Position numbers and translations under genes: made by a program. From an uncultured Pelagibacteraceae bacterium (GTDB lineage: Bacteria > Pseudomonadota > Alphaproteobacteria > Pelagibacterales > Pelagibacteraceae), in the NCBI GenBank assembly GCA_902557235.1, contig CACDZR010000002.1, positions 1 through 64,000 of the forward strand: a DNA stretch of 64,000 nucleotides, in the 5' to 3' direction. Position 1 is the stretch's first letter. Each line of letters starts with the position of its first letter. Under the pieces are notes generated by a model, which had not been told where the DNA came from, did not search any database, and was given only the letters and a program-made list of their open reading frames with translations. Below are positions 1 through 64,000 of the stretch, one piece after another.

Positions 1-111
1 TCCAAGTAGTCCTTTGATAATATTGGTATCAGCACTCCATAAATCCAGAAATATAGCCCCAAGAATTATACCAAGTACGTAAACTATAATTGCGATTGAA
101 GTTTTACTCAT
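1..111 (-). CDS. Small membrane protein, C-terminus cut by window edge
   Basis: An open frame runs on the minus strand from an ATG at 111 to the window edge, giving 37 codons with no stop. The visible peptide starts MSKTSIAIIVYVLGIILGAI and is one hydrophobic helix (about residues 5-22) followed by a short polar stretch with DLWSADT. The start overlaps the 3' end of the upstream DUF1289 gene by 8 bp, which suggests translational coupling. I do not recognise the family. It is likely a small inner-membrane protein of unknown function; its real length cannot be judged. Confidence 0.55.
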   Translation of the reverse strand, partial: MSKTSIAIIVYVLGIILGAIFLDLWSADTNIIKGLLG

Positions 112-355
112 TTAATAAATTTCTTTTAAAGAGAGAGATACCATTTTTAATTTTATAAGTATAGGACTCTTTAAAACTTTCTAGTTGCCAACCAGTCAAT
201 CTTTTTTTAATAGTTTCAAGATTTTCTTTTTTCCATTCGGTAGTTGTATCTTCAAGTTTCCAAATTTTTTTTTCTTCGTTGTTTCTTCCACACCCATAAC
301 AATAGCCTGTTTTTGGATCGGTTTTGCAGATACTTATACATGGAGAAACAATCAT
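104..355 (-). CDS. DUF1289 family cysteine-motif protein
   Basis: This 83-residue protein begins MIVSPCISICKTDPKTGYC and continues YGCGRN, giving C6, C10, C19 and C22. This is the CxxxC...CxxC signature of DUF1289, a small family often presumed to bind iron-sulfur or zinc through these cysteines. The rest is charged and helical with W-rich segments (W33, W41, W56), also typical. It is divergent from the tRNA-Leu/tig unit and overlaps the next minus-strand gene by 8 bp. The biochemical role is not established for the family. Family assignment is firm; function is unknown. Confidence 0.8.
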   Translation of the reverse strand: MIVSPCISICKTDPKTGYCYGCGRNNEEKKIWKLEDTTTEWKKENLETIKKRLTGWQLESFKESYTYKIKNGISLFKRNLLNE

Positions 356-400
356 AATAATATTATAGAGTAAAAATTATTAAATTTACAATAATTGTCG

Positions 401-429
401 TTGGACAAATAGTTTCAATCATATATAAA
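401..429 (+). promoter_or_regulatory. Sigma-70-type promoter for tRNA-Leu and probably tig
   Basis: TTGGAC at 401-406 and TATAAA at 424-429 are separated by exactly 17 bp, close to the sigma-70 consensus. Transcription would start near 436, just before the tRNA at 445. As only 10 bp separate the tRNA from tig, this promoter probably also drives tig. Confidence 0.7.
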
Positions 430-444
430 ACCACTTGAATTTGT

Positions 445-529
445 GGGGCGATGGCGGAATTGGTAGACGCGTCGGTCTTAGGAACCGATAGAGCAATCTG
501 TGAAGGTTCGAGTCCTTTTCGCCCTACCA
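445..529 (+). tRNA. tRNA-Leu (anticodon UAG)
   Basis: The acceptor arm GGGGCGA (445-451) pairs with TCGCCCT (519-525) with one G-U pair, followed by the discriminator base A and an encoded CCA (527-529). The anticodon stem TCGGT/ACCGA encloses loop CTTAGGA, giving anticodon TAG (479-481), which reads CUN leucine codons. A long variable arm follows, as expected of a class II tRNA, and the T arm carries GGTTCGAGTCC. It lies 10 bp upstream of the tig start and probably shares its transcript. Confidence 0.95.
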
Positions 530-539
530 TTAATATATT

Positions 540-1952
540 ATGAAAGTTACAGTAGAAAACAAAAAAGGTCTTAATAAAGATATAAAAGTTTTCATCGATA
601 AAAAGACTATGAATTCTTATATGGATGAAAAATATGAGGAAATTAAAGGCACTGTAAATCTAAAAGGTTTTAGACCAGGAAAAGTTCCAGTAGAAGTTTT
701 AAAAAGACAGTTTGGTAAAGCAGTGTTTAGCGAAGTATTAGACAAAGTTTTAAAAGACTCAACCACAAAAGCTTTAGAGGAAAACAAAATAAAACCTGCG
801 GGACAACCAAAGCTGGATCTTAAAACTTATGGTGAGGATAAGGATCTTGAATATATTATTTCTGTTACAGAGTTTCCTAAAGTTGAATTAAAATCTATAG
901 AAAATATTAAATTTGATGAATACACGGTTAAAATCGATGAGAGCGAAACTGACAAAAGAATTAAAGAGATAGCTAAAAATACACCTAGCTTCAAAGATGC
1001 TCCACCTGAAACAAAAGCAAAAGAGGGTGATTTAGTATCTTTTGATTACACAGCTACAGTTGATGAAAAATCATTTAAAGGAGGGGATGGAAAAAATACT
1101 CAATTAACTTTAGGTAAAGATTTATTTTTAAAAGGTTTTGATAAACAATTAGTAGGCGTTAAAAAAGATGATCAAAAAATTGTTGAAGCTACTCTACCTG
1201 AAAATTTTCCTGAAAAAGAGTTAGTAAATAAAAAAGCAAAATTTAATTGTAAAATTTTATCAGTCAAAATTTCAGAGGAAGTAAAAATTGATGATCAATT
1301 TGCAAAAAATTTAGGGGCTAAAGATTTAAAAGATTTAAGAACTCTTATTTCAAAACAAATTAACGATGAATATAAGAACTCACTAGACAGATTATCTAAA
1401 AACCAAATTCTTAAAGAATTAGAGAAATTTAAAGTAGATGAAATTCCTCAAAATTTAGTTGATGAAGAGGTAAAAGTCCTCTCTCAAGGAATGACAGATG
1501 AAGATAAAAAAAAGAGTAAAGATAATTTTGAAGAGATAGCAAAAAAAAGAATTAAAGTTGGTTTAATATTAAATGAATTTGGTGAGCAAAATCAGATAAA
1601 AGTATCAGAACAAGAATTACAGGCTGAAGTTCAAAAACAAATAAGAATGATGCCTGGTCAAGAAAAAATGGTAATGGATTTTTATCAAAAGAATCAATCA
1701 GCTCTTGCTAGCTTAAGAGGAACAGTCTATGAAGAAAAAATTTTAAATCTTGTTAAACAGAAAGCTAAGTCTAATAAAAAAGAGGTTTCGAAAGAGGAAG
1801 CCGAAAAAATATTAAAACAATCTCAAAATCAAGATGAGGGAACAGAACAAGCTTCAAAGAAAAAAGTTGAGACTAAAAAAAAAGAGGTAAAAAAAACCAC
1901 ACCAAAAACTAAGTCTCCTGCCAAAAAAACAAAAAAAGTTAGCAAAAAGTAA
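540..1952 (+). CDS. tig: Trigger factor, ribosome-associated chaperone
   Basis: Trigger factor binds the ribosome near the exit tunnel and shields nascent chains; it also has peptidyl-prolyl isomerase activity. The ribosome-docking signature GFRPGKVP is at residues 43-50, an FKBP-like domain covers about 155-245 (GDLVSFDYTA and a following GG loop), and the helical chaperone arms fill about 250-410. At 470 residues it is somewhat longer than the usual 430-450 because of a lysine-rich tail (about 411-470) with PKTKSPAKK-like segments. It is followed at 33 bp by clpP and then clpX, the common bacterial order. Transcription probably comes through the upstream tRNA-Leu. Confidence 0.97.
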   Translation: MKVTVENKKGLNKDIKVFIDKKTMNSYMDEKYEEIKGTVNLKGFRPGKVPVEVLKRQFGKAVFSEVLDKVLKDSTTKALEENKIKPAGQPKLDLKTYGEDKDLEYIISVTEFPKVELKSIENIKFDEYTVKIDESETDKRIKEIAKNTPSFKDAPPETKAKEGDLVSFDYTATVDEKSFKGGDGKNTQLTLGKDLFLKGFDKQLVGVKKDDQKIVEATLPENFPEKELVNKKAKFNCKILSVKISEEVKIDDQFAKNLGAKDLKDLRTLISKQINDEYKNSLDRLSKNQILKELEKFKVDEIPQNLVDEEVKVLSQGMTDEDKKKSKDNFEEIAKKRIKVGLILNEFGEQNQIKVSEQELQAEVQKQIRMMPGQEKMVMDFYQKNQSALASLRGTVYEEKILNLVKQKAKSNKKEVSKEEAEKILKQSQNQDEGTEQASKKKVETKKKEVKKTTPKTKSPAKKTKKVSKK

Positions 1953-1985
1953 TCTCAAGTTGTATAAGTAATACGAATCAACTTT

Positions 1986-2597
1986 ATGAATAATAAACTG
2001 TCAGAACACATGAGTAGCTTAATTCCAATGGTTGTTGAGCAATCAAGCAAAGGTGAAAGAGCTTACGATATTTATTCAAGACTTTTAAAAGAAAGAATTA
2101 TTTTTTTAACTGGTCAAATAAATGACAATGTTGCTTCATTAGTTACAGCTCAATTATTATTTTTAGAGGCAGAGGATCCAAAAAAAGAAATTTTTTTATA
2201 TATTAATAGTCCAGGTGGACTAGTTACTGCAGGTTTAGGTATTTACGATACCATGCAATATGTAAAACCAGATATTTCAACTTTATGCATTGGACAAGCA
2301 GCTTCAATGGGATCTTTTTTATTATCTGCAGGAACAAAAGGAAAAAGATTTTCACTTCCAAATTCAAGAATTATGGTTCATCAACCATCTGCGGGATTTC
2401 AAGGACAAGCTACTGATATTGAAATTCATGCGAATGAAGTATTATCATTAAAAAAAAGATTGAATGAAATATATTCTAAACATACTGGCAAATCTGTGGA
2501 TGAAATTAAAACTGCTTTAGAAAGAGATAATTTTATGACTGCGGATACAGCCAAATCTTTTGGTTTAATAGACTCTGTAGTAGAAAAAAGATCTTAG
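1986..2597 (+). CDS. clpP: ATP-dependent Clp protease proteolytic subunit
   Basis: ClpP is the serine-protease barrel that degrades substrates unfolded by ClpX (or ClpA). The catalytic triad is visible as Ser107 in GQAASMGS, His132 in MVHQPSAG and Asp181. At 203 residues it has family length, with a short N-terminal propeptide-like region. It lies between tig and clpX, the standard arrangement for these proteostasis genes. A gap of 87 bp to clpX may contain a secondary promoter. Nothing about the sequence is unusual. Confidence 0.98.
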
Positions 2598-2647
2598 AAC
2601 ACCACATATAGATTATACAATCCAAAACTTGATTATGGGGAGTCATT

Positions 2648-2653
2648 TATAAT
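2648..2653 (+). promoter_or_regulatory. Possible -10 element upstream of clpX
   Basis: A perfect TATAAT lies 32 bp before the clpX ATG in the clpP-clpX gap. No -35 at proper spacing is apparent: the nearest candidate, TTGATT at 2629-2634, is only 13 bp away. In DNA this AT-rich the match could be chance, so this is only a weak candidate for independent clpX transcription. Confidence 0.25.
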
Positions 2654-2684
2654 AAAGTATTGATATTGATTCGTTTAAAATTTT

Positions 2685-3953
2685 ATGAACACAAATAATA
2701 AAAATATTCTTTATTGCTCTTTCTGCGGCAAAAGCCAACACGAAGTCAGAAAATTAATTGCAGGCCCAACTGTTTTCATCTGTGATGAATGTGTTGAGCT
2801 TTGTATGGATATTATAAAAGAGGAAAGCAAAGATACATTTGTCAAACATCAAGATGGATTACCGTCTCCAAAAGAAATTTGTACTGTTTTAGATGACTAT
2901 GTTATTGGTCAGTCTCATGCAAAAAAAGTTTTATCAGTAGCGGTTCATAATCATTATAAAAGATTAAATTATGAAAATAAGACAAGTAAAAATGTAGAGC
3001 TTGCAAAATCTAATATACTCTTAGTTGGTCCAACTGGATGTGGAAAAACTTTATTAGCACAAACTTTGGCTAGAATTTTAGATGTTCCGTTTACAATGGC
3101 TGATGCAACAACTTTAACTGAAGCAGGTTACGTAGGAGAGGATGTTGAAAATATTATTTTAAAATTATTACAAGCAGCAGATTATAATGTTGAAAAAGCT
3201 CAAAGGGGAATTGTGTACATTGATGAGGTTGATAAAATTAGTAGAAAATCAGAAAATCCATCTATTACAAGAGACGTTTCTGGTGAAGGTGTTCAACAAG
3301 CTTTATTAAAGATAATGGAAGGAACAATTGCAAGTGTACCTCCTCAAGGTGGTAGAAAACACCCTCAACAAGAATTTTTACAAGTCGATACTACAAATAT
3401 TTTATTTATTTGTGGAGGAGCATTCGCGGGACTTGATAAAATCATTTCTCAGAGAGATAAAGGAACATCTATAGGTTTTGGAGCAGATGTTAAAAACATA
3501 CAAGATAAAAAGACTGGTGAGTGGATGAAGAACTTAGAGCCTGAGGATTTACTTAAATATGGATTAATACCCGAGTTTATTGGAAGATTACCTATGATTG
3601 CCACTCTAGAAGATTTAGATGAAAAATCTTTAATCAAGATACTGCAAGAACCAAAAAATTCGTTAACAAAACAATATCAGGAGTTATTTAAACTAGATGG
3701 TGCAAAATTAGTATTTAAAGACTCTGCACTTAAAGAAATTGCAATTAAAGCAATTAGCAAAAAAACAGGAGCAAGAGGTTTAAGATCTATTTTAGAAAAT
3801 ATACTTCTTAAAACTATGTATGATTTACCGAGTCAAGAAAATATTGAAGAGGTAATAGTCGACTCATCAGCGGCTAAGGGTTTGTCGCAGCCTATAATTG
3901 TTCACTCAAAAAAGGATGGCAAATCCAAAACTACTAAGACATCAGCGGCTTAA
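2685..3953 (+). CDS. clpX: ClpX, ATPase subunit of the ClpXP protease
   Basis: ClpX is an AAA+ unfoldase that recognises tagged substrates and feeds them to ClpP. The N-terminal zinc-binding domain has C11, C14, C33 and C36. Walker A (GPTGCGKT, 115-122), the pore-loop GYVGED (148-153), Walker B (IVYIDEVDK, 176-184) and the ClpP-docking IGF loop (263-265) are all present, so the protein should pair with the ClpP encoded just upstream. Length 422 is normal. The end carries a short basic tail. It is followed after 60 bp by lon. Confidence 0.98.
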
Positions 3954-3977
3954 TAACCATAATAACTTGTAAAAAGG

Positions 3978-4014
3978 TATTGCAAAAATAATTTTAATAT
4001 CCATATTTGCAATA
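3978..4014 (+). repeat. Inverted repeat at the lon translation start
   Basis: TATTGCAAA at 3978-3986 is perfectly complementary to TTTGCAATA at 4006-4014, with a 19-nt loop; the last base of the right arm is the A of the lon ATG. As RNA this 9-bp stem could cover the ribosome entry site of lon; as DNA it could be an operator. Function is inferred only from position and symmetry. Confidence 0.4.
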
Positions 4015-6392
4015 TGAACGTAAAAACTTCTTCACCATTATTACCACTAAGAGACATTGTGGTTTTTCCGAGCATGGTAATTCCTCTTTTTGTTGGAAGA
4101 GATAAATCAATTTCTGCTCTAAATGAGGTGATGAAAAAAGAAAAAAAGATAATTCTAGTAACTCAAAAAAATTCAGAAATCGATGATCCTAAGAAAACAG
4201 ACATATTTATGTATGGATGCGAAGGTAGCATCTTACAACTTTTGAAACTTCCAGATGGAACAGTAAAAGTTTTGGTAGAGGGCATTAGAAGAGTAAAAAT
4301 TATTGATTTTAAAGATAATGAAAAATTTATAACATGTGATTTTACACCTTACAATGATGTGATCGATGGTGATGAAGATTTGTACCCATTAGCTGTAACA
4401 GCAATCAGAAGAATGGAAAAGTTAACTTCTATAAATAAAAAAGTTTCTAGTGAGACTATTAATACAATTAAACAATTAAAAGACCCATCTCAGATTGCAG
4501 ATAATATTGCTTCACACATCACAGCAACAATTTCAGAGAAACAACAAATCTTTGAGACTATAGATGTTAAGAAAAGATTAAATGCAATCATAAAAATAAT
4601 GGAAAATGAGACAAGCATTATTGGAGTAGAAAAAAGAATTAGAGGAAGAGTTAAAACTCAAATGGAAAAAACTCAAAGGGAGTATTACTTAAATGAACAA
4701 TTGAAAGCTATCCAAAAAGAGTTAGGTGAAATTGAAGATGGCAAAGATGAGAATACAAGTTTAAATAAAGCTATCCTCAAATCAAAAATGCCAAAAGACG
4801 TTGAAAAAAAATGTCTTCAAGAATTAAAAAAATTAAAAAACATGAGCCCAATGTCAGCAGAAGCTACAGTTGTAAGAAATTATCTAGACTGGATGATAGA
4901 CCTTCCTTGGCATAAAAAAAGTGATGTTGTTATAGATTTAAAAAAGGCCCTTGAAGTTTTAGATAAAGATCATTTTGGTTTGGAAAAAGTAAAAGAGAGA
5001 ATTATTGAATTTTTAGCAGTTCAAAAAAGAATGGATAAAATTAAAGGACCTATTTTATGCTTAGTAGGACCGCCTGGTGTTGGAAAAACTTCTTTAGGAA
5101 AATCAATTGCTAAAGCAACCAATAGAGAGTTTGTAAGAATGTCAGTAGGTGGAATGAGAGATGAAGCTGAAATTAGAGGTCATAGAAGAACCTATATTGG
5201 CTCTTTACCAGGTAAAATTATTCAAATGATGAAAAAAGCTGGAACTAAAAATCCATTAATACTTTTAGATGAAATTGATAAAGTTGGAAATGATTACAGA
5301 GGAGACCCTTCTTCAGCTTTATTAGAGGCTTTGGACCCAGAGCAAAACACGACTTTTAATGATCACTATCTAGAAGTAGATTATGATTTATCTGATGTAA
5401 TGTTTGTGACTACAGCCAATACATTAAATATTTTACCTCCATTGTTAGATAGAATGGAAGTTATAAGATTAGCAGGCTACACAGAAGATGAAAAAATAAA
5501 TATTGCAAATAAATATCTTCTTCCAAAACAAATAAAAGATAATGGTGTAAAGGAAAAAGAAATGAATTTAGGTGATGATATCATTAAAGAAGTAATTAGA
5601 AGCTACACAAAGGAGTCTGGAGTAAGAAATCTTGAGAGAGAAATTTCTAAGATAGCAAGAAAAGTAGTTAAAAAAGTTGTTGCTGGAGAGGAAAAAGAAG
5701 TCAATATTGATACAAAAAATCTACCAGACTTTTTGGGAGTTCCTAAATTTAAATCAGGTGAGTTAGAGTCTGAAAATAGAATAGGTATAGTCACAGGATT
5801 AGCATGGACAGAGTATGGTGGAGAGATTTTAAAAATAGAGACAGTAACAATGCCAGGTAAAGGTCGTATGCAAATTACTGGTAAACTTGGTGATGTCATG
5901 CAAGAGTCAGTCAAAGCAGCAAAATCATTTGTAAGATCAAAATGTTTAGAATATGGAATAATTCCTCCATTATTTGAGAAAAAAGATTTTCATATTCATG
6001 TTCCTGAGGGAGCGACTCCAAAAGACGGACCGTCTGCTGGAATAGGAATGGTTACATCAATAGTTTCATCAATTACAAACATTCCGGTAAAAAGAGATGT
6101 GGCTATGACAGGTGAAGTAACATTGACTGGCCAGGTATTACCTATTGGTGGGCTAAAAGAAAAGCTATTAGCAGCTCATAGAGCAGGTATAAAAGAGGTT
6201 TTAATTCCAAAAGAAAATGAAAAAGACCTGGTAGATATGCCAAAAAAGATTATTGATGAGATAAAAATTACTCCAGTTGAGTTTGCTGATGAGGTTTTAA
6301 AGATTGCCCTAACTAAAGAGCTTAAGAAGACAGAGTGGGTTGAGGTTGATATGTCTAAAAAAGATGATAAATCTCAAGCGAGCATCCAATAA
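4014..6392 (+). CDS. lon: Lon ATP-dependent protease
   Basis: Lon is a single-chain AAA+ serine protease that removes misfolded and short-lived regulatory proteins in the cytoplasm. The N-terminal substrate-binding domain begins LLPLRDIVVFP. The ATPase has Walker A GPPGVGKT (352-359) and Walker B with LLDEIDK. The C-terminal protease domain shows Ser674 in PKDGPSAG and Lys717 in GGLKEK, the 43-residue dyad spacing of E. coli Lon. Length 792 is typical. It completes the tig-clpP-clpX-lon block, with a 9-bp inverted repeat touching its start codon. Confidence 0.98.
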   Translation: MNVKTSSPLLPLRDIVVFPSMVIPLFVGRDKSISALNEVMKKEKKIILVTQKNSEIDDPKKTDIFMYGCEGSILQLLKLPDGTVKVLVEGIRRVKIIDFKDNEKFITCDFTPYNDVIDGDEDLYPLAVTAIRRMEKLTSINKKVSSETINTIKQLKDPSQIADNIASHITATISEKQQIFETIDVKKRLNAIIKIMENETSIIGVEKRIRGRVKTQMEKTQREYYLNEQLKAIQKELGEIEDGKDENTSLNKAILKSKMPKDVEKKCLQELKKLKNMSPMSAEATVVRNYLDWMIDLPWHKKSDVVIDLKKALEVLDKDHFGLEKVKERIIEFLAVQKRMDKIKGPILCLVGPPGVGKTSLGKSIAKATNREFVRMSVGGMRDEAEIRGHRRTYIGSLPGKIIQMMKKAGTKNPLILLDEIDKVGNDYRGDPSSALLEALDPEQNTTFNDHYLEVDYDLSDVMFVTTANTLNILPPLLDRMEVIRLAGYTEDEKINIANKYLLPKQIKDNGVKEKEMNLGDDIIKEVIRSYTKESGVRNLEREISKIARKVVKKVVAGEEKEVNIDTKNLPDFLGVPKFKSGELESENRIGIVTGLAWTEYGGEILKIETVTMPGKGRMQITGKLGDVMQESVKAAKSFVRSKCLEYGIIPPLFEKKDFHIHVPEGATPKDGPSAGIGMVTSIVSSITNIPVKRDVAMTGEVTLTGQVLPIGGLKEKLLAAHRAGIKEVLIPKENEKDLVDMPKKIIDEIKITPVEFADEVLKIALTKELKKTEWVEVDMSKKDDKSQASIQ

Positions 6393-6471
6393 TCTTTAAT
6401 TTTTCCAGATATTTACTTAAATAAAATTTTCTGATCTAAGCTGATTTATCACTAGATCTATATAAATATTT

Positions 6472-6482
6472 TAGGTAACCTA
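6472..6482 (+). promoter_or_regulatory. Short palindrome upstream of dctP, possible operator
   Basis: TAGGT-A-ACCTA is an 11-bp perfect palindrome 33 bp upstream of the dctP start. The GGT...ACC half-sites resemble the kind bound by some GntR-family regulators, but no regulator gene lies beside the cluster in this window. It is a candidate only. The rest of the 123-bp lon-dctP gap is AT-rich, and I cannot fix a promoter in it. Confidence 0.3.
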
Positions 6483-6502
6483 TTTTAAATAAAATAATAA
6501 CT

Positions 6503-6508
6503 AAGGGA
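6503..6508 (+). promoter_or_regulatory. Strong ribosome binding site of dctP
   Basis: AAGGGA lies 7 nt before the ATG at 6516. Many starts in this window have no clear Shine-Dalgarno match, so this one stands out. It fits the high expression expected of a periplasmic solute-binding protein and supports the chosen start. Confidence 0.6.
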
Positions 6509-6515
6509 AATAAAT

Positions 6516-7490
6516 ATGAATAAATTAAGTAAAATAATCGTTGTATTGTTCTCATCTTTATTCTTAAGTTTTGCAGCAAACTCAGTTGAAGTAAAATTTG
6601 GACATGTGGGTAAACCAGGTTCTCTATTTTCAGCTTCAGTTGATCATTTTGCTAAACTTGCTAATAAGAGATTAGGTAACAAAGGTAAAGTAACTGTATT
6701 TGGTTCTTCGCAACTTGGAAAAGACAAACAAGGAATGCAGAAACTAAAATTAGGTACAGTTAATATGTGGTTACCTTCATCAGTAATGGCTTCTATTCAT
6801 GATGAGTTTGGTGTTTTTGATATGCCTTTTATTATTAAAGACAGAAAGCACATGGCTAAAGTAGAAAAAAATGTTTTACCAGGTATGTTTAAAAACCTTG
6901 AAGATAAAACTGGCTACAAAGTTATTGCTGTATGGGAAAATGGTTTTAGACATATAACAAATAATACTAGACCAATTAATACTCCAGGTGATTTAAAAGG
7001 AATTAAATTAAGAACTCCTAAATCAAAATGGAGAGTTAAAATGTTCCAATCATATGGTGCAAACCCAACTCCAATGTCTTTTTCTGAAGTATTCACTGCT
7101 TTGAAAACAGGTACAATGGATGGACAAGAAAACCCATATGCTCAAATAGCTAGTGCTAAATTTCAAGAAGTTCAAAAATATTTATCAATCACAGGTCACG
7201 TTTATACTCCTGCTTATGTAACTGTTCATAAGGATCACTGGAGCAAACTACCTGCAGATGTTCAAGATATTTTAGAGAAAGCTGCTAAAGACACTCAAAA
7301 ATTTGTCTACAAAGAAGCTGCTAAACTTGAAAAATCTTTATTAAAAGTAATTAAAGATGCTGGTGTCCAAGTTAATGAAGCGGACAAAGGTGCTTTTATT
7401 GCAGCTAGTAAAGGGATTTACGATCAGTTTGGATCAGAAGTTCCTACTGGTGGTGCTTTAGTTAAAAAAGTATCATCTTTAGCAAAATAA
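6516..7490 (+). CDS. dctP: TRAP transporter solute-binding protein, DctP family
   Basis: This is a periplasmic receptor that captures a carboxylate-containing solute for the DctQM membrane proteins. A signal peptide covers about residues 1-22 (hydrophobic run VVLFSSLFLSFA). The family arginine that usually grips the substrate carboxylate is seen as R166 in KLRTPKS, and the MDGQENP motif (201-207) is present. Length 324 is typical. A strong ribosome site precedes it and a GC-rich hairpin follows, features expected for an overproduced receptor. The ligand cannot be read from the sequence; neighbours suggest an organic acid metabolised through a CoA thioester or as a hydroxyacid. Confidence 0.93.
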   Translation: MNKLSKIIVVLFSSLFLSFAANSVEVKFGHVGKPGSLFSASVDHFAKLANKRLGNKGKVTVFGSSQLGKDKQGMQKLKLGTVNMWLPSSVMASIHDEFGVFDMPFIIKDRKHMAKVEKNVLPGMFKNLEDKTGYKVIAVWENGFRHITNNTRPINTPGDLKGIKLRTPKSKWRVKMFQSYGANPTPMSFSEVFTALKTGTMDGQENPYAQIASAKFQEVQKYLSITGHVYTPAYVTVHKDHWSKLPADVQDILEKAAKDTQKFVYKEAAKLEKSLLKVIKDAGVQVNEADKGAFIAASKGIYDQFGSEVPTGGALVKKVSSLAK

Positions 7491-7508
7491 TATAGTTTAT
7501 TATTCTAA

Positions 7509-7533
7509 TCAGGCCCTCATTCAGAGGGCCTGA
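7509..7533 (+). terminator. GC-rich hairpin between dctP and dctQ
   Basis: TCAGGCCCTC (7509-7518) and GAGGGCCTGA (7524-7533) form a perfect 10-bp stem with a 5-nt loop. No T run follows, so it is not a classical intrinsic terminator. Its place after the receptor gene suggests an mRNA-stabilising or attenuating element that keeps the receptor in excess over DctQM. Confidence 0.7.
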
Positions 7534-7540
7534 GTATTAT

Positions 7541-8050
7541 ATGAAATTACAAAATTTTATAAATTCGTACGAAAAAATATTAAAATTAATACTGTTTATA
7601 ATGATGGTAGCATTAGCAGTAACGGTTTTGCTTGGAGTTACCTTTCGTTTTGCAGGCAGCGCTTTAGTTTGGTATGATGAAGTTGCTGCAGTCCAGCTTG
7701 CGTGGATAACATATTATGGTTCAGCATATGCTGCATTAAAAGGATCACATATAAGTGTCCCAAGTATATTTAAAGCTTTTCCACTACCTCTAAGAAAGAT
7801 TTTCTTTGTAGTTTCTAAACTTGTTGTTTATGGCTTTTTAATACTTTTAGCATATTACGGGTATTTAGTTTTAACTTTAATTACAGGTGAAACATTAGTA
7901 ACATTGGAATGGGTTCCCCAACCATTTGTGCAATCTGTTATTCCGATTGCATCATGTCTTTTTATTTTATCTGAAACCTTAAGAATTCCAGAAGATTATA
8001 GAAATTTAGTTCTACAAAATACGGGTGACGAGCAAACAGGAGATATTTAA
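7541..8050 (+). CDS. dctQ: TRAP transporter small membrane subunit, DctQ family
   Basis: DctQ is the small integral membrane component of tripartite ATP-independent periplasmic transporters and couples the receptor to DctM. The 169-residue protein has four predicted membrane helices, beginning at about residues 15-37 and 47-65, and the family-typical VWYDEVAAVQLAW segment around residues 42-55. It begins 7 nt after the intercistronic hairpin, and its stop overlaps the dctM start as TAATG, so the two are probably translated together. The substrate is set by the receptor and remains unknown. Confidence 0.92.
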   Translation: MKLQNFINSYEKILKLILFIMMVALAVTVLLGVTFRFAGSALVWYDEVAAVQLAWITYYGSAYAALKGSHISVPSIFKAFPLPLRKIFFVVSKLVVYGFLILLAYYGYLVLTLITGETLVTLEWVPQPFVQSVIPIASCLFILSETLRIPEDYRNLVLQNTGDEQTGDI

Positions 8051-9333
8051 TGATAATTTTAACAATGTTTATGGTCTTGTTACTCTTGTTGTCTATAAAT
8101 GTACCTATTGCGATTGGCCTTGCAGTAACAACTATTATTGCAATGGTAATGAAAACAGGCACAAGTTTTCTTATTGATACTGCAATCGTAATGTTTGATG
8201 GATCAATGAAGTTTCCATTGATTGCAATTCCACTATTTATTTTAGCTGGATCAATTATGAATAGCGCTGGTATTTCACGAAGATTAATAGCCTTTGCCTC
8301 AGCTCTTGTTGGATTTATTAAAGGTGGGTTGAGTATGATTAATATCGCAACCTCAATGTTTTTTGCTGAAATCTCTGGATCAGCAGTTGCTGATGTTGCT
8401 GCACTTGGTTCTATTTTAATTCCCGCAATGAAAAAGAAAGGATATCCAGGGGCATTTGCTGCTGCAGTGACTTCATCTTCAGCATCTTTAGCAATTATTA
8501 TTCCACCATCAATACCAATGATTGTTTATGCAGTTATGTCTCAAAGTTCAGTTGTTCAATTATTTGTGGCTGGAATTATTCCTGGAGTAATCGGTGGTTT
8601 CTTTTTAATGTTAGCTGCCTATGTAACAGCAAGAAAGAAAAATTTTCCTGTAGAAGAGACATTTAATATACCGAATGTTAAAAAAACTGCAAAAGATGCA
8701 GCTTTAGCTTTTCTATTACCAATAATTATTCTTGGAGGAATTTTTGGAGGTGTAGTAACAGCAACTGAAGGAGCTGGCTTAGCGGTGGTAGCATCTTTAG
8801 TAATAGGTTTTATTTATAAAGAAATAGATTTTAAAAGATTATATGAGTCAGCTTGCGAGGGAGCAATACAGACAGCATCCGTAATGTTATTAGTTGCAGC
8901 ATCTGTTTTATTGGGAGAGTTTTTAACAATTGAACAAATTCCACAAAAAGTTGCTGAATCAATTATTGACTTTACTAATAATAAATATGCAGTTTTAGGA
9001 ATATTAAATATATTTTTATTAATTATAGGTTTCTTTTTACACTCAGTTGCAGCAATAATCTTAACTGTACCAATAGTAATGCCATTAGTTAATGCAGTTG
9101 GTATTGATCCTGTTCATTTTGGAATAATTGTAACTTTAAATTTAGCTATAGGACAACAAACACCTCCGGTAGCAAGTGTATTAGTAACAGCTTGCTCGGT
9201 TGCAAAAGCAGATATTTGGGATGTAACAAGATCAAACATATCATTTATATGTGTGTTGTTAGTTTTATTACTTTTAGTAACTTATGTTCCAGCAATACCA
9301 ATGACACTAGTAGAATATTTTTATAGGAGTTAG
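8050..9333 (+). CDS. dctM: TRAP transporter large permease, DctM family
   Basis: DctM is the ion-driven permease subunit of the TRAP transporter and forms the translocation pathway in the inner membrane. The 427-residue protein is hydrophobic throughout, consistent with about 11-12 helices, and has the family-like IPLFILAGSIM segment (about residues 57-67) and a PPSIPMIVYAV segment near 154-164. Its start overlaps the dctQ stop by one base, and its own stop is followed directly by the next ATG. The receptor, DctQ, DctM and two CoA enzymes therefore appear to be one operon. Confidence 0.94.
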   Translation: MIILTMFMVLLLLLSINVPIAIGLAVTTIIAMVMKTGTSFLIDTAIVMFDGSMKFPLIAIPLFILAGSIMNSAGISRRLIAFASALVGFIKGGLSMINIATSMFFAEISGSAVADVAALGSILIPAMKKKGYPGAFAAAVTSSSASLAIIIPPSIPMIVYAVMSQSSVVQLFVAGIIPGVIGGFFLMLAAYVTARKKNFPVEETFNIPNVKKTAKDAALAFLLPIIILGGIFGGVVTATEGAGLAVVASLVIGFIYKEIDFKRLYESACEGAIQTASVMLLVAASVLLGEFLTIEQIPQKVAESIIDFTNNKYAVLGILNIFLLIIGFFLHSVAAIILTVPIVMPLVNAVGIDPVHFGIIVTLNLAIGQQTPPVASVLVTACSVAKADIWDVTRSNISFICVLLVLLLLVTYVPAIPMTLVEYFYRS

Positions 9334-10116
9334 ATGAGCAGTTTAGTTAAGCTAAATAAAATAAATAGTCATTTATCTGAAGTTATCATTAATAGACCAG
9401 AAAAATTAAATGCAATGACTAAACCAATGTGGATAGAACTTGGGAAAATTTTTAAGAAAATTTCAAAAGAAAAAAATCTTAGGTGCGTTATCATAAGAGG
9501 CGAAGGTGGAAAATCTTTTTCACCTGGGAATGACATTGGAGAATTTAAAAAAGAAAGATCGTCATCAAAATTAGCAAAATCATATGGTAAGTTTTTACAT
9601 GGAACTTTGGGATCAATTTTTAATTGTCCGGTACCTACAATTGCTATGATTGAGGGAATTTGCGTGGGAGGTGGTTTAGAAATAGCTGCTTGTTGTGATA
9701 TAAGAATTTGCGGAAAAAGCTCAAGATTTGGTATACCAATAAAAAGACTCGGTTTAACTATGGCTGCAAAAGAACTTGAAGTTCTTTTAAAAGCAACAAC
9801 TTATTCAACAGCTATGGAAATTTTATTCGAGGGAAGGGTATTTGACTCTCAAGAGGCTTTAGAAAAAAGATTAGTAAATAGAGTAGTTAATGATGAAGAC
9901 GTTAAGAAAGAAGCATATAAATCAGCTGAACTTATATGCGAAGGTGCACCTAAAGTAGCTAGATGGCACAAAGAGTTTGCGAGAAACATTTTAAAGAAAG
10001 GCAAAGTAACAGAAAAAATAAATAATCTTGGTTACAAATGCTATGATACTGAGGATTTTAAAATTGGATATCAATCATTCCTGAATAAAACTAAGCCAAA
10101 ATTTAAAAATAAATAA
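9334..10116 (+). CDS. Enoyl-CoA hydratase/isomerase family protein
   Basis: This is a crotonase-superfamily enzyme acting on acyl-CoA thioesters. The 260-residue chain contains the CoA/oxyanion motif near residues 63-72 (FSPGNDIGEF) and the GICVGGGLEIAACCDIR helix (about 108-125) that holds the second oxyanion NH. AGGAG at 9325-9329 precedes the ATG, which begins directly after the dctM stop. Pairing with a type III CoA-transferase resembles the CaiD/CaiB arrangement of carnitine metabolism, but that does not prove the same substrate. It likely hydrates or isomerises the CoA ester of the acid imported by the neighbouring TRAP system. Confidence 0.85.
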   Translation: MSSLVKLNKINSHLSEVIINRPEKLNAMTKPMWIELGKIFKKISKEKNLRCVIIRGEGGKSFSPGNDIGEFKKERSSSKLAKSYGKFLHGTLGSIFNCPVPTIAMIEGICVGGGLEIAACCDIRICGKSSRFGIPIKRLGLTMAAKELEVLLKATTYSTAMEILFEGRVFDSQEALEKRLVNRVVNDEDVKKEAYKSAELICEGAPKVARWHKEFARNILKKGKVTEKINNLGYKCYDTEDFKIGYQSFLNKTKPKFKNK

Positions 10117-10123
10117 ATAATAA

Positions 10124-11314
10124 ATGGCATCATTAAAAGGCATTCGAGTATTAGAGATGGCTCAAATAATGGCTGGTCCTACCTGCGGATTATTATTAGC
10201 AGATCTAGGAGCCGAAGTTATTAAAATAGAAAAAACTCCAGGAGGTGACGATACTAGAAATTTCCTTCCTCCAGATGTCAATGGAGTATCAGCAGCATAC
10301 TTAATGATGAATAGAAATAAAAAAGGTATCGCTTTAAATTTAAAAGATAAAGAAGGAATTGAAATTTTTAAGACAATGATAAAAAATTCTGATGTAGTTT
10401 TAGAAAATTTTAGAAAAGGAACATTAGAAAAACTAGGTATTGGTTATGATACAATGTCAAAGATTAATCCTAAAATTATTTTATGTGAAATTTCTGGATA
10501 CGGGAGAACAGGTCCCTATGCAAATAAAGGAGGATTTGATTTAGTAGCACAAGGTATGAGTGGTTTAATGAGTATTACTGGTGAAGATAAAAATAAACCA
10601 CCAATGAAAGTAGGAGCGCCACTTACAGATATCACTGCAGGATTACTTGCTGCAAGCGGTATTTTAGCTGCTTTAATTCATAGAGAGAAAACTGGTGAAG
10701 GTCAAAAAGTTGATACATCTTTGTATGAAGCAGGTATAGTTCATACTTATTGGCAATCTGCAATTGCTGGTGCAACTGGTGTATCTCCAGGTCCTCTTGG
10801 ATCAGCTCATCCTTTAACTGCACCTTATCAAGCGTTTAAAACAAAAGATAAATGGATAACTATTGGTGCATCAAATCAGAATACATGGCTTATGTTATTA
10901 AAGGCAATCAATCGTCTAGATCTTAATGAGGATGAAAAGTTTTCAACTAACTCGAGTAGAAAAGAAAATTTGAATGAACTTGTAGAAATACTCAATAAAG
11001 AATTTATAAAAAAACCTTCTCAAGAATGGTTGAAAATATTTGATGAGAATGGTTTGCCATGTGGTCCTATAAATTCAATTACTGACATGTTTAAAGACCC
11101 TCAAACTATTGAAAGAGAGATGATTATTGAGGTAAACAACAAAAAAGCTGGAACAAGCAAAGCTGTTGGAATGCCAATTAAATTTTCTAAAAGCAAAACT
11201 GAAAAATCTAAAGGTGCACCAGATTTAGGTGAGCATACTAGAGAAGTAATGAAAAATTTTGGCTATAAAGATGAAGATATAGATGAGCTCTATAACAAAA
11301 AAATAATTCTTTAA
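10124..11314 (+). CDS. Type III CoA-transferase (CaiB/BaiF/Frc family)
   Basis: Type III CoA-transferases move CoA from a donor thioester to a free carboxylate. The 396-residue protein starts with the family's GIRVLEMAQIMAGPTCG and LLADLGAEVIKIE segments. Asp169 in GAPLTDITAG matches the catalytic aspartate of formyl-CoA transferase. It lies 7 bp after the hydratase gene. Together they imply that an imported acid is activated and then hydrated or isomerised. The gene ends convergently with a minus-strand dehydrogenase, with a 4-bp overlap of the stops. The exact donor and acceptor cannot be assigned. Confidence 0.88.
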   Translation: MASLKGIRVLEMAQIMAGPTCGLLLADLGAEVIKIEKTPGGDDTRNFLPPDVNGVSAAYLMMNRNKKGIALNLKDKEGIEIFKTMIKNSDVVLENFRKGTLEKLGIGYDTMSKINPKIILCEISGYGRTGPYANKGGFDLVAQGMSGLMSITGEDKNKPPMKVGAPLTDITAGLLAASGILAALIHREKTGEGQKVDTSLYEAGIVHTYWQSAIAGATGVSPGPLGSAHPLTAPYQAFKTKDKWITIGASNQNTWLMLLKAINRLDLNEDEKFSTNSSRKENLNELVEILNKEFIKKPSQEWLKIFDENGLPCGPINSITDMFKDPQTIEREMIIEVNNKKAGTSKAVGMPIKFSKSKTEKSKGAPDLGEHTREVMKNFGYKDEDIDELYNKKIIL

Positions 11315-14214
11315 TTTACAGTCTCAAAAATTTTAAACAATAATTCTGAAATATGTTTACCTTTTTTTTCTGATAAATCAGATATTTGATGTCTACAGCT
11401 TGTACCATTTGCAACAATGAAATCATTTTCATTACTACTATTAATTGCAGGTATTAAAGATAGATTAGCCATTTTTTTTGAAGTTTCGTAAGTTTTACTA
11501 TCATAGCCAAAAGAACCTGCCATCCCACAACAACTAGAGTCTATCATCTTATTATTTATATTTAGCTCAGATAAAAGATCTTTAAGTCCTTTCATTCTAT
11601 CTTGAGACTTTTGGTGACAATGTCCATGAATCAAAACATTTTGACTAAAACTATTTGATTTAACATTTTTATCTTTTTTAATTTGTTCTAAAATAAACTC
11701 CTCTAGTAAATAAAATCTGTTTTTTATTTTATCTCTATTTTTTATACCCTTAAGTGATTGATACTCATCATTAAAAGTAAGCAAACAAGACGGTTCAATA
11801 CCTACAATAGGTAATTCAAAATAGTTATTTTTTATAATGTAGTCATTAAATCTATTCAATTCTTCTGCAGCCTTATCTAGTTGACCATACGATATATAAG
11901 TTCTTCCACAACAGAGTGGTCTATCAAGTTTATCACTACCAAAACTTGGGACCACTGCTTGATAACCAAATTTATTTAATACTTTAATTGTATAGACCAA
12001 ATTTTCATTCTCAAAATTTATATTAAAGGTATCTGCAAATAAAATTACTTTATTTTCTGAAATTTCTTGATTGTTATATATATCTTTTAAAGCCTTTTGA
12101 TTTTGGACTTCAGGCAGGCTTCTTTCAGTTGCAAAACCAAATTTTTTAATAATGTTAGAAATAACTGGAAAATTTTTAATTTTATTAATTATTGGATTTA
12201 TGATTTTATATAACCAAATCAGCCTAGGCATATCAGAGATAATCTTATCTTTAATTCTCATACTAAATTTTTTGTAATAATGAGAGAGAAATTCACTTTT
12301 CATCTTAGCCATATCCACAGACATTGGACATTCTCTTTGACAAGCTTTACAGCTCACACAAAGCTCCATTGTTTCATACATTTCTTTAGATGCAAAAGAT
12401 CCTTCTGGTAATTGATTAGAAAGTGCAAGTCTTAATGTGTTTGCTCTTCCTCTAACTAAATCTTTTTCTTCTTTCGTTACTCTGTATGAAGGGCACATCA
12501 CTCCTGAATCTAATTTTCTGCATGCACCATTGTTATTACACATTTCAATAGCATCTGAAAATTGACCCCAGTTAGACCAGTCATAATGAGTACTTATATT
12601 TTCTGTTTGATAATCTGATTTATATCTCATCAATGATCTATCGTTTGATTTAAAGGGTCTTACAATTTTACCTGGATTTAATAAATTTTTATTATCAAAA
12701 GTATCCTTAATTTCTTCGAATGCGTTTGTAATATTCTTTCCAAACATCATCTCATGAAACTCTGATCTAACTATCCCATCTCCGTGTTCACCTGAATGAG
12801 AACCTTTGTAATCTTTAACCATTTCAAAAGTCTCTTCAGAAATAGATCTCATATTTTTAATGTCCTGATCAGACTTCATGTTCAAAACTGGTCTTACATG
12901 AAGTGTTCCAACTGATGCATGAGCGTAAAACATTCCACTTGTATTATACTTTTTGAATATTTCATTTAATCTCGCAGTGTATTCTGCCAAGTGGTCTAAA
13001 GAAACTGCACAATCCTCTATAAATGCAACTGGCTTTTTATCTCCCTTCATTGACATCAAGATATTTAATCCAGCTTTTCTAATCTCAAAAACTTCTTTTT
13101 GCTCTGATAAATCTGTAAAAAAAGAAAATTGATTTTTATTATTTTGATTAAGAACTAAATATTCAAGGTCTTTTATTTTTTTCTCATAAATATTTTGATC
13201 CGTGTCGATAAATTCAACCATCAAAACTGCCTCTGGGTTACCTTTTATATATTTCTTAATACCACCAGCATACATTGGAATTTCTTTTGCTAGATTTAAT
13301 AAATTTTGATCCATTAATTCGACACAAGTTGGATTCAATTTAACGATCTCTTTTGTTAATTCCATAGCTTGATGAAAGTTATCAAAATAACAAACACCTA
13401 AAATTTTGTTTTTAGGTATTTCAGATAACTTTAATTTTATTTTATTAAAAAGTGATAATGTTCCTTCAGAACCGACTAATAGATTTGATGAATTAAATCC
13501 ATTCGGATCTATTAAATCAATGTTATATCCACCAACTCTTCTTTGAGTAGTTGGCCAATTTTCATCAATATCTTCACTAACTTTTTGTCTTAAATGTAAA
13601 AACTTATCAATAATCTTATAAAAACGATCTTGATTATTAGTCGTTGCTAGATAGTTTTTATTAATTTGATCGAAAGTATGGATTGAACCATCATCTAAAA
13701 TTGCTTCTATAGCTAGTACATTGTGAACCATATTTCCATAATACAAAGATCTTGATCCACATGAATTATTTGCAGACATACCCCCAATTGTTGCCCTACT
13801 ACTTGTAGATACATCTACAGGAAACCATAGACCATGCGGTCTAAGAAATGAATTTAAATGATCCAATACAACGCCTGGCTGAACCCAGACATATTTTTCT
13901 TCTACATTGAGTTCTAATATTTTGTTTTGATGTTTTGAGTAATCAAGAACTACACTTTCACCTACAGTTTGACCGCATTGAGAACTTCCACCGCCTCTAG
14001 CTAGAAGAGGAATAGAATTTTTTTGAGAATATTCCATTAGGTTTAAAACATCATTTGTATTTTTTGGAAGAACCACACCAAGAGGTTTGATTTGATAAAC
14101 TGATGCATCTGTACTGTATCGACCTCGAGAAAATTCATCAAATAAAGTCTTTCCGTCAACTTTATTACTAATTTCTTTTTCTATTTTTTGTAACTGATTT
14201 GAACTAAACCGCAT
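11311..14214 (-). CDS. FAD-linked/4Fe-4S D-2-hydroxyacid dehydrogenase (YdiJ-like)
   Basis: This 967-residue fused protein has an FAD-binding PCMH domain (about 45-220, with ARGGGSSQCGQT and ATIGGMSANNSCG), an FAD-oxidase C-terminal domain with GEHGDGIVRSEFH (about 465-480), a ferredoxin-like 4Fe-4S segment (CVSCKACQRECP near 620) and C-terminal cysteine-rich CCG motifs (CCGRTY, SSCCGMAG). The arrangement matches the D-lactate/D-2-hydroxyglutarate dehydrogenase group that passes electrons to the respiratory chain. It is transcribed with the enolase-superfamily gene upstream (17 bp gap). A D-2-hydroxyacid substrate is likely; lactate, 2-hydroxyglutarate and other hydroxyacids cannot be separated by eye. 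Confidence 0.88.
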   Translation of the reverse strand: MRFSSNQLQKIEKEISNKVDGKTLFDEFSRGRYSTDASVYQIKPLGVVLPKNTNDVLNLMEYSQKNSIPLLARGGGSSQCGQTVGESVVLDYSKHQNKILELNVEEKYVWVQPGVVLDHLNSFLRPHGLWFPVDVSTSSRATIGGMSANNSCGSRSLYYGNMVHNVLAIEAILDDGSIHTFDQINKNYLATTNNQDRFYKIIDKFLHLRQKVSEDIDENWPTTQRRVGGYNIDLIDPNGFNSSNLLVGSEGTLSLFNKIKLKLSEIPKNKILGVCYFDNFHQAMELTKEIVKLNPTCVELMDQNLLNLAKEIPMYAGGIKKYIKGNPEAVLMVEFIDTDQNIYEKKIKDLEYLVLNQNNKNQFSFFTDLSEQKEVFEIRKAGLNILMSMKGDKKPVAFIEDCAVSLDHLAEYTARLNEIFKKYNTSGMFYAHASVGTLHVRPVLNMKSDQDIKNMRSISEETFEMVKDYKGSHSGEHGDGIVRSEFHEMMFGKNITNAFEEIKDTFDNKNLLNPGKIVRPFKSNDRSLMRYKSDYQTENISTHYDWSNWGQFSDAIEMCNNNGACRKLDSGVMCPSYRVTKEEKDLVRGRANTLRLALSNQLPEGSFASKEMYETMELCVSCKACQRECPMSVDMAKMKSEFLSHYYKKFSMRIKDKIISDMPRLIWLYKIINPIINKIKNFPVISNIIKKFGFATERSLPEVQNQKALKDIYNNQEISENKVILFADTFNINFENENLVYTIKVLNKFGYQAVVPSFGSDKLDRPLCCGRTYISYGQLDKAAEELNRFNDYIIKNNYFELPIVGIEPSCLLTFNDEYQSLKGIKNRDKIKNRFYLLEEFILEQIKKDKNVKSNSFSQNVLIHGHCHQKSQDRMKGLKDLLSELNINNKMIDSSCCGMAGSFGYDSKTYETSKKMANLSLIPAINSSNENDFIVANGTSCRHQISDLSEKKGKHISELLFKIFETVN

Positions 14215-14231
14215 AAAACTTAATTAAAGGT

Positions 14232-15386
14232 TTATTTATTTTTGTAAACTAGTTTACCGAACTTTTTTAACGCGGTTTCTGAAATTTCTAATCCTAATCC
14301 AGGATTTTCATTGAGATGTATCCAGCCATTACTCATTTTATGGGGATTTTCAAATAATTGAGCTTGAAGAGGATCTCTTTCATCATCAAATGACTCAACT
14401 ATTCTTCCCGATGGTGATGATGCAACCAAAGGAGCATGTATATAACAATCATGATGTGGAGCTATATCTAAATGATTTAATTCACATAAAGCAGATAGTT
14501 TTTTTCCATTTGTAAAACCACCAAACATAGTGCAATCGAATTGTAAAATTTGTATAGCATTTTCCTCAATCATCGATCTACACCCGTAAATCGTGATTTC
14601 ACTTTCTCCTCCAGATAATGGAATTTTTGTTTGTTGGGATAAAAGTTTTAAATTTCTTCTGTCATCTTCCCATCTCACTGGCTCTTCTATCCAAGTTGGA
14701 TTAAATCTTCCAAATTCTTTTACACCTTCAATAGCTGTTTTTAGGTCCCATGCTCTATTAACGTCTATCATTAGATCTTTATCGTCACCAATTTCTTGTC
14801 GAATTATCTCTAATCTTTTTGCGTCTTCTTTAATACTTAATCCACCCACTTTTACCTTAAAGCTTTGATGACCAATTTTAATTAATTTTTGTAATTCATT
14901 TCTAAGTTCTTTTTCGTCTTTACCATCTCTGTAATAAGCACATGTTACATATACTGGGATTTTATTTCTGAAACCTCCAAATAACTTATAAAGTGGAATT
15001 TTAGAGGCTTTACCTATTAAATCCCAGCAGGCAATATCTAAAGCTGCAGAAATTCTGATTAAAGCTTCTCTACTCCAACCTTTTTCATTACTTTGGCGTG
15101 TATCTGTTAATTTAAAAATTTTTTCATATATTTTTTCTGGACAAAAAGGATCTTCCCCAATTATCAAATCTTGTAATCCATTAGAGAAAGGTTTGATAAT
15201 TGGTTTGATATCTGTATAGCTTGTCGCTAGTCCAAAACCAGAATTACCATCTTTAGTTTTAATTTTTATCAATAATTCATTTGCAGTTGGAACTATAAAA
15301 TGGCTTACCCAATGAGGATTAACTTCATCAGGGTTATTTAAAACATAAACTTCTAAAGTCTCGATTAAATTACTACTATTTGTCAT
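14232..15386 (-). CDS. Mandelate-racemase-type enolase superfamily enzyme
   Basis: The protein (384 residues) abstracts the alpha proton of a carboxylate held on magnesium. Metal ligands D208, E234 and E261 and the bases K179 (in KVKV) and H311 with D284 reproduce the mandelate racemase set: the spacings K-D 29, D-E 26, E-H 50 and D-H 27 agree with that enzyme. So it is in the KxK/His-Asp subgroup, which includes racemases and sugar-acid dehydratases. It shares a unit with the FAD dehydrogenase and is divergent from the aminotransferase. A sugar-acid or hydroxyacid dehydratase or racemase is the best guess; the specific substrate is unknown. Confidence 0.85.
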   Translation of the reverse strand: MTNSSNLIETLEVYVLNNPDEVNPHWVSHFIVPTANELLIKIKTKDGNSGFGLATSYTDIKPIIKPFSNGLQDLIIGEDPFCPEKIYEKIFKLTDTRQSNEKGWSREALIRISAALDIACWDLIGKASKIPLYKLFGGFRNKIPVYVTCAYYRDGKDEKELRNELQKLIKIGHQSFKVKVGGLSIKEDAKRLEIIRQEIGDDKDLMIDVNRAWDLKTAIEGVKEFGRFNPTWIEEPVRWEDDRRNLKLLSQQTKIPLSGGESEITIYGCRSMIEENAIQILQFDCTMFGGFTNGKKLSALCELNHLDIAPHHDCYIHAPLVASSPSGRIVESFDDERDPLQAQLFENPHKMSNGWIHLNENPGLGLEISETALKKFGKLVYKNK

Positions 15387-15431
15387 ACATTATAAGTTTG
15401 ATTATGTAATTTCTTTAGCATATACAGCAGA

Positions 15432-16604
15432 ATGGCAATTTCAAACAATATAAGACCGGGTCGACATTTTTTGCAGATACCAGGTCCAACAAACGTTCCT
15501 GATAGAGTTTTAAGAGCAATGGATTATCCAACAATAGATCATAGAGGCCCTGATTTTGCGGAACTTGGTTTGAGAGTTTTAGATAGAATAAAATTAATTT
15601 TTAAAACTTCTGAGCCTGTAATAATATTTCCTGCATCGGGTACAGGTGCTTGGGAAGCAGCTATAGTAAACACTTTAAGTGCTGGTGATAAAATTCTAAT
15701 GTTTGAAACAGGACATTTTTCCACTCTCTGGTATGATATTGCAGAAAAATTTAAACTAGAAATTGATTTTGTAAAAGGTGACTGGAGAACGGGAGTTGAC
15801 CCAAATATTGTTGAACAAAAATTAAAAGAAGATAAAGAAAAAAAAATTAAAGCTGTTTGTGCAGTTCACAATGAAACATCTACAGGAGTAACAAGTAGAA
15901 TTGGTAAAATAAGAAAAGCAATGGATAACGCTGAACATCCTGCTTTATTATTTGTTGATACAATTTCTTCACTTGGTTCAATAGACTATAGACATGAAGA
16001 ATGGAAAGTTGATGTAACAGTTGGTGGATCTCAAAAAGGATTATTATTACCTCCAGGACTTTCCTTTAATGCAATAAGTTCAAAAGCACTTAAGGCTTAT
16101 GAAAGTTCTGATTTACCGAAATCATATTGGGACTGGAAACCAATGTTAGAAAATAATAAAAAAGGGTATTTCCCATATACACCAGCAACAAATTTATTAT
16201 ATGGATTAGATGAAGCAATAAATATGTTGACTGAGGAGGGATTAGAAAATGTTTTTATAAGACACAAAAGATTTGCAGAAGCTACTAGAATTGCAGTAAA
16301 AGCTTGGGGCTTAGAAATTCTTTGCAAAAATCCAGAGGAATATTCTGACTCATTAACAGCTGTGATGGTTCCAGATGGACATGACGCAGACTCTTTAAGA
16401 AAAATAATTTTAGATCATTACAACATGTCTTTAGGAACAGGCTTAGCAAAGGTTGCAGGTAAAATTTTTAGAATTGGACACTTAGGAGATTTTAACGAAT
16501 TGATGTTAGCTGGAACTTTAGCTGGTGTTGAAATGGGATTAATGAAGTCAAAGATACCTTACAAAAAAGGTGGAATACTTAAAGCACTTGATTATCTTTG
16601 TTAA
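15432..16604 (+). CDS. sgaA: Serine-glyoxylate aminotransferase (class V, PLP)
   Basis: The 390-residue protein is a class V aminotransferase that would convert serine and glyoxylate to hydroxypyruvate and glycine. The N-terminus shows HFLQIPGPTNVPDRVL and the PLP lysine is K202 in GGSQKGLLLPPGLSF, a motif particular to the serine/alanine-glyoxylate group. The gene is divergent from the enolase-superfamily gene with a 45-bp gap that must hold both promoters, and it is followed by tRNA genes after 105 bp. It would link glyoxylate disposal to glycine and serine pools. Alanine as amino donor is also possible. Confidence 0.88.
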   Translation: MAISNNIRPGRHFLQIPGPTNVPDRVLRAMDYPTIDHRGPDFAELGLRVLDRIKLIFKTSEPVIIFPASGTGAWEAAIVNTLSAGDKILMFETGHFSTLWYDIAEKFKLEIDFVKGDWRTGVDPNIVEQKLKEDKEKKIKAVCAVHNETSTGVTSRIGKIRKAMDNAEHPALLFVDTISSLGSIDYRHEEWKVDVTVGGSQKGLLLPPGLSFNAISSKALKAYESSDLPKSYWDWKPMLENNKKGYFPYTPATNLLYGLDEAINMLTEEGLENVFIRHKRFAEATRIAVKAWGLEILCKNPEEYSDSLTAVMVPDGHDADSLRKIILDHYNMSLGTGLAKVAGKIFRIGHLGDFNELMLAGTLAGVEMGLMKSKIPYKKGGILKALDYLC

Positions 16605-16663
16605 CTTATAAAAGATTTTTAATAAAAATTATTTTTAGGCCATTTTTTCTATAGTAATAGAAC

Positions 16664-16691
16664 TTGACGTTATTTTATCAAAAGATATAAA
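16664..16691 (+). promoter_or_regulatory. Sigma-70-type promoter of the tRNA-Val/tRNA-Asp pair
   Basis: TTGACG (16664-16669) and TATAAA (16686-16691) are spaced by 16 bp, a good sigma-70 match. The expected transcription start, near 16698, is about 12 nt before tRNA-Val. The transcript may read on into the nuo operon. Confidence 0.7.
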
Positions 16692-16709
16692 TCATCCTAT
16701 TTTGGTTAT

Positions 16710-16785
16710 GGGCGGTTAGCTCAGTTGGTAGAGCATCTCGTTTACACCGAGGGGGTCAAAGGTTCGAGTCCTTTACTGCCCACCA
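16710..16785 (+). tRNA. tRNA-Val (anticodon UAC)
   Basis: The acceptor GGGCGGT (16710-16716) pairs with ACTGCCC (16775-16781), followed by discriminator A and an encoded CCA. The anticodon arm TCTCG/CGAGG has loop TTTACAC, giving TAC at 16743-16745. D-arm TTAGCTCAGTTGGTAGAGC and T-arm GGTTCGAGTCC are standard. The tRNA is 76 nt including CCA and is 14 nt before tRNA-Asp. Confidence 0.96.
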
Positions 16786-16799
16786 AAAGAATCAAAAGT

Positions 16800-16876
16800 G
16801 GGGGTGTAGCTCAGTTGGTTAGAGCGATCGCCTGTCACGCGATAGGTCGAGGGTTCGAGTCCCTTCACTCCCGCCA
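16800..16876 (+). tRNA. tRNA-Asp (anticodon GUC)
   Basis: The acceptor GGGGGTG (16800-16806) pairs with CACTCCC (16866-16872) with one G-U pair, then discriminator G and encoded CCA (16874-16876). The anticodon stem ATCGC/GCGAT encloses CTGTCAC, giving GTC at 16834-16836. It forms a two-tRNA unit with the preceding tRNA-Val. The following 106-bp spacer carries a Fur-type palindrome. Confidence 0.96.
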
Positions 16877-16893
16877 CTTTGAATGTTTACCAC

Positions 16894-16908
16894 TGATAAT
16901 CATTATCA
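16894..16908 (+). promoter_or_regulatory. Perfect Fur-type 7-1-7 box upstream of nuoA
   Basis: TGATAAT-C-ATTATCA is a flawless 15-bp palindrome and identical to the known 7-1-7 Fur consensus (TGATAATNATTATCA). It lies 17 bp after tRNA-Asp and 74 bp before the nuoA ATG, where a promoter for complex I is expected. A Fur-family repressor or activator (Fur, Mur, Zur or Irr type) is the likely ligand; which one is not shown by the window. Confidence 0.65.
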
Positions 16909-16982
16909 AATTTACTGTATATTTTGAATAATGTGACCTAACACCACTTCATCTAGGTTTAAAAAATGATATATATTCCACC

Positions 16983-17351
16983 ATGACTGCAGAATTTTTA
17001 AAGGATTATTTACCTATAATATTGTTCCTGATTATTGCATTAGGATTAAGTTGTGCATTTATAGTAATTAATTTTATTCTATCTCCAAAAAATCCGGATC
17101 CAGAAAAGTTATCAGCTTATGAATGTGGATTTGAACCATTTCAAGACTCAAGAATGGAATTTGATGTTCGTTTTTATTTGGTTGCAATACTTTTTATAAT
17201 TTTTGATCTTGAAATAGCATTTTTATTTCCGTGGGCAATTTCTTTAGGAAATATAGGAATTTTAGGTTTTTCCTCAATGATGATTTTCTTATTCATACTT
17301 ACGATTGGATTTATTTATGAATGGAAAAAAGGCGCTTTAGACTGGGAATAA
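16983..17351 (+). CDS. nuoA: NADH-quinone oxidoreductase subunit A
   Basis: NuoA is a small membrane subunit of proton-pumping complex I near the quinone channel. The 122-residue protein has three predicted helices (about 10-32, 62-82 and 88-110). The conserved loop after helix 1 includes [24 protein letters not shown]-like residues with the key ECG motif (about 46-48), which lies near the quinone site. It opens a 14-gene operon whose upstream spacer holds a Fur-type palindrome. There is no clear Shine-Dalgarno before the ATG. nuoB follows after 11 bp. Confidence 0.97.
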
Positions 17352-17362
17352 AATTTTTTTAA

Positions 17363-17878
17363 ATGAATAATAAGATAGATCAGATTCCAGAAGAGTTTAA
17401 ACAACTTGCTGAAGATTTTAGTAAGAATGGATTTATTACTACTTCATTAGATAATCTAATAAATTGGTCAAGGTCAGGATCATTACACTGGATGACCTTT
17501 GGTCTTGCTTGTTGTGCAGTTGAAATGATGCAAACTGCCATGCCAAGATATGATTTAGAAAGATTTGGTGCTGCACCTCGTGGATCACCAAGACAATCTG
17601 ATGTAATGATTGTTGCTGGTACTTTAACTAACAAAATGGCACCAGCTCTAAGAAAAGTTTACGATCAAATGCCTGAGCCAAGATATGTTATATCGATGGG
17701 TAGTTGTGCTAATGGTGGCGGTTACTATCACTACTCTTATTCAGTAGTAAGGGGTTGTGATCGTATAGTACCAGTTGATATTTATGTTCCTGGATGTCCT
17801 CCATCTGCAGAAGCTTTATTATATGGAATAATGCAATTACAAAAAAAAATAAGAAATAAAGGATCTATTAGTAGATAA
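17363..17878 (+). CDS. nuoB: NADH-quinone oxidoreductase subunit B
   Basis: NuoB carries iron-sulfur cluster N2, the last electron carrier before quinone. The 171-residue protein shows the cluster cysteines in [11 protein letters not shown], in [11 protein letters not shown] and in [11 protein letters not shown], the standard set including the adjacent Cys pair. Length is typical. It lies between nuoA and nuoC, with one base before the nuoC start, so translation is probably coupled. Nothing unusual is seen. Confidence 0.98.
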
Positions 17879-17879
17879 C

Positions 17880-18485
17880 ATGAATAACTTAATTGATTTA
17901 GAAAAAAAAATTAATTCAGAGCTTGGTACCAAAATTAATAGTTCTGAAATAAAACATAATCAAATTTATCTTGGGATAGATAGTGAAGATTTAATTGACG
18001 TAGTTCTATTTGTAAAAACTAATAAAGATACAAAATTTAGACAACTTATAGATATTACAGTTGTTGATTATCCTGAAAGATCCAAAAGATTTAAAATTGT
18101 ATATTTATTTCTTAGTCATGAGTTTAATCAAAGAATGATCTTAAGTTATGACATAAGTGAAAATGAAGTTATTTCATCATTAACTTCAATTTTCCCATCA
18201 GCTAATTGGATGGAAAGAGAAGTTTTTGATATGTATGGAGTGAGTTTCAAAGATCATCCTGACCTTAGAAGAATTTTGACAGATTACGGTTTTGAGGGTC
18301 ATCCATTAAGAAAAGATTTTCCTTTAACTGGTCATACTGAAGTTAGGTACAGCGAAGATCAGAAAAAAGTAGTTAACGAACCAGTGAAACTAGAACAAAA
18401 TTATAGAAACTTTGATTATGAAAGTCCTTGGGAGGGAACAAAATACATTAAAGAATTAACAGACAGTAATGACAAAAAAAATTAA
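17880..18485 (+). CDS. nuoC: NADH-quinone oxidoreductase subunit C
   Basis: NuoC is a peripheral-arm subunit with no cofactor that packs against NuoD. The 201-residue protein contains the 30-kDa-subunit signature around residues 103-140 ([20 protein letters not shown] and then [20 protein letters not shown]). It is a separate gene, not a nuoCD fusion as in E. coli, which agrees with alphaproteobacterial complex I. Its 3' end overlaps nuoD by 17 bp. Confidence 0.97.
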
Positions 18486-19644
18486 AAACCTAAATTTAAA
18501 TTTTGGACCTCAACACCCAGCAGCACACGGTGTTCTTAGACTTATATTAGAATTAGATGGCGAAGTTGTTGAAAAAGCAGATCCACACATTGGCTTACTA
18601 CATCGTGGTACTGAAAAATTAATAGAAAATAAAACTTACATGCAAGCAGTCCCATATTTTGATCGACTAGATTATGTAGCACCGATGAACCAGGAACATG
18701 CTTTCGCATTAGCTGTTGAAAAAATTTTAGACATTGATGTTCCAATTAGAGCCCAATTTATTAGAGTGATGTTTTGTGAAATTGGAAGAATTTTAAGTCA
18801 TATTTTAAATGTTACAACACAAGCATTAGATGTTGGGGCTTTAACACCATCTTTATGGGGTTTTGAAGAAAGAGAGACTTTAATGACTTTTTATGAAAGA
18901 GCCTCTGGATCAAGATTGCATGCAAATTATTTTAGGGCAGGAGGTGTACATCAAGATTTACCAGCAGGTTTAGAGGCAGATATTGCAAAATTCTGCGAAA
19001 CTTTTCCAAAAATAATTAATGACTTAGAAAACTTACTAACTGATAATAGAATATTCAAACAAAGAAATGTAGACATTGGAGTTGTCACAAAAGAAGACGC
19101 TCTCGATTATTCTTTTAGTGGTGTTATGATCAGAGGTTCTGGTGTTCCATGGGATCTAAGAAAATCACAACCATATGATTGTTATGATCAACTAGAATTT
19201 AAAATTCCTGTAGGAAAAAATGGAGATTGTTACGATAGATATTTATGCAGAATTGAAGAAATGAAAGAGAGCATCAAAATAATTAAACAATGTTTATCAA
19301 AAATGGAAAAAGGTCCAATAAAAACTTTTGATGGAAAAATAACGCCTCCATCAAAAAAAGATATAAAACAATCAATGGAAGCTTTAATACATCACTTTAA
19401 ATTATTTACTGAAGGATATCGTGTACCTAAAGATGAAATTTATACAGCGGTTGAAGCCCCTAAAGGAGAATTTGGAGTTTATTTAATATCAGATGGATCA
19501 AGCAAACCCTATAAATGTAAAATTAGAGCGCCTGGATTTTCACATTTACAATCAATGGATTATTTAATTAAAGGACATATGTTAGCTGATGTTCCTGCGG
19601 TACTTGGTTCTCTTGATATAGTTTTTGGTGAGGTTGATAGATGA
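18469..19644 (+). CDS. nuoD: NADH-quinone oxidoreductase subunit D
   Basis: NuoD (49-kDa subunit) forms most of the quinone-binding cavity with NuoB. The 391-residue protein begins with [17 protein letters not shown], where the conserved His residues line the quinone headgroup site, and includes [14 protein letters not shown] and the Tyr-bearing [11 protein letters not shown] segment. The C-terminus ends DIVFGEVDR as usual. It overlaps nuoC by 17 bp and nuoE by 4 bp (ATGA). Confidence 0.98.
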
Positions 19645-20249
19645 GCTTAAAGAGACCAGCCAAAGACCAACCAGAAAACTTTGAATTTAATTCATCTTCT
19701 CTAGAGGCAGCCAATAAGATTATTTCAAAATATCCTAAGGGAAAACAACAAAGTGCAGTCATGGCATTGTTATATATAGCCCAGAAGCAAAATAATAATT
19801 GGATACCTTTAGTTGCAATGAAATATATAGCCAAACTTTTAGATATGCCTTACATAAAAGTTTATGAGGTAGCGACTTTTTATAGTATGTTTAACTTAGC
19901 ACCAGTTGGAAAATATTTCATTCAAGTTTGTACTACAACACCTTGCATGATAAGGGGAGCTGGTAAATTAGTTGAGGCCTGCAAAGAAAAAATATCTGAA
20001 AATGAATCTGAATTATTACCAGGTAAAAATTGTTCATGGATGGAAGTAGAGTGTTTAGGTGCATGTGTCACTGCTCCAATGATGCAAATTAATGATAATT
20101 ATTATGAAGATTTAGACAAAGAAAAAACTTTAGAAATTTTAGATAAAATTTTAAAAGATGAAAAACCTAAACCAGGTTCATATAGAGGACGCATAAACAA
20201 TGAACCAGAAAATGGAAGAAAAACATTAATGGAATTAAAAAATGCTTAA
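19641..20249 (+). CDS. nuoE: NADH-quinone oxidoreductase subunit E
   Basis: NuoE binds the off-path 2Fe-2S cluster N1a next to the flavin. The four ligands are seen in CTTTPC (with MIRGAG following) and CLGAC, in a thioredoxin-like domain around residues 85-150. At 202 residues it is longer than E. coli NuoE (166), with a C-terminal extension containing GSYRGR, common in alphaproteobacterial and mitochondrial forms. It overlaps nuoF by 8 bp. Confidence 0.96.
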
Positions 20250-21570
20250 GGATAAAGATAGAATTTTTAAAAATTTATATAACGATTTGGGTTCAGATTT
20301 AACTTCAGCTCAAAAAAGAGGTGATTGGGTAAATACAAAAGAAATTACTGAAAAAGGTAGAGATTGGATCATAAATGAAATCAAAGACTCTCAATTAAGA
20401 GGAAGAGGAGGGGCAGGTTTTCCTACAGGTCTAAAATGGTCATTTGCACCTAAAGAAGTTGGATCTAGACCTCACTACCTTGTTATTAATGGTGATGAGT
20501 CAGAGCCAGGCACATGTAAAGATAGAGACATCTTAAGGTTTGAACCACACAAACTCATTGAGGGTTGTTTAATAGCTTCATATGCAATTCAAGCACATGT
20601 TTGTTATATTTATATAAGAGGTGAATATTTTGTTGATGGACAAAAGCTTCAAGCTGCAATTGACGAAGCTTATGAAAAAAAATTAATTGGAAAAAATGCA
20701 GCTGGAACTGGATGGGATTTAGATATTTATATACATTATGGTGCAGGAGCTTATATTTGTGGAGAGGAGACAGCATTACTTGAGAGTATTGAAGGTAATA
20801 AAGGTCAACCAAGATTAAAGCCACCTTTTCCAGCATTAATTGGTTTGTATGGATGTCCAACAATAATTAACAATGTTGAGACCATAGCTGTTGTTCCAAC
20901 AATTCTAAGAAGAGGTGGTAAATGGTTTGCTTCTTTGGGTAGAGAAAAAAATACTGGAACTAAAATATTTTGTATTTCTGGAAATGTAAATAATCCATGT
21001 AATGTTGAAGAAGAAATGAACATTCCTTTGAAAGAATTAATAGAAGTTCATGCAGGAGGTGTCATAGGTGGTTGGGATAATTTACAAGCTGTCATACCTG
21101 GTGGGTCCTCAATGCCTCTTATTCCAAAAGAAAAGTGTGAAACACTAACTATGGATTTTGATTCTTTAGTTGCTGAAAAAAGTGGATTGGGTACAGCAGG
21201 AGTGGTCGTGATAAATAAAGATCAAGACATAATCAAATGTATGGCAAGAATTGCAAGATTTTATAAGCATGAAAGCTGTGGTCAATGTACACCATGTAGA
21301 GAAGGTTCAGGGTGGATGTGGAGAATGCTTGAGAGAATGGCAAAAGGAGAGGCCTCAAAAGATGAAATTGAAATGCTAGGCGATGTAACTAAACAAATTG
21401 AAGGTCACACAATATGTGCATTTGGTGAAGGATCATCCTGGCCTGTTCAAGGTTTGTTAAGACATTTTAAAGATGAAATAAAAAAAAGAAATAATTTTGA
21501 TCCAATTGTAAAAGAAACCCAAAATATTCCTTACTTGGTAGATCAACACTTATTAGATAAGAATGCTTAA
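20242..21570 (+). CDS. nuoF: NADH-quinone oxidoreductase subunit F
   Basis: NuoF oxidises NADH: it holds FMN and the 4Fe-4S cluster N3. The glycine-rich NADH/FMN loop is [14 protein letters not shown] (about residues 52-65), the FMN site includes [13 protein letters not shown] and [16 protein letters not shown], and the cluster motif is [12 protein letters not shown] (about 348-359). Length 442 is typical. It overlaps nuoE and nuoG by 8 bp each. Confidence 0.98.
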
Positions 21571-23596
21571 ATTAAAAGTAAACGATATAGAAGTTGAAGT
21601 CGAGGAGGGTTTGACCGTTCTACAAGCTTGTGAAAAAGCTGGAGTAGAAATTCCAAGATTTTGCTACCATGAAAAATTATCAATTGCTGGAAATTGCAGA
21701 ATGTGTCTTGTAGAGATGGAAAAATCTCCGAAACCTATAGCCTCTTGTGCAATGCCTGCTGCTGAGGGTATGGTTATAAAAACAAATACTCCTAAAATAG
21801 AAAAATCTAGAAAGGGCGTAATGGAATTTTTATTAGCCAATCATCCTTTAGATTGTCCTGTTTGTGACCAAGGTGGTGAATGTGACCTTCAAGATCAGTC
21901 AATGTTTTATGGTATCGATAAATCTAGATTTAAAGAAAATAAAAGAGCAGTTCCTGATAAAAACATGGGTCCACTTATTAAGACCCAAATGACCAGATGT
22001 ATTCATTGTACTAGATGCATTAGATTTGCAACAGAAATCGCTGGTGTGCCTGAACTAGGTGCAATAGGCAGAGGTGAAGATATGCAAATCACAACATACT
22101 TAGAAAAATCAATACAGTCAGAATTATCAGGAAATGTAATAGATCTTTGCCCTGTAGGAGCTCTTACGTCTAAACCTTATGTATTTGAAGCAAGACCTTG
22201 GGAGTTAAAAAAAACAGAGACTATTGATGTAATGGATGCTGTTGGATCAAATATTAGAGTAGATACATATGATTGGGAGGTAAAAAGAGTATTACCAATA
22301 ATCAATGAAGATATAAATGAGGAATGGATATCAGACAAAACAAGATATGCTTGCGACGGTCTATTAAGTCAAAGATTAGATACGCCATATATAAAATATA
22401 ACAATAAATTTGAAAAAGCTTCATGGGACGAAGTTTTTAAAATTATAAAATCAAAAATACAAAATACTAATAAAGATAAAATAGCTGGATTTGTGGGTGA
22501 TCTGATAAATATGGAGGCTAGCTACATATTTAAGGAATTCTTAGAGAGAACTATAGATACAAAAAATTATGAGTCTAGATCATCTAATATGTTTATTGAT
22601 AGCTCTAAAAGAGAAAACTATTTATTCAATTCAACAATTAATGGTATTGAGGAGTCGGATTTAATTCTGTTAATTGGAACTAATCCAAGATTTGAAGCTA
22701 CAATGCTAAATGCACGAATTCGAAAGGCTTATCTTAAAAATAAAGTTAAAATTGTTTCTTTAAATGATTTAGGTGATCTAACCTATCCTTACAAAAGCCT
22801 CGATGGACAAACTCAAACAATTAAAGATATTTTTGAAAATAAAAATGAACTTACAAAAGAAGTTATTGAAGCTCAAAAACCAATGATTATATTTGGAGAG
22901 TCATTTTTAAAATCTAAGTCAGCTAAATTTTTATTTAGTTCCTTTAAAAATTTTCTGTTGAGTAACAATAAATTTACAGACGATTGGAGTCCTATAAACT
23001 TTTTACCTTCCGATGCAGCTACAGTTGGAAGTTTAGATCTCGATATAATTGATAAAAAAAATGAATTAATTGATAATCTGAATGAACACAAATTTGATTT
23101 AGTTTTTTTAATGGGTCAAGATAATTTAAAATTTAATAAAAAAGATGAGTTTATAATATATGTAGGAAGCCATGGTGATAATGGTGCAGAACTTGCAGAT
23201 ATTATATTGCCAGGAGCAGCTTACACAGAGCAATCAGGTCATTACACCAATTTAGAAGGCAAAGTACAAAAAGCTTATAAGGCATCATATCCACCAGGAG
23301 ATGCTAAAGAAGATTGGGAAATTATAAATAATCTTGCTGAATTTATGAATAATAGAAAACTTTTTAATGATAGAGATGAATTAGAGAGCAGTATGTTCAA
23401 CTATATAAATTTAAAAAAAGAAAAACAAGAAAGACCCTCTATCAGTAAATTAGACTTAAGTGATTTTAAGGACGAAATCCTTAAAATAACATACAAGGAC
23501 TATTATTTTTCAAATGTAATTGCACGATCATCAAAAACAATGTTGAATTGTAACAATTCTAAATTAGAAGTTAAACGAACTGGCACTGAAGGGTAA
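21563..23596 (+). CDS. nuoG: NADH-quinone oxidoreductase subunit G
   Basis: NuoG passes electrons from NuoF through several clusters. The N-terminal 2Fe-2S ferredoxin domain has C34, C45, C48 and C62 (in [14 protein letters not shown] and ASCAMP). It is followed by the HxxxCxxC segment [17 protein letters not shown] (His-ligated N5) and [13 protein letters not shown] (N4), then a molybdopterin-oxidoreductase-like C-terminal domain that lacks catalytic function in complex I. The 677-residue length matches the shorter alphaproteobacterial/mitochondrial form rather than the ~900-residue E. coli form. Confidence 0.97.
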
Positions 23597-23599
23597 ATA

Positions 23600-24598
23600 A
23601 TGGAATATGTAAATTTAGTTTTTGAAGAAGTCTACAAAATCCTTTTTCTTCTTGTCCCAGTTTTAGTCTCAGTTGCCATGATTGTTTGGTTAGATAGAAG
23701 AGTTTGGGCTTTTGTTCAAAAAAGACAGGGTCCTAATGTTGTTGGTCCTTTTGGTTTGTTACAATCATTAGCTGATGCATTAAAATATATTTTTAAAGAA
23801 ATCATAATTCCAGCAAGTTCTAATAAAGTTATTTTTATTTTAGCCCCTATCATTACAATGACTTTAGCTTTAATAGCATGGGCAGTCATACCTTTTGGAG
23901 AAGATCAAGTTTTAGCTAATATAAATGTTGGGATTCTATATATTTTTGCTGTCTCATCTCTTGGTGTTTATGGAATTATAATGGGAGGCTGGGCTTCCAA
24001 TTCTAAATATCCTTTTTTAGGTTCAATAAGATCCGCTGCGCAAATGGTTTCTTATGAGGTCTCAATTGGCATAATCATTATTAATGTTCTTTTATGTGTA
24101 GGATCATTAAATTTAAGTGATATCGTTTTAGCTCAACAAAACATTTGGTTCATAATTCCGTTATTTCCAATGTTTGTAATATTTTTTATATCCGCTTTAG
24201 CAGAAACAAATCGACCGCCTTTTGATTTACCTGAGGCAGAGGCAGAATTAGTTGCTGGGTATCAAACTGAATATTCTGGTATGATGTATGCAATGTTCTG
24301 GTTAGGTGAATACGCAAATATTTTATTAATGTGTGCTTTAGGATCGATTTTATTTCTAGGAGGCTGGCTTTCGCCTATTGATTTATATCCGTTTAATTTG
24401 ATTCCGGGGGCTATTTGGTTAATTTTAAAGATATTACTTTTATTTATTTTATTTGCATTAGTTAAAGCAGTTGTGCCAAGATACAGATATGATCAATTAA
24501 TGAGATTGGGTTGGAAAATATTTCTTCCCTTGTCTCTAATTTATGTTGTTTTAACCGCGAGTTATTTATTTTATTTTAACCTTTTACCTACAATCTAG
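23600..24598 (+). CDS. nuoH: NADH-quinone oxidoreductase subunit H
   Basis: NuoH is the membrane subunit that joins the hydrophilic arm and lines the quinone tunnel. The 332-residue protein has about eight helices and the signature loops [18 protein letters not shown] (about 33-50) and [19 protein letters not shown] (about 197-215), with acidic residues implicated in coupling. It begins 3 bp after nuoG and its stop directly precedes nuoI. Confidence 0.98.
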
Positions 24599-25084
24599 AT
24601 GAAAATAACAAGATTTTTTAAAACAATATTTATGGTTGATTTTATAACTGGGTTATTAATCGCCTTAAGAGAAATGTTTAAAACAAAAAAAACAATTAAT
24701 TATCCTTTTGAGAAAGGAAAAATTAGCCCAAGATTTAGAGGAGAGCATGCACTTAGAAGATATCCAAATGGTGAAGAACGATGTATCGCATGCAAACTAT
24801 GTGAAGCTGTATGTCCAGCGCAAGCAATTACGATTGAGTCAGCCGAAAGATCTGATGGAAGTAGAAAAACTACTCGTTACGATATAGATATGATGAAATG
24901 TATTTATTGTGGTCTATGTGAGGAGTCATGCCCTGTAGATGCAATAGTTCAAGGTCCAAATTTTGAGTTTTCTACAGAAACAAGAGAAGAACTTTATTAC
25001 ACTAAAGAAAAATTATTAGACAATGGAGATAGATGGGAAAATGTTTTAGCGGCAAATATTAAATCAGATAATCCTTATAGATAA
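24599..25084 (+). CDS. nuoI: NADH-quinone oxidoreductase subunit I
   Basis: NuoI holds the two 4Fe-4S clusters N6a and N6b that lead to N2. The two classical motifs are [16 protein letters not shown] (about residues 60-75) and [16 protein letters not shown] (about 99-114). An amphipathic N-terminal helix should attach it to the membrane arm. Length 161 is typical. It abuts nuoH without a gap and is followed after 4 bp by nuoJ. Confidence 0.98.
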
Positions 25085-25088
25085 ATTT

Positions 25089-25721
25089 ATGATAGCTCAT
25101 GCGGTATTTTTTTATGTATTTTCAATTATTGCAGTCATTTCAGCTATCATGGTCACTGTCTCAAAAAATACCGTACACTCAGTTTTTTTTTTAATATTAG
25201 ATTTTATTAGCATTTCATGTCTTTTTATAATGATTGGAGCAGAGTTTTTAGGAATGATAATGTTAATAGTATATGTTGGTGCTGTAGCCGTTTTATTCTT
25301 ATTTGTTGTAATGATGTTAAATGTTGCTCAACAAAAAAATCAATGGTTCTATTCTGAAGCAACTTCTGGCCATATTCCAATCGGCTTAATTATAAGCACA
25401 ATTATTTTTTTTGAATTAATCATTGTTGTAGGTGGTTGGAAATATAAACCTGAATTGTTAAACCCAAATACTACAAAAATTTCTAATGAAATAAGTAATA
25501 CACACTCCTTAGGCCAAGTTCTGTATACAGATTATATTCATGTTTTTCAAATTAGCGGAATGATTTTATTAATTGCGATGATTGGTGCAATCGTTCTTAC
25601 TTTTAGACAAAGAGAGGGTGTTAAAACACAAAGTTATTTGAAACAAATTTCTAGAGAGAGATCTGAAGGTATTGAAGTTTTAGAGGTTCCATCAAATAAA
25701 GGAGTTAAGATAGATGACTGA
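25089..25721 (+). CDS. nuoJ: NADH-quinone oxidoreductase subunit J
   Basis: NuoJ is a membrane subunit (five helices) whose third helix undergoes the coupling-linked movement described for complex I. The 210-residue protein shows the conserved [20 protein letters not shown] segment (about 57-76) and a hydrophilic stretch before the last helix. It overlaps nuoK by 8 bp. Assignment rests on position and this segment. Confidence 0.96.
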
Positions 25722-26025
25722 AATAGGTTTAGGACATTATCTTACTTTAGGAGCAGTAATTTTCAGTATTGGTGTAATTGGTATCTTTTTAAATAGAAAA
25801 AATATTATTGTGATTTTGATGAGTATTGAACTGATATTGTTAGCTGTAAACATTAACTTAGTATCGTTTTCTATTTATCTTAATGATTTGACTGGTCAAG
25901 TTTTCACATTATTTATTTTAACTGTTGCTGCTGCTGAGGCAGCAATTGGCCTAGCAATAATAGTAGTCTATTACCGAAATGCAGGAACCATACGGGTTGA
26001 AGAAATAGATAAATTAAAAGGATAA
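25714..26025 (+). CDS. nuoK: NADH-quinone oxidoreductase subunit K
   Basis: NuoK is the small MrpC-like subunit of the proton-pumping arm. The 103-residue protein has three helices with a conserved glutamate in the second ([15 protein letters not shown], near residue 38) and a third in the AEAAIGLAI segment (near residue 74), both part of the central proton path. Length is typical. It overlaps nuoJ by 8 bp and precedes nuoL by one base. Confidence 0.97.
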
Positions 26026-26026
26026 A

Positions 26027-27940
26027 ATGGAAATTTCAATTTTAGCATTACCATTAATTGCTTCAATTATATCAGGATTTTTCGGTAAATTCATAGGGGA
26101 CAGAAATTCAGAGATAGTTACAAGTTTATTAGTATCTATATCAGCTGTCCTTTCAGCAATTGTATTTTATGAAGTAATTTTTAATCAATACGAGGAAAAT
26201 ATCAAAATTGCTACATGGATTAATTCTGGATCATTAGAGGTAAACTGGTCAATGAAGATTGATGCGTTATCATCAGTAATGCTAGTGGTCGTAACTTTTA
26301 TTTCCGCATTGGTTCATATTTACTCAATTGGATACATGTCCCATGACCCTCATAAACCAAGATTTATGGCCTACTTATCGCTATTTACATTTGCTATGTT
26401 AATGTTGGTAACAGCAGATAATTTTATTCAGTTATTTTTTGGTTGGGAGGGGGTTGGTCTTTGCTCGTATTTTTTAATTGGTTTTTGGTTTAAAAAGGAA
26501 ACTGCGAATGCAGCAGCAATCAAAGCATTTGTTGTAAACAGAGTAGGAGATTTTGGTTTTGCTCTTGGTATATTTTTAATTTTTTATTTGTTTGGTACAG
26601 TTAATTACATAGAGGTTTTTGATCAAATCCCAACAGTCGTAGATGAAAAATTAAATTTTTTAGGGATTCAAATTAATGCAATAGATTTAATTTGTATACT
26701 ATTGTTCATTGGCGCTATGGGTAAATCGGCTCAAATTTTTTTACATACTTGGTTACCAGATGCAATGGAAGGTCCAACACCTGTTTCAGCTTTGATTCAT
26801 GCAGCCACTATGGTTACCGCTGGAGTTTTTTTAGTCGTAAGGTGTTCTCCTATATATGAATATTCAGAGTTGGCTTTAAACATAGTTACTATAATTGGTA
26901 TGAGCACTGCTTTTTTTGCAGCCAGTGTAGCTTTAGTTCAAACAGATATAAAAAAAATCATTGCTTATTCCACATGTAGCCAATTAGGTTATATGTTTTT
27001 TGCAGCTGGAGTAGGTGCATATAATGTTGCAATGTTTCATTTATTCACTCATGCATTTTTTAAAGCATTATTATTTTTAGGTTCAGGATCTGTTATTCAT
27101 GCTTTTAAAGATGAACAAAATATAAATAATATGGGAGGTGTATGGAGAAAATTGCCTTACACTTACGCTTTGATGATAATAGGAACTTTAGCATTAACAG
27201 GCTTTCCTTTGCTATCAGGTTTTTATTCTAAAGATGCGATCATAGAATTTGCATATTTAAGTGGCACTACTACAGGATATTACGCAGCTGGAATAGGAAT
27301 ATTAACAGCTTTTTTAACCTCAATTTATTCTTGGAGGCTGATGTTTAAAACTTTTCACGGACAATATAACAACAAGCAAATTAAAATTGAGGAGACACAT
27401 GAGTCACCACTAATTATGTTAATACCTTTGATAATATTATCTGTCGGAGCAATTTTTGCTGGATTTATTTTTAAAGATTTATTTGTAGGTAATGAAGGAA
27501 TTAATAATTTTTGGAATGAGTCAATTTTTTTCTTAGAACCTTTAAGCACTGATCATCCTCCATTGTGGTTTTTAATTTTAACTCCAACGCTTGTAACTTT
27601 ATCAATACCATTTACTTATTATCTATTTGTAAAAAATAAAAATTTTCCAACTCAACTAGTAAATATAAATAAACCATTATATGAATTTTTATTTAATAAA
27701 TGGTATTTCGATGAAATTTACGACATTTTGTTTGTTAAATCTTCGAAAAGATTTGGATTATTTTTGTGGAAATTTTTTGATATTAAAGTTATCGATGGTT
27801 TTGGACCTGATGGAATTTCAGGGTTAATTAAAAAATTTTCTATCAAAGCCAATAAATTTCAAAGTGGTTATATTTATCAATATGCCTTTGTAATGCTTCT
27901 TGGTTTTTCTGCTTTTTTAACCTTTTTAATCGTTAAATAA
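26027..27940 (+). CDS. nuoL: NADH-quinone oxidoreductase subunit L
   Basis: NuoL is the distal antiporter-like proton channel and carries the long lateral helix. The 637-residue protein shows FFGWEGVGLCSYFLIGFWF (about 136-154), HTWLPDAMEGPTPVSALIHA (about 239-258) and DIKKIIAYSTCSQLGYM, the proton-antiporter core motifs. The C-terminal region (about 500-637) fits the lateral helix and final membrane anchor. Its stop overlaps the nuoM start by one base. Confidence 0.98.
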   Translation: MEISILALPLIASIISGFFGKFIGDRNSEIVTSLLVSISAVLSAIVFYEVIFNQYEENIKIATWINSGSLEVNWSMKIDALSSVMLVVVTFISALVHIYSIGYMSHDPHKPRFMAYLSLFTFAMLMLVTADNFIQLFFGWEGVGLCSYFLIGFWFKKETANAAAIKAFVVNRVGDFGFALGIFLIFYLFGTVNYIEVFDQIPTVVDEKLNFLGIQINAIDLICILLFIGAMGKSAQIFLHTWLPDAMEGPTPVSALIHAATMVTAGVFLVVRCSPIYEYSELALNIVTIIGMSTAFFAASVALVQTDIKKIIAYSTCSQLGYMFFAAGVGAYNVAMFHLFTHAFFKALLFLGSGSVIHAFKDEQNINNMGGVWRKLPYTYALMIIGTLALTGFPLLSGFYSKDAIIEFAYLSGTTTGYYAAGIGILTAFLTSIYSWRLMFKTFHGQYNNKQIKIEETHESPLIMLIPLIILSVGAIFAGFIFKDLFVGNEGINNFWNESIFFLEPLSTDHPPLWFLILTPTLVTLSIPFTYYLFVKNKNFPTQLVNINKPLYEFLFNKWYFDEIYDILFVKSSKRFGLFLWKFFDIKVIDGFGPDGISGLIKKFSIKANKFQSGYIYQYAFVMLLGFSAFLTFLIVK

Positions 27941-29421
27941 TGAACTTTCCTATTCTTTCTTCATTAATACTTTTACCTTCAATTGGAGCACTCTTTTTAT
28001 TTTTCACAAGAAGCAAAAGTGAAAATAAAATTACTGTAAAATATGTTGCATTATTTACATCCCTAGTTAACTTTTTTTTATCTATTTATTTGTGGTTTTT
28101 ATTTGATCAAACAACATCTGCATTTCAATTTGTTGAAGAAAGAGTTTGGATTGAAGGTTTAATTAATTATAAAGTAGGAGTTGATGGAATATCAATACTT
28201 TTTATAGTCCTTACAACATTTATTACACCTCTATGTATAATTTCAGTTAATAATTCAGTTACAAAAAGATTAAATGAATTTTTAATAGCTATTCTTGTCA
28301 TGGAAACTTTCATGATAGGAGTTTTTTGTTCTCTAGATCTTGTAGTTTTTTACTTATTTTTTGAGGCTGGATTAATTCCAATGTTTTTAATTATTGGAAT
28401 ATGGGGTGGGGCTAGAAGAGTTTATTCTGCTTTTAAGTTTTTTTTATTCACTCTTTTAGGTTCAGTTCTTATGTTAGTTGCGATAATTTCAATTTACTGG
28501 ATCACTGGCACTACAGATGTTGTTCAACTTTATGAGCTAGGTATAGACGCAAAATATCAAAATTTATTGTGGCTAGCTTTTTTTAGCTCATTTGCTGTAA
28601 AAACTCCAATGTGGCCAGTTCATACCTGGCTTCCAGATGCACACGTTGAAGCTCCAACGGCAGGATCGGTTTTACTAGCAGCAATTCTACTTAAAATGGC
28701 AGGATATGGATTTATAAGATTTTCTTTAGGACTTTTCCCATCTGCCTCAGAGGTGTTTACTCCTTTAATTTATGCATTAAGTGTTATAGCAATCATTTTC
28801 ACTTCTTTAATTGCTTTAATGCAAGAGGATATGAAAAAATTAATTGCATATTCCTCAGTAGCTCATATGGGATTTGTTACTTTAGGAATTTTTACAATTC
28901 AACAACAGGGAATTGAAGGAAGTATTATTCAAATGATTAGCCATGGTCTAGTATCTGCTGCGTTATTTTTATGTGTTGGTGTAGTTTATGATCGAATGCA
29001 TTCAAGATTAATTAATACTTATGGAGGCATTGTAACTATCATACCTAAATATGCAGTTTTATTTATGGTATTTACTTTAGCTGCATTAGGATTACCTGGT
29101 ACAAGTGGTTTTGTTGGTGAGTTTTTAATTCTTATGGCTGCATTCAAAGATAATTTTTTAGTAGCAGTATTAGCTAGTTTAGGAGTTATTATCGGAGCAG
29201 CATATATGCTTTGGTTATATAAAAGAGTTATCTTTGGAAAGTTAATTAACTCTGAATTAAAAAAAATGATTGATTTAAATAAATCAGAGGCATTCACTCT
29301 TACTTGTTTAGCTATTCCAACTTTATACTTTGGTTTTTTTCCAGAGCCATTAATAAACACTATTGAAGTTTCAATAAGTGATTTAATCAATACATATAAC
29401 TATAGTGTAGCAAGTAAATGA
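27940..29421 (+). CDS. nuoM: NADH-quinone oxidoreductase subunit M
   Basis: NuoM is the second antiporter-like subunit. The 493-residue protein contains YLFFEAGLIPMFLIIGIWG (with the conserved Glu near residue 143), the HTWLPDAHVEAPTAGSVLLA segment near residues 228-247 and DMKKLIAYSSVAHMG. Length and helices are typical. It overlaps nuoL by one base and nuoN by four (ATGA). Confidence 0.98.
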   Translation: MNFPILSSLILLPSIGALFLFFTRSKSENKITVKYVALFTSLVNFFLSIYLWFLFDQTTSAFQFVEERVWIEGLINYKVGVDGISILFIVLTTFITPLCIISVNNSVTKRLNEFLIAILVMETFMIGVFCSLDLVVFYLFFEAGLIPMFLIIGIWGGARRVYSAFKFFLFTLLGSVLMLVAIISIYWITGTTDVVQLYELGIDAKYQNLLWLAFFSSFAVKTPMWPVHTWLPDAHVEAPTAGSVLLAAILLKMAGYGFIRFSLGLFPSASEVFTPLIYALSVIAIIFTSLIALMQEDMKKLIAYSSVAHMGFVTLGIFTIQQQGIEGSIIQMISHGLVSAALFLCVGVVYDRMHSRLINTYGGIVTIIPKYAVLFMVFTLAALGLPGTSGFVGEFLILMAAFKDNFLVAVLASLGVIIGAAYMLWLYKRVIFGKLINSELKKMIDLNKSEAFTLTCLAIPTLYFGFFPEPLINTIEVSISDLINTYNYSVASK

Positions 29422-30839
29422 TAAATAATATTGAATTAATATTTCCAGAAATTTTTATTTCATTATCAATAATGTTTTTACTAATTTTAGGAGTTTTCAA
29501 AAAAAATAGTTCAAAAATAATTCATAATATTTCATTGTTAGTTTTACTTATTACTGCGGTAATTACGTTTAATGAAACAATTGGTACAAGCAGAACAATT
29601 ATTTTCAATGAAAGTATTGTTATAGATTACTTATCATCATTTATGAAAATTATTACATTAATATCTGCTTTTGTAGTTTTATTAATTTCATCAAATTATT
29701 TAAAAAATTTTAAAATTTTTAAAATTGAATATCCAATTTTAATTCTAAGTTCTGTATTGGGAATGATGATTATGATCAGTTCTAATGATTTAATTGTTTT
29801 CTACATGGGTTTAGAGCTACAGTCTTTAGCTTTATACGTTTTGGCAACATTCAATCGAGATCAATTAAAATCATCTGAGGCAGGACTAAAATATTTTGTC
29901 TTAAGTGCACTATCTTCAGGATTGTTATTGTACGGTTGTTCTTTAATTTATGGTTTTACAGGTTCGACAAACTTTAATGTTATTGCAACTCAATTCAACA
30001 CGAATGAATATGCGCTTACTTTTGGAATAGTGTTTATTTTAGTGGGTTTAGCGTTCAAAATTTCTGCTGTGCCTTTTCATATGTGGGCGCCAGATGTATA
30101 TGAAGGTTCACCAACATCTGTAACATTATTTTTTACAATGGTTCCTAAAATTGCAGCATTAACTGTGTTTATAAGATTTTTGTATGTTCCTTTTTTAAAT
30201 CTTATTGATCAGTGGCAAATGATTTTAGTTTTTCTATCAATCGCATCTATGCTTTTTGGTGCGATAGCGGCGATAGGTCAAAAAAATCTTAAACGTCTAA
30301 TAGCTTATAGCTCGATAAGTCATGTTGGATACGCTTTAGCTGGTTTAGCAACAGGTTCAAATGATGGGATACAAAGTTCGGTAATTTATATGACTATTTA
30401 TGTTATTATGAATTTAGGCTTTTTTTCATGTCTTTTAATGATGAAGAGAAATAATGTATATTATGAGCAAATAGATGATTTATCAGGATTATCAAAAAAT
30501 CATCCACTACTTTCAATTTCATTATTAATAATTTTATTTTCTTTAGCTGGAATTCCACCACTTGCAGGCTTTTTTGCAAAATTTTATATTTTTAAATCTG
30601 TTATTGAACAGTCAATGTATTTTTTAGCCATTGTTGGACTATTATCAACAGTGGTTGCAGCGTTTTACTATTTAAGAATTATTAAGATAATGTATTTCGA
30701 TGAAGAAAAAGATAGTTATGACAAAGATCATAGCCTGTGGCTGAAGTTATCTTTAACAGTGTCTACAGTGCTAATTTTGATGTATTTTGTTTTCCCAAGT
30801 GAACTGATTGATGCGGTTTCAAAAATCAATATAATTTAA
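29418..30839 (+). CDS. nuoN: NADH-quinone oxidoreductase subunit N
   Basis: NuoN is the third antiporter-like subunit and closes the nuo gene set. The 473-residue protein has the FYMGLELQSLALYVLA segment with its conserved Glu, PFHMWAPDVYEGSPTSVTLF (about 216-235) and NLKRLIAYSSISHVGYAL. All 14 subunits nuoA to nuoN are therefore present and intact in the standard order. The stop overlaps the birA start by one base, so the downstream genes may be read from the nuo transcript. Confidence 0.98.
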   Translation: MINNIELIFPEIFISLSIMFLLILGVFKKNSSKIIHNISLLVLLITAVITFNETIGTSRTIIFNESIVIDYLSSFMKIITLISAFVVLLISSNYLKNFKIFKIEYPILILSSVLGMMIMISSNDLIVFYMGLELQSLALYVLATFNRDQLKSSEAGLKYFVLSALSSGLLLYGCSLIYGFTGSTNFNVIATQFNTNEYALTFGIVFILVGLAFKISAVPFHMWAPDVYEGSPTSVTLFFTMVPKIAALTVFIRFLYVPFLNLIDQWQMILVFLSIASMLFGAIAAIGQKNLKRLIAYSSISHVGYALAGLATGSNDGIQSSVIYMTIYVIMNLGFFSCLLMMKRNNVYYEQIDDLSGLSKNHPLLSISLLIILFSLAGIPPLAGFFAKFYIFKSVIEQSMYFLAIVGLLSTVVAAFYYLRIIKIMYFDEEKDSYDKDHSLWLKLSLTVSTVLILMYFVFPSELIDAVSKINII

Positions 30840-31378
30840 TGAGGTTTAAAATATTTAGATTTAATAAGGTAAAAAGTACCAATAACACTGCTATAAGAAT
30901 AATCAAAAACTATAATTATGATTTTGGTATGATCTTATCTGATTTGCAAGTTAATGGTAGAGGACAATATGGAAAAAAATGGGTCTCCTATAAAGGAAAT
31001 TTATTCGTTAGTTTTTTTTATAATCTAAAAAACTTTAAGATATCTTTAAACAAATTAACTAAAATTAACTGTTTAATAGTTAAAAAATGTATCTCACAAT
31101 ATTATAAAAAAAAAATTTATTTCAAAAAACCTAATGATCTTTTAATTCAAAAAAAAAAGATATGTGGAATTTTACAAGAAAAAGTAAATAAATTTAATCA
31201 TACTTATTTAATTGTTGGTATTGGTGTAAATTTAATAAAAAGTCCCTTTATAAGAAATTATCCAACCACTCATTTAAGAGAGCTCATAAACAAAGATATA
31301 TCAAAAAAAAAATTTGAATTAAAACTAAAGAAGATTTTTGAAAACAATTTAAAGAGATTAATTAGAAAAAGAGTTTAA
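30839..31378 (+). CDS. birA: Minimal biotin-protein ligase
   Basis: BirA attaches biotin to the biotin carrier domain of carboxylases. This form has only 179 residues: it lacks the N-terminal helix-turn-helix repressor domain of E. coli BirA and most of the C-terminal SH3-like domain. The catalytic loop appears as GRGQYGKKW (40-48) and the KWPND motif as KKPND (96-100), with Trp replaced by Lys; KICGILQE follows. It lies between nuoN and coaX, a common alphaproteobacterial position. It probably has ligase activity only, with no repressor role. The replaced Trp makes efficiency uncertain. Confidence 0.88.
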   Translation: MRFKIFRFNKVKSTNNTAIRIIKNYNYDFGMILSDLQVNGRGQYGKKWVSYKGNLFVSFFYNLKNFKISLNKLTKINCLIVKKCISQYYKKKIYFKKPNDLLIQKKKICGILQEKVNKFNHTYLIVGIGVNLIKSPFIRNYPTTHLRELINKDISKKKFELKLKKIFENNLKRLIRKRV

Positions 31379-31380
31379 AT

Positions 31381-32130
31381 ATGCTAATCTTAGGAGATAT
31401 TGGAAATTCAGTAACTAAATTATTTTTAGTAAATTCTAAAGATAAGATCTTAAAAAAAATAAGTTTACCGTCAAAATCAATAACAAACTCAACTCTAAAT
31501 AGAAAATTAAAAATTTTAACAAAAGATTTTAAGAATATTGAAAAGATATTATTTTGTAGCGTTGTCCCAAAAACTTTTAATTTTATTAAAAGATTTATAT
31601 CAAAAAAAACTAAAGTTAAGTGTTATGAAATAAAAGATCTCAATTTAAAATCTATTTTAAATATAAAAGCAAACTTTAAACAAGTTGGCTCTGATAGACT
31701 TGCAAATGCAATAAGTTTAATGAGCCCTAAGAAAAATTTTATTATTTTAGATTTTGGCACAGCTACAACGTTCGATGTATTAGCAAATAATACTTACCGA
31801 GGAGGTGTTATTGCTCCTGGTATAAGTATTTCATTAAATACTTTAACTGATAAAGCTTCTCTGATACCAAAAATTAATCTTAAAAAAATAAAAAAAGTAA
31901 TTGGAATTGATACAAATTCAGCTGTTAGATCAGGTTTTTTTTGGGGCTATGCAGGCTTAATTGACAATATTATTAATTTGATTAAGAAAGAAACTGGGAA
32001 ATCTTATAAAGTTGTTATTACAGGTGGCTTTTCTGATTTATTTAAAAATTCAATTAAAACAAAAGTTATTGAAAACAAAGATATCACTGTTAAGGGTCTT
32101 ATAAAAATTTCTAAATTATTAAATAGATGA
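31381..32130 (+). CDS. coaX: Type III pantothenate kinase
   Basis: CoaX phosphorylates pantothenate, the first step of coenzyme A synthesis. The 249-residue protein has the ASKHA-fold motifs GDIGNS (near residue 5, with the catalytic Asp), GSDRLANAIS (about 102-111), DFGTATTFD (about 125-133) and GGVIAPG. Length is typical. It is 2 bp after birA and overlaps rnj by 4 bp. The pair birA/coaX sits in the same place in many alphaproteobacteria. Confidence 0.95.
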   Translation: MLILGDIGNSVTKLFLVNSKDKILKKISLPSKSITNSTLNRKLKILTKDFKNIEKILFCSVVPKTFNFIKRFISKKTKVKCYEIKDLNLKSILNIKANFKQVGSDRLANAISLMSPKKNFIILDFGTATTFDVLANNTYRGGVIAPGISISLNTLTDKASLIPKINLKKIKKVIGIDTNSAVRSGFFWGYAGLIDNIINLIKKETGKSYKVVITGGFSDLFKNSIKTKVIENKDITVKGLIKISKLLNR

Positions 32131-33785
32131 AAGAAGAATTATTATTTTGTCCACTAGGTGGATCTGGTGAAATTGGGATGAACATGAATCTGTTTGGTTA
32201 TGGTTTACCAGGTGACCACAAATGGATTATGGTTGATATTGGTGTTACTTTTGCAGATGATACTCTTCCTGGAATAGATTTAATTTATCCAGATCCAGGA
32301 TTTATTGTTGAAAAGAAGGATAATTTATTAGGTATAGTTCTTACCCATGCCCATGAAGATCACATTGGAGCAATTGCTCATTTATGGCCAAAACTACAAT
32401 GCAAGATATACGCAACACCGTTCACAGCTGTTTTGATAAAGGAAAAATTTAAAGAAAAACATATTGATATTACTAAAGATCTACAAATTGTTGAATTAAA
32501 TGGAAATATTTCATTAGAAAAGTTTGAGATTGAATACATCACTTTAACACATTCAATACTAGAGCCAAATGGTTTGAGAATTAAAACTCCAGCAGGCGTA
32601 ATTCTACATACTGGAGACTGGAAAGTTGATCCAAATCCATTAATTGGAGATGAAATTAATTCTAAAAGATTAAAAGAGATAGGTGATGAGGGTGTCTTAG
32701 CAATGATTTGTGACTCAACAAATGTTTTTAGTGCTGGAAGATCAGGATCAGAGTTAGATGTAAGAAAAAATTTGTTAAATATAGTTAACCGATTAAAAAA
32801 AAGAGTTATCATTACTTCTTTTGCTTCAAATGTTGCAAGAATGGAAACAGCTTTTTACTGTGCTGAAAAATCTGGGAGACAGATATCTTTAGTAGGTAGA
32901 TCAATGCATAGAATTTATAAGGCTGCAAGACAATGTGGATATTTAAAAAATACAATTGAACCTATTGATCCTAGGGACGCCAAAAAGTTCTCTAGAGAAA
33001 AAATTCTCTATTTATGCACAGGTAGTCAAGGTGAACCAATGGGAGCAATGATGCGAATAGCAAATTATATTCATCCAGACGTATTTATAGAAAAAGATGA
33101 CGCTGTTATTTTTTCATCAAAAATTATTCCAGGTAATGAAAAAAAACTTTATAAGCTCCATAATCAATTAGTGAAAGATGGTATCGAGGTGATCTCGGAA
33201 GAAACTGAATTTATTCATGTATCCGGCCATCCAAATCGAGAAGATCTTAAAGATATGTATCAATGGGTCAAACCACAATGTGTTATTCCAGTTCATGGAG
33301 AGCACAGACATATGATAGAACATATCAATTTTGCAAAAGAAATGCAGGTTCCTCATCCTGTTCAAGTTGAAAATGGAGATATTGTAAAATTATCACCTGG
33401 AGATAAACCAGAAGTTTATGATAAAGCACCGAGTGGTAGATTATATTTAGATGGAAATGTTAGTGTTGAAGAGGACTCTCAGTCAATAAAAGACAGAAGA
33501 AATTTGAGTAGTAATGGATATTTGGAAATAACAATTTTAATTACGCCAAAGGGAAATATCCACAACAGTCCCATAATCACTTTCAGGGGATTGCCTGTTT
33601 ATGAGAAAGAGGAGTTTTTATATGGATTAGAAGATGAAATTGAAAAAACATCAAGAACATTTAAACTTGGTAATAAACAGCAAGAGCACAATTTAATAGA
33701 TGCACTAAAAATTGCTTGTCGTAAATTTACAAAAGAAAAAACTGGAAAAAAACCTTTCGCTAATATTAATTTGGTGAAGATTTAA
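32127..33785 (+). CDS. rnj: Ribonuclease J
   Basis: RNase J is a beta-CASP metallo-beta-lactamase nuclease with endo- and 5'-exonuclease activity in mRNA and rRNA processing. The zinc motif HAHEDH (74-79) is intact, with further ligands in HTGDWKVD and later CDSTN, VSGHPNRED and VHGEHRH. Length 552 is typical. Gene order coaX-rnj-DUF1467-proS is alphaproteobacterial. It overlaps coaX by 4 bp and DUF1467 by 1 bp. Confidence 0.96.
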   Translation: MKEELLFCPLGGSGEIGMNMNLFGYGLPGDHKWIMVDIGVTFADDTLPGIDLIYPDPGFIVEKKDNLLGIVLTHAHEDHIGAIAHLWPKLQCKIYATPFTAVLIKEKFKEKHIDITKDLQIVELNGNISLEKFEIEYITLTHSILEPNGLRIKTPAGVILHTGDWKVDPNPLIGDEINSKRLKEIGDEGVLAMICDSTNVFSAGRSGSELDVRKNLLNIVNRLKKRVIITSFASNVARMETAFYCAEKSGRQISLVGRSMHRIYKAARQCGYLKNTIEPIDPRDAKKFSREKILYLCTGSQGEPMGAMMRIANYIHPDVFIEKDDAVIFSSKIIPGNEKKLYKLHNQLVKDGIEVISEETEFIHVSGHPNREDLKDMYQWVKPQCVIPVHGEHRHMIEHINFAKEMQVPHPVQVENGDIVKLSPGDKPEVYDKAPSGRLYLDGNVSVEEDSQSIKDRRNLSSNGYLEITILITPKGNIHNSPIITFRGLPVYEKEEFLYGLEDEIEKTSRTFKLGNKQQEHNLIDALKIACRKFTKEKTGKKPFANINLVKI

Positions 33786-34030
33786 TGAGCCCTACAGGAT
33801 TAGCAATTATCTATATAATTATTTGGTGGATAGTTTTTTTTGCAATTCTACCAATAGATGTAGAAAGAAATAAAGTGATTAAAATTGAGGGTGAAGATCC
33901 AGGCTCCCCAGAAAATCCAAAAATGTTAAAGAAATTTGTTTATTGTACTGGAATTACAACAGTTTTGTTTATAATTATTTACCTACTTATGAAATTTGAA
34001 TATTTAAATTTAAGAAATATAATCACTTAG
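33785..34030 (+). CDS. DUF1467 family small membrane protein
   Basis: The 81-residue protein has two helices (about 6-24 and 53-72) joined by a loop with the family's GEDPGSPENPKML-like segment, which matches the 'G-x-x-PGAP' pattern of DUF1467. Family members sit next to proS in alphaproteobacteria, as here, 1 bp before proS. The function is not known. The overlap with rnj (TAATG) implies coupled translation. Confidence 0.85.
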   Translation: MSPTGLAIIYIIIWWIVFFAILPIDVERNKVIKIEGEDPGSPENPKMLKKFVYCTGITTVLFIIIYLLMKFEYLNLRNIIT

Positions 34031-34031
34031 A

Positions 34032-35366
34032 ATGTATATCTCACAGTCATTTATTCCAATTTTAAAAAACAATCCTTCAGAAGCCAAAATAAAATCTCAT
34101 CAATTGATGTTACGTGTGGGAATGATTAAACAATCATCAGCAGGAATTTACTCTTGGTTACCATTAGGTTTCAAAGTAATGAAAAAGATTGAACAAATTG
34201 TTAGAGAAGAACAAAACAAAATTGGAGCTCAAGAAATTTTAATGCCAACCATACAATCAAGTGAAATATGGAAAGAGAGTGGGCGCTACGAGGACTACGG
34301 TGAAGAAATGCTAAGAATAAAAGATCGTCAAAATCGTGAAATGCTTTACGGCCCAACCAATGAGGAACTTGTAACAGATATATTTAGAGCATCAGTTAAA
34401 TCTTATAAATCTCTTCCGCAACTTTTATATCATATTCAATGGAAATTTAGAGATGAAATTAGACCCCGTTTTGGAATAATGAGATGTAGAGAGTTTTATA
34501 TGAAAGATGCTTACTCATTTGATATCTCTGATGAGGAAGCTTTGTTCTCTTATAATAAATTTTTCTTATCTTATTTAAAAACTTTTAAAAGATTAGATCT
34601 AACAGCTATACCAATGGCTGCTGATACTGGTCCTATAGGAGGTAATCTTTCTCATGAGTTTATTATTTTAGCTGAAACTGGTGAAAGTAAAATTTTTACA
34701 GATAAAAGAATTTTTGATTTGAATAGTGACGGTACAAAATTAGAAAAAAAATCTTTAGATGATTTGAGAAAAAAATACGAAGAATTTTATTCAGTAACTG
34801 ATGAAAAATTCAATAAAGATGAGTTTGAAAAAAAAGTTTCAGAAACTAATAGATTAAAAACAAAAGGTATTGAAGTTGGTCATATATTTTATTTTAGTGA
34901 TAAGTACTCAAAACCAATGGGAGCAGCAGTTGATCTTCCTGGCGGCAAAAAAGATTTTGTAAAAATGGGTTCTTATGGAATAGGAGTTTCAAGGTTAGTA
35001 GGAGCGATAATTGAGGCAAAATATGATGAAAAAAATGAAATCATGAAATGGCCAATTTCTGTTGCTCCATATGATATAGGGATAATACCGATGATAAATA
35101 AAAATGATAATTCAGCTTTAGAAAAAGCAAATAAGATTAATTCTGAATTAAAAAAAAACTACATAGATGCAATAATTGACGATACAGACGAAAATTTTTC
35201 GTCCAAAATAAAAAAGATGAATTTAATAGGTGCTCCATTTCAAATAATAATCGGTAAACAAACTGATGGTGATTTAATAGAGTTTAAAGAAGTTGGAAAA
35301 GAAACTCAAAAATTAAAGATAACCGAAATAATAAAAAAGATTAAAGAACAAAAAGAAAAAAATTGA
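34032..35366 (+). CDS. proS: Prolyl-tRNA synthetase, short alphaproteobacterial type
   Basis: ProRS charges tRNA-Pro. The class II motifs are present, including GIYSWLPLGFKVM, motif 2 (FRDEIRPRFGIMRCREFYMKDAYSF, about 137-161) and motif 3 near GSYGIGVSRLVGA (about 317-329), followed by an anticodon-binding domain. At 444 residues it lacks the ~180-residue editing insertion of the E. coli enzyme (about 570 residues). This is the usual alphaproteobacterial form, where mischarged Ala-tRNA-Pro is cleared by stand-alone editing proteins elsewhere. Its stop overlaps the TTG start of the next gene. Confidence 0.97.
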   Translation: MYISQSFIPILKNNPSEAKIKSHQLMLRVGMIKQSSAGIYSWLPLGFKVMKKIEQIVREEQNKIGAQEILMPTIQSSEIWKESGRYEDYGEEMLRIKDRQNREMLYGPTNEELVTDIFRASVKSYKSLPQLLYHIQWKFRDEIRPRFGIMRCREFYMKDAYSFDISDEEALFSYNKFFLSYLKTFKRLDLTAIPMAADTGPIGGNLSHEFIILAETGESKIFTDKRIFDLNSDGTKLEKKSLDDLRKKYEEFYSVTDEKFNKDEFEKKVSETNRLKTKGIEVGHIFYFSDKYSKPMGAAVDLPGGKKDFVKMGSYGIGVSRLVGAIIEAKYDEKNEIMKWPISVAPYDIGIIPMINKNDNSALEKANKINSELKKNYIDAIIDDTDENFSSKIKKMNLIGAPFQIIIGKQTDGDLIEFKEVGKETQKLKITEIIKKIKEQKEKN

Positions 35367-36595
35367 TTTCTACTTTAGAAAAAGAAATTACATTTAGATT
35401 TTTGAAAGCCAGAAAAAAAGATGGTTTTCTAAATGTTATTTCAATCTTTTCATTCATTGGTATTAGTCTTGGTGTTGCTGTTTTAATCATTGTTATGTCT
35501 GTTATGAATGGTTTTCGGACAGAATTGATTAACAAGATTATTGGTTTTAATGCACACATTACTGTTAAACCGTATGAAAATATTATTGAAATTGAAAAAT
35601 TAAAACAAAAAAATTTAAAACTTATTTCTAATGAATTAATTTTAAGCAATTCAGGTGAGGCTATAATGATTAAAAGTGAGACCTCAAAAGGAATATTACT
35701 AAGAGGTTATGCAAATGACGATTTCTCTAAATTAGAATTAGTAAAAAATAAAAATTTTTTAGGTAATAGAAACAATTTAAGTAAAAATTTTATTTCAATT
35801 GGAAAAGAGCTTAGTTTTACTCTAAATCTTGATATAGGGGATGATATTACAATAATGTCCTCAAGTGGAATTGAAACAATAATAGGCAATATACCTAAAC
35901 AAAAAACTTTTACAGTTATATCGATTTTTGAAAGTGGACTTGTAGATTTTGATAACAATATAGCATTTATTAATTTATCAACGCTAGAAGAATTCTTTAA
36001 TCTAGATAAAGATGACAGAAACTTAGAAATTTATCTTAAAAATCCCCAAAAAATTGAAGATCAAAAAGAAATCGTACAGAAAATTTTTAAAAATGAATTT
36101 GTATATTCCTGGTCAGATATGAATAGCGCTCTTTTTTCAGCTCTTAAAGTTGAGAGAAATGTAATGTTTATAATATTGTCTTTAATTATTATAGTAGCTG
36201 CTTTTAATATAATTTCTGGTTTAACAATATTAGTTAAAAACAAAACCAAAGATATTGCAATTTTAAAATCTATTGGTGTCCTTAACAAGTCAATTGTAAA
36301 GATATTCTTTCTAGTTGGAGTAATAATAGGAACCTCAGCAACAATTTTTGGAATTATTCTTGGAGTAACTTTTTCAATATATGTTGAAAATTTAAGACAA
36401 TTTTTAAGTACATTATTTAATATAAGTTTGTTTCCAGAGGAAATTTATTTTTTAAGCACAATGCCTTCGGAAATAAACCCACCATCAATTTTATTAATAT
36501 CTCTAAGCTCAATAATAATAACAATTATTGTTTCAATTTTCCCTGCTTTAAAAGCAGCAAAATTAGATCCTGTTAAAGCATTAAAATATGAGTAA
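35363..36595 (+). CDS. lolC: Lipoprotein-releasing ABC transporter permease LolC/E type
   Basis: With LolD this permease extracts lipoproteins from the inner membrane and passes them to LolA. The 410-residue protein has an N-terminal helix (about 28-50), a large periplasmic domain and three C-terminal helices of the FtsX/MacB family. The start is TTG at 35363, within the proS stop as TTGA, supported by the family-like EKEITFRFLKARKKDGFL N-terminus. There is only one permease gene beside lolD, so a homodimer (as for LolF-type proteins) is likely. It overlaps lolD by 8 bp. Confidence 0.92.
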   Translation: MISTLEKEITFRFLKARKKDGFLNVISIFSFIGISLGVAVLIIVMSVMNGFRTELINKIIGFNAHITVKPYENIIEIEKLKQKNLKLISNELILSNSGEAIMIKSETSKGILLRGYANDDFSKLELVKNKNFLGNRNNLSKNFISIGKELSFTLNLDIGDDITIMSSSGIETIIGNIPKQKTFTVISIFESGLVDFDNNIAFINLSTLEEFFNLDKDDRNLEIYLKNPQKIEDQKEIVQKIFKNEFVYSWSDMNSALFSALKVERNVMFIILSLIIIVAAFNIISGLTILVKNKTKDIAILKSIGVLNKSIVKIFFLVGVIIGTSATIFGIILGVTFSIYVENLRQFLSTLFNISLFPEEIYFLSTMPSEINPPSILLISLSSIIITIIVSIFPALKAAKLDPVKALKYE

Positions 36596-37271
36596 TTTTA
36601 TAAAACTTTCAAATATTTCAAAATCTTTTACCCACCAAAAAAATTTAAGAGTTTTGAAAAAACTCACATATAATTTTAAACTTGGAAAAATTTATTCTTT
36701 AATGGGACCCTCTGGTTCAGGAAAATCAACATTATTAAACTTGTTATCATTAATTGATAGACCATCAGGTGGTATAATGAAATATGGAAATAAACAAATT
36801 GATTTTGAAAATTCTAATTATAATGACATTTTAAGAGCTAATAAAATCGGAATTATATACCAACAAGATAATTTACTACCAGATTTCACAGCTTTAGAAA
36901 ATGTATATTTAGCCAATCTATCAATAGAAAAAAATAAAGAAGTTTCTATATCAAAATCAAAACAATTATTGAGAAAAGTCGGTTTATCAAATCGAATTTA
37001 CCATTATCCTTCAGAACTTTCTGGTGGTGAAAAACAAAGAGTATCAATAGCTAGAGCTTTGATAAACGACCCTCAAGTTATTTTAGCCGATGAACCAACT
37101 GGAAGTTTAGATCTTGTTACAGCAAAAAATGTTTTTGATCTTTTAAAAAAACAAATAAATGCAAACAGAATGATTATCTTTGCAACTCATAATAGATTTT
37201 TTGCTAAAAAGTCAGATTGCATGTTGGAAATAGTTAATGGTAGTATAAAAACCATTAATGCAAGAGTCTAA
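36588..37271 (+). CDS. lolD: Lipoprotein-releasing ABC transporter ATPase
   Basis: LolD powers release of lipoproteins by LolC/E. The 227-residue protein has Walker A GPSGSGKS (40-47), signature LSGGEKQR (about 144-151) and Walker B ILADEPTGSLD (about 163-173). It belongs to the MacB/LolD/FtsE class. It overlaps the permease gene by 8 bp and dnaE by 14 bp. Function follows from its partner gene. Confidence 0.95.
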   Translation: MSNFIKLSNISKSFTHQKNLRVLKKLTYNFKLGKIYSLMGPSGSGKSTLLNLLSLIDRPSGGIMKYGNKQIDFENSNYNDILRANKIGIIYQQDNLLPDFTALENVYLANLSIEKNKEVSISKSKQLLRKVGLSNRIYHYPSELSGGEKQRVSIARALINDPQVILADEPTGSLDLVTAKNVFDLLKKQINANRMIIFATHNRFFAKKSDCMLEIVNGSIKTINARV

Positions 37272-40200
37272 TTCTGAAAATTTTAATCATCTAAAAATAC
37301 ATACTCAGTTTTCTATTTGCGAAGGAGCTATTAAGATAGATGATTTAAAAGATATTTCAAAAGATAAAAAGTTAAAAGCTTTAGGTTTGTGCGATACTTC
37401 TAATTTATGTGGTGCATTAGAGTTTGCTGAAAAATTATCTAAATCTGGGTCTCAACCAATAATTGGAACGCAAATCAATTTTAAATTAAATGACACAACT
37501 GGTCTATTACCTTTATTTGCTTTAAATGAGGATGGGTACAAAACAATAATAAAGTTATCATCGTTGTCTTTTTTAAAAAATGATGACCTTTCCGATCCTC
37601 ATTTAGATATAAATGAATTATTAAATAACACTGAAGGTGTAGCAATATTCTCCGGAACAATTAACGGTTTATTCGGACAATTATTTAATAAGGGCAAATT
37701 TTCGGAAATTAGTGAAATTTTTTCAAAACTTAAAGCTAATTATGGAGATAGATTTTATATTGAAATTCAACGTCATGGTGATCAAAATGAAAAAGAATTC
37801 GAAAAATTTAATTTAATAAGTTCAAAAAAATTAGATATTCCTTTAATCGCAACTAACGAGGTGTTTTACATAAATAAAGATATGCATGAAGCACATGATG
37901 CATTGATTTGTATAAAAAATAAGACCTATGTTAATGAAAAAAATAGAGTTAGATTTAGTAACCATCATTACCTTAAAAGTAGTTCAGAAATGGTTGATTT
38001 ATTCATTGATTTGCCAGAGGCATTAGAAAATAATTATAATTTTCCGTTTCGATGCAACTTTAGACCTTTATCTTCTAAACCTATTTTACCTAATATAAGT
38101 TCCGACAAAGGTATTAGTGCAGATGAAATCTTAAAAAAAGACTCATTAGATGGTCTTAATGAAAAATTTATAAACATATTTAAATTAGAAAATAAAGACT
38201 TTGCATCTGACAAAAATTATTTGAAATATAAAGATAGATTAGATCATGAGTTAGAAATTATAATTAAAATGAATTATGCAAGTTATTTTTTAATTGTATC
38301 TGACTATATAAAATGGGCAAAAGAAAATGATATTCCAGTTGGACCTGGTAGAGGATCTGGTGCTGGTTCTCTAGTGGCTTGGTGTCTTTCTATAACTGAT
38401 GTTGACCCAATAAGATTTAACTTAATTTTTGAGAGATTTTTAAATCCAGACAGAATTTCAATGCCTGATTTCGATATAGATTTCTGTGAAGAAAAAAGAG
38501 ATCTAGTTTTTGAATATTTAACAAAAAAATATGAAAATAGTGTTGCTCATATAATCACATTTGGCAAATTAAAAGCTAGAATGGTTATAAGAGATGTTGG
38601 ACGTGTTTTAGGACTGGCTTATGGTTTTGTTGACAGTATATCAAAAATGATTCCATTCGATCCATCGAGACCACAAAATCTTACAGAATGTATTGCTGGA
38701 GAACCAAGACTTCAAAAATTAATAAATGAGGATAGTAGAGTAAAAAAACTTACAGATCTTTCGTTAAAATTAGAGGGATTAAATAGAAATGTTGCAACTC
38801 ATGCAGCTGGTGTTGTGATAGCTGATAAAAAATTAACTGAAATAGTTCCATTATATAAGGATGCAACTTCTGACTTATTATTACCTTCAACACAATTTGA
38901 CATGTACTCAGCTGAAAATGCAGGATTAATCAAGTTTGATTTTTTGGGATTAAAAACTTTAACAGTTATAAATAACACTCAAAAACTTATAAGAAAAAAA
39001 GATAAAAAATTTAATATTGAAAACATAAATTTTGAAGATCAAAAAGTCTTTGACCTATTATCAACTGGTAAAACTGTTGGTTTATTTCAAATTGAAAGTG
39101 CGGGAATGCGTGAAGCATTGATGCAAATGAAACCAAATCATATAGAAGATATTATTGCCTTAGTAGCACTTTATAGACCAGGTCCAATGAGCAATATACC
39201 AATTTATAATGATTGCAAACATGGAAAAAAGACACCTGATTATTTACATCCTTTACTTGAGGATATTTTACGACCTACCTATGGGGTAATAATTTACCAA
39301 GAACAAGTGATGCAAATTGCACAAAAACTCTCTGGTTTTACAGCTGGTCAAGCTGACATTTTAAGAAGAGCAATGGGTAAAAAGAAAAGAGCTGAATTAG
39401 AAAAACAAAAACAAAGTTTTATTTCTGGTGCTGTAAACAATGGTATAAGCAAAGATGTTGCAGCAGGAATTTTTTTAAAAATTGAGCCATTTGCAGAATA
39501 TGGATTTAACAAAAGTCATGCAGCTGCATACGCAATTATTTCTTATCAAACAGCTTATCTAAAAACTTATTATCCGAAAGAGTTTATTGCTGCATCAATG
39601 ACAATGGATATTTCTAATCAAAATAAATTAAGTGAATTTTATGAGGAATTAAAAAGATTGAAAATAAAAATAGTAAGACCAGATATAAATGAGTGTTATG
39701 CGGATTTTAGAACAGATGGAGAAAAATTTTATTATGCGTTAGGAGCTATTAAAGCTGTGGGATATGAAGCGGTCTCAAATATTGTTGAGGAAAGAATTAA
39801 AAATGGAAAATTTAGTTCTATTAATGATTTTTTAAACAGAGTAAATCCAAAAGATATCAATAAATTACAATTAGAAGGTTTAGTAAAAGCAGGAGCGTTT
39901 GATAATATAAATCTAAATAGACAATCGTTATTTAATTCAATACCAAGCTTTATAACAAAATCAAAAAATATTTATGAAAATAAATCTGCCAATCAGATTG
40001 ATTTATTTGGTGAAAATAATACCCCAGATAGTGAAGTGATAATAAAGATTGATGATTGGAAATTCGAAGAAAGGTTGTCCAAGGAATTTGAGTCCGTTGG
40101 CTTTTTTATCTCAGATCATCCATTAAATCAATTCAAAGAAATATTTGAAGACTATAATATAAAAGACTACTTAAGTTTTAATAATGATAATGAAATAATT

Positions 40201-40674
40201 AATTCAAATATCGCTGCAACTTTATTAAAAATACAAGAAAGAAAAACTGCCAAAGGAAATCCTTATGCTGTTTTAAAATTAACTGATCTAACTAGTGTTT
40301 TTGAATTATTCATTTTTTCTGACGTTTTAGAAAAAAATCGTGAAATATTGCAAGAAGGATCATCAATAATATTAACTTTGGCCAAATCTGTTTCGGATGA
40401 AGAAAATCGTTTTAAAAGAACGAATGTTCAGAAAATAGCCTCACTTTCAGAGTTGATGAATAAACCAATTGAAGAGGTACTTTTTAACTTAAAATCATTA
40501 AATGAATTGGACGAAATCTCAAAAATTATCCCCGACGAAGGAAATACAATTGTTAAAATTAAATTACGAGACCAAAATAATGAATTGGATTTTACACTTA
40601 AGAATAAGAGAAATATCGACAGAAAAATGTTAAATATAATTAGAAATAAAGAGATTTCTGCGATTATTCGATAA
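37258..40674 (+). CDS. dnaE: DNA polymerase III alpha subunit
   Basis: DnaE is the replicative polymerase. The 1138-residue protein has an N-terminal PHP domain (HLKIHTQFSICEGA), the catalytic DFDID segment with D404 and D406, the palm/fingers region with GPGRGSGAGSLVAW, a tandem helix-hairpin-helix, an internal beta-clamp motif QIDLFG (near residue 912) and an OB-fold region. It is slightly shorter than E. coli DnaE (1160). The ATG lies inside lolD (14-bp overlap). It is the last gene before the rpsB leader. Confidence 0.97.
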   Translation: MQESNSENFNHLKIHTQFSICEGAIKIDDLKDISKDKKLKALGLCDTSNLCGALEFAEKLSKSGSQPIIGTQINFKLNDTTGLLPLFALNEDGYKTIIKLSSLSFLKNDDLSDPHLDINELLNNTEGVAIFSGTINGLFGQLFNKGKFSEISEIFSKLKANYGDRFYIEIQRHGDQNEKEFEKFNLISSKKLDIPLIATNEVFYINKDMHEAHDALICIKNKTYVNEKNRVRFSNHHYLKSSSEMVDLFIDLPEALENNYNFPFRCNFRPLSSKPILPNISSDKGISADEILKKDSLDGLNEKFINIFKLENKDFASDKNYLKYKDRLDHELEIIIKMNYASYFLIVSDYIKWAKENDIPVGPGRGSGAGSLVAWCLSITDVDPIRFNLIFERFLNPDRISMPDFDIDFCEEKRDLVFEYLTKKYENSVAHIITFGKLKARMVIRDVGRVLGLAYGFVDSISKMIPFDPSRPQNLTECIAGEPRLQKLINEDSRVKKLTDLSLKLEGLNRNVATHAAGVVIADKKLTEIVPLYKDATSDLLLPSTQFDMYSAENAGLIKFDFLGLKTLTVINNTQKLIRKKDKKFNIENINFEDQKVFDLLSTGKTVGLFQIESAGMREALMQMKPNHIEDIIALVALYRPGPMSNIPIYNDCKHGKKTPDYLHPLLEDILRPTYGVIIYQEQVMQIAQKLSGFTAGQADILRRAMGKKKRAELEKQKQSFISGAVNNGISKDVAAGIFLKIEPFAEYGFNKSHAAAYAIISYQTAYLKTYYPKEFIAASMTMDISNQNKLSEFYEELKRLKIKIVRPDINECYADFRTDGEKFYYALGAIKAVGYEAVSNIVEERIKNGKFSSINDFLNRVNPKDINKLQLEGLVKAGAFDNINLNRQSLFNSIPSFITKSKNIYENKSANQIDLFGENNTPDSEVIIKIDDWKFEERLSKEFESVGFFISDHPLNQFKEIFEDYNIKDYLSFNNDNEIINSNIAATLLKIQERKTAKGNPYAVLKLTDLTSVFELFIFSDVLEKNREILQEGSSIILTLAKSVSDEENRFKRTNVQKIASLSELMNKPIEEVLFNLKSLNELDEISKIIPDEGNTIVKIKLRDQNNELDFTLKNKRNIDRKMLNIIRNKEISAIIR

Positions 40675-40730
40675 TTTTAAGCTTGTTAAATAAAAAAAAT
40701 CTTTGTAAATAGTCACTAAAATTAACAAAA

Positions 40731-40799
40731 ACGCACACAGTTTTTGGTTTTATACCTCCGGTCCTTAATTGGAAATTACTGTGGTGGCTTAACCGGGAA
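40731..40799 (+). ncRNA. rpsB leader RNA, likely pseudoknot
   Basis: This part of the 130-bp dnaE-rpsB gap is clearly richer in GC than other spacers. CACAGT (40736-40741) pairs with ACTGTG (40778-40783), and CCGGT (40758-40762) in the loop pairs with ACCGG (40792-40796) beyond the stem, giving an H-type pseudoknot that ends at the GGGA next to the rpsB ATG. A structured element before the S2 gene was reported for Pelagibacter by comparative genomics; this looks like the same one. Autoregulation by S2 is the expected role. Confidence 0.75.
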
Positions 40800-40804
40800 T
40801 AAAT

Positions 40805-41614
40805 ATGAAAATACCTAACGTTACAATCCAACAATTATTAGAAGCAGGTGTTCATTTAGGACACAAAACACTTAGATGGAATCCAAAAATGAAAAAATAT
40901 ATTTTTGGCAAAAGAGACTCAATCCATATTATTGATTTAACTCAAACTTTGGAACTTACAAAAGTTGCGCTGGAAAAAGTTCACGAAGTTATATCTAATA
41001 ATGGAAAAATATTATTTGTCTCAACAAAAAAACAAGCATCAGAGGCTATAGCGGAAGTTGCTAAAGAAACTGATCAATATTTTGTAAATTATAGATGGTT
41101 AGGTGGAATGCTAACTAATTGGGGAACCATATCTAATTCAATAAAAAAACTAAAACAATTAGAAATAAATTTAGTGTCAGAAAATAGAGGTTTTACAAAA
41201 AAAGAACTTCTTAAAATGAGTGTTAAAAAAGACAAGCTACAAAGATCATTGGGTGGCATAGCAGAAATGAAAAAAGTTCCTGATTTAGTATTTATTATAG
41301 ATACAAATTACGAGTCACTAGCCATTCAGGAGTCAGTTAAATTGGGAATTCCAATTGTTGCAATATTAGATAGTAATTCAAATCCTGACGGTATTGATTA
41401 TCCAATACCAGGAAATGATGATGCTAGAAGAGCAATAGATTTATATTGTAGTTTAATCAAAGAGACAATTGTTTCTGCAAAAAACTCAATTCCTGTAGTT
41501 GAGAAAAAAGAGAGTGTAAAAAAAGAGACTAAATCATCTAAGACTGTTCAAGAAAAAGATAGAGAAAAATTAGAGGAAAAATTTAGTGAAAAAAAAAAAA
41601 AAACGATAAATTAA
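40805..41614 (+). CDS. rpsB: 30S ribosomal protein S2
   Basis: S2 binds the small subunit near the head-body junction. The 269-residue protein shows the family signatures [19 protein letters not shown] (about 11-29), [11 protein letters not shown] and [13 protein letters not shown] lysine/glutamate-rich tail (about 232-269) extends past the conserved core and contains a homopolymer of 15 A bases at 41589-41603. Expression is probably controlled by the leader pseudoknot. tsf follows with 1 bp between. Confidence 0.97.
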
Positions 41615-41615
41615 T

Positions 41616-42467
41616 ATGAGTGATGTTGAAAAAGTAAAAAAATTAAGAGTTGCTACAGGAGCTGGTTTTAAAGACTGCAATTTAGCAATTAAAGAGGCTA
41701 ATGGTGACCTAGATAAGGCAGTAGAAATTTTAAGAGTAAAAGGAATTTCAAAAGCATCAAAAAAAATGTCAAGAGAAGCAAAAGAAGGTGTTGTTGCAAT
41801 TAGTGGTGATGAAAAAAAGACTTCAATAATAGAAGTTAATTGTGAAACAGACTTTGTAGCAAAAAATGATGATTTTATAAATTTTGTGAAAGAGTTAAGT
41901 GAATTGAATAACCAAAATGACTCTAATCTTGATAATCTAAATAAGGCTAAAATGAAAAATGGTTCCTCAGTTGAGGATAATTTGGTTGCGTTGATTGCTA
42001 AAATTGGAGAAAAAATAACTATTGGACAAACAAAAACTATCTCAAACTCTTCTTCAACTAATTACCAATATTTACATACAGTGGTTAAAGATAACTTAGC
42101 AAAACTAGCTGTAATTGTCTCGTTAGAAACTAAAGAAAATTCTGAAACTGTTAAAACATTTGGTAAACAATTATCAATGCATATTGCAGCTTCAAATCCT
42201 TTAGCTTTAGAGTCTACATTAATTGACAAAGCAATTATTGATAAAGAGCAAGAATTAATTACAGAAGAGCTTAAAAATTCAGGTAAACCAGAGGACATAG
42301 CTAAAAAGATTAGTTTAGGAAAAATGAATAAATTTAAAGAAGAAAATGCTCTAATGACTCAGGCTTGGGTAATGGAGCCTAAAAAGAAAGTTCAAGATGT
42401 TTTAAAAGAACTTGCTGTAAACGATTTGAAAATTAAGGAATTTAGTAGAATTAAAATAGGTGAGTAA
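41616..42467 (+). CDS. tsf: Elongation factor Ts
   Basis: EF-Ts exchanges GDP for GTP on EF-Tu. The 283-residue protein begins with the UBA-like domain [19 protein letters not shown] and has the core motif [15 protein letters not shown] (about 73-87), where the TDFV segment inserts into EF-Tu. Length is typical. It follows rpsB by one base, and its stop is directly followed by the frr ATG, with no pyrH between as would be usual. Confidence 0.97.
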
Positions 42468-43019
42468 ATGTTTGATGAAAAATCACATAGCTTAAAAATG
42501 GATAAAGCTATTGAGGTATTCTCTAAAGAGTTATCGTCATTGAGAACTGGAAGAGCAAATGCAGCAATGTTAGATCTTGTTAAAGTAGATGTTTATGGTC
42601 AACAAATGCCAATTAATCAGGTTGGCAGTATAACAACGCCTGAGCCAAGAATGATTAATATTCAAGTTTGGGACCAAAATAATGTGAACTTAGTAGATGC
42701 CGCCATTAAGAAATCGGAGCTAGGATTAAATCCCCAAATTGATGGACAATTAATTAGATTACCAATACCAGAACTAAATGAGGAAAGAAGAACAGAACTT
42801 AAAAAGCTGATTAAGTCTATGGGTGAAAAATGTAAAATTTCAATCAGGAATATAAGAAGAGATGCTAATGAAGAACTTAAAAAACTTTTAAAATCAAAAG
42901 AAATTGGTGAAGATGAAGAAAAATCTTTTGAAAAAAATGTTCAAATAATTACTGATAAACATATTGCAATTGTGGATGAAAAAATCTCAACTAAAGAAAA
43001 AGAAATAATGACAATATGA
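42468..43019 (+). CDS. frr: Ribosome recycling factor
   Basis: RRF splits post-termination ribosomes together with EF-G. The 183-residue protein has the family SLRTGRANAAMLD segment (about 25-37), GSITTPEPRMI and IRNIRRDANEELKKL (about 126-140). It begins immediately after the tsf stop; in most proteobacteria pyrH sits between these genes. It overlaps uppS by 4 bp. Confidence 0.97.
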   Translation: MFDEKSHSLKMDKAIEVFSKELSSLRTGRANAAMLDLVKVDVYGQQMPINQVGSITTPEPRMINIQVWDQNNVNLVDAAIKKSELGLNPQIDGQLIRLPIPELNEERRTELKKLIKSMGEKCKISIRNIRRDANEELKKLLKSKEIGEDEEKSFEKNVQIITDKHIAIVDEKISTKEKEIMTI

Positions 43020-43690
43020 ACCCTTTAAAACATGTAGCCATTATCATGGATGGTAATGGGAGGTGGGGTTTAAAAAATAAAAATTCAAGAAATGCTGGTC
43101 ATAGAGCTGGGTTGAATGCAGTAGAAAGAATCATAAAAGAAACTATCAAAAATAATATAAAATTTCTTACTTTATATGCTTTCTCAACAGAAAATTGGAA
43201 AAGGCCAAAAAAAGAGATCAATTTTCTATTTAATCTTTTAGAAAATTTCCTTAAAGAAAAAATCGAGGATTTAAATAAACAAAAGATTAAATTAAAGATT
43301 GTTGGTAGAAAAAATTTCTCAACTAAATTGAATAGCCTATTAAACTTATCAGAAAAAAAAACTTCAAAAAATAAAAGACTACAAATAAATTTAGCCCTAA
43401 ATTATGGGTCAAAAACCGAACTAATATACGCATTTAAAGAATTGGCAAAAAATAAAGAGTCAATTAATGAAAAAAATTTAAAAAAATATTTACAAACAAA
43501 AGATATACCAGATCCAGAAATATTAATAAGAACAGGAAATACCAAAAGATTAAGTAATTTTTTATTATGGCAAGCAGCTTACTCGGAGATTTTTTTTGAA
43601 AAAAAATTATGGCCTGATTTTAATGAAAAAGATTATTATAAAATAATTAAGAAATATAAGAATATTAAAAGAAATTTTGGGAATATTTAA
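43016..43690 (+). CDS. uppS: Undecaprenyl diphosphate synthase
   Basis: UppS extends farnesyl diphosphate with isopentenyl units to make the C55 lipid carrier for peptidoglycan and lipopolysaccharide. The 224-residue protein has HVAIIMDGNGRWG (about 6-18) with the catalytic Asp12, FSTENWKRP (about 56-64) and DPEILIRTGNTKRLSNFLLW (about 165-184). Length is slightly shorter than E. coli UppS. It overlaps frr by 4 bp and cdsA by 1 bp. Confidence 0.95.
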   Translation: MNPLKHVAIIMDGNGRWGLKNKNSRNAGHRAGLNAVERIIKETIKNNIKFLTLYAFSTENWKRPKKEINFLFNLLENFLKEKIEDLNKQKIKLKIVGRKNFSTKLNSLLNLSEKKTSKNKRLQINLALNYGSKTELIYAFKELAKNKESINEKNLKKYLQTKDIPDPEILIRTGNTKRLSNFLLWQAAYSEIFFEKKLWPDFNEKDYYKIIKKYKNIKRNFGNI

Positions 43691-44361
43691 TGATCAAAGA
43701 GGTTGAAAAAAGAATATTGAGTTCACTCATTTTGATTCCATTAGCAATATTCTTTATAATTCAAGGATCTGTTTTTTTTGCCTTTTTTTTAATTATAGCA
43801 TTTTTTCTAACAAGTTATGAGTGGATAAAGATGTGTAAAAAATTTAATTCACTTAAAATCTTTGGAATTATTTTTTTATTTTTATCTTTTTTACATGCTT
43901 TTGGATTTAGAGAAAATTTTGGTTTATATAATTTTTTATTTGTAGTTTTAATATGTATTTTTACAGATTTAGGTGGGTACATTTTTGGAAAAACTTTTAA
44001 AGGACCAAAATTGACAAAAATCAGTCCCAATAAAACTTACGCTGGAGTTTTTGGAAGTTTTGTTTGTTCATTAATAATTGGGATATTAATGTTAAATAAT
44101 TTTCCAATTTCTCTTAGAACTTTAAGTGAGAATGAGATTTATTCTGGTTTTAATACTAATACACAGCTATATTATCTTTTTTTAATTTTATCGATTTCAC
44201 TAATTAGTCAAATAGGTGACTTAATCATCTCATATTTCAAAAGATTAATGAAAGTTAAAGATACGGGTAAAATTATTCCTGGTCATGGAGGATTACTAGA
44301 TAGAATTGATGGTTTAATTTTTGTAATACCAATCTTTTACATATTTTTTAAATTATTTTAA
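43690..44361 (+). CDS. cdsA: Phosphatidate cytidylyltransferase
   Basis: CdsA forms CDP-diacylglycerol, the precursor of all major phospholipids. The 223-residue protein has several helices and the C-terminal signature RLMKVKDTGKIIPGHGGLLD (about 181-200) followed by RIDG, with the acidic residues for catalysis. It is shorter than E. coli CdsA (285), with fewer N-terminal helices. Its position between uppS and dxr is canonical. Confidence 0.94.
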   Translation: MIKEVEKRILSSLILIPLAIFFIIQGSVFFAFFLIIAFFLTSYEWIKMCKKFNSLKIFGIIFLFLSFLHAFGFRENFGLYNFLFVVLICIFTDLGGYIFGKTFKGPKLTKISPNKTYAGVFGSFVCSLIIGILMLNNFPISLRTLSENEIYSGFNTNTQLYYLFLILSISLISQIGDLIISYFKRLMKVKDTGKIIPGHGGLLDRIDGLIFVIPIFYIFFKLF

Positions 44362-45524
44362 TGAAAAAAAAAATAGCTATTTTAGGTTCGACAAGTTCAA
44401 TTGGTAAGTCTTTATTAAATATAATTAAAAAAGATAAAAAAAATTTCAAGATAGAATTACTAACAGCAAATACAAATTATAAAGAATTAATTAATCAAGC
44501 AAAAAGATTTAATGTTAAGAATATAATTATAACTGATCCAAATAGTTTCAAAAAAACAAAAACAATTTGCAAAAATAAAAATATTAATATTTTTCAAAAC
44601 TTTGAAAGTTTAAAAAGAATTTTGCCAAAAAAAATTGATTATGTAATGAGTGCTATCTCTGGAATTGGTGGTTTATTACCTACATATAAAATAATTAATA
44701 GAACAAAATTGATAGCAATAGCAAACAAAGAAGCTATTGTTTGTGGATGGCCACTTATTAAAAAAGAACTGAAAAAAAACAAAACTAAATTTATACCAGT
44801 TGACTCAGAACATTTTTCAATTTTTTCACTTATTAACGATACTAACAAAAATGAGATTGAAAAAATTTATATTACCGCTTCAGGGGGACCATTCATTAAT
44901 TTACCTAAAAGTCATTTTAAAAATATTAAGTTAAGTGATGCATTAAAACATCCAAATTGGAGAATGGGAAAAAAAATTACAATTGATTCTGCAACTTTAA
45001 TGAATAAAGTTTTTGAAGTAATTGAAGCAAAAAATATATTTGATATTGGCTATGATAAAATCTCAATACTTACTCATCCAAAGTCATATGTTCATACAAT
45101 AATTAAATTCAAAAATGGTTTAAGTAAATTTTTAATTCATGAACCAGACATGACAATACCAATTTATAATTCTATTTATTTTGAAAAAAGCAAAAATATT
45201 AAGTCAAGTCCTCTAGATTTTAAAACACTAAATAATTTGAATCTTCATAAAGTAGAAAAAAATAAATTTCCATTGGTAGGATTACTTAACAAATTGCCAA
45301 AATATCCGTCATTATTTGAGACAGTTTTAATAACAATTAATGACTACCTAGTTTATAAATTCCTAGATAAAAGAATTAATTTCCAAGATCTTATTAAATT
45401 AGTTAATAAATTTTCAAATTCAAAAGAATTTCAAAAATTTAAGAGGATTAAGCCTAGAAATATTAAACAAATATATGATTTAAGGGATTATGTTCATTTA
45501 AAATTAAATGCTTTGGGTATATAA
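44361..45524 (+). CDS. dxr: 1-deoxy-D-xylulose 5-phosphate reductoisomerase
   Basis: Dxr makes 2-C-methylerythritol 4-phosphate in the non-mevalonate isoprenoid pathway. The 387-residue protein has the NADPH motif LGSTSSIGKS (about 7-16), IANKEAIVCGW (about 119-129), PVDSEHFSIF with the metal-binding acidic residues, TASGGPF and the HPNWRMGKKITIDSATLMNK segment. It is followed after only 5 bp by bamA; the site-2 protease gene rseP that often lies here is missing. Confidence 0.97.
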   Translation: MKKKIAILGSTSSIGKSLLNIIKKDKKNFKIELLTANTNYKELINQAKRFNVKNIIITDPNSFKKTKTICKNKNINIFQNFESLKRILPKKIDYVMSAISGIGGLLPTYKIINRTKLIAIANKEAIVCGWPLIKKELKKNKTKFIPVDSEHFSIFSLINDTNKNEIEKIYITASGGPFINLPKSHFKNIKLSDALKHPNWRMGKKITIDSATLMNKVFEVIEAKNIFDIGYDKISILTHPKSYVHTIIKFKNGLSKFLIHEPDMTIPIYNSIYFEKSKNIKSSPLDFKTLNNLNLHKVEKNKFPLVGLLNKLPKYPSLFETVLITINDYLVYKFLDKRINFQDLIKLVNKFSNSKEFQKFKRIKPRNIKQIYDLRDYVHLKLNALGI

Positions 45525-45529
45525 AGCTT

Positions 45530-47779
45530 TTGATTATGTATAAGTTAATTATAAAAATAATTACAATCTCTTTTTTCTTATTATCGTTAGTAAGAGCTGA
45601 GACTTTACAGAAATTTGAAATCTCAGGAAATAAAAGAATTTCAGATCAAACAATAATTATTTTTTCAGAAATGGAAATCAATGAAGAAATTACAAAGTCT
45701 AAATTAGATGAAGTAATAAAAAAACTTTATAAAACAAATTTTTTTAAAGACATAAATTTAAGTTTTGAAAACCAAACATTGTTTTTAAAAGTTGAAGAGA
45801 ACCCAATAATAGAAAATTTACAGATTACCGGGATTAAAAAACAATCATTGGTTGAATTTATTAAAGGTAAATTACAACTTGCAGAAATGAAATCTTTTAA
45901 TCAGGAATTATTATCAGCTGACATTAATTTAATTTACAATATTTTGAAAACAAATGGGTATTATTTTGCAGATATCACAATTTCTAAAAGTCTAGATGAT
46001 AAACTAAATTCTATTGATTTAAAAATTGATGTTCTGTTGGGAGAGAAAGCAAAGATCAAAAAAATCATATTTCTTGGAGAAAAAGTTTTTAAAGAAAAAA
46101 GATTGAAAGAAATAATAGTTTCAGAGGAACATAAATTTTGGAAATTTGTTTCAAGAAACGTTTATATAAATCAAGAATTGATCAATCTCGATAAAAGACT
46201 CCTTTCAAATTATTATAAAAATAATGGTTACTTTAACGTAAAAATAGATAATTCCTTTGTCGAGTTTGACAAGAATTCCAATTTTAATTTAATATTTAAT
46301 ATCACGCCTGGTAAAAAATATTTTTTTAATGACTTTTCATTAAATTTACCACCCAACTATGATGTCAAATTTTTCAACAAGATAACAAAAAAATTTTCTA
46401 AACTTAAGGGTGACACTTACTCCCTACTAAAAGTTAACGACCTTTTAGACAATATAAACGAAATTGCATTATCTAAACAATATGAATTTATTGATGCATC
46501 TATTGAAGAAAAAATTAATGGTGACAAAATTGATTTTGATATAAATATTTCAGAAAGTGATAAGTTTTATATTGAAAAGATAAATATTAAGGGAAACTTT
46601 AATACTTTAGAAGAAGTTGTTAGAAATAATTTAATTGTAGACGAAGGTGACCCATTTAATGAAATTTTATTTAACAAATCTGTAAATAATATCAAAAGTT
46701 TAGGAATTTTTAAAAAAGTAAAAACAGATGTGAGGGATGGTTCAAATTCATCTTTTAAAGAGATAGATATTGACGTAGAGGAAAGACCTACTGGAGAAAT
46801 TTCTCTAACAGCAGGTTTTGGTACTACCGGAGAAACTATTGGTGCAGGGATTAAAGAAAAAAATTTTTTAGGTAAAGGGATAAATTTAAATACTAATTTA
46901 GAATTGACATCTGACTCAATTAAAGGTCAATTTATATACGCAAAACCTAATTTCAATTATAGCGATAACACTTTATTTACATCATTACAAAGCTCTACGA
47001 CTGATTTATTAATAAACTCAGGTTATAAAACATCTAATATTGGTTTTTCTTTAGGTACTAGATTTGAACAGTTTAAAAATATATATCTTAGTCCAGAAAT
47101 AGACTTCCTTATTGAAGATCTGGAAACTTCAGATAAAGCCTCAAATATTCTAAAAAAACAAGAGGGATCTTATACAGATCTATATTTTAACTATTCAATA
47201 AATCAGGACTTAAGAGACAAACGATATAGAACGGAGAAAGGATACGTTACAACTTTTTCACAAGAATTACCTTTAGTGTCAGATAATGCAGAAATATCTA
47301 ATGCATTCGAAATAACAAATTATAAAAAACTTTCATCAACTTCTGACATGGTTGGAAAAGTAAGTTTTTTTGGAAAAACTATTACAGGTTTAAGTGATGA
47401 TGTTAGAATCTCTAAAAGATTAAATGTACCTTCTCATAGACTTAGAGGCTTTCAAAGGGGTAAAGTTGGACCAATTGAAAATAACGACTATATAGGAGGT
47501 AATCATGTTACTACTCTAAATTTGTCAGCAACACTTCCTAATATTGTTCAAGGATTAGATAATCTTGATGTTGGAGTTTTTATTGATGCAGCAAATATAT
47601 GGGGTGTAGATTATGATAGCTCTATTGATGATAAAAGTAAATTGAGATCAGCTACAGGAGTAGCACTTAATTTAATGACACCAATAGGTCCGCTAAGTTT
47701 TTCATTTGCAAATACACTCTCTAAAGCTTCAACAGATAAGACTGAAACTTTTAGATTTAATCTTGGAACACAGTTTTAA
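45530..47779 (+). CDS. bamA: Outer-membrane protein assembly factor BamA
   Basis: BamA is the outer-membrane barrel that inserts other beta-barrel proteins. The 749-residue protein has a signal peptide (about 1-23, ending SLVRA), five POTRA-like repeats (about 24-420; for example EISGNKRISDQ at the first) and a C-terminal barrel (about 430-749) with the RGFQRGKVGP lid-lock motif and a terminal Phe in LGTQF. An alternative ATG two codons in (45536) is possible. Its stop overlaps skp by 1 bp. Confidence 0.95.
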   Translation: MIMYKLIIKIITISFFLLSLVRAETLQKFEISGNKRISDQTIIIFSEMEINEEITKSKLDEVIKKLYKTNFFKDINLSFENQTLFLKVEENPIIENLQITGIKKQSLVEFIKGKLQLAEMKSFNQELLSADINLIYNILKTNGYYFADITISKSLDDKLNSIDLKIDVLLGEKAKIKKIIFLGEKVFKEKRLKEIIVSEEHKFWKFVSRNVYINQELINLDKRLLSNYYKNNGYFNVKIDNSFVEFDKNSNFNLIFNITPGKKYFFNDFSLNLPPNYDVKFFNKITKKFSKLKGDTYSLLKVNDLLDNINEIALSKQYEFIDASIEEKINGDKIDFDINISESDKFYIEKINIKGNFNTLEEVVRNNLIVDEGDPFNEILFNKSVNNIKSLGIFKKVKTDVRDGSNSSFKEIDIDVEERPTGEISLTAGFGTTGETIGAGIKEKNFLGKGINLNTNLELTSDSIKGQFIYAKPNFNYSDNTLFTSLQSSTTDLLINSGYKTSNIGFSLGTRFEQFKNIYLSPEIDFLIEDLETSDKASNILKKQEGSYTDLYFNYSINQDLRDKRYRTEKGYVTTFSQELPLVSDNAEISNAFEITNYKKLSSTSDMVGKVSFFGKTITGLSDDVRISKRLNVPSHRLRGFQRGKVGPIENNDYIGGNHVTTLNLSATLPNIVQGLDNLDVGVFIDAANIWGVDYDSSIDDKSKLRSATGVALNLMTPIGPLSFSFANTLSKASTDKTETFRFNLGTQF

Positions 47780-48297
47780 TGAAATTTCTGTTTGCTAAAA
47801 TATTTTTTATTGTTCTTTTTGCAGGTATATCAAACGCTAGTGAAAACATTAGGTTTATAGATATTAATTATATTGTAAATAATTCTGAAGTAGGAAAATC
47901 TTTAAACAAGATCGTACAAAATAAAAGTAAAAAAATTACAACTGAATTAAATGATATGGGTAAAAAGATTGAGAATAAAAAAAATAAAATTATTTCTCAA
48001 AAAAATATTCTCAAAAAAGATGAATATGAAAAATTAATTAGAGATTATGACGAAGAAGTTAAAAAGTACAATAACATAAGAAAAAAAAAGAACGAAGATT
48101 TTAACAAATTTAGGGTTAATTCACAAAAAAAGATTATTGAAACATTAAATCCAATCATTACTGCTTTTATGAAAAAAGAGTCAGTCCAAATTCTTTTACA
48201 AAAAGAACAGATAATATTTGGAGATAATAAATTGGATATTACAGAAGAAATTCTTAAAATATTTAATGATAAACATAAAAAAATTAAATTTGAATAG
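47779..48297 (+). CDS. skp: Periplasmic chaperone Skp/OmpH family
   Basis: Skp holds unfolded outer-membrane proteins on the way to the BAM complex. The 172-residue protein has a signal peptide (about 1-20, AKIFFIVLFAGISNA) and a long, highly charged coiled-coil part (about 40-120, rich in K, E and N) as in OmpH proteins. It follows bamA with a 1-bp overlap and lies 8 bp before fabZ. Sequence conservation in the family is low, so the assignment relies on architecture and position. Confidence 0.85.
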   Translation: MKFLFAKIFFIVLFAGISNASENIRFIDINYIVNNSEVGKSLNKIVQNKSKKITTELNDMGKKIENKKNKIISQKNILKKDEYEKLIRDYDEEVKKYNNIRKKKNEDFNKFRVNSQKKIIETLNPIITAFMKKESVQILLQKEQIIFGDNKLDITEEILKIFNDKHKKIKFE

Positions 48298-48305
48298 AAG
48301 AAATA

Positions 48306-48758
48306 ATGACGAAAAATAAATTAACAAAATCTGACATAATCAAATTATTACCTCACAGAGAACCAATGTTACTTATAGATGAGTTGATTAATATAAAACA
48401 TCTTCACTCAGCAACAGCAATAATGAACGTTAAAAAAGACTCATTTTATGTTGATGGACATTTTCCAGGAAACCCGGTTTTGCCAGGTGTTTTAATTGTA
48501 GAAGCTTTTGGTCAAGCTGCAGCTGCATTAACTGCTCATGGTATTGATAAAAAAGAATATGATAATAAATTAGTTTTTTTAATGAGTGTTGAAAAGGCTA
48601 GATTTAGAAATCCTGTTATACCTGATTGTAAACTTGAATTGAATATTGAAGCTATAAGATCACACGGTAGAGTTTGGAAATACAAGGGAGAGGCATTTGT
48701 GGATGGCAAAAAAATGTCAGATGCTCAATGGTCAGCCACTATTGTTGATAGGAAATAA
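48306..48758 (+). CDS. fabZ: 3-hydroxyacyl-ACP dehydratase
   Basis: FabZ dehydrates 3-hydroxyacyl-ACP in fatty acid synthesis and competes with LpxA and LpxD for the same substrates. The 150-residue protein has LLPHREPMLLID (about 14-25) and the active-site motif GHFPGNPVLPGVLIVEAFGQ (about 50-69) with catalytic His and Glu. Here fabZ precedes lpxD, whereas in E. coli lpxD is first. The gap to lpxD is 54 bp with a small hairpin. Confidence 0.97.
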   Translation: MTKNKLTKSDIIKLLPHREPMLLIDELINIKHLHSATAIMNVKKDSFYVDGHFPGNPVLPGVLIVEAFGQAAAALTAHGIDKKEYDNKLVFLMSVEKARFRNPVIPDCKLELNIEAIRSHGRVWKYKGEAFVDGKKMSDAQWSATIVDRK

Positions 48759-48787
48759 TTAGCAATAATTCTTGATAAGCTTTTAAA

Positions 48788-48810
48788 ATAAGTTTTGATA
48801 TTAAACTTAT
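48788..48810 (+). repeat. Small hairpin in front of lpxD
   Basis: ATAAGTTT (48788-48795) pairs perfectly with AAACTTAT (48803-48810) around a 7-nt loop, ending 2 nt before the lpxD ATG at 48813. It is AT-rich, has no following T run, and is probably weak. It could affect lpxD translation, or it could be chance. Confidence 0.3.
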
Positions 48811-48812
48811 TA

Positions 48813-49790
48813 ATGATTAATCCTTTTTTTAAAAATACAGGACCCCATAACATAAATTTTTTACTTAAGACAATTAATTTAAGTTATGAAAATTTACCTG
48901 ATGATAAAATCACAGATATTAAAGATCTTTATTCATCCCAAAAAAATGAAATAACTTTTTTTCATTCAAAAAAATATGCTGATTTAGCAAAAAAAACTAA
49001 AGCTTCCTATTGCTTAACGTCAGAAAATTTTCAATCACTTTTACCGGATAGCTGTAAGCCTATTATTACAGACAAAGTTTTATTGCATACTGCTCAAATA
49101 ACAAAAATTTTTTATCCAGACTCTATTACTGATAATTATGATGGAACTGTTAAAGATATAAATGAGACAAAATTTAAAGACAAAGTAAAATTTGGAAAAA
49201 ATGTTCTTATTGGTGAAAATGTAAAAATTGGTGCAAATTGCTTAATTGGTCATAATTCAATCATAGAAAAAAATGTCAATATAGGTGATAATTGTTCTAT
49301 AGGATCAAACGTAATTATTAGAAATTCATTAATTAAAAATAACGTTCACATTTTAGATGGATGTGTAATTGGGAAAAAAGGGTTTGGTTTTTTTCCAAAT
49401 AAAGATGTTAATTTTAGATATCCCCAAATAGGCATTGTAATAATTGAGGATAATGTAGAAATAGGTTGTGGTTCCACAATAGATAGAGGTTCTCTTTCAA
49501 ATACAATTATAGGAAAAAATACATATTTAGATAATCAAATACATATAGCACACAATGTTAAAATTGGTGAAAATTGTATTATTGCTGGACAAGTAGGTTT
49601 TGCAGGAAGCTCTACTTTAGGAAATAATGTTATGATTGGAGGTCAGGCAGGTATTTCAGGACATCTTAAGATTGGTAATAATGTACAAATAGGTGGTGGT
49701 AGTGGTGTAATAAAAAACATTCCTGATAACTCTAAAGTGATGGGCTACCCAGCAAAAGATTTAAAAAACTTTATTAGAGAAAATAAATGA
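48813..49790 (+). CDS. lpxD: UDP-3-O-(3-hydroxyacyl)glucosamine N-acyltransferase
   Basis: LpxD adds the second 3-hydroxyacyl chain in lipid A synthesis. The protein (325 residues) has an N-terminal uridine-binding domain and a left-handed beta-helix of hexapeptide repeats (about 115-300, e.g. IGENVKIGANCLIG), with catalytic His in QIHIAHNVKIG. I chose ATG 48813 (MINPFFKNTG) over the upstream TTG at 48795, because the added six residues are not family-like and the TTG is inside a hairpin. The 3' end overlaps lpxA by 4 bp. Confidence 0.95.
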   Translation: MINPFFKNTGPHNINFLLKTINLSYENLPDDKITDIKDLYSSQKNEITFFHSKKYADLAKKTKASYCLTSENFQSLLPDSCKPIITDKVLLHTAQITKIFYPDSITDNYDGTVKDINETKFKDKVKFGKNVLIGENVKIGANCLIGHNSIIEKNVNIGDNCSIGSNVIIRNSLIKNNVHILDGCVIGKKGFGFFPNKDVNFRYPQIGIVIIEDNVEIGCGSTIDRGSLSNTIIGKNTYLDNQIHIAHNVKIGENCIIAGQVGFAGSSTLGNNVMIGGQAGISGHLKIGNNVQIGGGSGVIKNIPDNSKVMGYPAKDLKNFIRENK

Positions 49791-50563
49791 TAGATAAAAC
49801 AGCTATAATACATAAAAATGCAAAAATTCATTCAAGTGTAAAGATTGGGCCTTATTCTGTCATTGGTCCTAATGTTGAAATTGGAGAGAATACAGAAATT
49901 CAATCTCATGTGAACATTACTGGAAATACTAAAATTGGAAAAGGAAATAAAATTTATCCATTTGTTTCAATAAACGACCCCCAAGATTTAAAATATAATG
50001 GTGAAGAAACAAGCTTGTCTATTGGAGATAACAATAAAATAAGAGAGTATGTAACAATAAATCCTGGCACGATTGGTGGTGGAGGCATAACTACAATTGG
50101 AAACAATTGTTTATTTATGATTTCATCTCATGTAGCTCATGATTGTCAGGTAGGTAACAATGTAATTATAGCAAATAATGTACCTTTAGGAGGTCATGCT
50201 ATTATTGAGGATAATGTAGTTATAGGTGGAAATTCAGCTGTTCAACAGTTTACAAGAGTTGGTAAAATGGCAATGATTGGAGGAATGACCGGAGTGCTAC
50301 ACGATGTTATTCCTTATGGATTATCGACGGGCAATAGAAATTCGTTACAAGGGTTAAATTTAATAGGCTTAAGAAGAGCTAAATTTGAAAATAAGGATAT
50401 TTTAGGATTGAGTGAGGCATATAAAGAGATTTTCGCTACCAAAAATATCAATGAAAATATAAGTAAATTAAACGGTTCATTTAAGGAAAATCCATTAGTT
50501 AAAGAAGTAATAGAATTCATTACTAAGGATAAAAAAAGATCTATTTGCACCCCATTTTCATAA
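49787..50563 (+). CDS. lpxA: UDP-N-acetylglucosamine acyltransferase
   Basis: LpxA starts lipid A synthesis by acylating UDP-GlcNAc. The 258-residue protein is made of hexapeptide repeats (IHSSVKIGPYSVIGPNVEIG and following) and has the catalytic His in ISSHVAHDCQVG and the family GLSTGNRNSLQGLNLIGLRR segment (about 178-200). Length is typical. It overlaps lpxD by 4 bp and precedes lpxI by 1 bp. Confidence 0.97.
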   Translation: MIDKTAIIHKNAKIHSSVKIGPYSVIGPNVEIGENTEIQSHVNITGNTKIGKGNKIYPFVSINDPQDLKYNGEETSLSIGDNNKIREYVTINPGTIGGGGITTIGNNCLFMISSHVAHDCQVGNNVIIANNVPLGGHAIIEDNVVIGGNSAVQQFTRVGKMAMIGGMTGVLHDVIPYGLSTGNRNSLQGLNLIGLRRAKFENKDILGLSEAYKEIFATKNINENISKLNGSFKENPLVKEVIEFITKDKKRSICTPFS

Positions 50564-50564
50564 G

Positions 50565-51359
50565 ATGATAGGATTAATTTTTGGTGATACAGATTTTCCA
50601 AATGAAATACTTAAAACAATCAAAAAAAGAAAAATAAAGTATCTAATAATTGATTTATCTAAATCAAAGAAATTTAAAAAAGATAGTAAATCTTATTTGG
50701 TTTCTATAGGTCAATTTGGTAAAATAATTAATATTCTTAAGGAAAATAACTGTAAAAAAGTCCTATTTGCAGGGAAAGTTAACAAACCAAACTTTTCAAA
50801 ATTAAAATTAGATCTTAAAGGAATTTATTATATTCCAAGAATTATCAAAGCATCCAAGCTCGGTGATGCTGCAATTTTGAAAGAAATTATCAAAATACTT
50901 GCTCAAAATAAGATTAAAACCGAAAATTCGCTCAAATTTAATCCAGAGCTGTCTCTTAAAAAGGGTAATTATTCAAAAACTAAACCTAATAAATTGGATC
51001 AATTGGATATTAAAAAAGCAATCAAAACTTTAAATAGTTTAAGAGACTATAATTTTAGTCAAGGAGTTGTAGTTAGAAATAAAAAAGTTGTTTCTATAGA
51101 AGGTAAAGGCGGAACTAAAAAAATGCTTGAAAAAAGTAGAAGCAAAAAATTTAGAAATTATGGGGTTTTAGTTAAATTTCCAAAAAAAAAACAGGATCTT
51201 AGAGTTGACTTGCCTACTATTGGATTAAAAACTATTAAACAAAGTAAGACGGCAGGATTAAAAGGTATTGTTGTAAAAAGTAAACAACATATATTTTTAG
51301 ACAAGAACAAATGTATTAACTTTGCTAATAAGAATAAAATGTTTATCTCAGTGAAATGA
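50565..51359 (+). CDS. lpxI: UDP-2,3-diacylglucosamine pyrophosphatase LpxI
   Basis: LpxI hydrolyses UDP-2,3-diacylglucosamine to lipid X, replacing LpxH in alphaproteobacteria. The 264-residue protein (DUF1009 family) shows GQFGKIINILKENNCKKVLFAGKVNKP (about 45-70), LGDAAILKEI and the C-terminal VDLPTIGLKTI...AGLKGIVVKS region. It lies between lpxA and lpxB, the usual place. It overlaps lpxB by 4 bp. Confidence 0.93.
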   Translation: MIGLIFGDTDFPNEILKTIKKRKIKYLIIDLSKSKKFKKDSKSYLVSIGQFGKIINILKENNCKKVLFAGKVNKPNFSKLKLDLKGIYYIPRIIKASKLGDAAILKEIIKILAQNKIKTENSLKFNPELSLKKGNYSKTKPNKLDQLDIKKAIKTLNSLRDYNFSQGVVVRNKKVVSIEGKGGTKKMLEKSRSKKFRNYGVLVKFPKKKQDLRVDLPTIGLKTIKQSKTAGLKGIVVKSKQHIFLDKNKCINFANKNKMFISVK

Positions 51360-52492
51360 AAAAAATTTTTATATTAACTGGTGAACCTTCTGGAGATAAA
51401 TTAGCATCTACAGTTGTTTCTAAGCTTCAACAAAATCATTCAAATATAGAATATCTAAGTGTTGGAGGCTCTCATTTAAACAAACTTGGTGTTAAATCAA
51501 TATATGATCTTGAGGAAGTAACTTACATTGGTTTTACAAGTGTAATTTTAAATTTATTTAAAATCAGAAATAAAATAAATGAAACTGTAAAAAAAATAAT
51601 TAAATTTAATCCTGATATTCTATTTAGTGTAGATAGTCCAGATTTCACCCTAAGAGTTGCTGAAAAAGTAAAAAGTATAAATCCTAATATTAAAACAATA
51701 CATTATGTTGCACCACAAGTATGGGTATGGCGAGAAAGTAGGGTTAAGAATTTTAAAAAGTTTTTAGACCATGTTTTATTATTATTCAATTTTGAAAAGA
51801 AATACTTTGATAAAGAAGATATAAAGAACACTTTCGTTGGTCATCCTTTACTTGAAAATAAAGAGAATGTTAAAACAAATTTATCAAATATAATTGATGA
51901 CAATAAAAAAATTATATCTTTATTCGCTGGAAGCCGATCATCTGAAACCAATATTCTTTTACCAATTTTAGTAAACTTTATTAAATTAATGAATGAAAAA
52001 TTTAATCAATATAATTTTGTTTTTCATGCGACCGATCAAAACAAAGATTTAATAAAAAATGAGATTAAAAAAAAAAACTACAACAATGTTGAAGTTATAT
52101 CTGACGAGAATATAAAATTAAAAATACTGTCAAATTCTATATTTGCTGTAGCAAAATCAGGAACTGTTTCTCTTGAAATTTGTAATGCAAAAGTTCCATC
52201 TATTATTATTTATAAAATGAATTTTATTAATTTTTTAGTTGTAAAATTTTTAGTAAAAACAAAATATGCAAATATAATTAATATAATTAACCAAAAAGAA
52301 ATAATTCCAGAATTAATTCAAAAAGAATGTAATTCAAAAGAAATTTTTAGATCTGTAGCATATTTTTTAAAAAACCCCGAGCTTATGAAAAAACAAATTC
52401 TTGACGTGAGCAATACTTTAAATGAAATCAAATCTAAAACTTCTTCATCCTCAGAAGCTTCGGCAGTAGTTTCAAGCTATCTTAGCGCTTAA
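51356..52492 (+). CDS. lpxB: Lipid A disaccharide synthase
   Basis: LpxB joins lipid X and UDP-2,3-diacylglucosamine into the lipid A disaccharide. The 378-residue GT-B type protein has ILTGEPSGDKLAS (about 5-17), the SVDSPDFTLRVAEKVK segment (about 88-103), HYVAPQVWVWRESRVK (about 116-131) and GTVSLEICNAKVPSIIIYK near 272-290. It finishes the bamA-skp-fabZ-lpx cluster. Its last 21 bp overlap the convergent gltX gene. Confidence 0.96.
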   Translation: MKKIFILTGEPSGDKLASTVVSKLQQNHSNIEYLSVGGSHLNKLGVKSIYDLEEVTYIGFTSVILNLFKIRNKINETVKKIIKFNPDILFSVDSPDFTLRVAEKVKSINPNIKTIHYVAPQVWVWRESRVKNFKKFLDHVLLLFNFEKKYFDKEDIKNTFVGHPLLENKENVKTNLSNIIDDNKKIISLFAGSRSSETNILLPILVNFIKLMNEKFNQYNFVFHATDQNKDLIKNEIKKKNYNNVEVISDENIKLKILSNSIFAVAKSGTVSLEICNAKVPSIIIYKMNFINFLVVKFLVKTKYANIINIINQKEIIPELIQKECNSKEIFRSVAYFLKNPELMKKQILDVSNTLNEIKSKTSSSSEASAVVSSYLSA

Positions 52493-53869
52493 TCTTTTCT
52501 GAACTTCTTCTTTTCCTAATGATAAAATAATATCATATATACCAGGTCCAAACTTTGAACCAGTTAGTACAATCCTTAGTGGTTGTCCAACACCTTTAAA
52601 ATTTGTGCCATGCGATTTTATAAGCTCGTTTACTATTGGTTCTAAAATTTCTCTAGAGGGCAGGTCTATTTTTTCAAACTGACCCTTAAAATCAGAAATT
52701 ACTTTTCTTGCTTTGTTGTCAATTAATTTAAGATCATCCTTATTGAAATCGACCTCATCTTTTAAAATATATTGACCATTATTAAATATATCCTCCAAAG
52801 TTTTTGCTTTATTTTTTAGGAAGGTAAGAGATTTTTTAATCTTATCTTTTTTATCTGATTGAATTTCACTTTTATATAATTTGCAATATTCAGTTAATTG
52901 GTTGAATAAATCATCCTCATCAATATTCTTAATATAGTGTTCATTCATTGATAAAATTCTACTCATATCAAGTTTAGAGGGAGATTTACCGATACCTTCT
53001 AAATTAAAAAATTTTATACTTTCCTCTAATGTGAATATTTCTTTATCTTTGTAAGACCAGCCTAGTCTTAAAAGGTAGTTTCGAAGAGCATCTGGCATGA
53101 TACCTATTTTGGAATAATCATCTAATGTAGAAGCTTGATCTCGCTTTGATAGTTTCTTTCCCTCTATTGTATGTATCAATGGTATGTGAGCAAATGAGGG
53201 TAAATCCCATTTCATGGCTTGATAAATTTGTATTTGTTTGAAGGTGTTTATTTTATGATCGTCACCTCTAATAATATGTGTCATATTCATTTGGTGATCG
53301 TCTACGGATGCAGATAAATTATATGTAGGGGTCCCGTCATTTCTTAAGATAATAAAATCTTCGATTGTATTATTATCAATCTCAACATCACCTTGAACCA
53401 AATCTTTCAAAATTGATGTCCCATCAATCTTACTTTTAAATCTTATGACAGGTTTAATATCTTTTGGAGCATCAGATTCTTTTTTATCTCTCCATTTTCT
53501 ATCATAAATATAAGGAATCTTTTTTTGTCTAGCTCTTTTTTTTTGTTCTTCTATTTCTTCACTTGAACAATAACATTTATATGCATGACCATTTTTAAGA
53601 AGTTCATTTGCAACTTTAATGTGGTTGTTTATCTTTTCTGATTGAATATATTCATCTCCATCGTAGTTGATACCAATCCATTTAAGAGATTGTATTATTT
53701 GATCTTTATATTCATCTTTAGATCTTTCTTTATCTGTATCTTCCACCCTCAAATAAAATTTACCATTGTGATTTTTAGAGTATAACCAATTAAATAAAGC
53801 CGTTCTAACACCACCAATATGTAATGCACCAGTAGGCGAGGGAGCAAATCTAGTTGCTACTTTTTTCAT
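52472..53869 (-). CDS. gltX: Glutamyl-tRNA synthetase
   Basis: GltX charges tRNA-Glu. The 465-residue class I synthetase has the HIGH-type motif in FAPSPTGALHIGGVRTALF (about 8-26), the KMSKS-type GKKLSKRD (about 243-250) and an alpha-helical anticodon domain. Length is typical for bacteria. It is on the minus strand downstream of lexA, with 22 bp between, and its 3' end overlaps lpxB by 21 bp in a tail-to-tail arrangement. Confidence 0.97.
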   Translation of the reverse strand: MKKVATRFAPSPTGALHIGGVRTALFNWLYSKNHNGKFYLRVEDTDKERSKDEYKDQIIQSLKWIGINYDGDEYIQSEKINNHIKVANELLKNGHAYKCYCSSEEIEEQKKRARQKKIPYIYDRKWRDKKESDAPKDIKPVIRFKSKIDGTSILKDLVQGDVEIDNNTIEDFIILRNDGTPTYNLSASVDDHQMNMTHIIRGDDHKINTFKQIQIYQAMKWDLPSFAHIPLIHTIEGKKLSKRDQASTLDDYSKIGIMPDALRNYLLRLGWSYKDKEIFTLEESIKFFNLEGIGKSPSKLDMSRILSMNEHYIKNIDEDDLFNQLTEYCKLYKSEIQSDKKDKIKKSLTFLKNKAKTLEDIFNNGQYILKDEVDFNKDDLKLIDNKARKVISDFKGQFEKIDLPSREILEPIVNELIKSHGTNFKGVGQPLRIVLTGSKFGPGIYDIILSLGKEEVQKRLSAKIA

Positions 53870-53891
53870 TAAAATGGTTTAGACTATTTTT

Positions 53892-54569
53892 TTAGAAGTT
53901 TCTATATAAAGATACTAATACGCCCTGAACTTTAACTCTATCAGGTCCAAATATTTTAGTTTCGTAATTTTTGTTGGCACTTTCTAAAGCAACAACTTTA
54001 CCTTTTTTTCTAATTCTTTTTAACATTGCTTCATGCTCATCAATTAGAGCAACAACAATTTTTCCATTATCAGCTGTATCTGTTCTTTTAATAATTACTG
54101 TATCACCCTCATGAATTCCAGCTTCAATCATCGAGTCCCCTTGAACTTTTAAACCAAAATAGTCCCCATTTTTCTCCAAATTACTTGGCAAAGGTATTCT
54201 TGAAACCTCATTTTGAATAGCTTCAACAGGTGTTCCAGCAGCGATTTTTCCTAAAACTGGCACTTCAGCATCATCTGATAATAAATTTTCCTCATCTAAA
54301 CCACCTTTAATAACACTTGGTGAAAAACTGTTATAAATGTCATTTGCAGAGGCCGTTTCTGGCAATTTGATTACTTCTAATGCTCTTGCTTTATGAGCAA
54401 GTCTTTTAATAAAACCTCTTTCTTCTAAAGCACTTATAAGTCTATGAATTCCAGACTTCGATTTAAGGTTTAATGAAGCTTTCATTTCTTCATAAGATGG
54501 AGATACACCAGAGCTCCTCAACTTCTTGTTGATAAATAAAAGCAGGTTTTTTTGTTTTTTTGTTAGCAT
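53892..54569 (-). CDS. lexA: SOS response repressor LexA
   Basis: LexA represses DNA-damage genes and is inactivated by RecA-stimulated self-cleavage. The 225-residue protein has an N-terminal winged helix (about 1-65), the cleavage site Ala111-Gly112, Ser146 in VQGDSMIEAG and Lys184 in EAMLKRI, so the serine-lysine dyad is intact; the 34-residue Gly-Ser spacing equals that of E. coli. Two tandem SOS boxes lie just upstream, so it is autoregulated. It is preceded by trpC and followed by gltX on the same strand. Confidence 0.97.
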   Translation of the reverse strand: MLTKKQKNLLLFINKKLRSSGVSPSYEEMKASLNLKSKSGIHRLISALEERGFIKRLAHKARALEVIKLPETASANDIYNSFSPSVIKGGLDEENLLSDDAEVPVLGKIAAGTPVEAIQNEVSRIPLPSNLEKNGDYFGLKVQGDSMIEAGIHEGDTVIIKRTDTADNGKIVVALIDEHEAMLKRIRKKGKVVALESANKNYETKIFGPDRVKVQGVLVSLYRNF

Positions 54570-54571
54570 AA

Positions 54572-54586
54572 GAACAAATATCGTAC
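54572..54586. promoter_or_regulatory. Second, imperfect SOS box upstream of lexA
   Basis: GAAC-N7-GTAC at 54572-54586 resembles the alphaproteobacterial LexA site GAAC-N7-GAAC with one mismatch. It starts 22 bp from the perfect box, about two helical turns, and only 3 bp before the lexA ATG, so bound LexA would lie on the same DNA face and block expression. Confidence 0.5.
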
Positions 54587-54593
54587 AAAAACT

Positions 54594-54608
54594 GTTCTAC
54601 AAAAGTTC
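54594..54608. promoter_or_regulatory. SOS box (LexA operator) upstream of lexA
   Basis: GTTC-TACAAAA-GTTC is an exact direct repeat GTTC-N7-GTTC, the known alphaproteobacterial LexA operator. It lies 25 bp upstream of the lexA start and indicates autoregulation of lexA. The exact promoter elements cannot be fixed, but the site falls where they would lie. Confidence 0.8.
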
Positions 54609-54658
54609 TTTTCAATTCACAATAGTAAAAAAAGTCAATAAAATAGGGAGCTATTTAA

Positions 54659-55450
54659 CTAAAGAACTGAGAAAATAGAATTATTTTCCAAATTTTTCAA
54701 AAGTGATTCACCAATTAGAAAAGTTTTAATAGATGTTTTATTTGAGAGCTCTAATAGTTCATCTTTAGTTTTAATTCCACTTTCAGAAATTAATGGACCT
54801 TTATGATTAACTAAAACATCATGAATATCAAAAGTTGTATTTATATCGGTTTTAAGTGTCTTTAAGTTCCTATTATTGATGCCAATTAATGCATCTTCAA
54901 ATTTTAAAGCTTGTTTTGCCTCCTCAACTGTATGTACCTCAACTATTACAGACATATTTAATTCTAATGCTTCCTCATATAACTCATTAGCAATGCTTTC
55001 ATTTACACCAGCTAATATAATCAATATTGCATCTGCTCCGTGACTTTTTGCTAATGGAATTTGAAATTTATCCACAAAAAAGTCCTTACAAAGAATTGGT
55101 AAATTAACATTTTGTTTGATTTTATTTATATGTGTTAAATTTCCTAAAAAAAAATTTTCTTCAGTCAAAACTGATAAACAAGTAGCTTTATTGTCATTAT
55201 ATATATTAGCTATTTTAACAGGGTCATAATCATTTATGATTACACCTGCAGAAGGACTAGCTTTTTTGATCTCAGCAATAATTGAAAATTTGTTTTCCTT
55301 AATATTTTTTTTAATTTTTTCTTTAAAATTAACAAAAGTTTTATTTTTTTCTATTAATTCATTTAATGTGTCTATTGAAAAATTTTTTTTAGAATTTTCA
55401 ATTTTTTCTATTTTTTTTTTAATAATCTTTTCGAGTATATTTTCAGACAT
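54659..55450 (-). CDS. trpC: Indole-3-glycerol phosphate synthase
   Basis: TrpC closes the indole ring from carboxyphenylaminodeoxyribulose phosphate. The 263-residue TIM barrel has IAEIKKASPSAGVI (about 57-70) and the loops around CKDFFVDKFQI (about 120-130), LIGINNRNLKTLKTD (about 187-201) and SESGIKTKDEL (about 218-228). It is a single-function protein, not fused to TrpF as in E. coli. It overlaps trpD by 8 bp. An 89-bp gap with the SOS boxes separates it from lexA. Confidence 0.96.
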   Translation of the reverse strand: MSENILEKIIKKKIEKIENSKKNFSIDTLNELIEKNKTFVNFKEKIKKNIKENKFSIIAEIKKASPSAGVIINDYDPVKIANIYNDNKATCLSVLTEENFFLGNLTHINKIKQNVNLPILCKDFFVDKFQIPLAKSHGADAILIILAGVNESIANELYEEALELNMSVIVEVHTVEEAKQALKFEDALIGINNRNLKTLKTDINTTFDIHDVLVNHKGPLISESGIKTKDELLELSNKTSIKTFLIGESLLKNLENNSIFSVL

Positions 55451-56435
55451 TTTGAATTTTTTCTAAATGTTGGATTACTTTATTTGATAAAATATGTTTT
55501 CTGGCGTTGTTATAAGCTTCGCTAAAATCTTCATGAGTTTCATTTACAATTAATCCTGCTGCAGCATTTAGACATACAGCTTTAGAAAAATCATTATCCT
55601 TCCCCTCAAATATTTCAATCATTTTATTTGCATTGAATTTTGCATCATCTCCAATTAGATTTTCAAATTTATCTGCATTTACATTAAATTCTTTCGGATC
55701 AATGATAATTTCAGATATAACGTTGTTTTTTAATTGAATAATATTTGTTTTAGCATATGGTGAAATTTCATCTAAACCATCTTCACTATTAACGATCCAT
55801 GCAAATTTAATATCTAAATTTTTTAAAGCATTAGCAAATGTTTTTAATAGTTTTTTTTCAAAGACACCAACAACTTGTCTTTTTACCAAGGCTGGACTAC
55901 TTAAAGGTCCAATCATATTAAAGATTGTTCTTTTGCCAATTTTTTTTCGAGTGGGGCCAACATACTTCATTGCACTATGGTAATTAGGAGCAAACATGAA
56001 ACCAAAATTATTTTTATTAATTTGAGCCTCAATATTTTCTGGTTCTAAATTAATGTTAATATTTAGAGCTTCTAAAACATCTCCAGATCCACATTTAGAG
56101 GACACTGCTTTATTTCCGTGTTTTGCTACTTTAACACCCATACTGGCGAGTAATAATGCAGAGGCAGTAGAAATATTAAGTGTATTCATTCCATCACCAC
56201 CAGTTCCGCATGTATCAACACAATTATCTACATTAACTCTTTTTGACTTGTCTCTAAGCACGTAAACACCACCAGCAATTTCATCTGAAACCTCACCTTT
56301 AGCTGACAAGAGCGTTAAAAAATCAAATATTTCCTGTTCGTTTGCTTTACCCTCCATCAATAATTCAAAAGCTGCCTTACTTTCTTCAAAAGAGAGGTCT
56401 TCTTTATTCTTAATTTTATCTATGAATTGTTTCAT
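55443..56435 (-). CDS. trpD: Anthranilate phosphoribosyltransferase
   Basis: TrpD joins anthranilate and phosphoribosyl pyrophosphate. The 330-residue protein has the PRPP loop CGTGGDGMNTLNISTASALL (about 81-100), KHGNKAVSSKCGSGDVLEAL (about 115-134) and the FAPNYHSAMKYVGPTRKKIG segment. Length is typical. It is 5 bp after trpG in the same direction and overlaps trpC by 8 bp. Confidence 0.97.
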   Translation of the reverse strand: MKQFIDKIKNKEDLSFEESKAAFELLMEGKANEQEIFDFLTLLSAKGEVSDEIAGGVYVLRDKSKRVNVDNCVDTCGTGGDGMNTLNISTASALLLASMGVKVAKHGNKAVSSKCGSGDVLEALNININLEPENIEAQINKNNFGFMFAPNYHSAMKYVGPTRKKIGKRTIFNMIGPLSSPALVKRQVVGVFEKKLLKTFANALKNLDIKFAWIVNSEDGLDEISPYAKTNIIQLKNNVISEIIIDPKEFNVNADKFENLIGDDAKFNANKMIEIFEGKDNDFSKAVCLNAAAGLIVNETHEDFSEAYNNARKHILSNKVIQHLEKIQNV

Positions 56436-56440
56436 TGATT

Positions 56441-57010
56441 TTAAATTTTAATAAAATTTTTTAAAATTTTAATACCTAATTTAGTTTTAATACTTTCAGG
56501 GTGAAATTGCACTCCATGAACATTATATTTTTTATGTTGAACACCCATAATTAAACCATCTTTACTCTCAGCCGTGATTTCAAGGTGTTTTGATAGTGAT
56601 TTTTTATCAATAATTAAGCTGTGATAGCGTGTTGCTTCAAATGATTTTGGAAGATTTTTTAAAATTCCCAGTTTTTTTGAGATTATTTTACTTGTTTTAC
56701 CATGCATTAGTCTTTTAGCTTGAATAATTTTAGAACCAAATACTTGTCCTATTATTTGATGCCCAAGACAAACTCCAAGTATTGGGATTTTTTTATATAA
56801 AGATTTTACTATCTTTAAACAATTACCTGATTGATTAGGATTACCTGGACCTGGTGAGATTACAATCTTATTATATCTTTTTTTTAATATTTGATTAGAT
56901 GTAATCTGATCATTTCTTATAACATCTACCTTCACTTTCAATGATGATAAGTAATGATAAAGATTGAAAGTAAAACTATCGTAATTATCTATAAGAATTA
57001 TTTTTTTCAT
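56441..57010 (-). CDS. trpG: Anthranilate synthase glutamine amidotransferase subunit
   Basis: TrpG supplies ammonia from glutamine to TrpE. The 189-residue class I amidotransferase has DNYDSFTFNLYHY (about 8-20), the nucleophile Cys81 in LGVCLGHQ and the His-Glu pair in GVQFHPESIKT. Members of this family can also act with PabB in folate synthesis. It overlaps the trpE 3' part by 4 bp (ATGA) and lies before trpD. Confidence 0.96.
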   Translation of the reverse strand: MKKIILIDNYDSFTFNLYHYLSSLKVKVDVIRNDQITSNQILKKRYNKIVISPGPGNPNQSGNCLKIVKSLYKKIPILGVCLGHQIIGQVFGSKIIQAKRLMHGKTSKIISKKLGILKNLPKSFEATRYHSLIIDKKSLSKHLEITAESKDGLIMGVQHKKYNVHGVQFHPESIKTKLGIKILKNFIKI

Positions 57011-57942
57011 TTTAAAGCATTAATCAAAGCTTTCGCTTTATTTACAGTTTCTTCATACTCTTTTAAAGGTTTGCTATCAGCAACAATTCCAGCACCAGCT
57101 TGAACATAGAATTTATCTTTTTTAGCTACAGCTGTTCTTAAAGCTATACAAGTATCAAATTCACCATTTGCTGAAAAATAGCCAATACCACCAGCGTAAA
57201 CTTTTCTCTTAGTTGTCTCTAATTCATCAATTATTTCCATAGCTCTAATTTTTGGTGCGCCAGAAACAGTTCCTGCAGGAAAACCAGCTAGAAGTGATTT
57301 AAATTTTGAAAACTTCTTATCATATACACCGATAACATTAGATACTATGTGCATTACGTGAGAATACTTTTCAATAATAAAGCTCTCTGTTACTTTTACA
57401 GTATTAATTTTTGAAACTTTACCAGCATCATTTCTGCCTAAATCCAATAACATTAAATGCTCTGAAAGCTCCTTTTTATCTTGAAGAAGATCTTTTTCAT
57501 AAAAACGATCCTCGCTCAATGTTTTACCTCTAGGTCTTGTTCCAGCGATTGGTCTTACAGTGATTTTGTTATCCCTTAGTCTCACCAGTATTTCTGGGCT
57601 AGCACCAATAATTTGAAAATCATTGAAATTGAAAAAAAACATAAAAGGTGAAGGGTTAGTCACTCTAAGTTTTTTATAAATATCAATTGGTTTTTTTGTT
57701 AGCTTAGCTTCAAATCTTTGACTTAAAACTACCTGAAATATATCTCCTAATTTAATATATTCTTTTGCTTTATTGACCATTTGCAAAAATCTATTTTTAG
57801 AAGTGTTTGATTTAACTTTAATATTATTTGATTTTAATTGAGTTCTATTATCTATATTTTTAATTGATGATTGAATAAGCAATCTAAAAAGATCTGATTT
57901 TACCTCATCATATTTTTTTTGATAATCTATAATTTTTTTCAT
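57007..57942 (-). CDS. trpE: Anthranilate synthase component I, C-terminal part (split trpE)
   Basis: This frame encodes the chorismate-binding catalytic part of TrpE (311 codons from the ATG at 57942): RPIAGTRPRGKT (about 130-141), DLGRNDAGKVSKI (about 168-180), PAGTVSGAPKIRAMEIIDELE (about 223-243) and QAGAGIVADSKP near the end. The N-terminal part is in a different frame (57908-58468). The ATG has no well-spaced ribosome site, so separate translation is poorly supported. Removing one A from the A7 run near 57934-57940 would fuse both into about 486 residues, normal TrpE length. Confidence 0.85.
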   Translation of the reverse strand: MKKIIDYQKKYDEVKSDLFRLLIQSSIKNIDNRTQLKSNNIKVKSNTSKNRFLQMVNKAKEYIKLGDIFQVVLSQRFEAKLTKKPIDIYKKLRVTNPSPFMFFFNFNDFQIIGASPEILVRLRDNKITVRPIAGTRPRGKTLSEDRFYEKDLLQDKKELSEHLMLLDLGRNDAGKVSKINTVKVTESFIIEKYSHVMHIVSNVIGVYDKKFSKFKSLLAGFPAGTVSGAPKIRAMEIIDELETTKRKVYAGGIGYFSANGEFDTCIALRTAVAKKDKFYVQAGAGIVADSKPLKEYEETVNKAKALINALK

Positions 57943-58468
57943 CCTTATAGATATTTCTTATATAGAAAATTTCTTTTTTTAAATTATCATGAATTATAAG
58001 TATTCTTGGTCTTAGAAGTCTTACATCAGGTATACTAAGATCATCCTTACAATTGTTCGGAATTTTCTCGATATATCTTATAGAGTCATAAGAAAAATAT
58101 CCCGAAATTAAAGAACAAATTTTTGGTAAACTTTTAGGTGTTTCAAATTTAAATTCCTCAATAATTTTTTCGATTAAATTTTCTGGTTTATCTTTAAGTT
58201 TGACTTTTTTTTTATTTTGAATCAAATAAGAATTATTATTCTTAAATTCCCATATCTTATCAGGATTTTTTCCAAATATAGTGTATCTTCCTTTGATTTT
58301 ACCTTTTTCTACTGACTCAAATATAAAGCTATTTTTTTCACTTAAAAAATTATCTATTAAATTCGAGATCTCTTCATCACCTTTGATTTTTTTTGAAGTA
58401 TATATAATCTGATTTTTATTGCTTCTATGTCGAAACTTAAAATCTTTGAAGCTTCGATTTATGTTCAT
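57908..58468 (-). CDS. trpE: Anthranilate synthase component I, N-terminal part (split trpE)
   Basis: This frame encodes the N-terminal TrpE domain (186 codons): SFIFESVEKGKIKGRYTIFG (about 48-67) is the region that binds feedback tryptophan around the conserved Ser, followed by the Anth_synt_I_N strands. After residue 178 (DEK) the frame runs into eight unrelated codons and a stop. Homology continues in the C-terminal frame. The start overlaps the ppiD stop as ATGA, suggesting coupled translation. Either a 1-base insertion in an A run or a real frameshift or slippage is present. Confidence 0.85.
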   Translation of the reverse strand: MNINRSFKDFKFRHRSNKNQIIYTSKKIKGDEEISNLIDNFLSEKNSFIFESVEKGKIKGRYTIFGKNPDKIWEFKNNNSYLIQNKKKVKLKDKPENLIEKIIEEFKFETPKSLPKICSLISGYFSYDSIRYIEKIPNNCKDDLSIPDVRLLRPRILIIHDNLKKEIFYIRNIYKDEKNYRLSKKI

Positions 58469-59880
58469 TGAAAGAAATTCTTAACTCGTTCTATTGTTTT
58501 TTGGTTTAAAGTAACATTATATCTACTATTAAGATATAGATCATAAGACTTTAACATATTATTTTTTAAATTCGAATTTTGTTTATTTGTATAATCTATA
58601 ATTTCATTGTTATTATCAGTTAGTTCAACTTGGTAATCTTTGACTTTAGCCAAGTAAATATTTTCTTTTTCATCATTTATTAAAGTGAATGAATTAATTG
58701 GTAAAGAATATAAAATTTTGACTGCGTTAATATCAAATTTTTTGTTGTCTCTTATTGAATTTAATTTTGCTGTTTTGATATTTTGTTGGCCCATTTGTAT
58801 AAATTCGTTATCATTAAATTCATTATTCTTAATTTTTTCTATTAAATTAGTGTTGTAATCAAATCTATTCTTCTGAAAAATTAAATCTAAAATTTCTTCT
58901 TTAGTTTGACTGTTTGTTATATCGGGCTCTCTACTTTCGTTTTTTTGAATTTTGTATAAAACATAATCATCATCTAATTCAAAAATATCAAAATCAGTTC
59001 CTTTTAATTCAAAAATTTTTTTTTCAACTTCATTTTTATCAGATGAAAATAAAAAATCTTTTACCTTTGTGGATTTAAGATTAAGATTTGAAACAATCGA
59101 GTTGAATGGAACTTCGTTAGAAATATCAATCTCAATTTGATCAATTTTATCAAAAAAAGATTGATTAAATTCATCTACACCTATTAAATTTTTTGGATTA
59201 ATTATTGAGTATTCAAAATCAAGATAATCAACTTTTAAATTCTCTTTATTTTCCTCTAGGAACTTTTTTAAATCATTATCAGTAAAATCACCTTTTTTTT
59301 TATAGAATTTATCCAAGTTAATGAAATCTATTTCTAATTTTTTATTTTCATCTTCATAAAGCTTTTTTACTAAAAACTTTGGTGAAACAGTTCCGGCACC
59401 TACAAAACTGAACAAGTTTTTTTGTAATTCACGATTTTTAAGACGTAATTCAAATTGCGGTGCTGATTGATTATTTTCAAGTAAAAATTTTTCATATTTA
59501 AGTCTTTGAAAATTTCCTTGATCATCTAAAAAATTTTTATTTTTTTTAATCATTTTAAGTAGTGTTTCTTTTGAAATAATTAAATCATATTCCCTAATTT
59601 CTAGATCTAAAATTTTTGTCGAAACCAATCCAGACAATAATTCCTCAATAATATTATTATTTAAGTTTTCTCTTATTGTCTTTTGAGGAATTCCAGAATT
59701 ATTTAAGTAATCAATAAATTCTTCCGTAGAAACGTTAGACTCATTTATTTTAACAATTGAGTTTGTATTTCCACTACTGAACATACTTCCCATACCCCAA
59801 AAAACAAAAGGAATGATCATTATGAAAACTAATATCCCAGCAAACTTTGTTTTGGCAAAATTTCTAAAACTACCTATCAT
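58465..59880 (-). CDS. PpiD/SurA-like periplasmic folding factor
   Basis: The 471-residue protein has a single N-terminal anchor (about 13-33, AGILVFIMIIPFVFWGMGSMF) followed by a SurA_N-like chaperone region (about 40-180, with VKINESNVSTEEFIDYL) and a long C-terminal part without clear parvulin signature residues. This fits PpiD-type membrane-anchored chaperones that meet secreted proteins at the translocon. It is divergent from tpiA (56 bp), and its stop overlaps the trpE start. Isomerase activity is doubtful by eye. Confidence 0.75.
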   Translation of the reverse strand: MIGSFRNFAKTKFAGILVFIMIIPFVFWGMGSMFSSGNTNSIVKINESNVSTEEFIDYLNNSGIPQKTIRENLNNNIIEELLSGLVSTKILDLEIREYDLIISKETLLKMIKKNKNFLDDQGNFQRLKYEKFLLENNQSAPQFELRLKNRELQKNLFSFVGAGTVSPKFLVKKLYEDENKKLEIDFINLDKFYKKKGDFTDNDLKKFLEENKENLKVDYLDFEYSIINPKNLIGVDEFNQSFFDKIDQIEIDISNEVPFNSIVSNLNLKSTKVKDFLFSSDKNEVEKKIFELKGTDFDIFELDDDYVLYKIQKNESREPDITNSQTKEEILDLIFQKNRFDYNTNLIEKIKNNEFNDNEFIQMGQQNIKTAKLNSIRDNKKFDINAVKILYSLPINSFTLINDEKENIYLAKVKDYQVELTDNNNEIIDYTNKQNSNLKNNMLKSYDLYLNSRYNVTLNQKTIERVKNFFQ

Positions 59881-59895
59881 TACTATATAAATTTA

Positions 59896-59923
59896 TTGAT
59901 CTATAAAAAGCAAACCTATAGAT
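59896..59923. promoter_or_regulatory. Possible overlapping divergent promoters for tpiA and ppiD
   Basis: On the plus strand TTGATC (59896-59901) and TATAGA (59917-59922) could serve tpiA with a 15-bp spacer. On the minus strand TTAATC and TATAGA lie over nearly the same bases because the segment is an imperfect palindrome (ATCTATA at 59899-59905, TATAGAT at 59917-59923). The spacer is short and the region is AT-rich, so this is a low-confidence call. Confidence 0.3.
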
Positions 59924-59936
59924 TAAATTTCAGTAG

Positions 59937-60674
59937 ATGACAAATAAATATATGTATTTTATCGCAAATTGGAAAATGTTTGGTGGATTAAGTACATTAA
60001 ATTCACTTACTAAAGTAATCAAATTTTTGAAAATTTTTAAAAAGTCAAAAAATACTAAAATAATTTATTGCCCACCGAATACATTAATTCACCCAATGTT
60101 TAAGAAGGTCATGAATTCCAAAATTCAAGTTGGAGCTCAAAATTGTCATGAAAGTCTTACATATGGTGCTTCAACCGGTTCTATAAATTCTACGATGTTA
60201 AAGAATGTTGGAGCCAAATATGTTATTCTAGGTCATTCAGAAAATCGTGAGTCTGGTGAGACAGATAAATTGATTAATACTAAGATTAAAGCAGCAACTA
60301 AATCAGGTTTAAAAGTTATTTTTTGTATCGGTGAAACTTTAGGTCAAAAAAGAAAAAAAATTACTAACAAAATTTTATTAAAGCAAATTACATTAGGTCT
60401 GCAAAAAGTTAAGAGAAGAAAAAATATTATTATTGCTTATGAACCTATGTGGTCAATTGGGACAGGTGTTATACCTAAATCAGATGACTTATTTAGAACT
60501 ATTAGTTTTATTAAAAAGAAAGTTAAAAATATCAAAGTTTTATATGGTGGTTCGGTAAATCCAAAAAATATAAATGAATTAAAATTAATAAAAAATATTG
60601 ATGGATTTCTAATAGGAGGAGCTTCACAAGATCCCAAAAAATTTATTGATATAATCAAAAAAACATATAATTAA
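59937..60674 (+). CDS. tpiA: Triosephosphate isomerase
   Basis: TpiA interconverts dihydroxyacetone phosphate and glyceraldehyde 3-phosphate. The 245-residue barrel has the Lys in FIANWKMFGG (about 8-17), His in ILGHSENRES (about 92-101), the catalytic Glu in IAYEPMWSIGTG (about 161-172) and YGGSVNPKN (about 203-211). Length is typical. It lies 5 bp before secG and starts the tpiA-secG-pyrG-kdsA-eno row common in alphaproteobacteria. Confidence 0.97.
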   Translation: MTNKYMYFIANWKMFGGLSTLNSLTKVIKFLKIFKKSKNTKIIYCPPNTLIHPMFKKVMNSKIQVGAQNCHESLTYGASTGSINSTMLKNVGAKYVILGHSENRESGETDKLINTKIKAATKSGLKVIFCIGETLGQKRKKITNKILLKQITLGLQKVKRRKNIIIAYEPMWSIGTGVIPKSDDLFRTISFIKKKVKNIKVLYGGSVNPKNINELKLIKNIDGFLIGGASQDPKKFIDIIKKTYN

Positions 60675-60679
60675 CCCTC

Positions 60680-60973
60680 ATGGAAAACATATTGTTAGTG
60701 TTAAATATCATTCTAGCTTTAGTTTTAGTTTTATTAGTTTTAATGCAAAAATCTGAAGGTGGAGCTCTTGGAATCGGAGTTTCTCAGGAAAACATGATGT
60801 TTTCAAAGTCAGCAGGAAATTTCATGACAAAAGCAACCGGTGTTGTTGCAACTTTGTTTATCATATGTAGTTTAGCTTTAACGATCGTATCTAGAGGTGA
60901 TTTAACACCTTCTAGCTCAGTTTTAGATCAAGTTGAAGAAGATACACCAACGATCCCAGAAAATAATAATTAA
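60680..60973 (+). CDS. secG: Protein translocase subunit SecG
   Basis: SecG is the small subunit of the SecYEG channel. The 97-residue protein has two helices (about 4-22 and 53-72) joined by the family loop LMQKSEGGALGIG (about 23-35). The C-terminal tail is polar and acidic. Position between tpiA and pyrG is canonical. It supports export of the periplasmic and outer-membrane proteins encoded in this window. Confidence 0.95.
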   Translation: MENILLVLNIILALVLVLLVLMQKSEGGALGIGVSQENMMFSKSAGNFMTKATGVVATLFIICSLALTIVSRGDLTPSSSVLDQVEEDTPTIPENNN

Positions 60974-61004
60974 TACTTTTCATTTACTTTTTTATTAGCT
61001 ATAA

Positions 61005-63451
<2,447 letters not shown>

Positions 63452-63457
63452 AAATAA

Positions 63458-64000
63458 GTGAGTAAAATTTCAAAAGTAAAAGCCCGACAAGTTTTCGATA
63501 GTAGAGGTAATCCAACAATAGAAGCTGAGGTTTTTGTCAAAAACCAAAGTGCAATTGCAATTTGCCCCTCAGGTGCATCGACAGGAACTTATGAAGCTTT
63601 CGAAAAAAGAGATAAAAACAATAAAAGATACTTAGGAAAAAGTGTTCTGAATGCAATTAATTTAGTCAACACTAAAATCTCAAACAAACTTAAAGGTCAA
63701 AGTGTACATAATCAAGAGAGAATAGACTCTATAATGATTAATTTAGATGGAACTAGACAAAAAACAAAGTTAGGAGCTAATTCTATATTAGCTGTATCAA
63801 TGGCAGCAAAAAAACTTTCAGCAAAAATTAACAAACAACCATTGTATAAAACTTTCCTAGTAAAAAATAATTATAAATTACCTTTTCCACTTATGAATAT
63901 AATTAATGGTGGAGCACACGCTAATAATGGTTTGAGAATTCAAGAATTTATGATTAGACCAGATCGTGCAAAAAATTTTTCTGATGCGATGAGAATTTGT
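63458..64000 (+). CDS. eno: Enolase, N-terminal part, cut by window edge
   Basis: Enolase converts 2-phosphoglycerate to phosphoenolpyruvate. The frame starts with GTG at 63458 (peptide SKISKVKARQVFDSRGNPTI after the initiator) and stays open to the edge, giving 181 of about 420 expected residues. Visible motifs are ARQVFDSRGNPTIE, PSGASTGTYEAFEKRD, GANSILAVSMA and NIINGGAHANN with the mobile-loop and active-site residues. GTG is the best start because it places the family N-terminus correctly; there is no clear Shine-Dalgarno. It is 6 bp after kdsA. Confidence 0.95.
   Translation, partial: MSKISKVKARQVFDSRGNPTIEAEVFVKNQSAIAICPSGASTGTYEAFEKRDKNNKRYLGKSVLNAINLVNTKISNKLKGQSVHNQERIDSIMINLDGTRQKTKLGANSILAVSMAAKKLSAKINKQPLYKTFLVKNNYKLPFPLMNIINGGAHANNGLRIQEFMIRPDRAKNFSDAMRIC

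Follow-up and report, generated by a model that had tools for sequence, protein, structure and literature searches.

Twin LexA-type boxes before lexA and a small predicted LexA regulon in Pelagibacteraceae

The lexA locus and its upstream gap

The window, a stretch of 64,000 nucleotides from an uncultured Pelagibacteraceae bacterium (GCA_902557235.1, contig CACDZR010000002.1), encodes lexA on its minus strand (53892-54569). The 225-aa product consists of a LexA DNA-binding domain and an S24 peptidase domain, matches both PF01726 and PF00717, the domains of a LexA repressor, above curated cut-offs, and reaches 165.9 bits against TIGR00498 in a profile search (cut-off 110.95). Residues A111-G112, S146 and K184 are unchanged across a six-sequence alignment (A1); with roles taken over from E. 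coli LexA, we assume these to be the Ala-Gly cleavage site and the Ser-Lys dyad. LexA is 96-100% identical on the best 80 related contigs. A Glx-type class I tRNA synthetase gene (52472-53869) lies downstream of lexA, and trpC (54659-55450, minus strand; PF00218) adjoins it on the upstream side across an 89-nt gap. This neighbour is constant, as trpC lies directly upstream of lexA in 80/80 loci with gaps of 85-89 nt, and in the accessible part of a study of Sargasso Sea contigs with trp genes, lexA, if there, is always placed after trpC (PMC2395257). On the minus strand of the window, trpE (57007-58468) is split into two overlapping open reading frames (ORFs; 57908-58468 and 57007-57942), one matching the N-terminal and the other the C-terminal portion of trpE models, as a frameshift or a misassembly might produce.

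The trpC-lexA gap houses two LexA-type boxes. Box 1 (54594-54608, minus strand) is a predicted LexA operator of the form GAAC-N7-GAAC, reading GAACTTTTGTAGAAC on the gene strand and GTTC-N7-GTTC on the other, and its end lies 24 nt 5' of the lexA ATG. Box 2 (54572-54586, minus strand) is a predicted recA-type LexA operator that reads GTACGATATTTGTTC on the gene strand and GAACAAATATCGTAC, that is, GAAC-N7-GTAC, on the other, and ends only 2 nt 5' of the ATG. Both strings lie exactly where the preliminary description had placed them, and the start positions bear out the 22-bp offset, about two helical turns, that it had reported. Its count of one mismatch in box 2 is right with respect to GAAC-N7-GAAC, a comparison in which boxes 1 and 2, as direct repeats, face opposite ways; it does not hold as a sign of a decayed copy, since GTAC is a conserved recA-type form (see below).

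Column conservation reveals a putative -10-like hexamer, TATTGT (54619-54624, minus strand), upstream of box 1, which points to a promoter belonging to lexA itself. This hexamer was not listed by a consensus promoter scan, which gave no rightly placed match in the trpC-lexA gap, and a terminator scan found none between the two genes. Read-through from trp into lexA is possible. If lexA were driven mainly by such read-through, LexA on the twin boxes would act as a roadblock and not as a promoter repressor, a scheme that would fit the invariable trpC neighbour, both in the 80 loci and in the Sargasso Sea contigs, and the gap lacking a terminator-like site or a rightly placed promoter match. However, the conserved TATTGT just upstream of box 1 would provide a promoter of its own at operator distance, and trp-dependent supply would presumably couple the repressor to amino-acid state, so that we regard this scheme as unlikely.

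Conservation of the boxes and the GTAC form at recA

Within the window's family, every one of the 108 lexA upstreams that could be read keeps both boxes, at a spacing of 22 bp in 100 and 21 bp in 8. These 108 derive from 110 loci, after leaving out one at a contig end without a lexA start (L022) and one from the sister family that was scored apart (L038); they comprise 71 distinct sequences over the last 60 nt and include five identical pairs, two of which are probably one genome represented twice. Among the 76 distinct ungapped upstreams, all 16 half-site columns are invariant, three columns between the boxes fall to about 0.5, and the mean share of the commonest base is 0.70 over positions -95 to -61. 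Box 1 thus has the alphaproteobacterial GTTC-N7-GTTC before lexA in 108/108 upstreams. Box 2 lacks GTTC (or GAAC) in one half, where GTAC replaces it, and because this GTAC is likewise invariant in 108/108, box 2 was classed as a recA-type variant. The inner half-sites of the two boxes also form an overlapping central GAAC-N7-GTAC (54583-54597, minus strand); it was set aside as a third operator and is probably incidental, because the eight sequences with 21-bp spacing (8/108) do not have it.

The same asymmetric form marks recA. It was present as GAACAAAATGTGTAC in all 22 family genomes examined, out of 27 carrying recA, and, counting one variant, in 20/20 readable sister-family genomes (G052 and G041 were left out for short upstreams). 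In the family the recA box starts 64-66 nt before the ATG, clear of the start codon, apart from one at 44 nt (L228) that follows from an ORF call starting further upstream. Across the class, GAAC-N7-GTAC occurred in 30 of 70 sampled recA upstreams, with AAA directly after GAAC in 27 of the 30; the same half-sites at spacers of 3-6 and 8-13 gave 0-2 sites each (n = 70), and swapped half-sites at N7 gave none in 70. The 70 upstreams were drawn from 139 genomes with a recA match and comprise 30 top-scoring loci and 40 chosen manually, with some preference for small genomes; one (G143) belongs to the window's own family. The form was not found in print by text search and may exist in subscription papers. 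We also observed an additional GAAC-N7-GAAC about 115-121 nt before the recA ATG in 19 of the 20 readable sister-family genomes (L122-L141).

Presence of the recA box follows presence of lexA. With lexA-positive genomes defined by a LexA match over the family cut-off, any recA box was found in 42/48 lexA-positive versus 0/22 lexA-negative genomes, and the GTAC type in 30/48 versus 0/22; the Fisher P values (4e-13 and 1.6e-7, respectively) are nominal because the genomes are related. The lexA-negative set includes 12 genomes without a LexA match and 10 with a sub-cut-off match, one of which (G134) spans nearly the whole profile. Six of the 48 lexA-positive genomes had no recA box, among them one whose lexA match contains an internal stop (G085) and one with a partial match (G121). 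This natural pattern of lexA loss, with no box in lexA-negative genomes, links the GTAC type with LexA. Across the wider class sample, LexA over the family cut-off was absent from 29 of 144 genomes, and the 22 lexA-negative genomes above are those among the 29 whose recA upstream was inspected. At SAR11 recA, GTAC adjoins a -10-like TACATT, so the GTAC half may represent a trade-off between operator and promoter function; a comparable promoter constraint is not visible at lexA box 2. Judged from these sequence comparisons, box 2 is a conserved recA-type form and not a decayed copy.

Because the ribosome-binding region overlaps box 2, translation could account for some of this box's conservation, and box 1 might be the only LexA operator, with box 2 kept for translation initiation or as part of an RNA hairpin at the start codon. 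This explanation gains from the position of box 2, 2 nt from the ATG, from the potential of the inner GAACA and the outer TGUUC to pair in the mRNA, and from the N7 of box 2, which is conserved nearly as well as its half-sites among close relatives. Four results count against it: the predicted RNA folding does not exceed that of shuffled sequences (z = -0.08 and 0.09), giving no signal for a hairpin around the start of lexA; both half-sites, GTAC and GTTC, are unchanged even in the 9/108 upstreams in which the N7 varies; GAAC-AAA-N4-GTAC also marks recA, away from the start codon; and the GTAC form at recA tracks lexA presence. We therefore consider it improbable that box 1 is the only LexA operator.

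A second box at lexA is also found elsewhere in the class. A relaxed second box, ending in GTTC and starting 20-27 bp on, was counted by hand in 24 of 43 further lexA upstreams from the class, these being the loci with a first box in the scanned stretch among 50 fetched, so twin architecture appears widespread. The left half of the 24 second boxes was GTTT in 18, GTTG in 4, GTTC in 1 and GTAC in 1, and a sister genus of the same family (L334) has GTTT at 22 bp; in contrast, Pelagibacter combines a fixed GTAC with a tight 21-22-bp spacing. A single exact box was seen in each of the 17 lexA upstreams fetched from the sister family, and likewise in L038.

Motif counts and other predicted targets

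The bare motif is not significant, because about one match is expected per window and the own-genome count lies below that of the reversed control. In shuffles of the window's composition, exact GTTC-N7-GTTC occurred 0.90 times on average and at least once in 58/100; the genome itself has 12 exact copies, compared with 18 for the reversed control, and neither it nor most of 10 genomes showed enrichment over that control. Three of the 12 copies are intergenic (before lexA, umuD and nrdA), and the other nine, eight within ORFs and one at an ORF start, were put down to chance because of where they lie. Despite these chance-level counts, position and conservation mark the boxes as genuine. The most recurrent 15-mers across the 10 genomes were those of umuD (10 genomes) and of lexA and nrdA (9-10), the latter two clusters overlapping by one mismatch, and among GTAC-type 15-mers those of recA (10) and lexA box 2 (8). 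The largest recurrences among 200 column shuffles were 8 (once) and 6, so that the box 15-mers are at or above the maximum. The remaining recurrent 15-mers (at most 8 genomes) were set aside, since they differ by one mismatch from the lexA or nrdA boxes or represent a site internal to nrdB (6). That the boxes themselves are chance matches in an AT-rich genome, as the roughly one match expected per window and the genome-wide count would allow, is refuted by their conservation in 108/108 upstreams and by orthologous sites at recA, umuD and nrdA, and the probability we leave to it is close to nil.

Predicted operators were found at recA, umuD and nrdA, and not at uvrA, uvrB or uvrC. The umuD box, GAACAAAAYAAGAAC or a near variant, lies 0-9 nt before the ATG in 17/17 fetched loci, a number smaller than that of the genomes listed with umuD; in two of the 17 (G029 and G033) the reading frame stays open as far as a further ATG that precedes the box. 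The nrdA box, GTTCTATAAATGTTC or a near variant, starts 93-111 nt upstream in 30/30. Gene identities were assigned by profile for umuD (NF007621, 142.8 bits; cut-off 110), nrdA (NF006577, 732; cut-off 620) and nrdB (NF007186, 562.9; cut-off 237); umuC scored above the cut-off for PF00817 and, at 403.5, below the 431 of NF002955. In the window's own genome the nrdA box lies between two divergent genes, nrdA and one of the phosphoglucomutase/phosphomannomutase type (by Pfam), and the latter could therefore be a target too. No exact box was found before uvrA (0/10 family and 0/20 sister-family genomes), one family upstream (L179) having a one-mismatch site, nor before uvrB (0/19) or uvrC (0/19, of which 18 are meaningful because L426 is N-terminally truncated; L409 was left out for its short upstream). 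A single Y-family polymerase, umuC, was found in 17/21 genomes and none in the other four, and nothing therefore points to imuB. The expectation of further boxes before DNA-repair genes in the preliminary description was accordingly upheld for recA and umuD, with nrdA in addition, and found no support for uvrA or imuB.

The predicted regulon found here (lexA, recA, umuDC and nrdA) appears very small, and it includes nrdA. Our literature search, in which subscription papers were thinly covered, found no description of a SAR11 LexA regulon. SAR11, among the most abundant marine bacteria, thereby gains a concrete predicted LexA regulon, and its very small genomes appear to retain a compact emergency-repair switch. 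The initial proposal that a streamlined genome has LexA-type boxes ahead of an authentic lexA is supported by the lexA domains and by box conservation.

Predicted autoregulation and phage infection

In all probability, the two boxes form a twin operator that lets LexA repress lexA itself in SAR11. The putative transcription start would lie at box 1 or shortly before it; a LexA dimer would occupy this box and a second dimer box 2, two helical turns downstream, where it would touch the start codon. LexA cleaves itself when triggered by RecA filaments on single-stranded DNA, as is established for the family, and this cleavage would free lexA, recA, umuDC and nrdA together. Box 2 would represent the GAAC-AAA-N4-GTAC form that is kept at recA in many Alphaproteobacteria. 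Ordinary LexA autoregulation is well supported by these sequence patterns, to which SAR11 would add the recA-type box 2, the very small regulon found and the inclusion of nrdA. The apparent mismatch being a conserved, predicted operator of the recA type, the recA site of many Alphaproteobacteria would escape scans for GTTC-N7-GTTC only.

The E. coli LexA box is CTGT-N8-ACAG, and the E. coli lexA operators thus differ in sequence from those of SAR11. An evolutionary tie between cyanobacterial and alphaproteobacterial LexA boxes was reportedly drawn by Mazon and colleagues in 2004. The accessible text on E. coli lexA describes two LexA operators in its promoter (PMC9210283), an arrangement with negative feedback that is predicted here for SAR11. 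Operators of the form GTTC-N7-GTTC or GAAC-N7-GAAC are described, in the portions available, for Caulobacter (PMC12700426) and for the class (PMC3091678); SAR11 box 1, located before lexA, and the umuD and nrdA boxes match this form exactly, whereas in box 2 and at recA one of the two half-sites is GTAC. The cyanobacterial operator, given as RGTACNNNDGTWCB in the same portion of the latter source (PMC3091678), similarly sets a GTAC half-site beside a GTTC-like half-site, but with a spacer of 4 instead of the 7 in SAR11.

Published expression data can be read alongside the predicted regulon. In Pelagibacter HTCC1062 infected with phage HTVC027P, the accessible part of the study reports increased expression of recA, lexA, umuD and umuC, and of nrdA (3.12-8.87-fold) and nrdB (2.53-5.83-fold), and its authors tied nrd induction to phage DNA synthesis (PMC12753301). 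Three excinuclease genes, dnaE, dnaN, dnaG and many others were also raised (PMC12753301); co-induction by phage is therefore not specific, since it extends to box-less excinuclease genes and many others. The boxes were read in family sequences, among which HTCC1062 was not identified. The conserved box before nrdA suggests that its induction by phage is part of the same LexA derepression, and the reported induction of nrdAB with recA, lexA and umuDC can be read as a possible single SOS derepression.

Taken jointly, these observations lead us to a tentative proposal, plausible though slightly short of an even chance, in which alphaproteobacterial LexA would have two operator classes, the direct repeat GAAC-N7-GAAC and the asymmetric GAAC-AAA-N4-GTAC. 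The latter would persist before recA in a large part of the class and would have become fixed in Pelagibacter as the start-proximal lexA operator, setting a separate affinity for the feedback genes, and a lytic pelagiphage without its own nrdAB would gain nucleotides by triggering the host SOS response, nrdA being in the regulon. We note that most nrdA upstreams (L005 1448-1605, L182-L211) also carry a ACAACATATAGTTGT-like inverted repeat downstream of the LexA box; it resembles what we take to be an NrdR box, and given its place beside the LexA box, nrdA may be under dual control.
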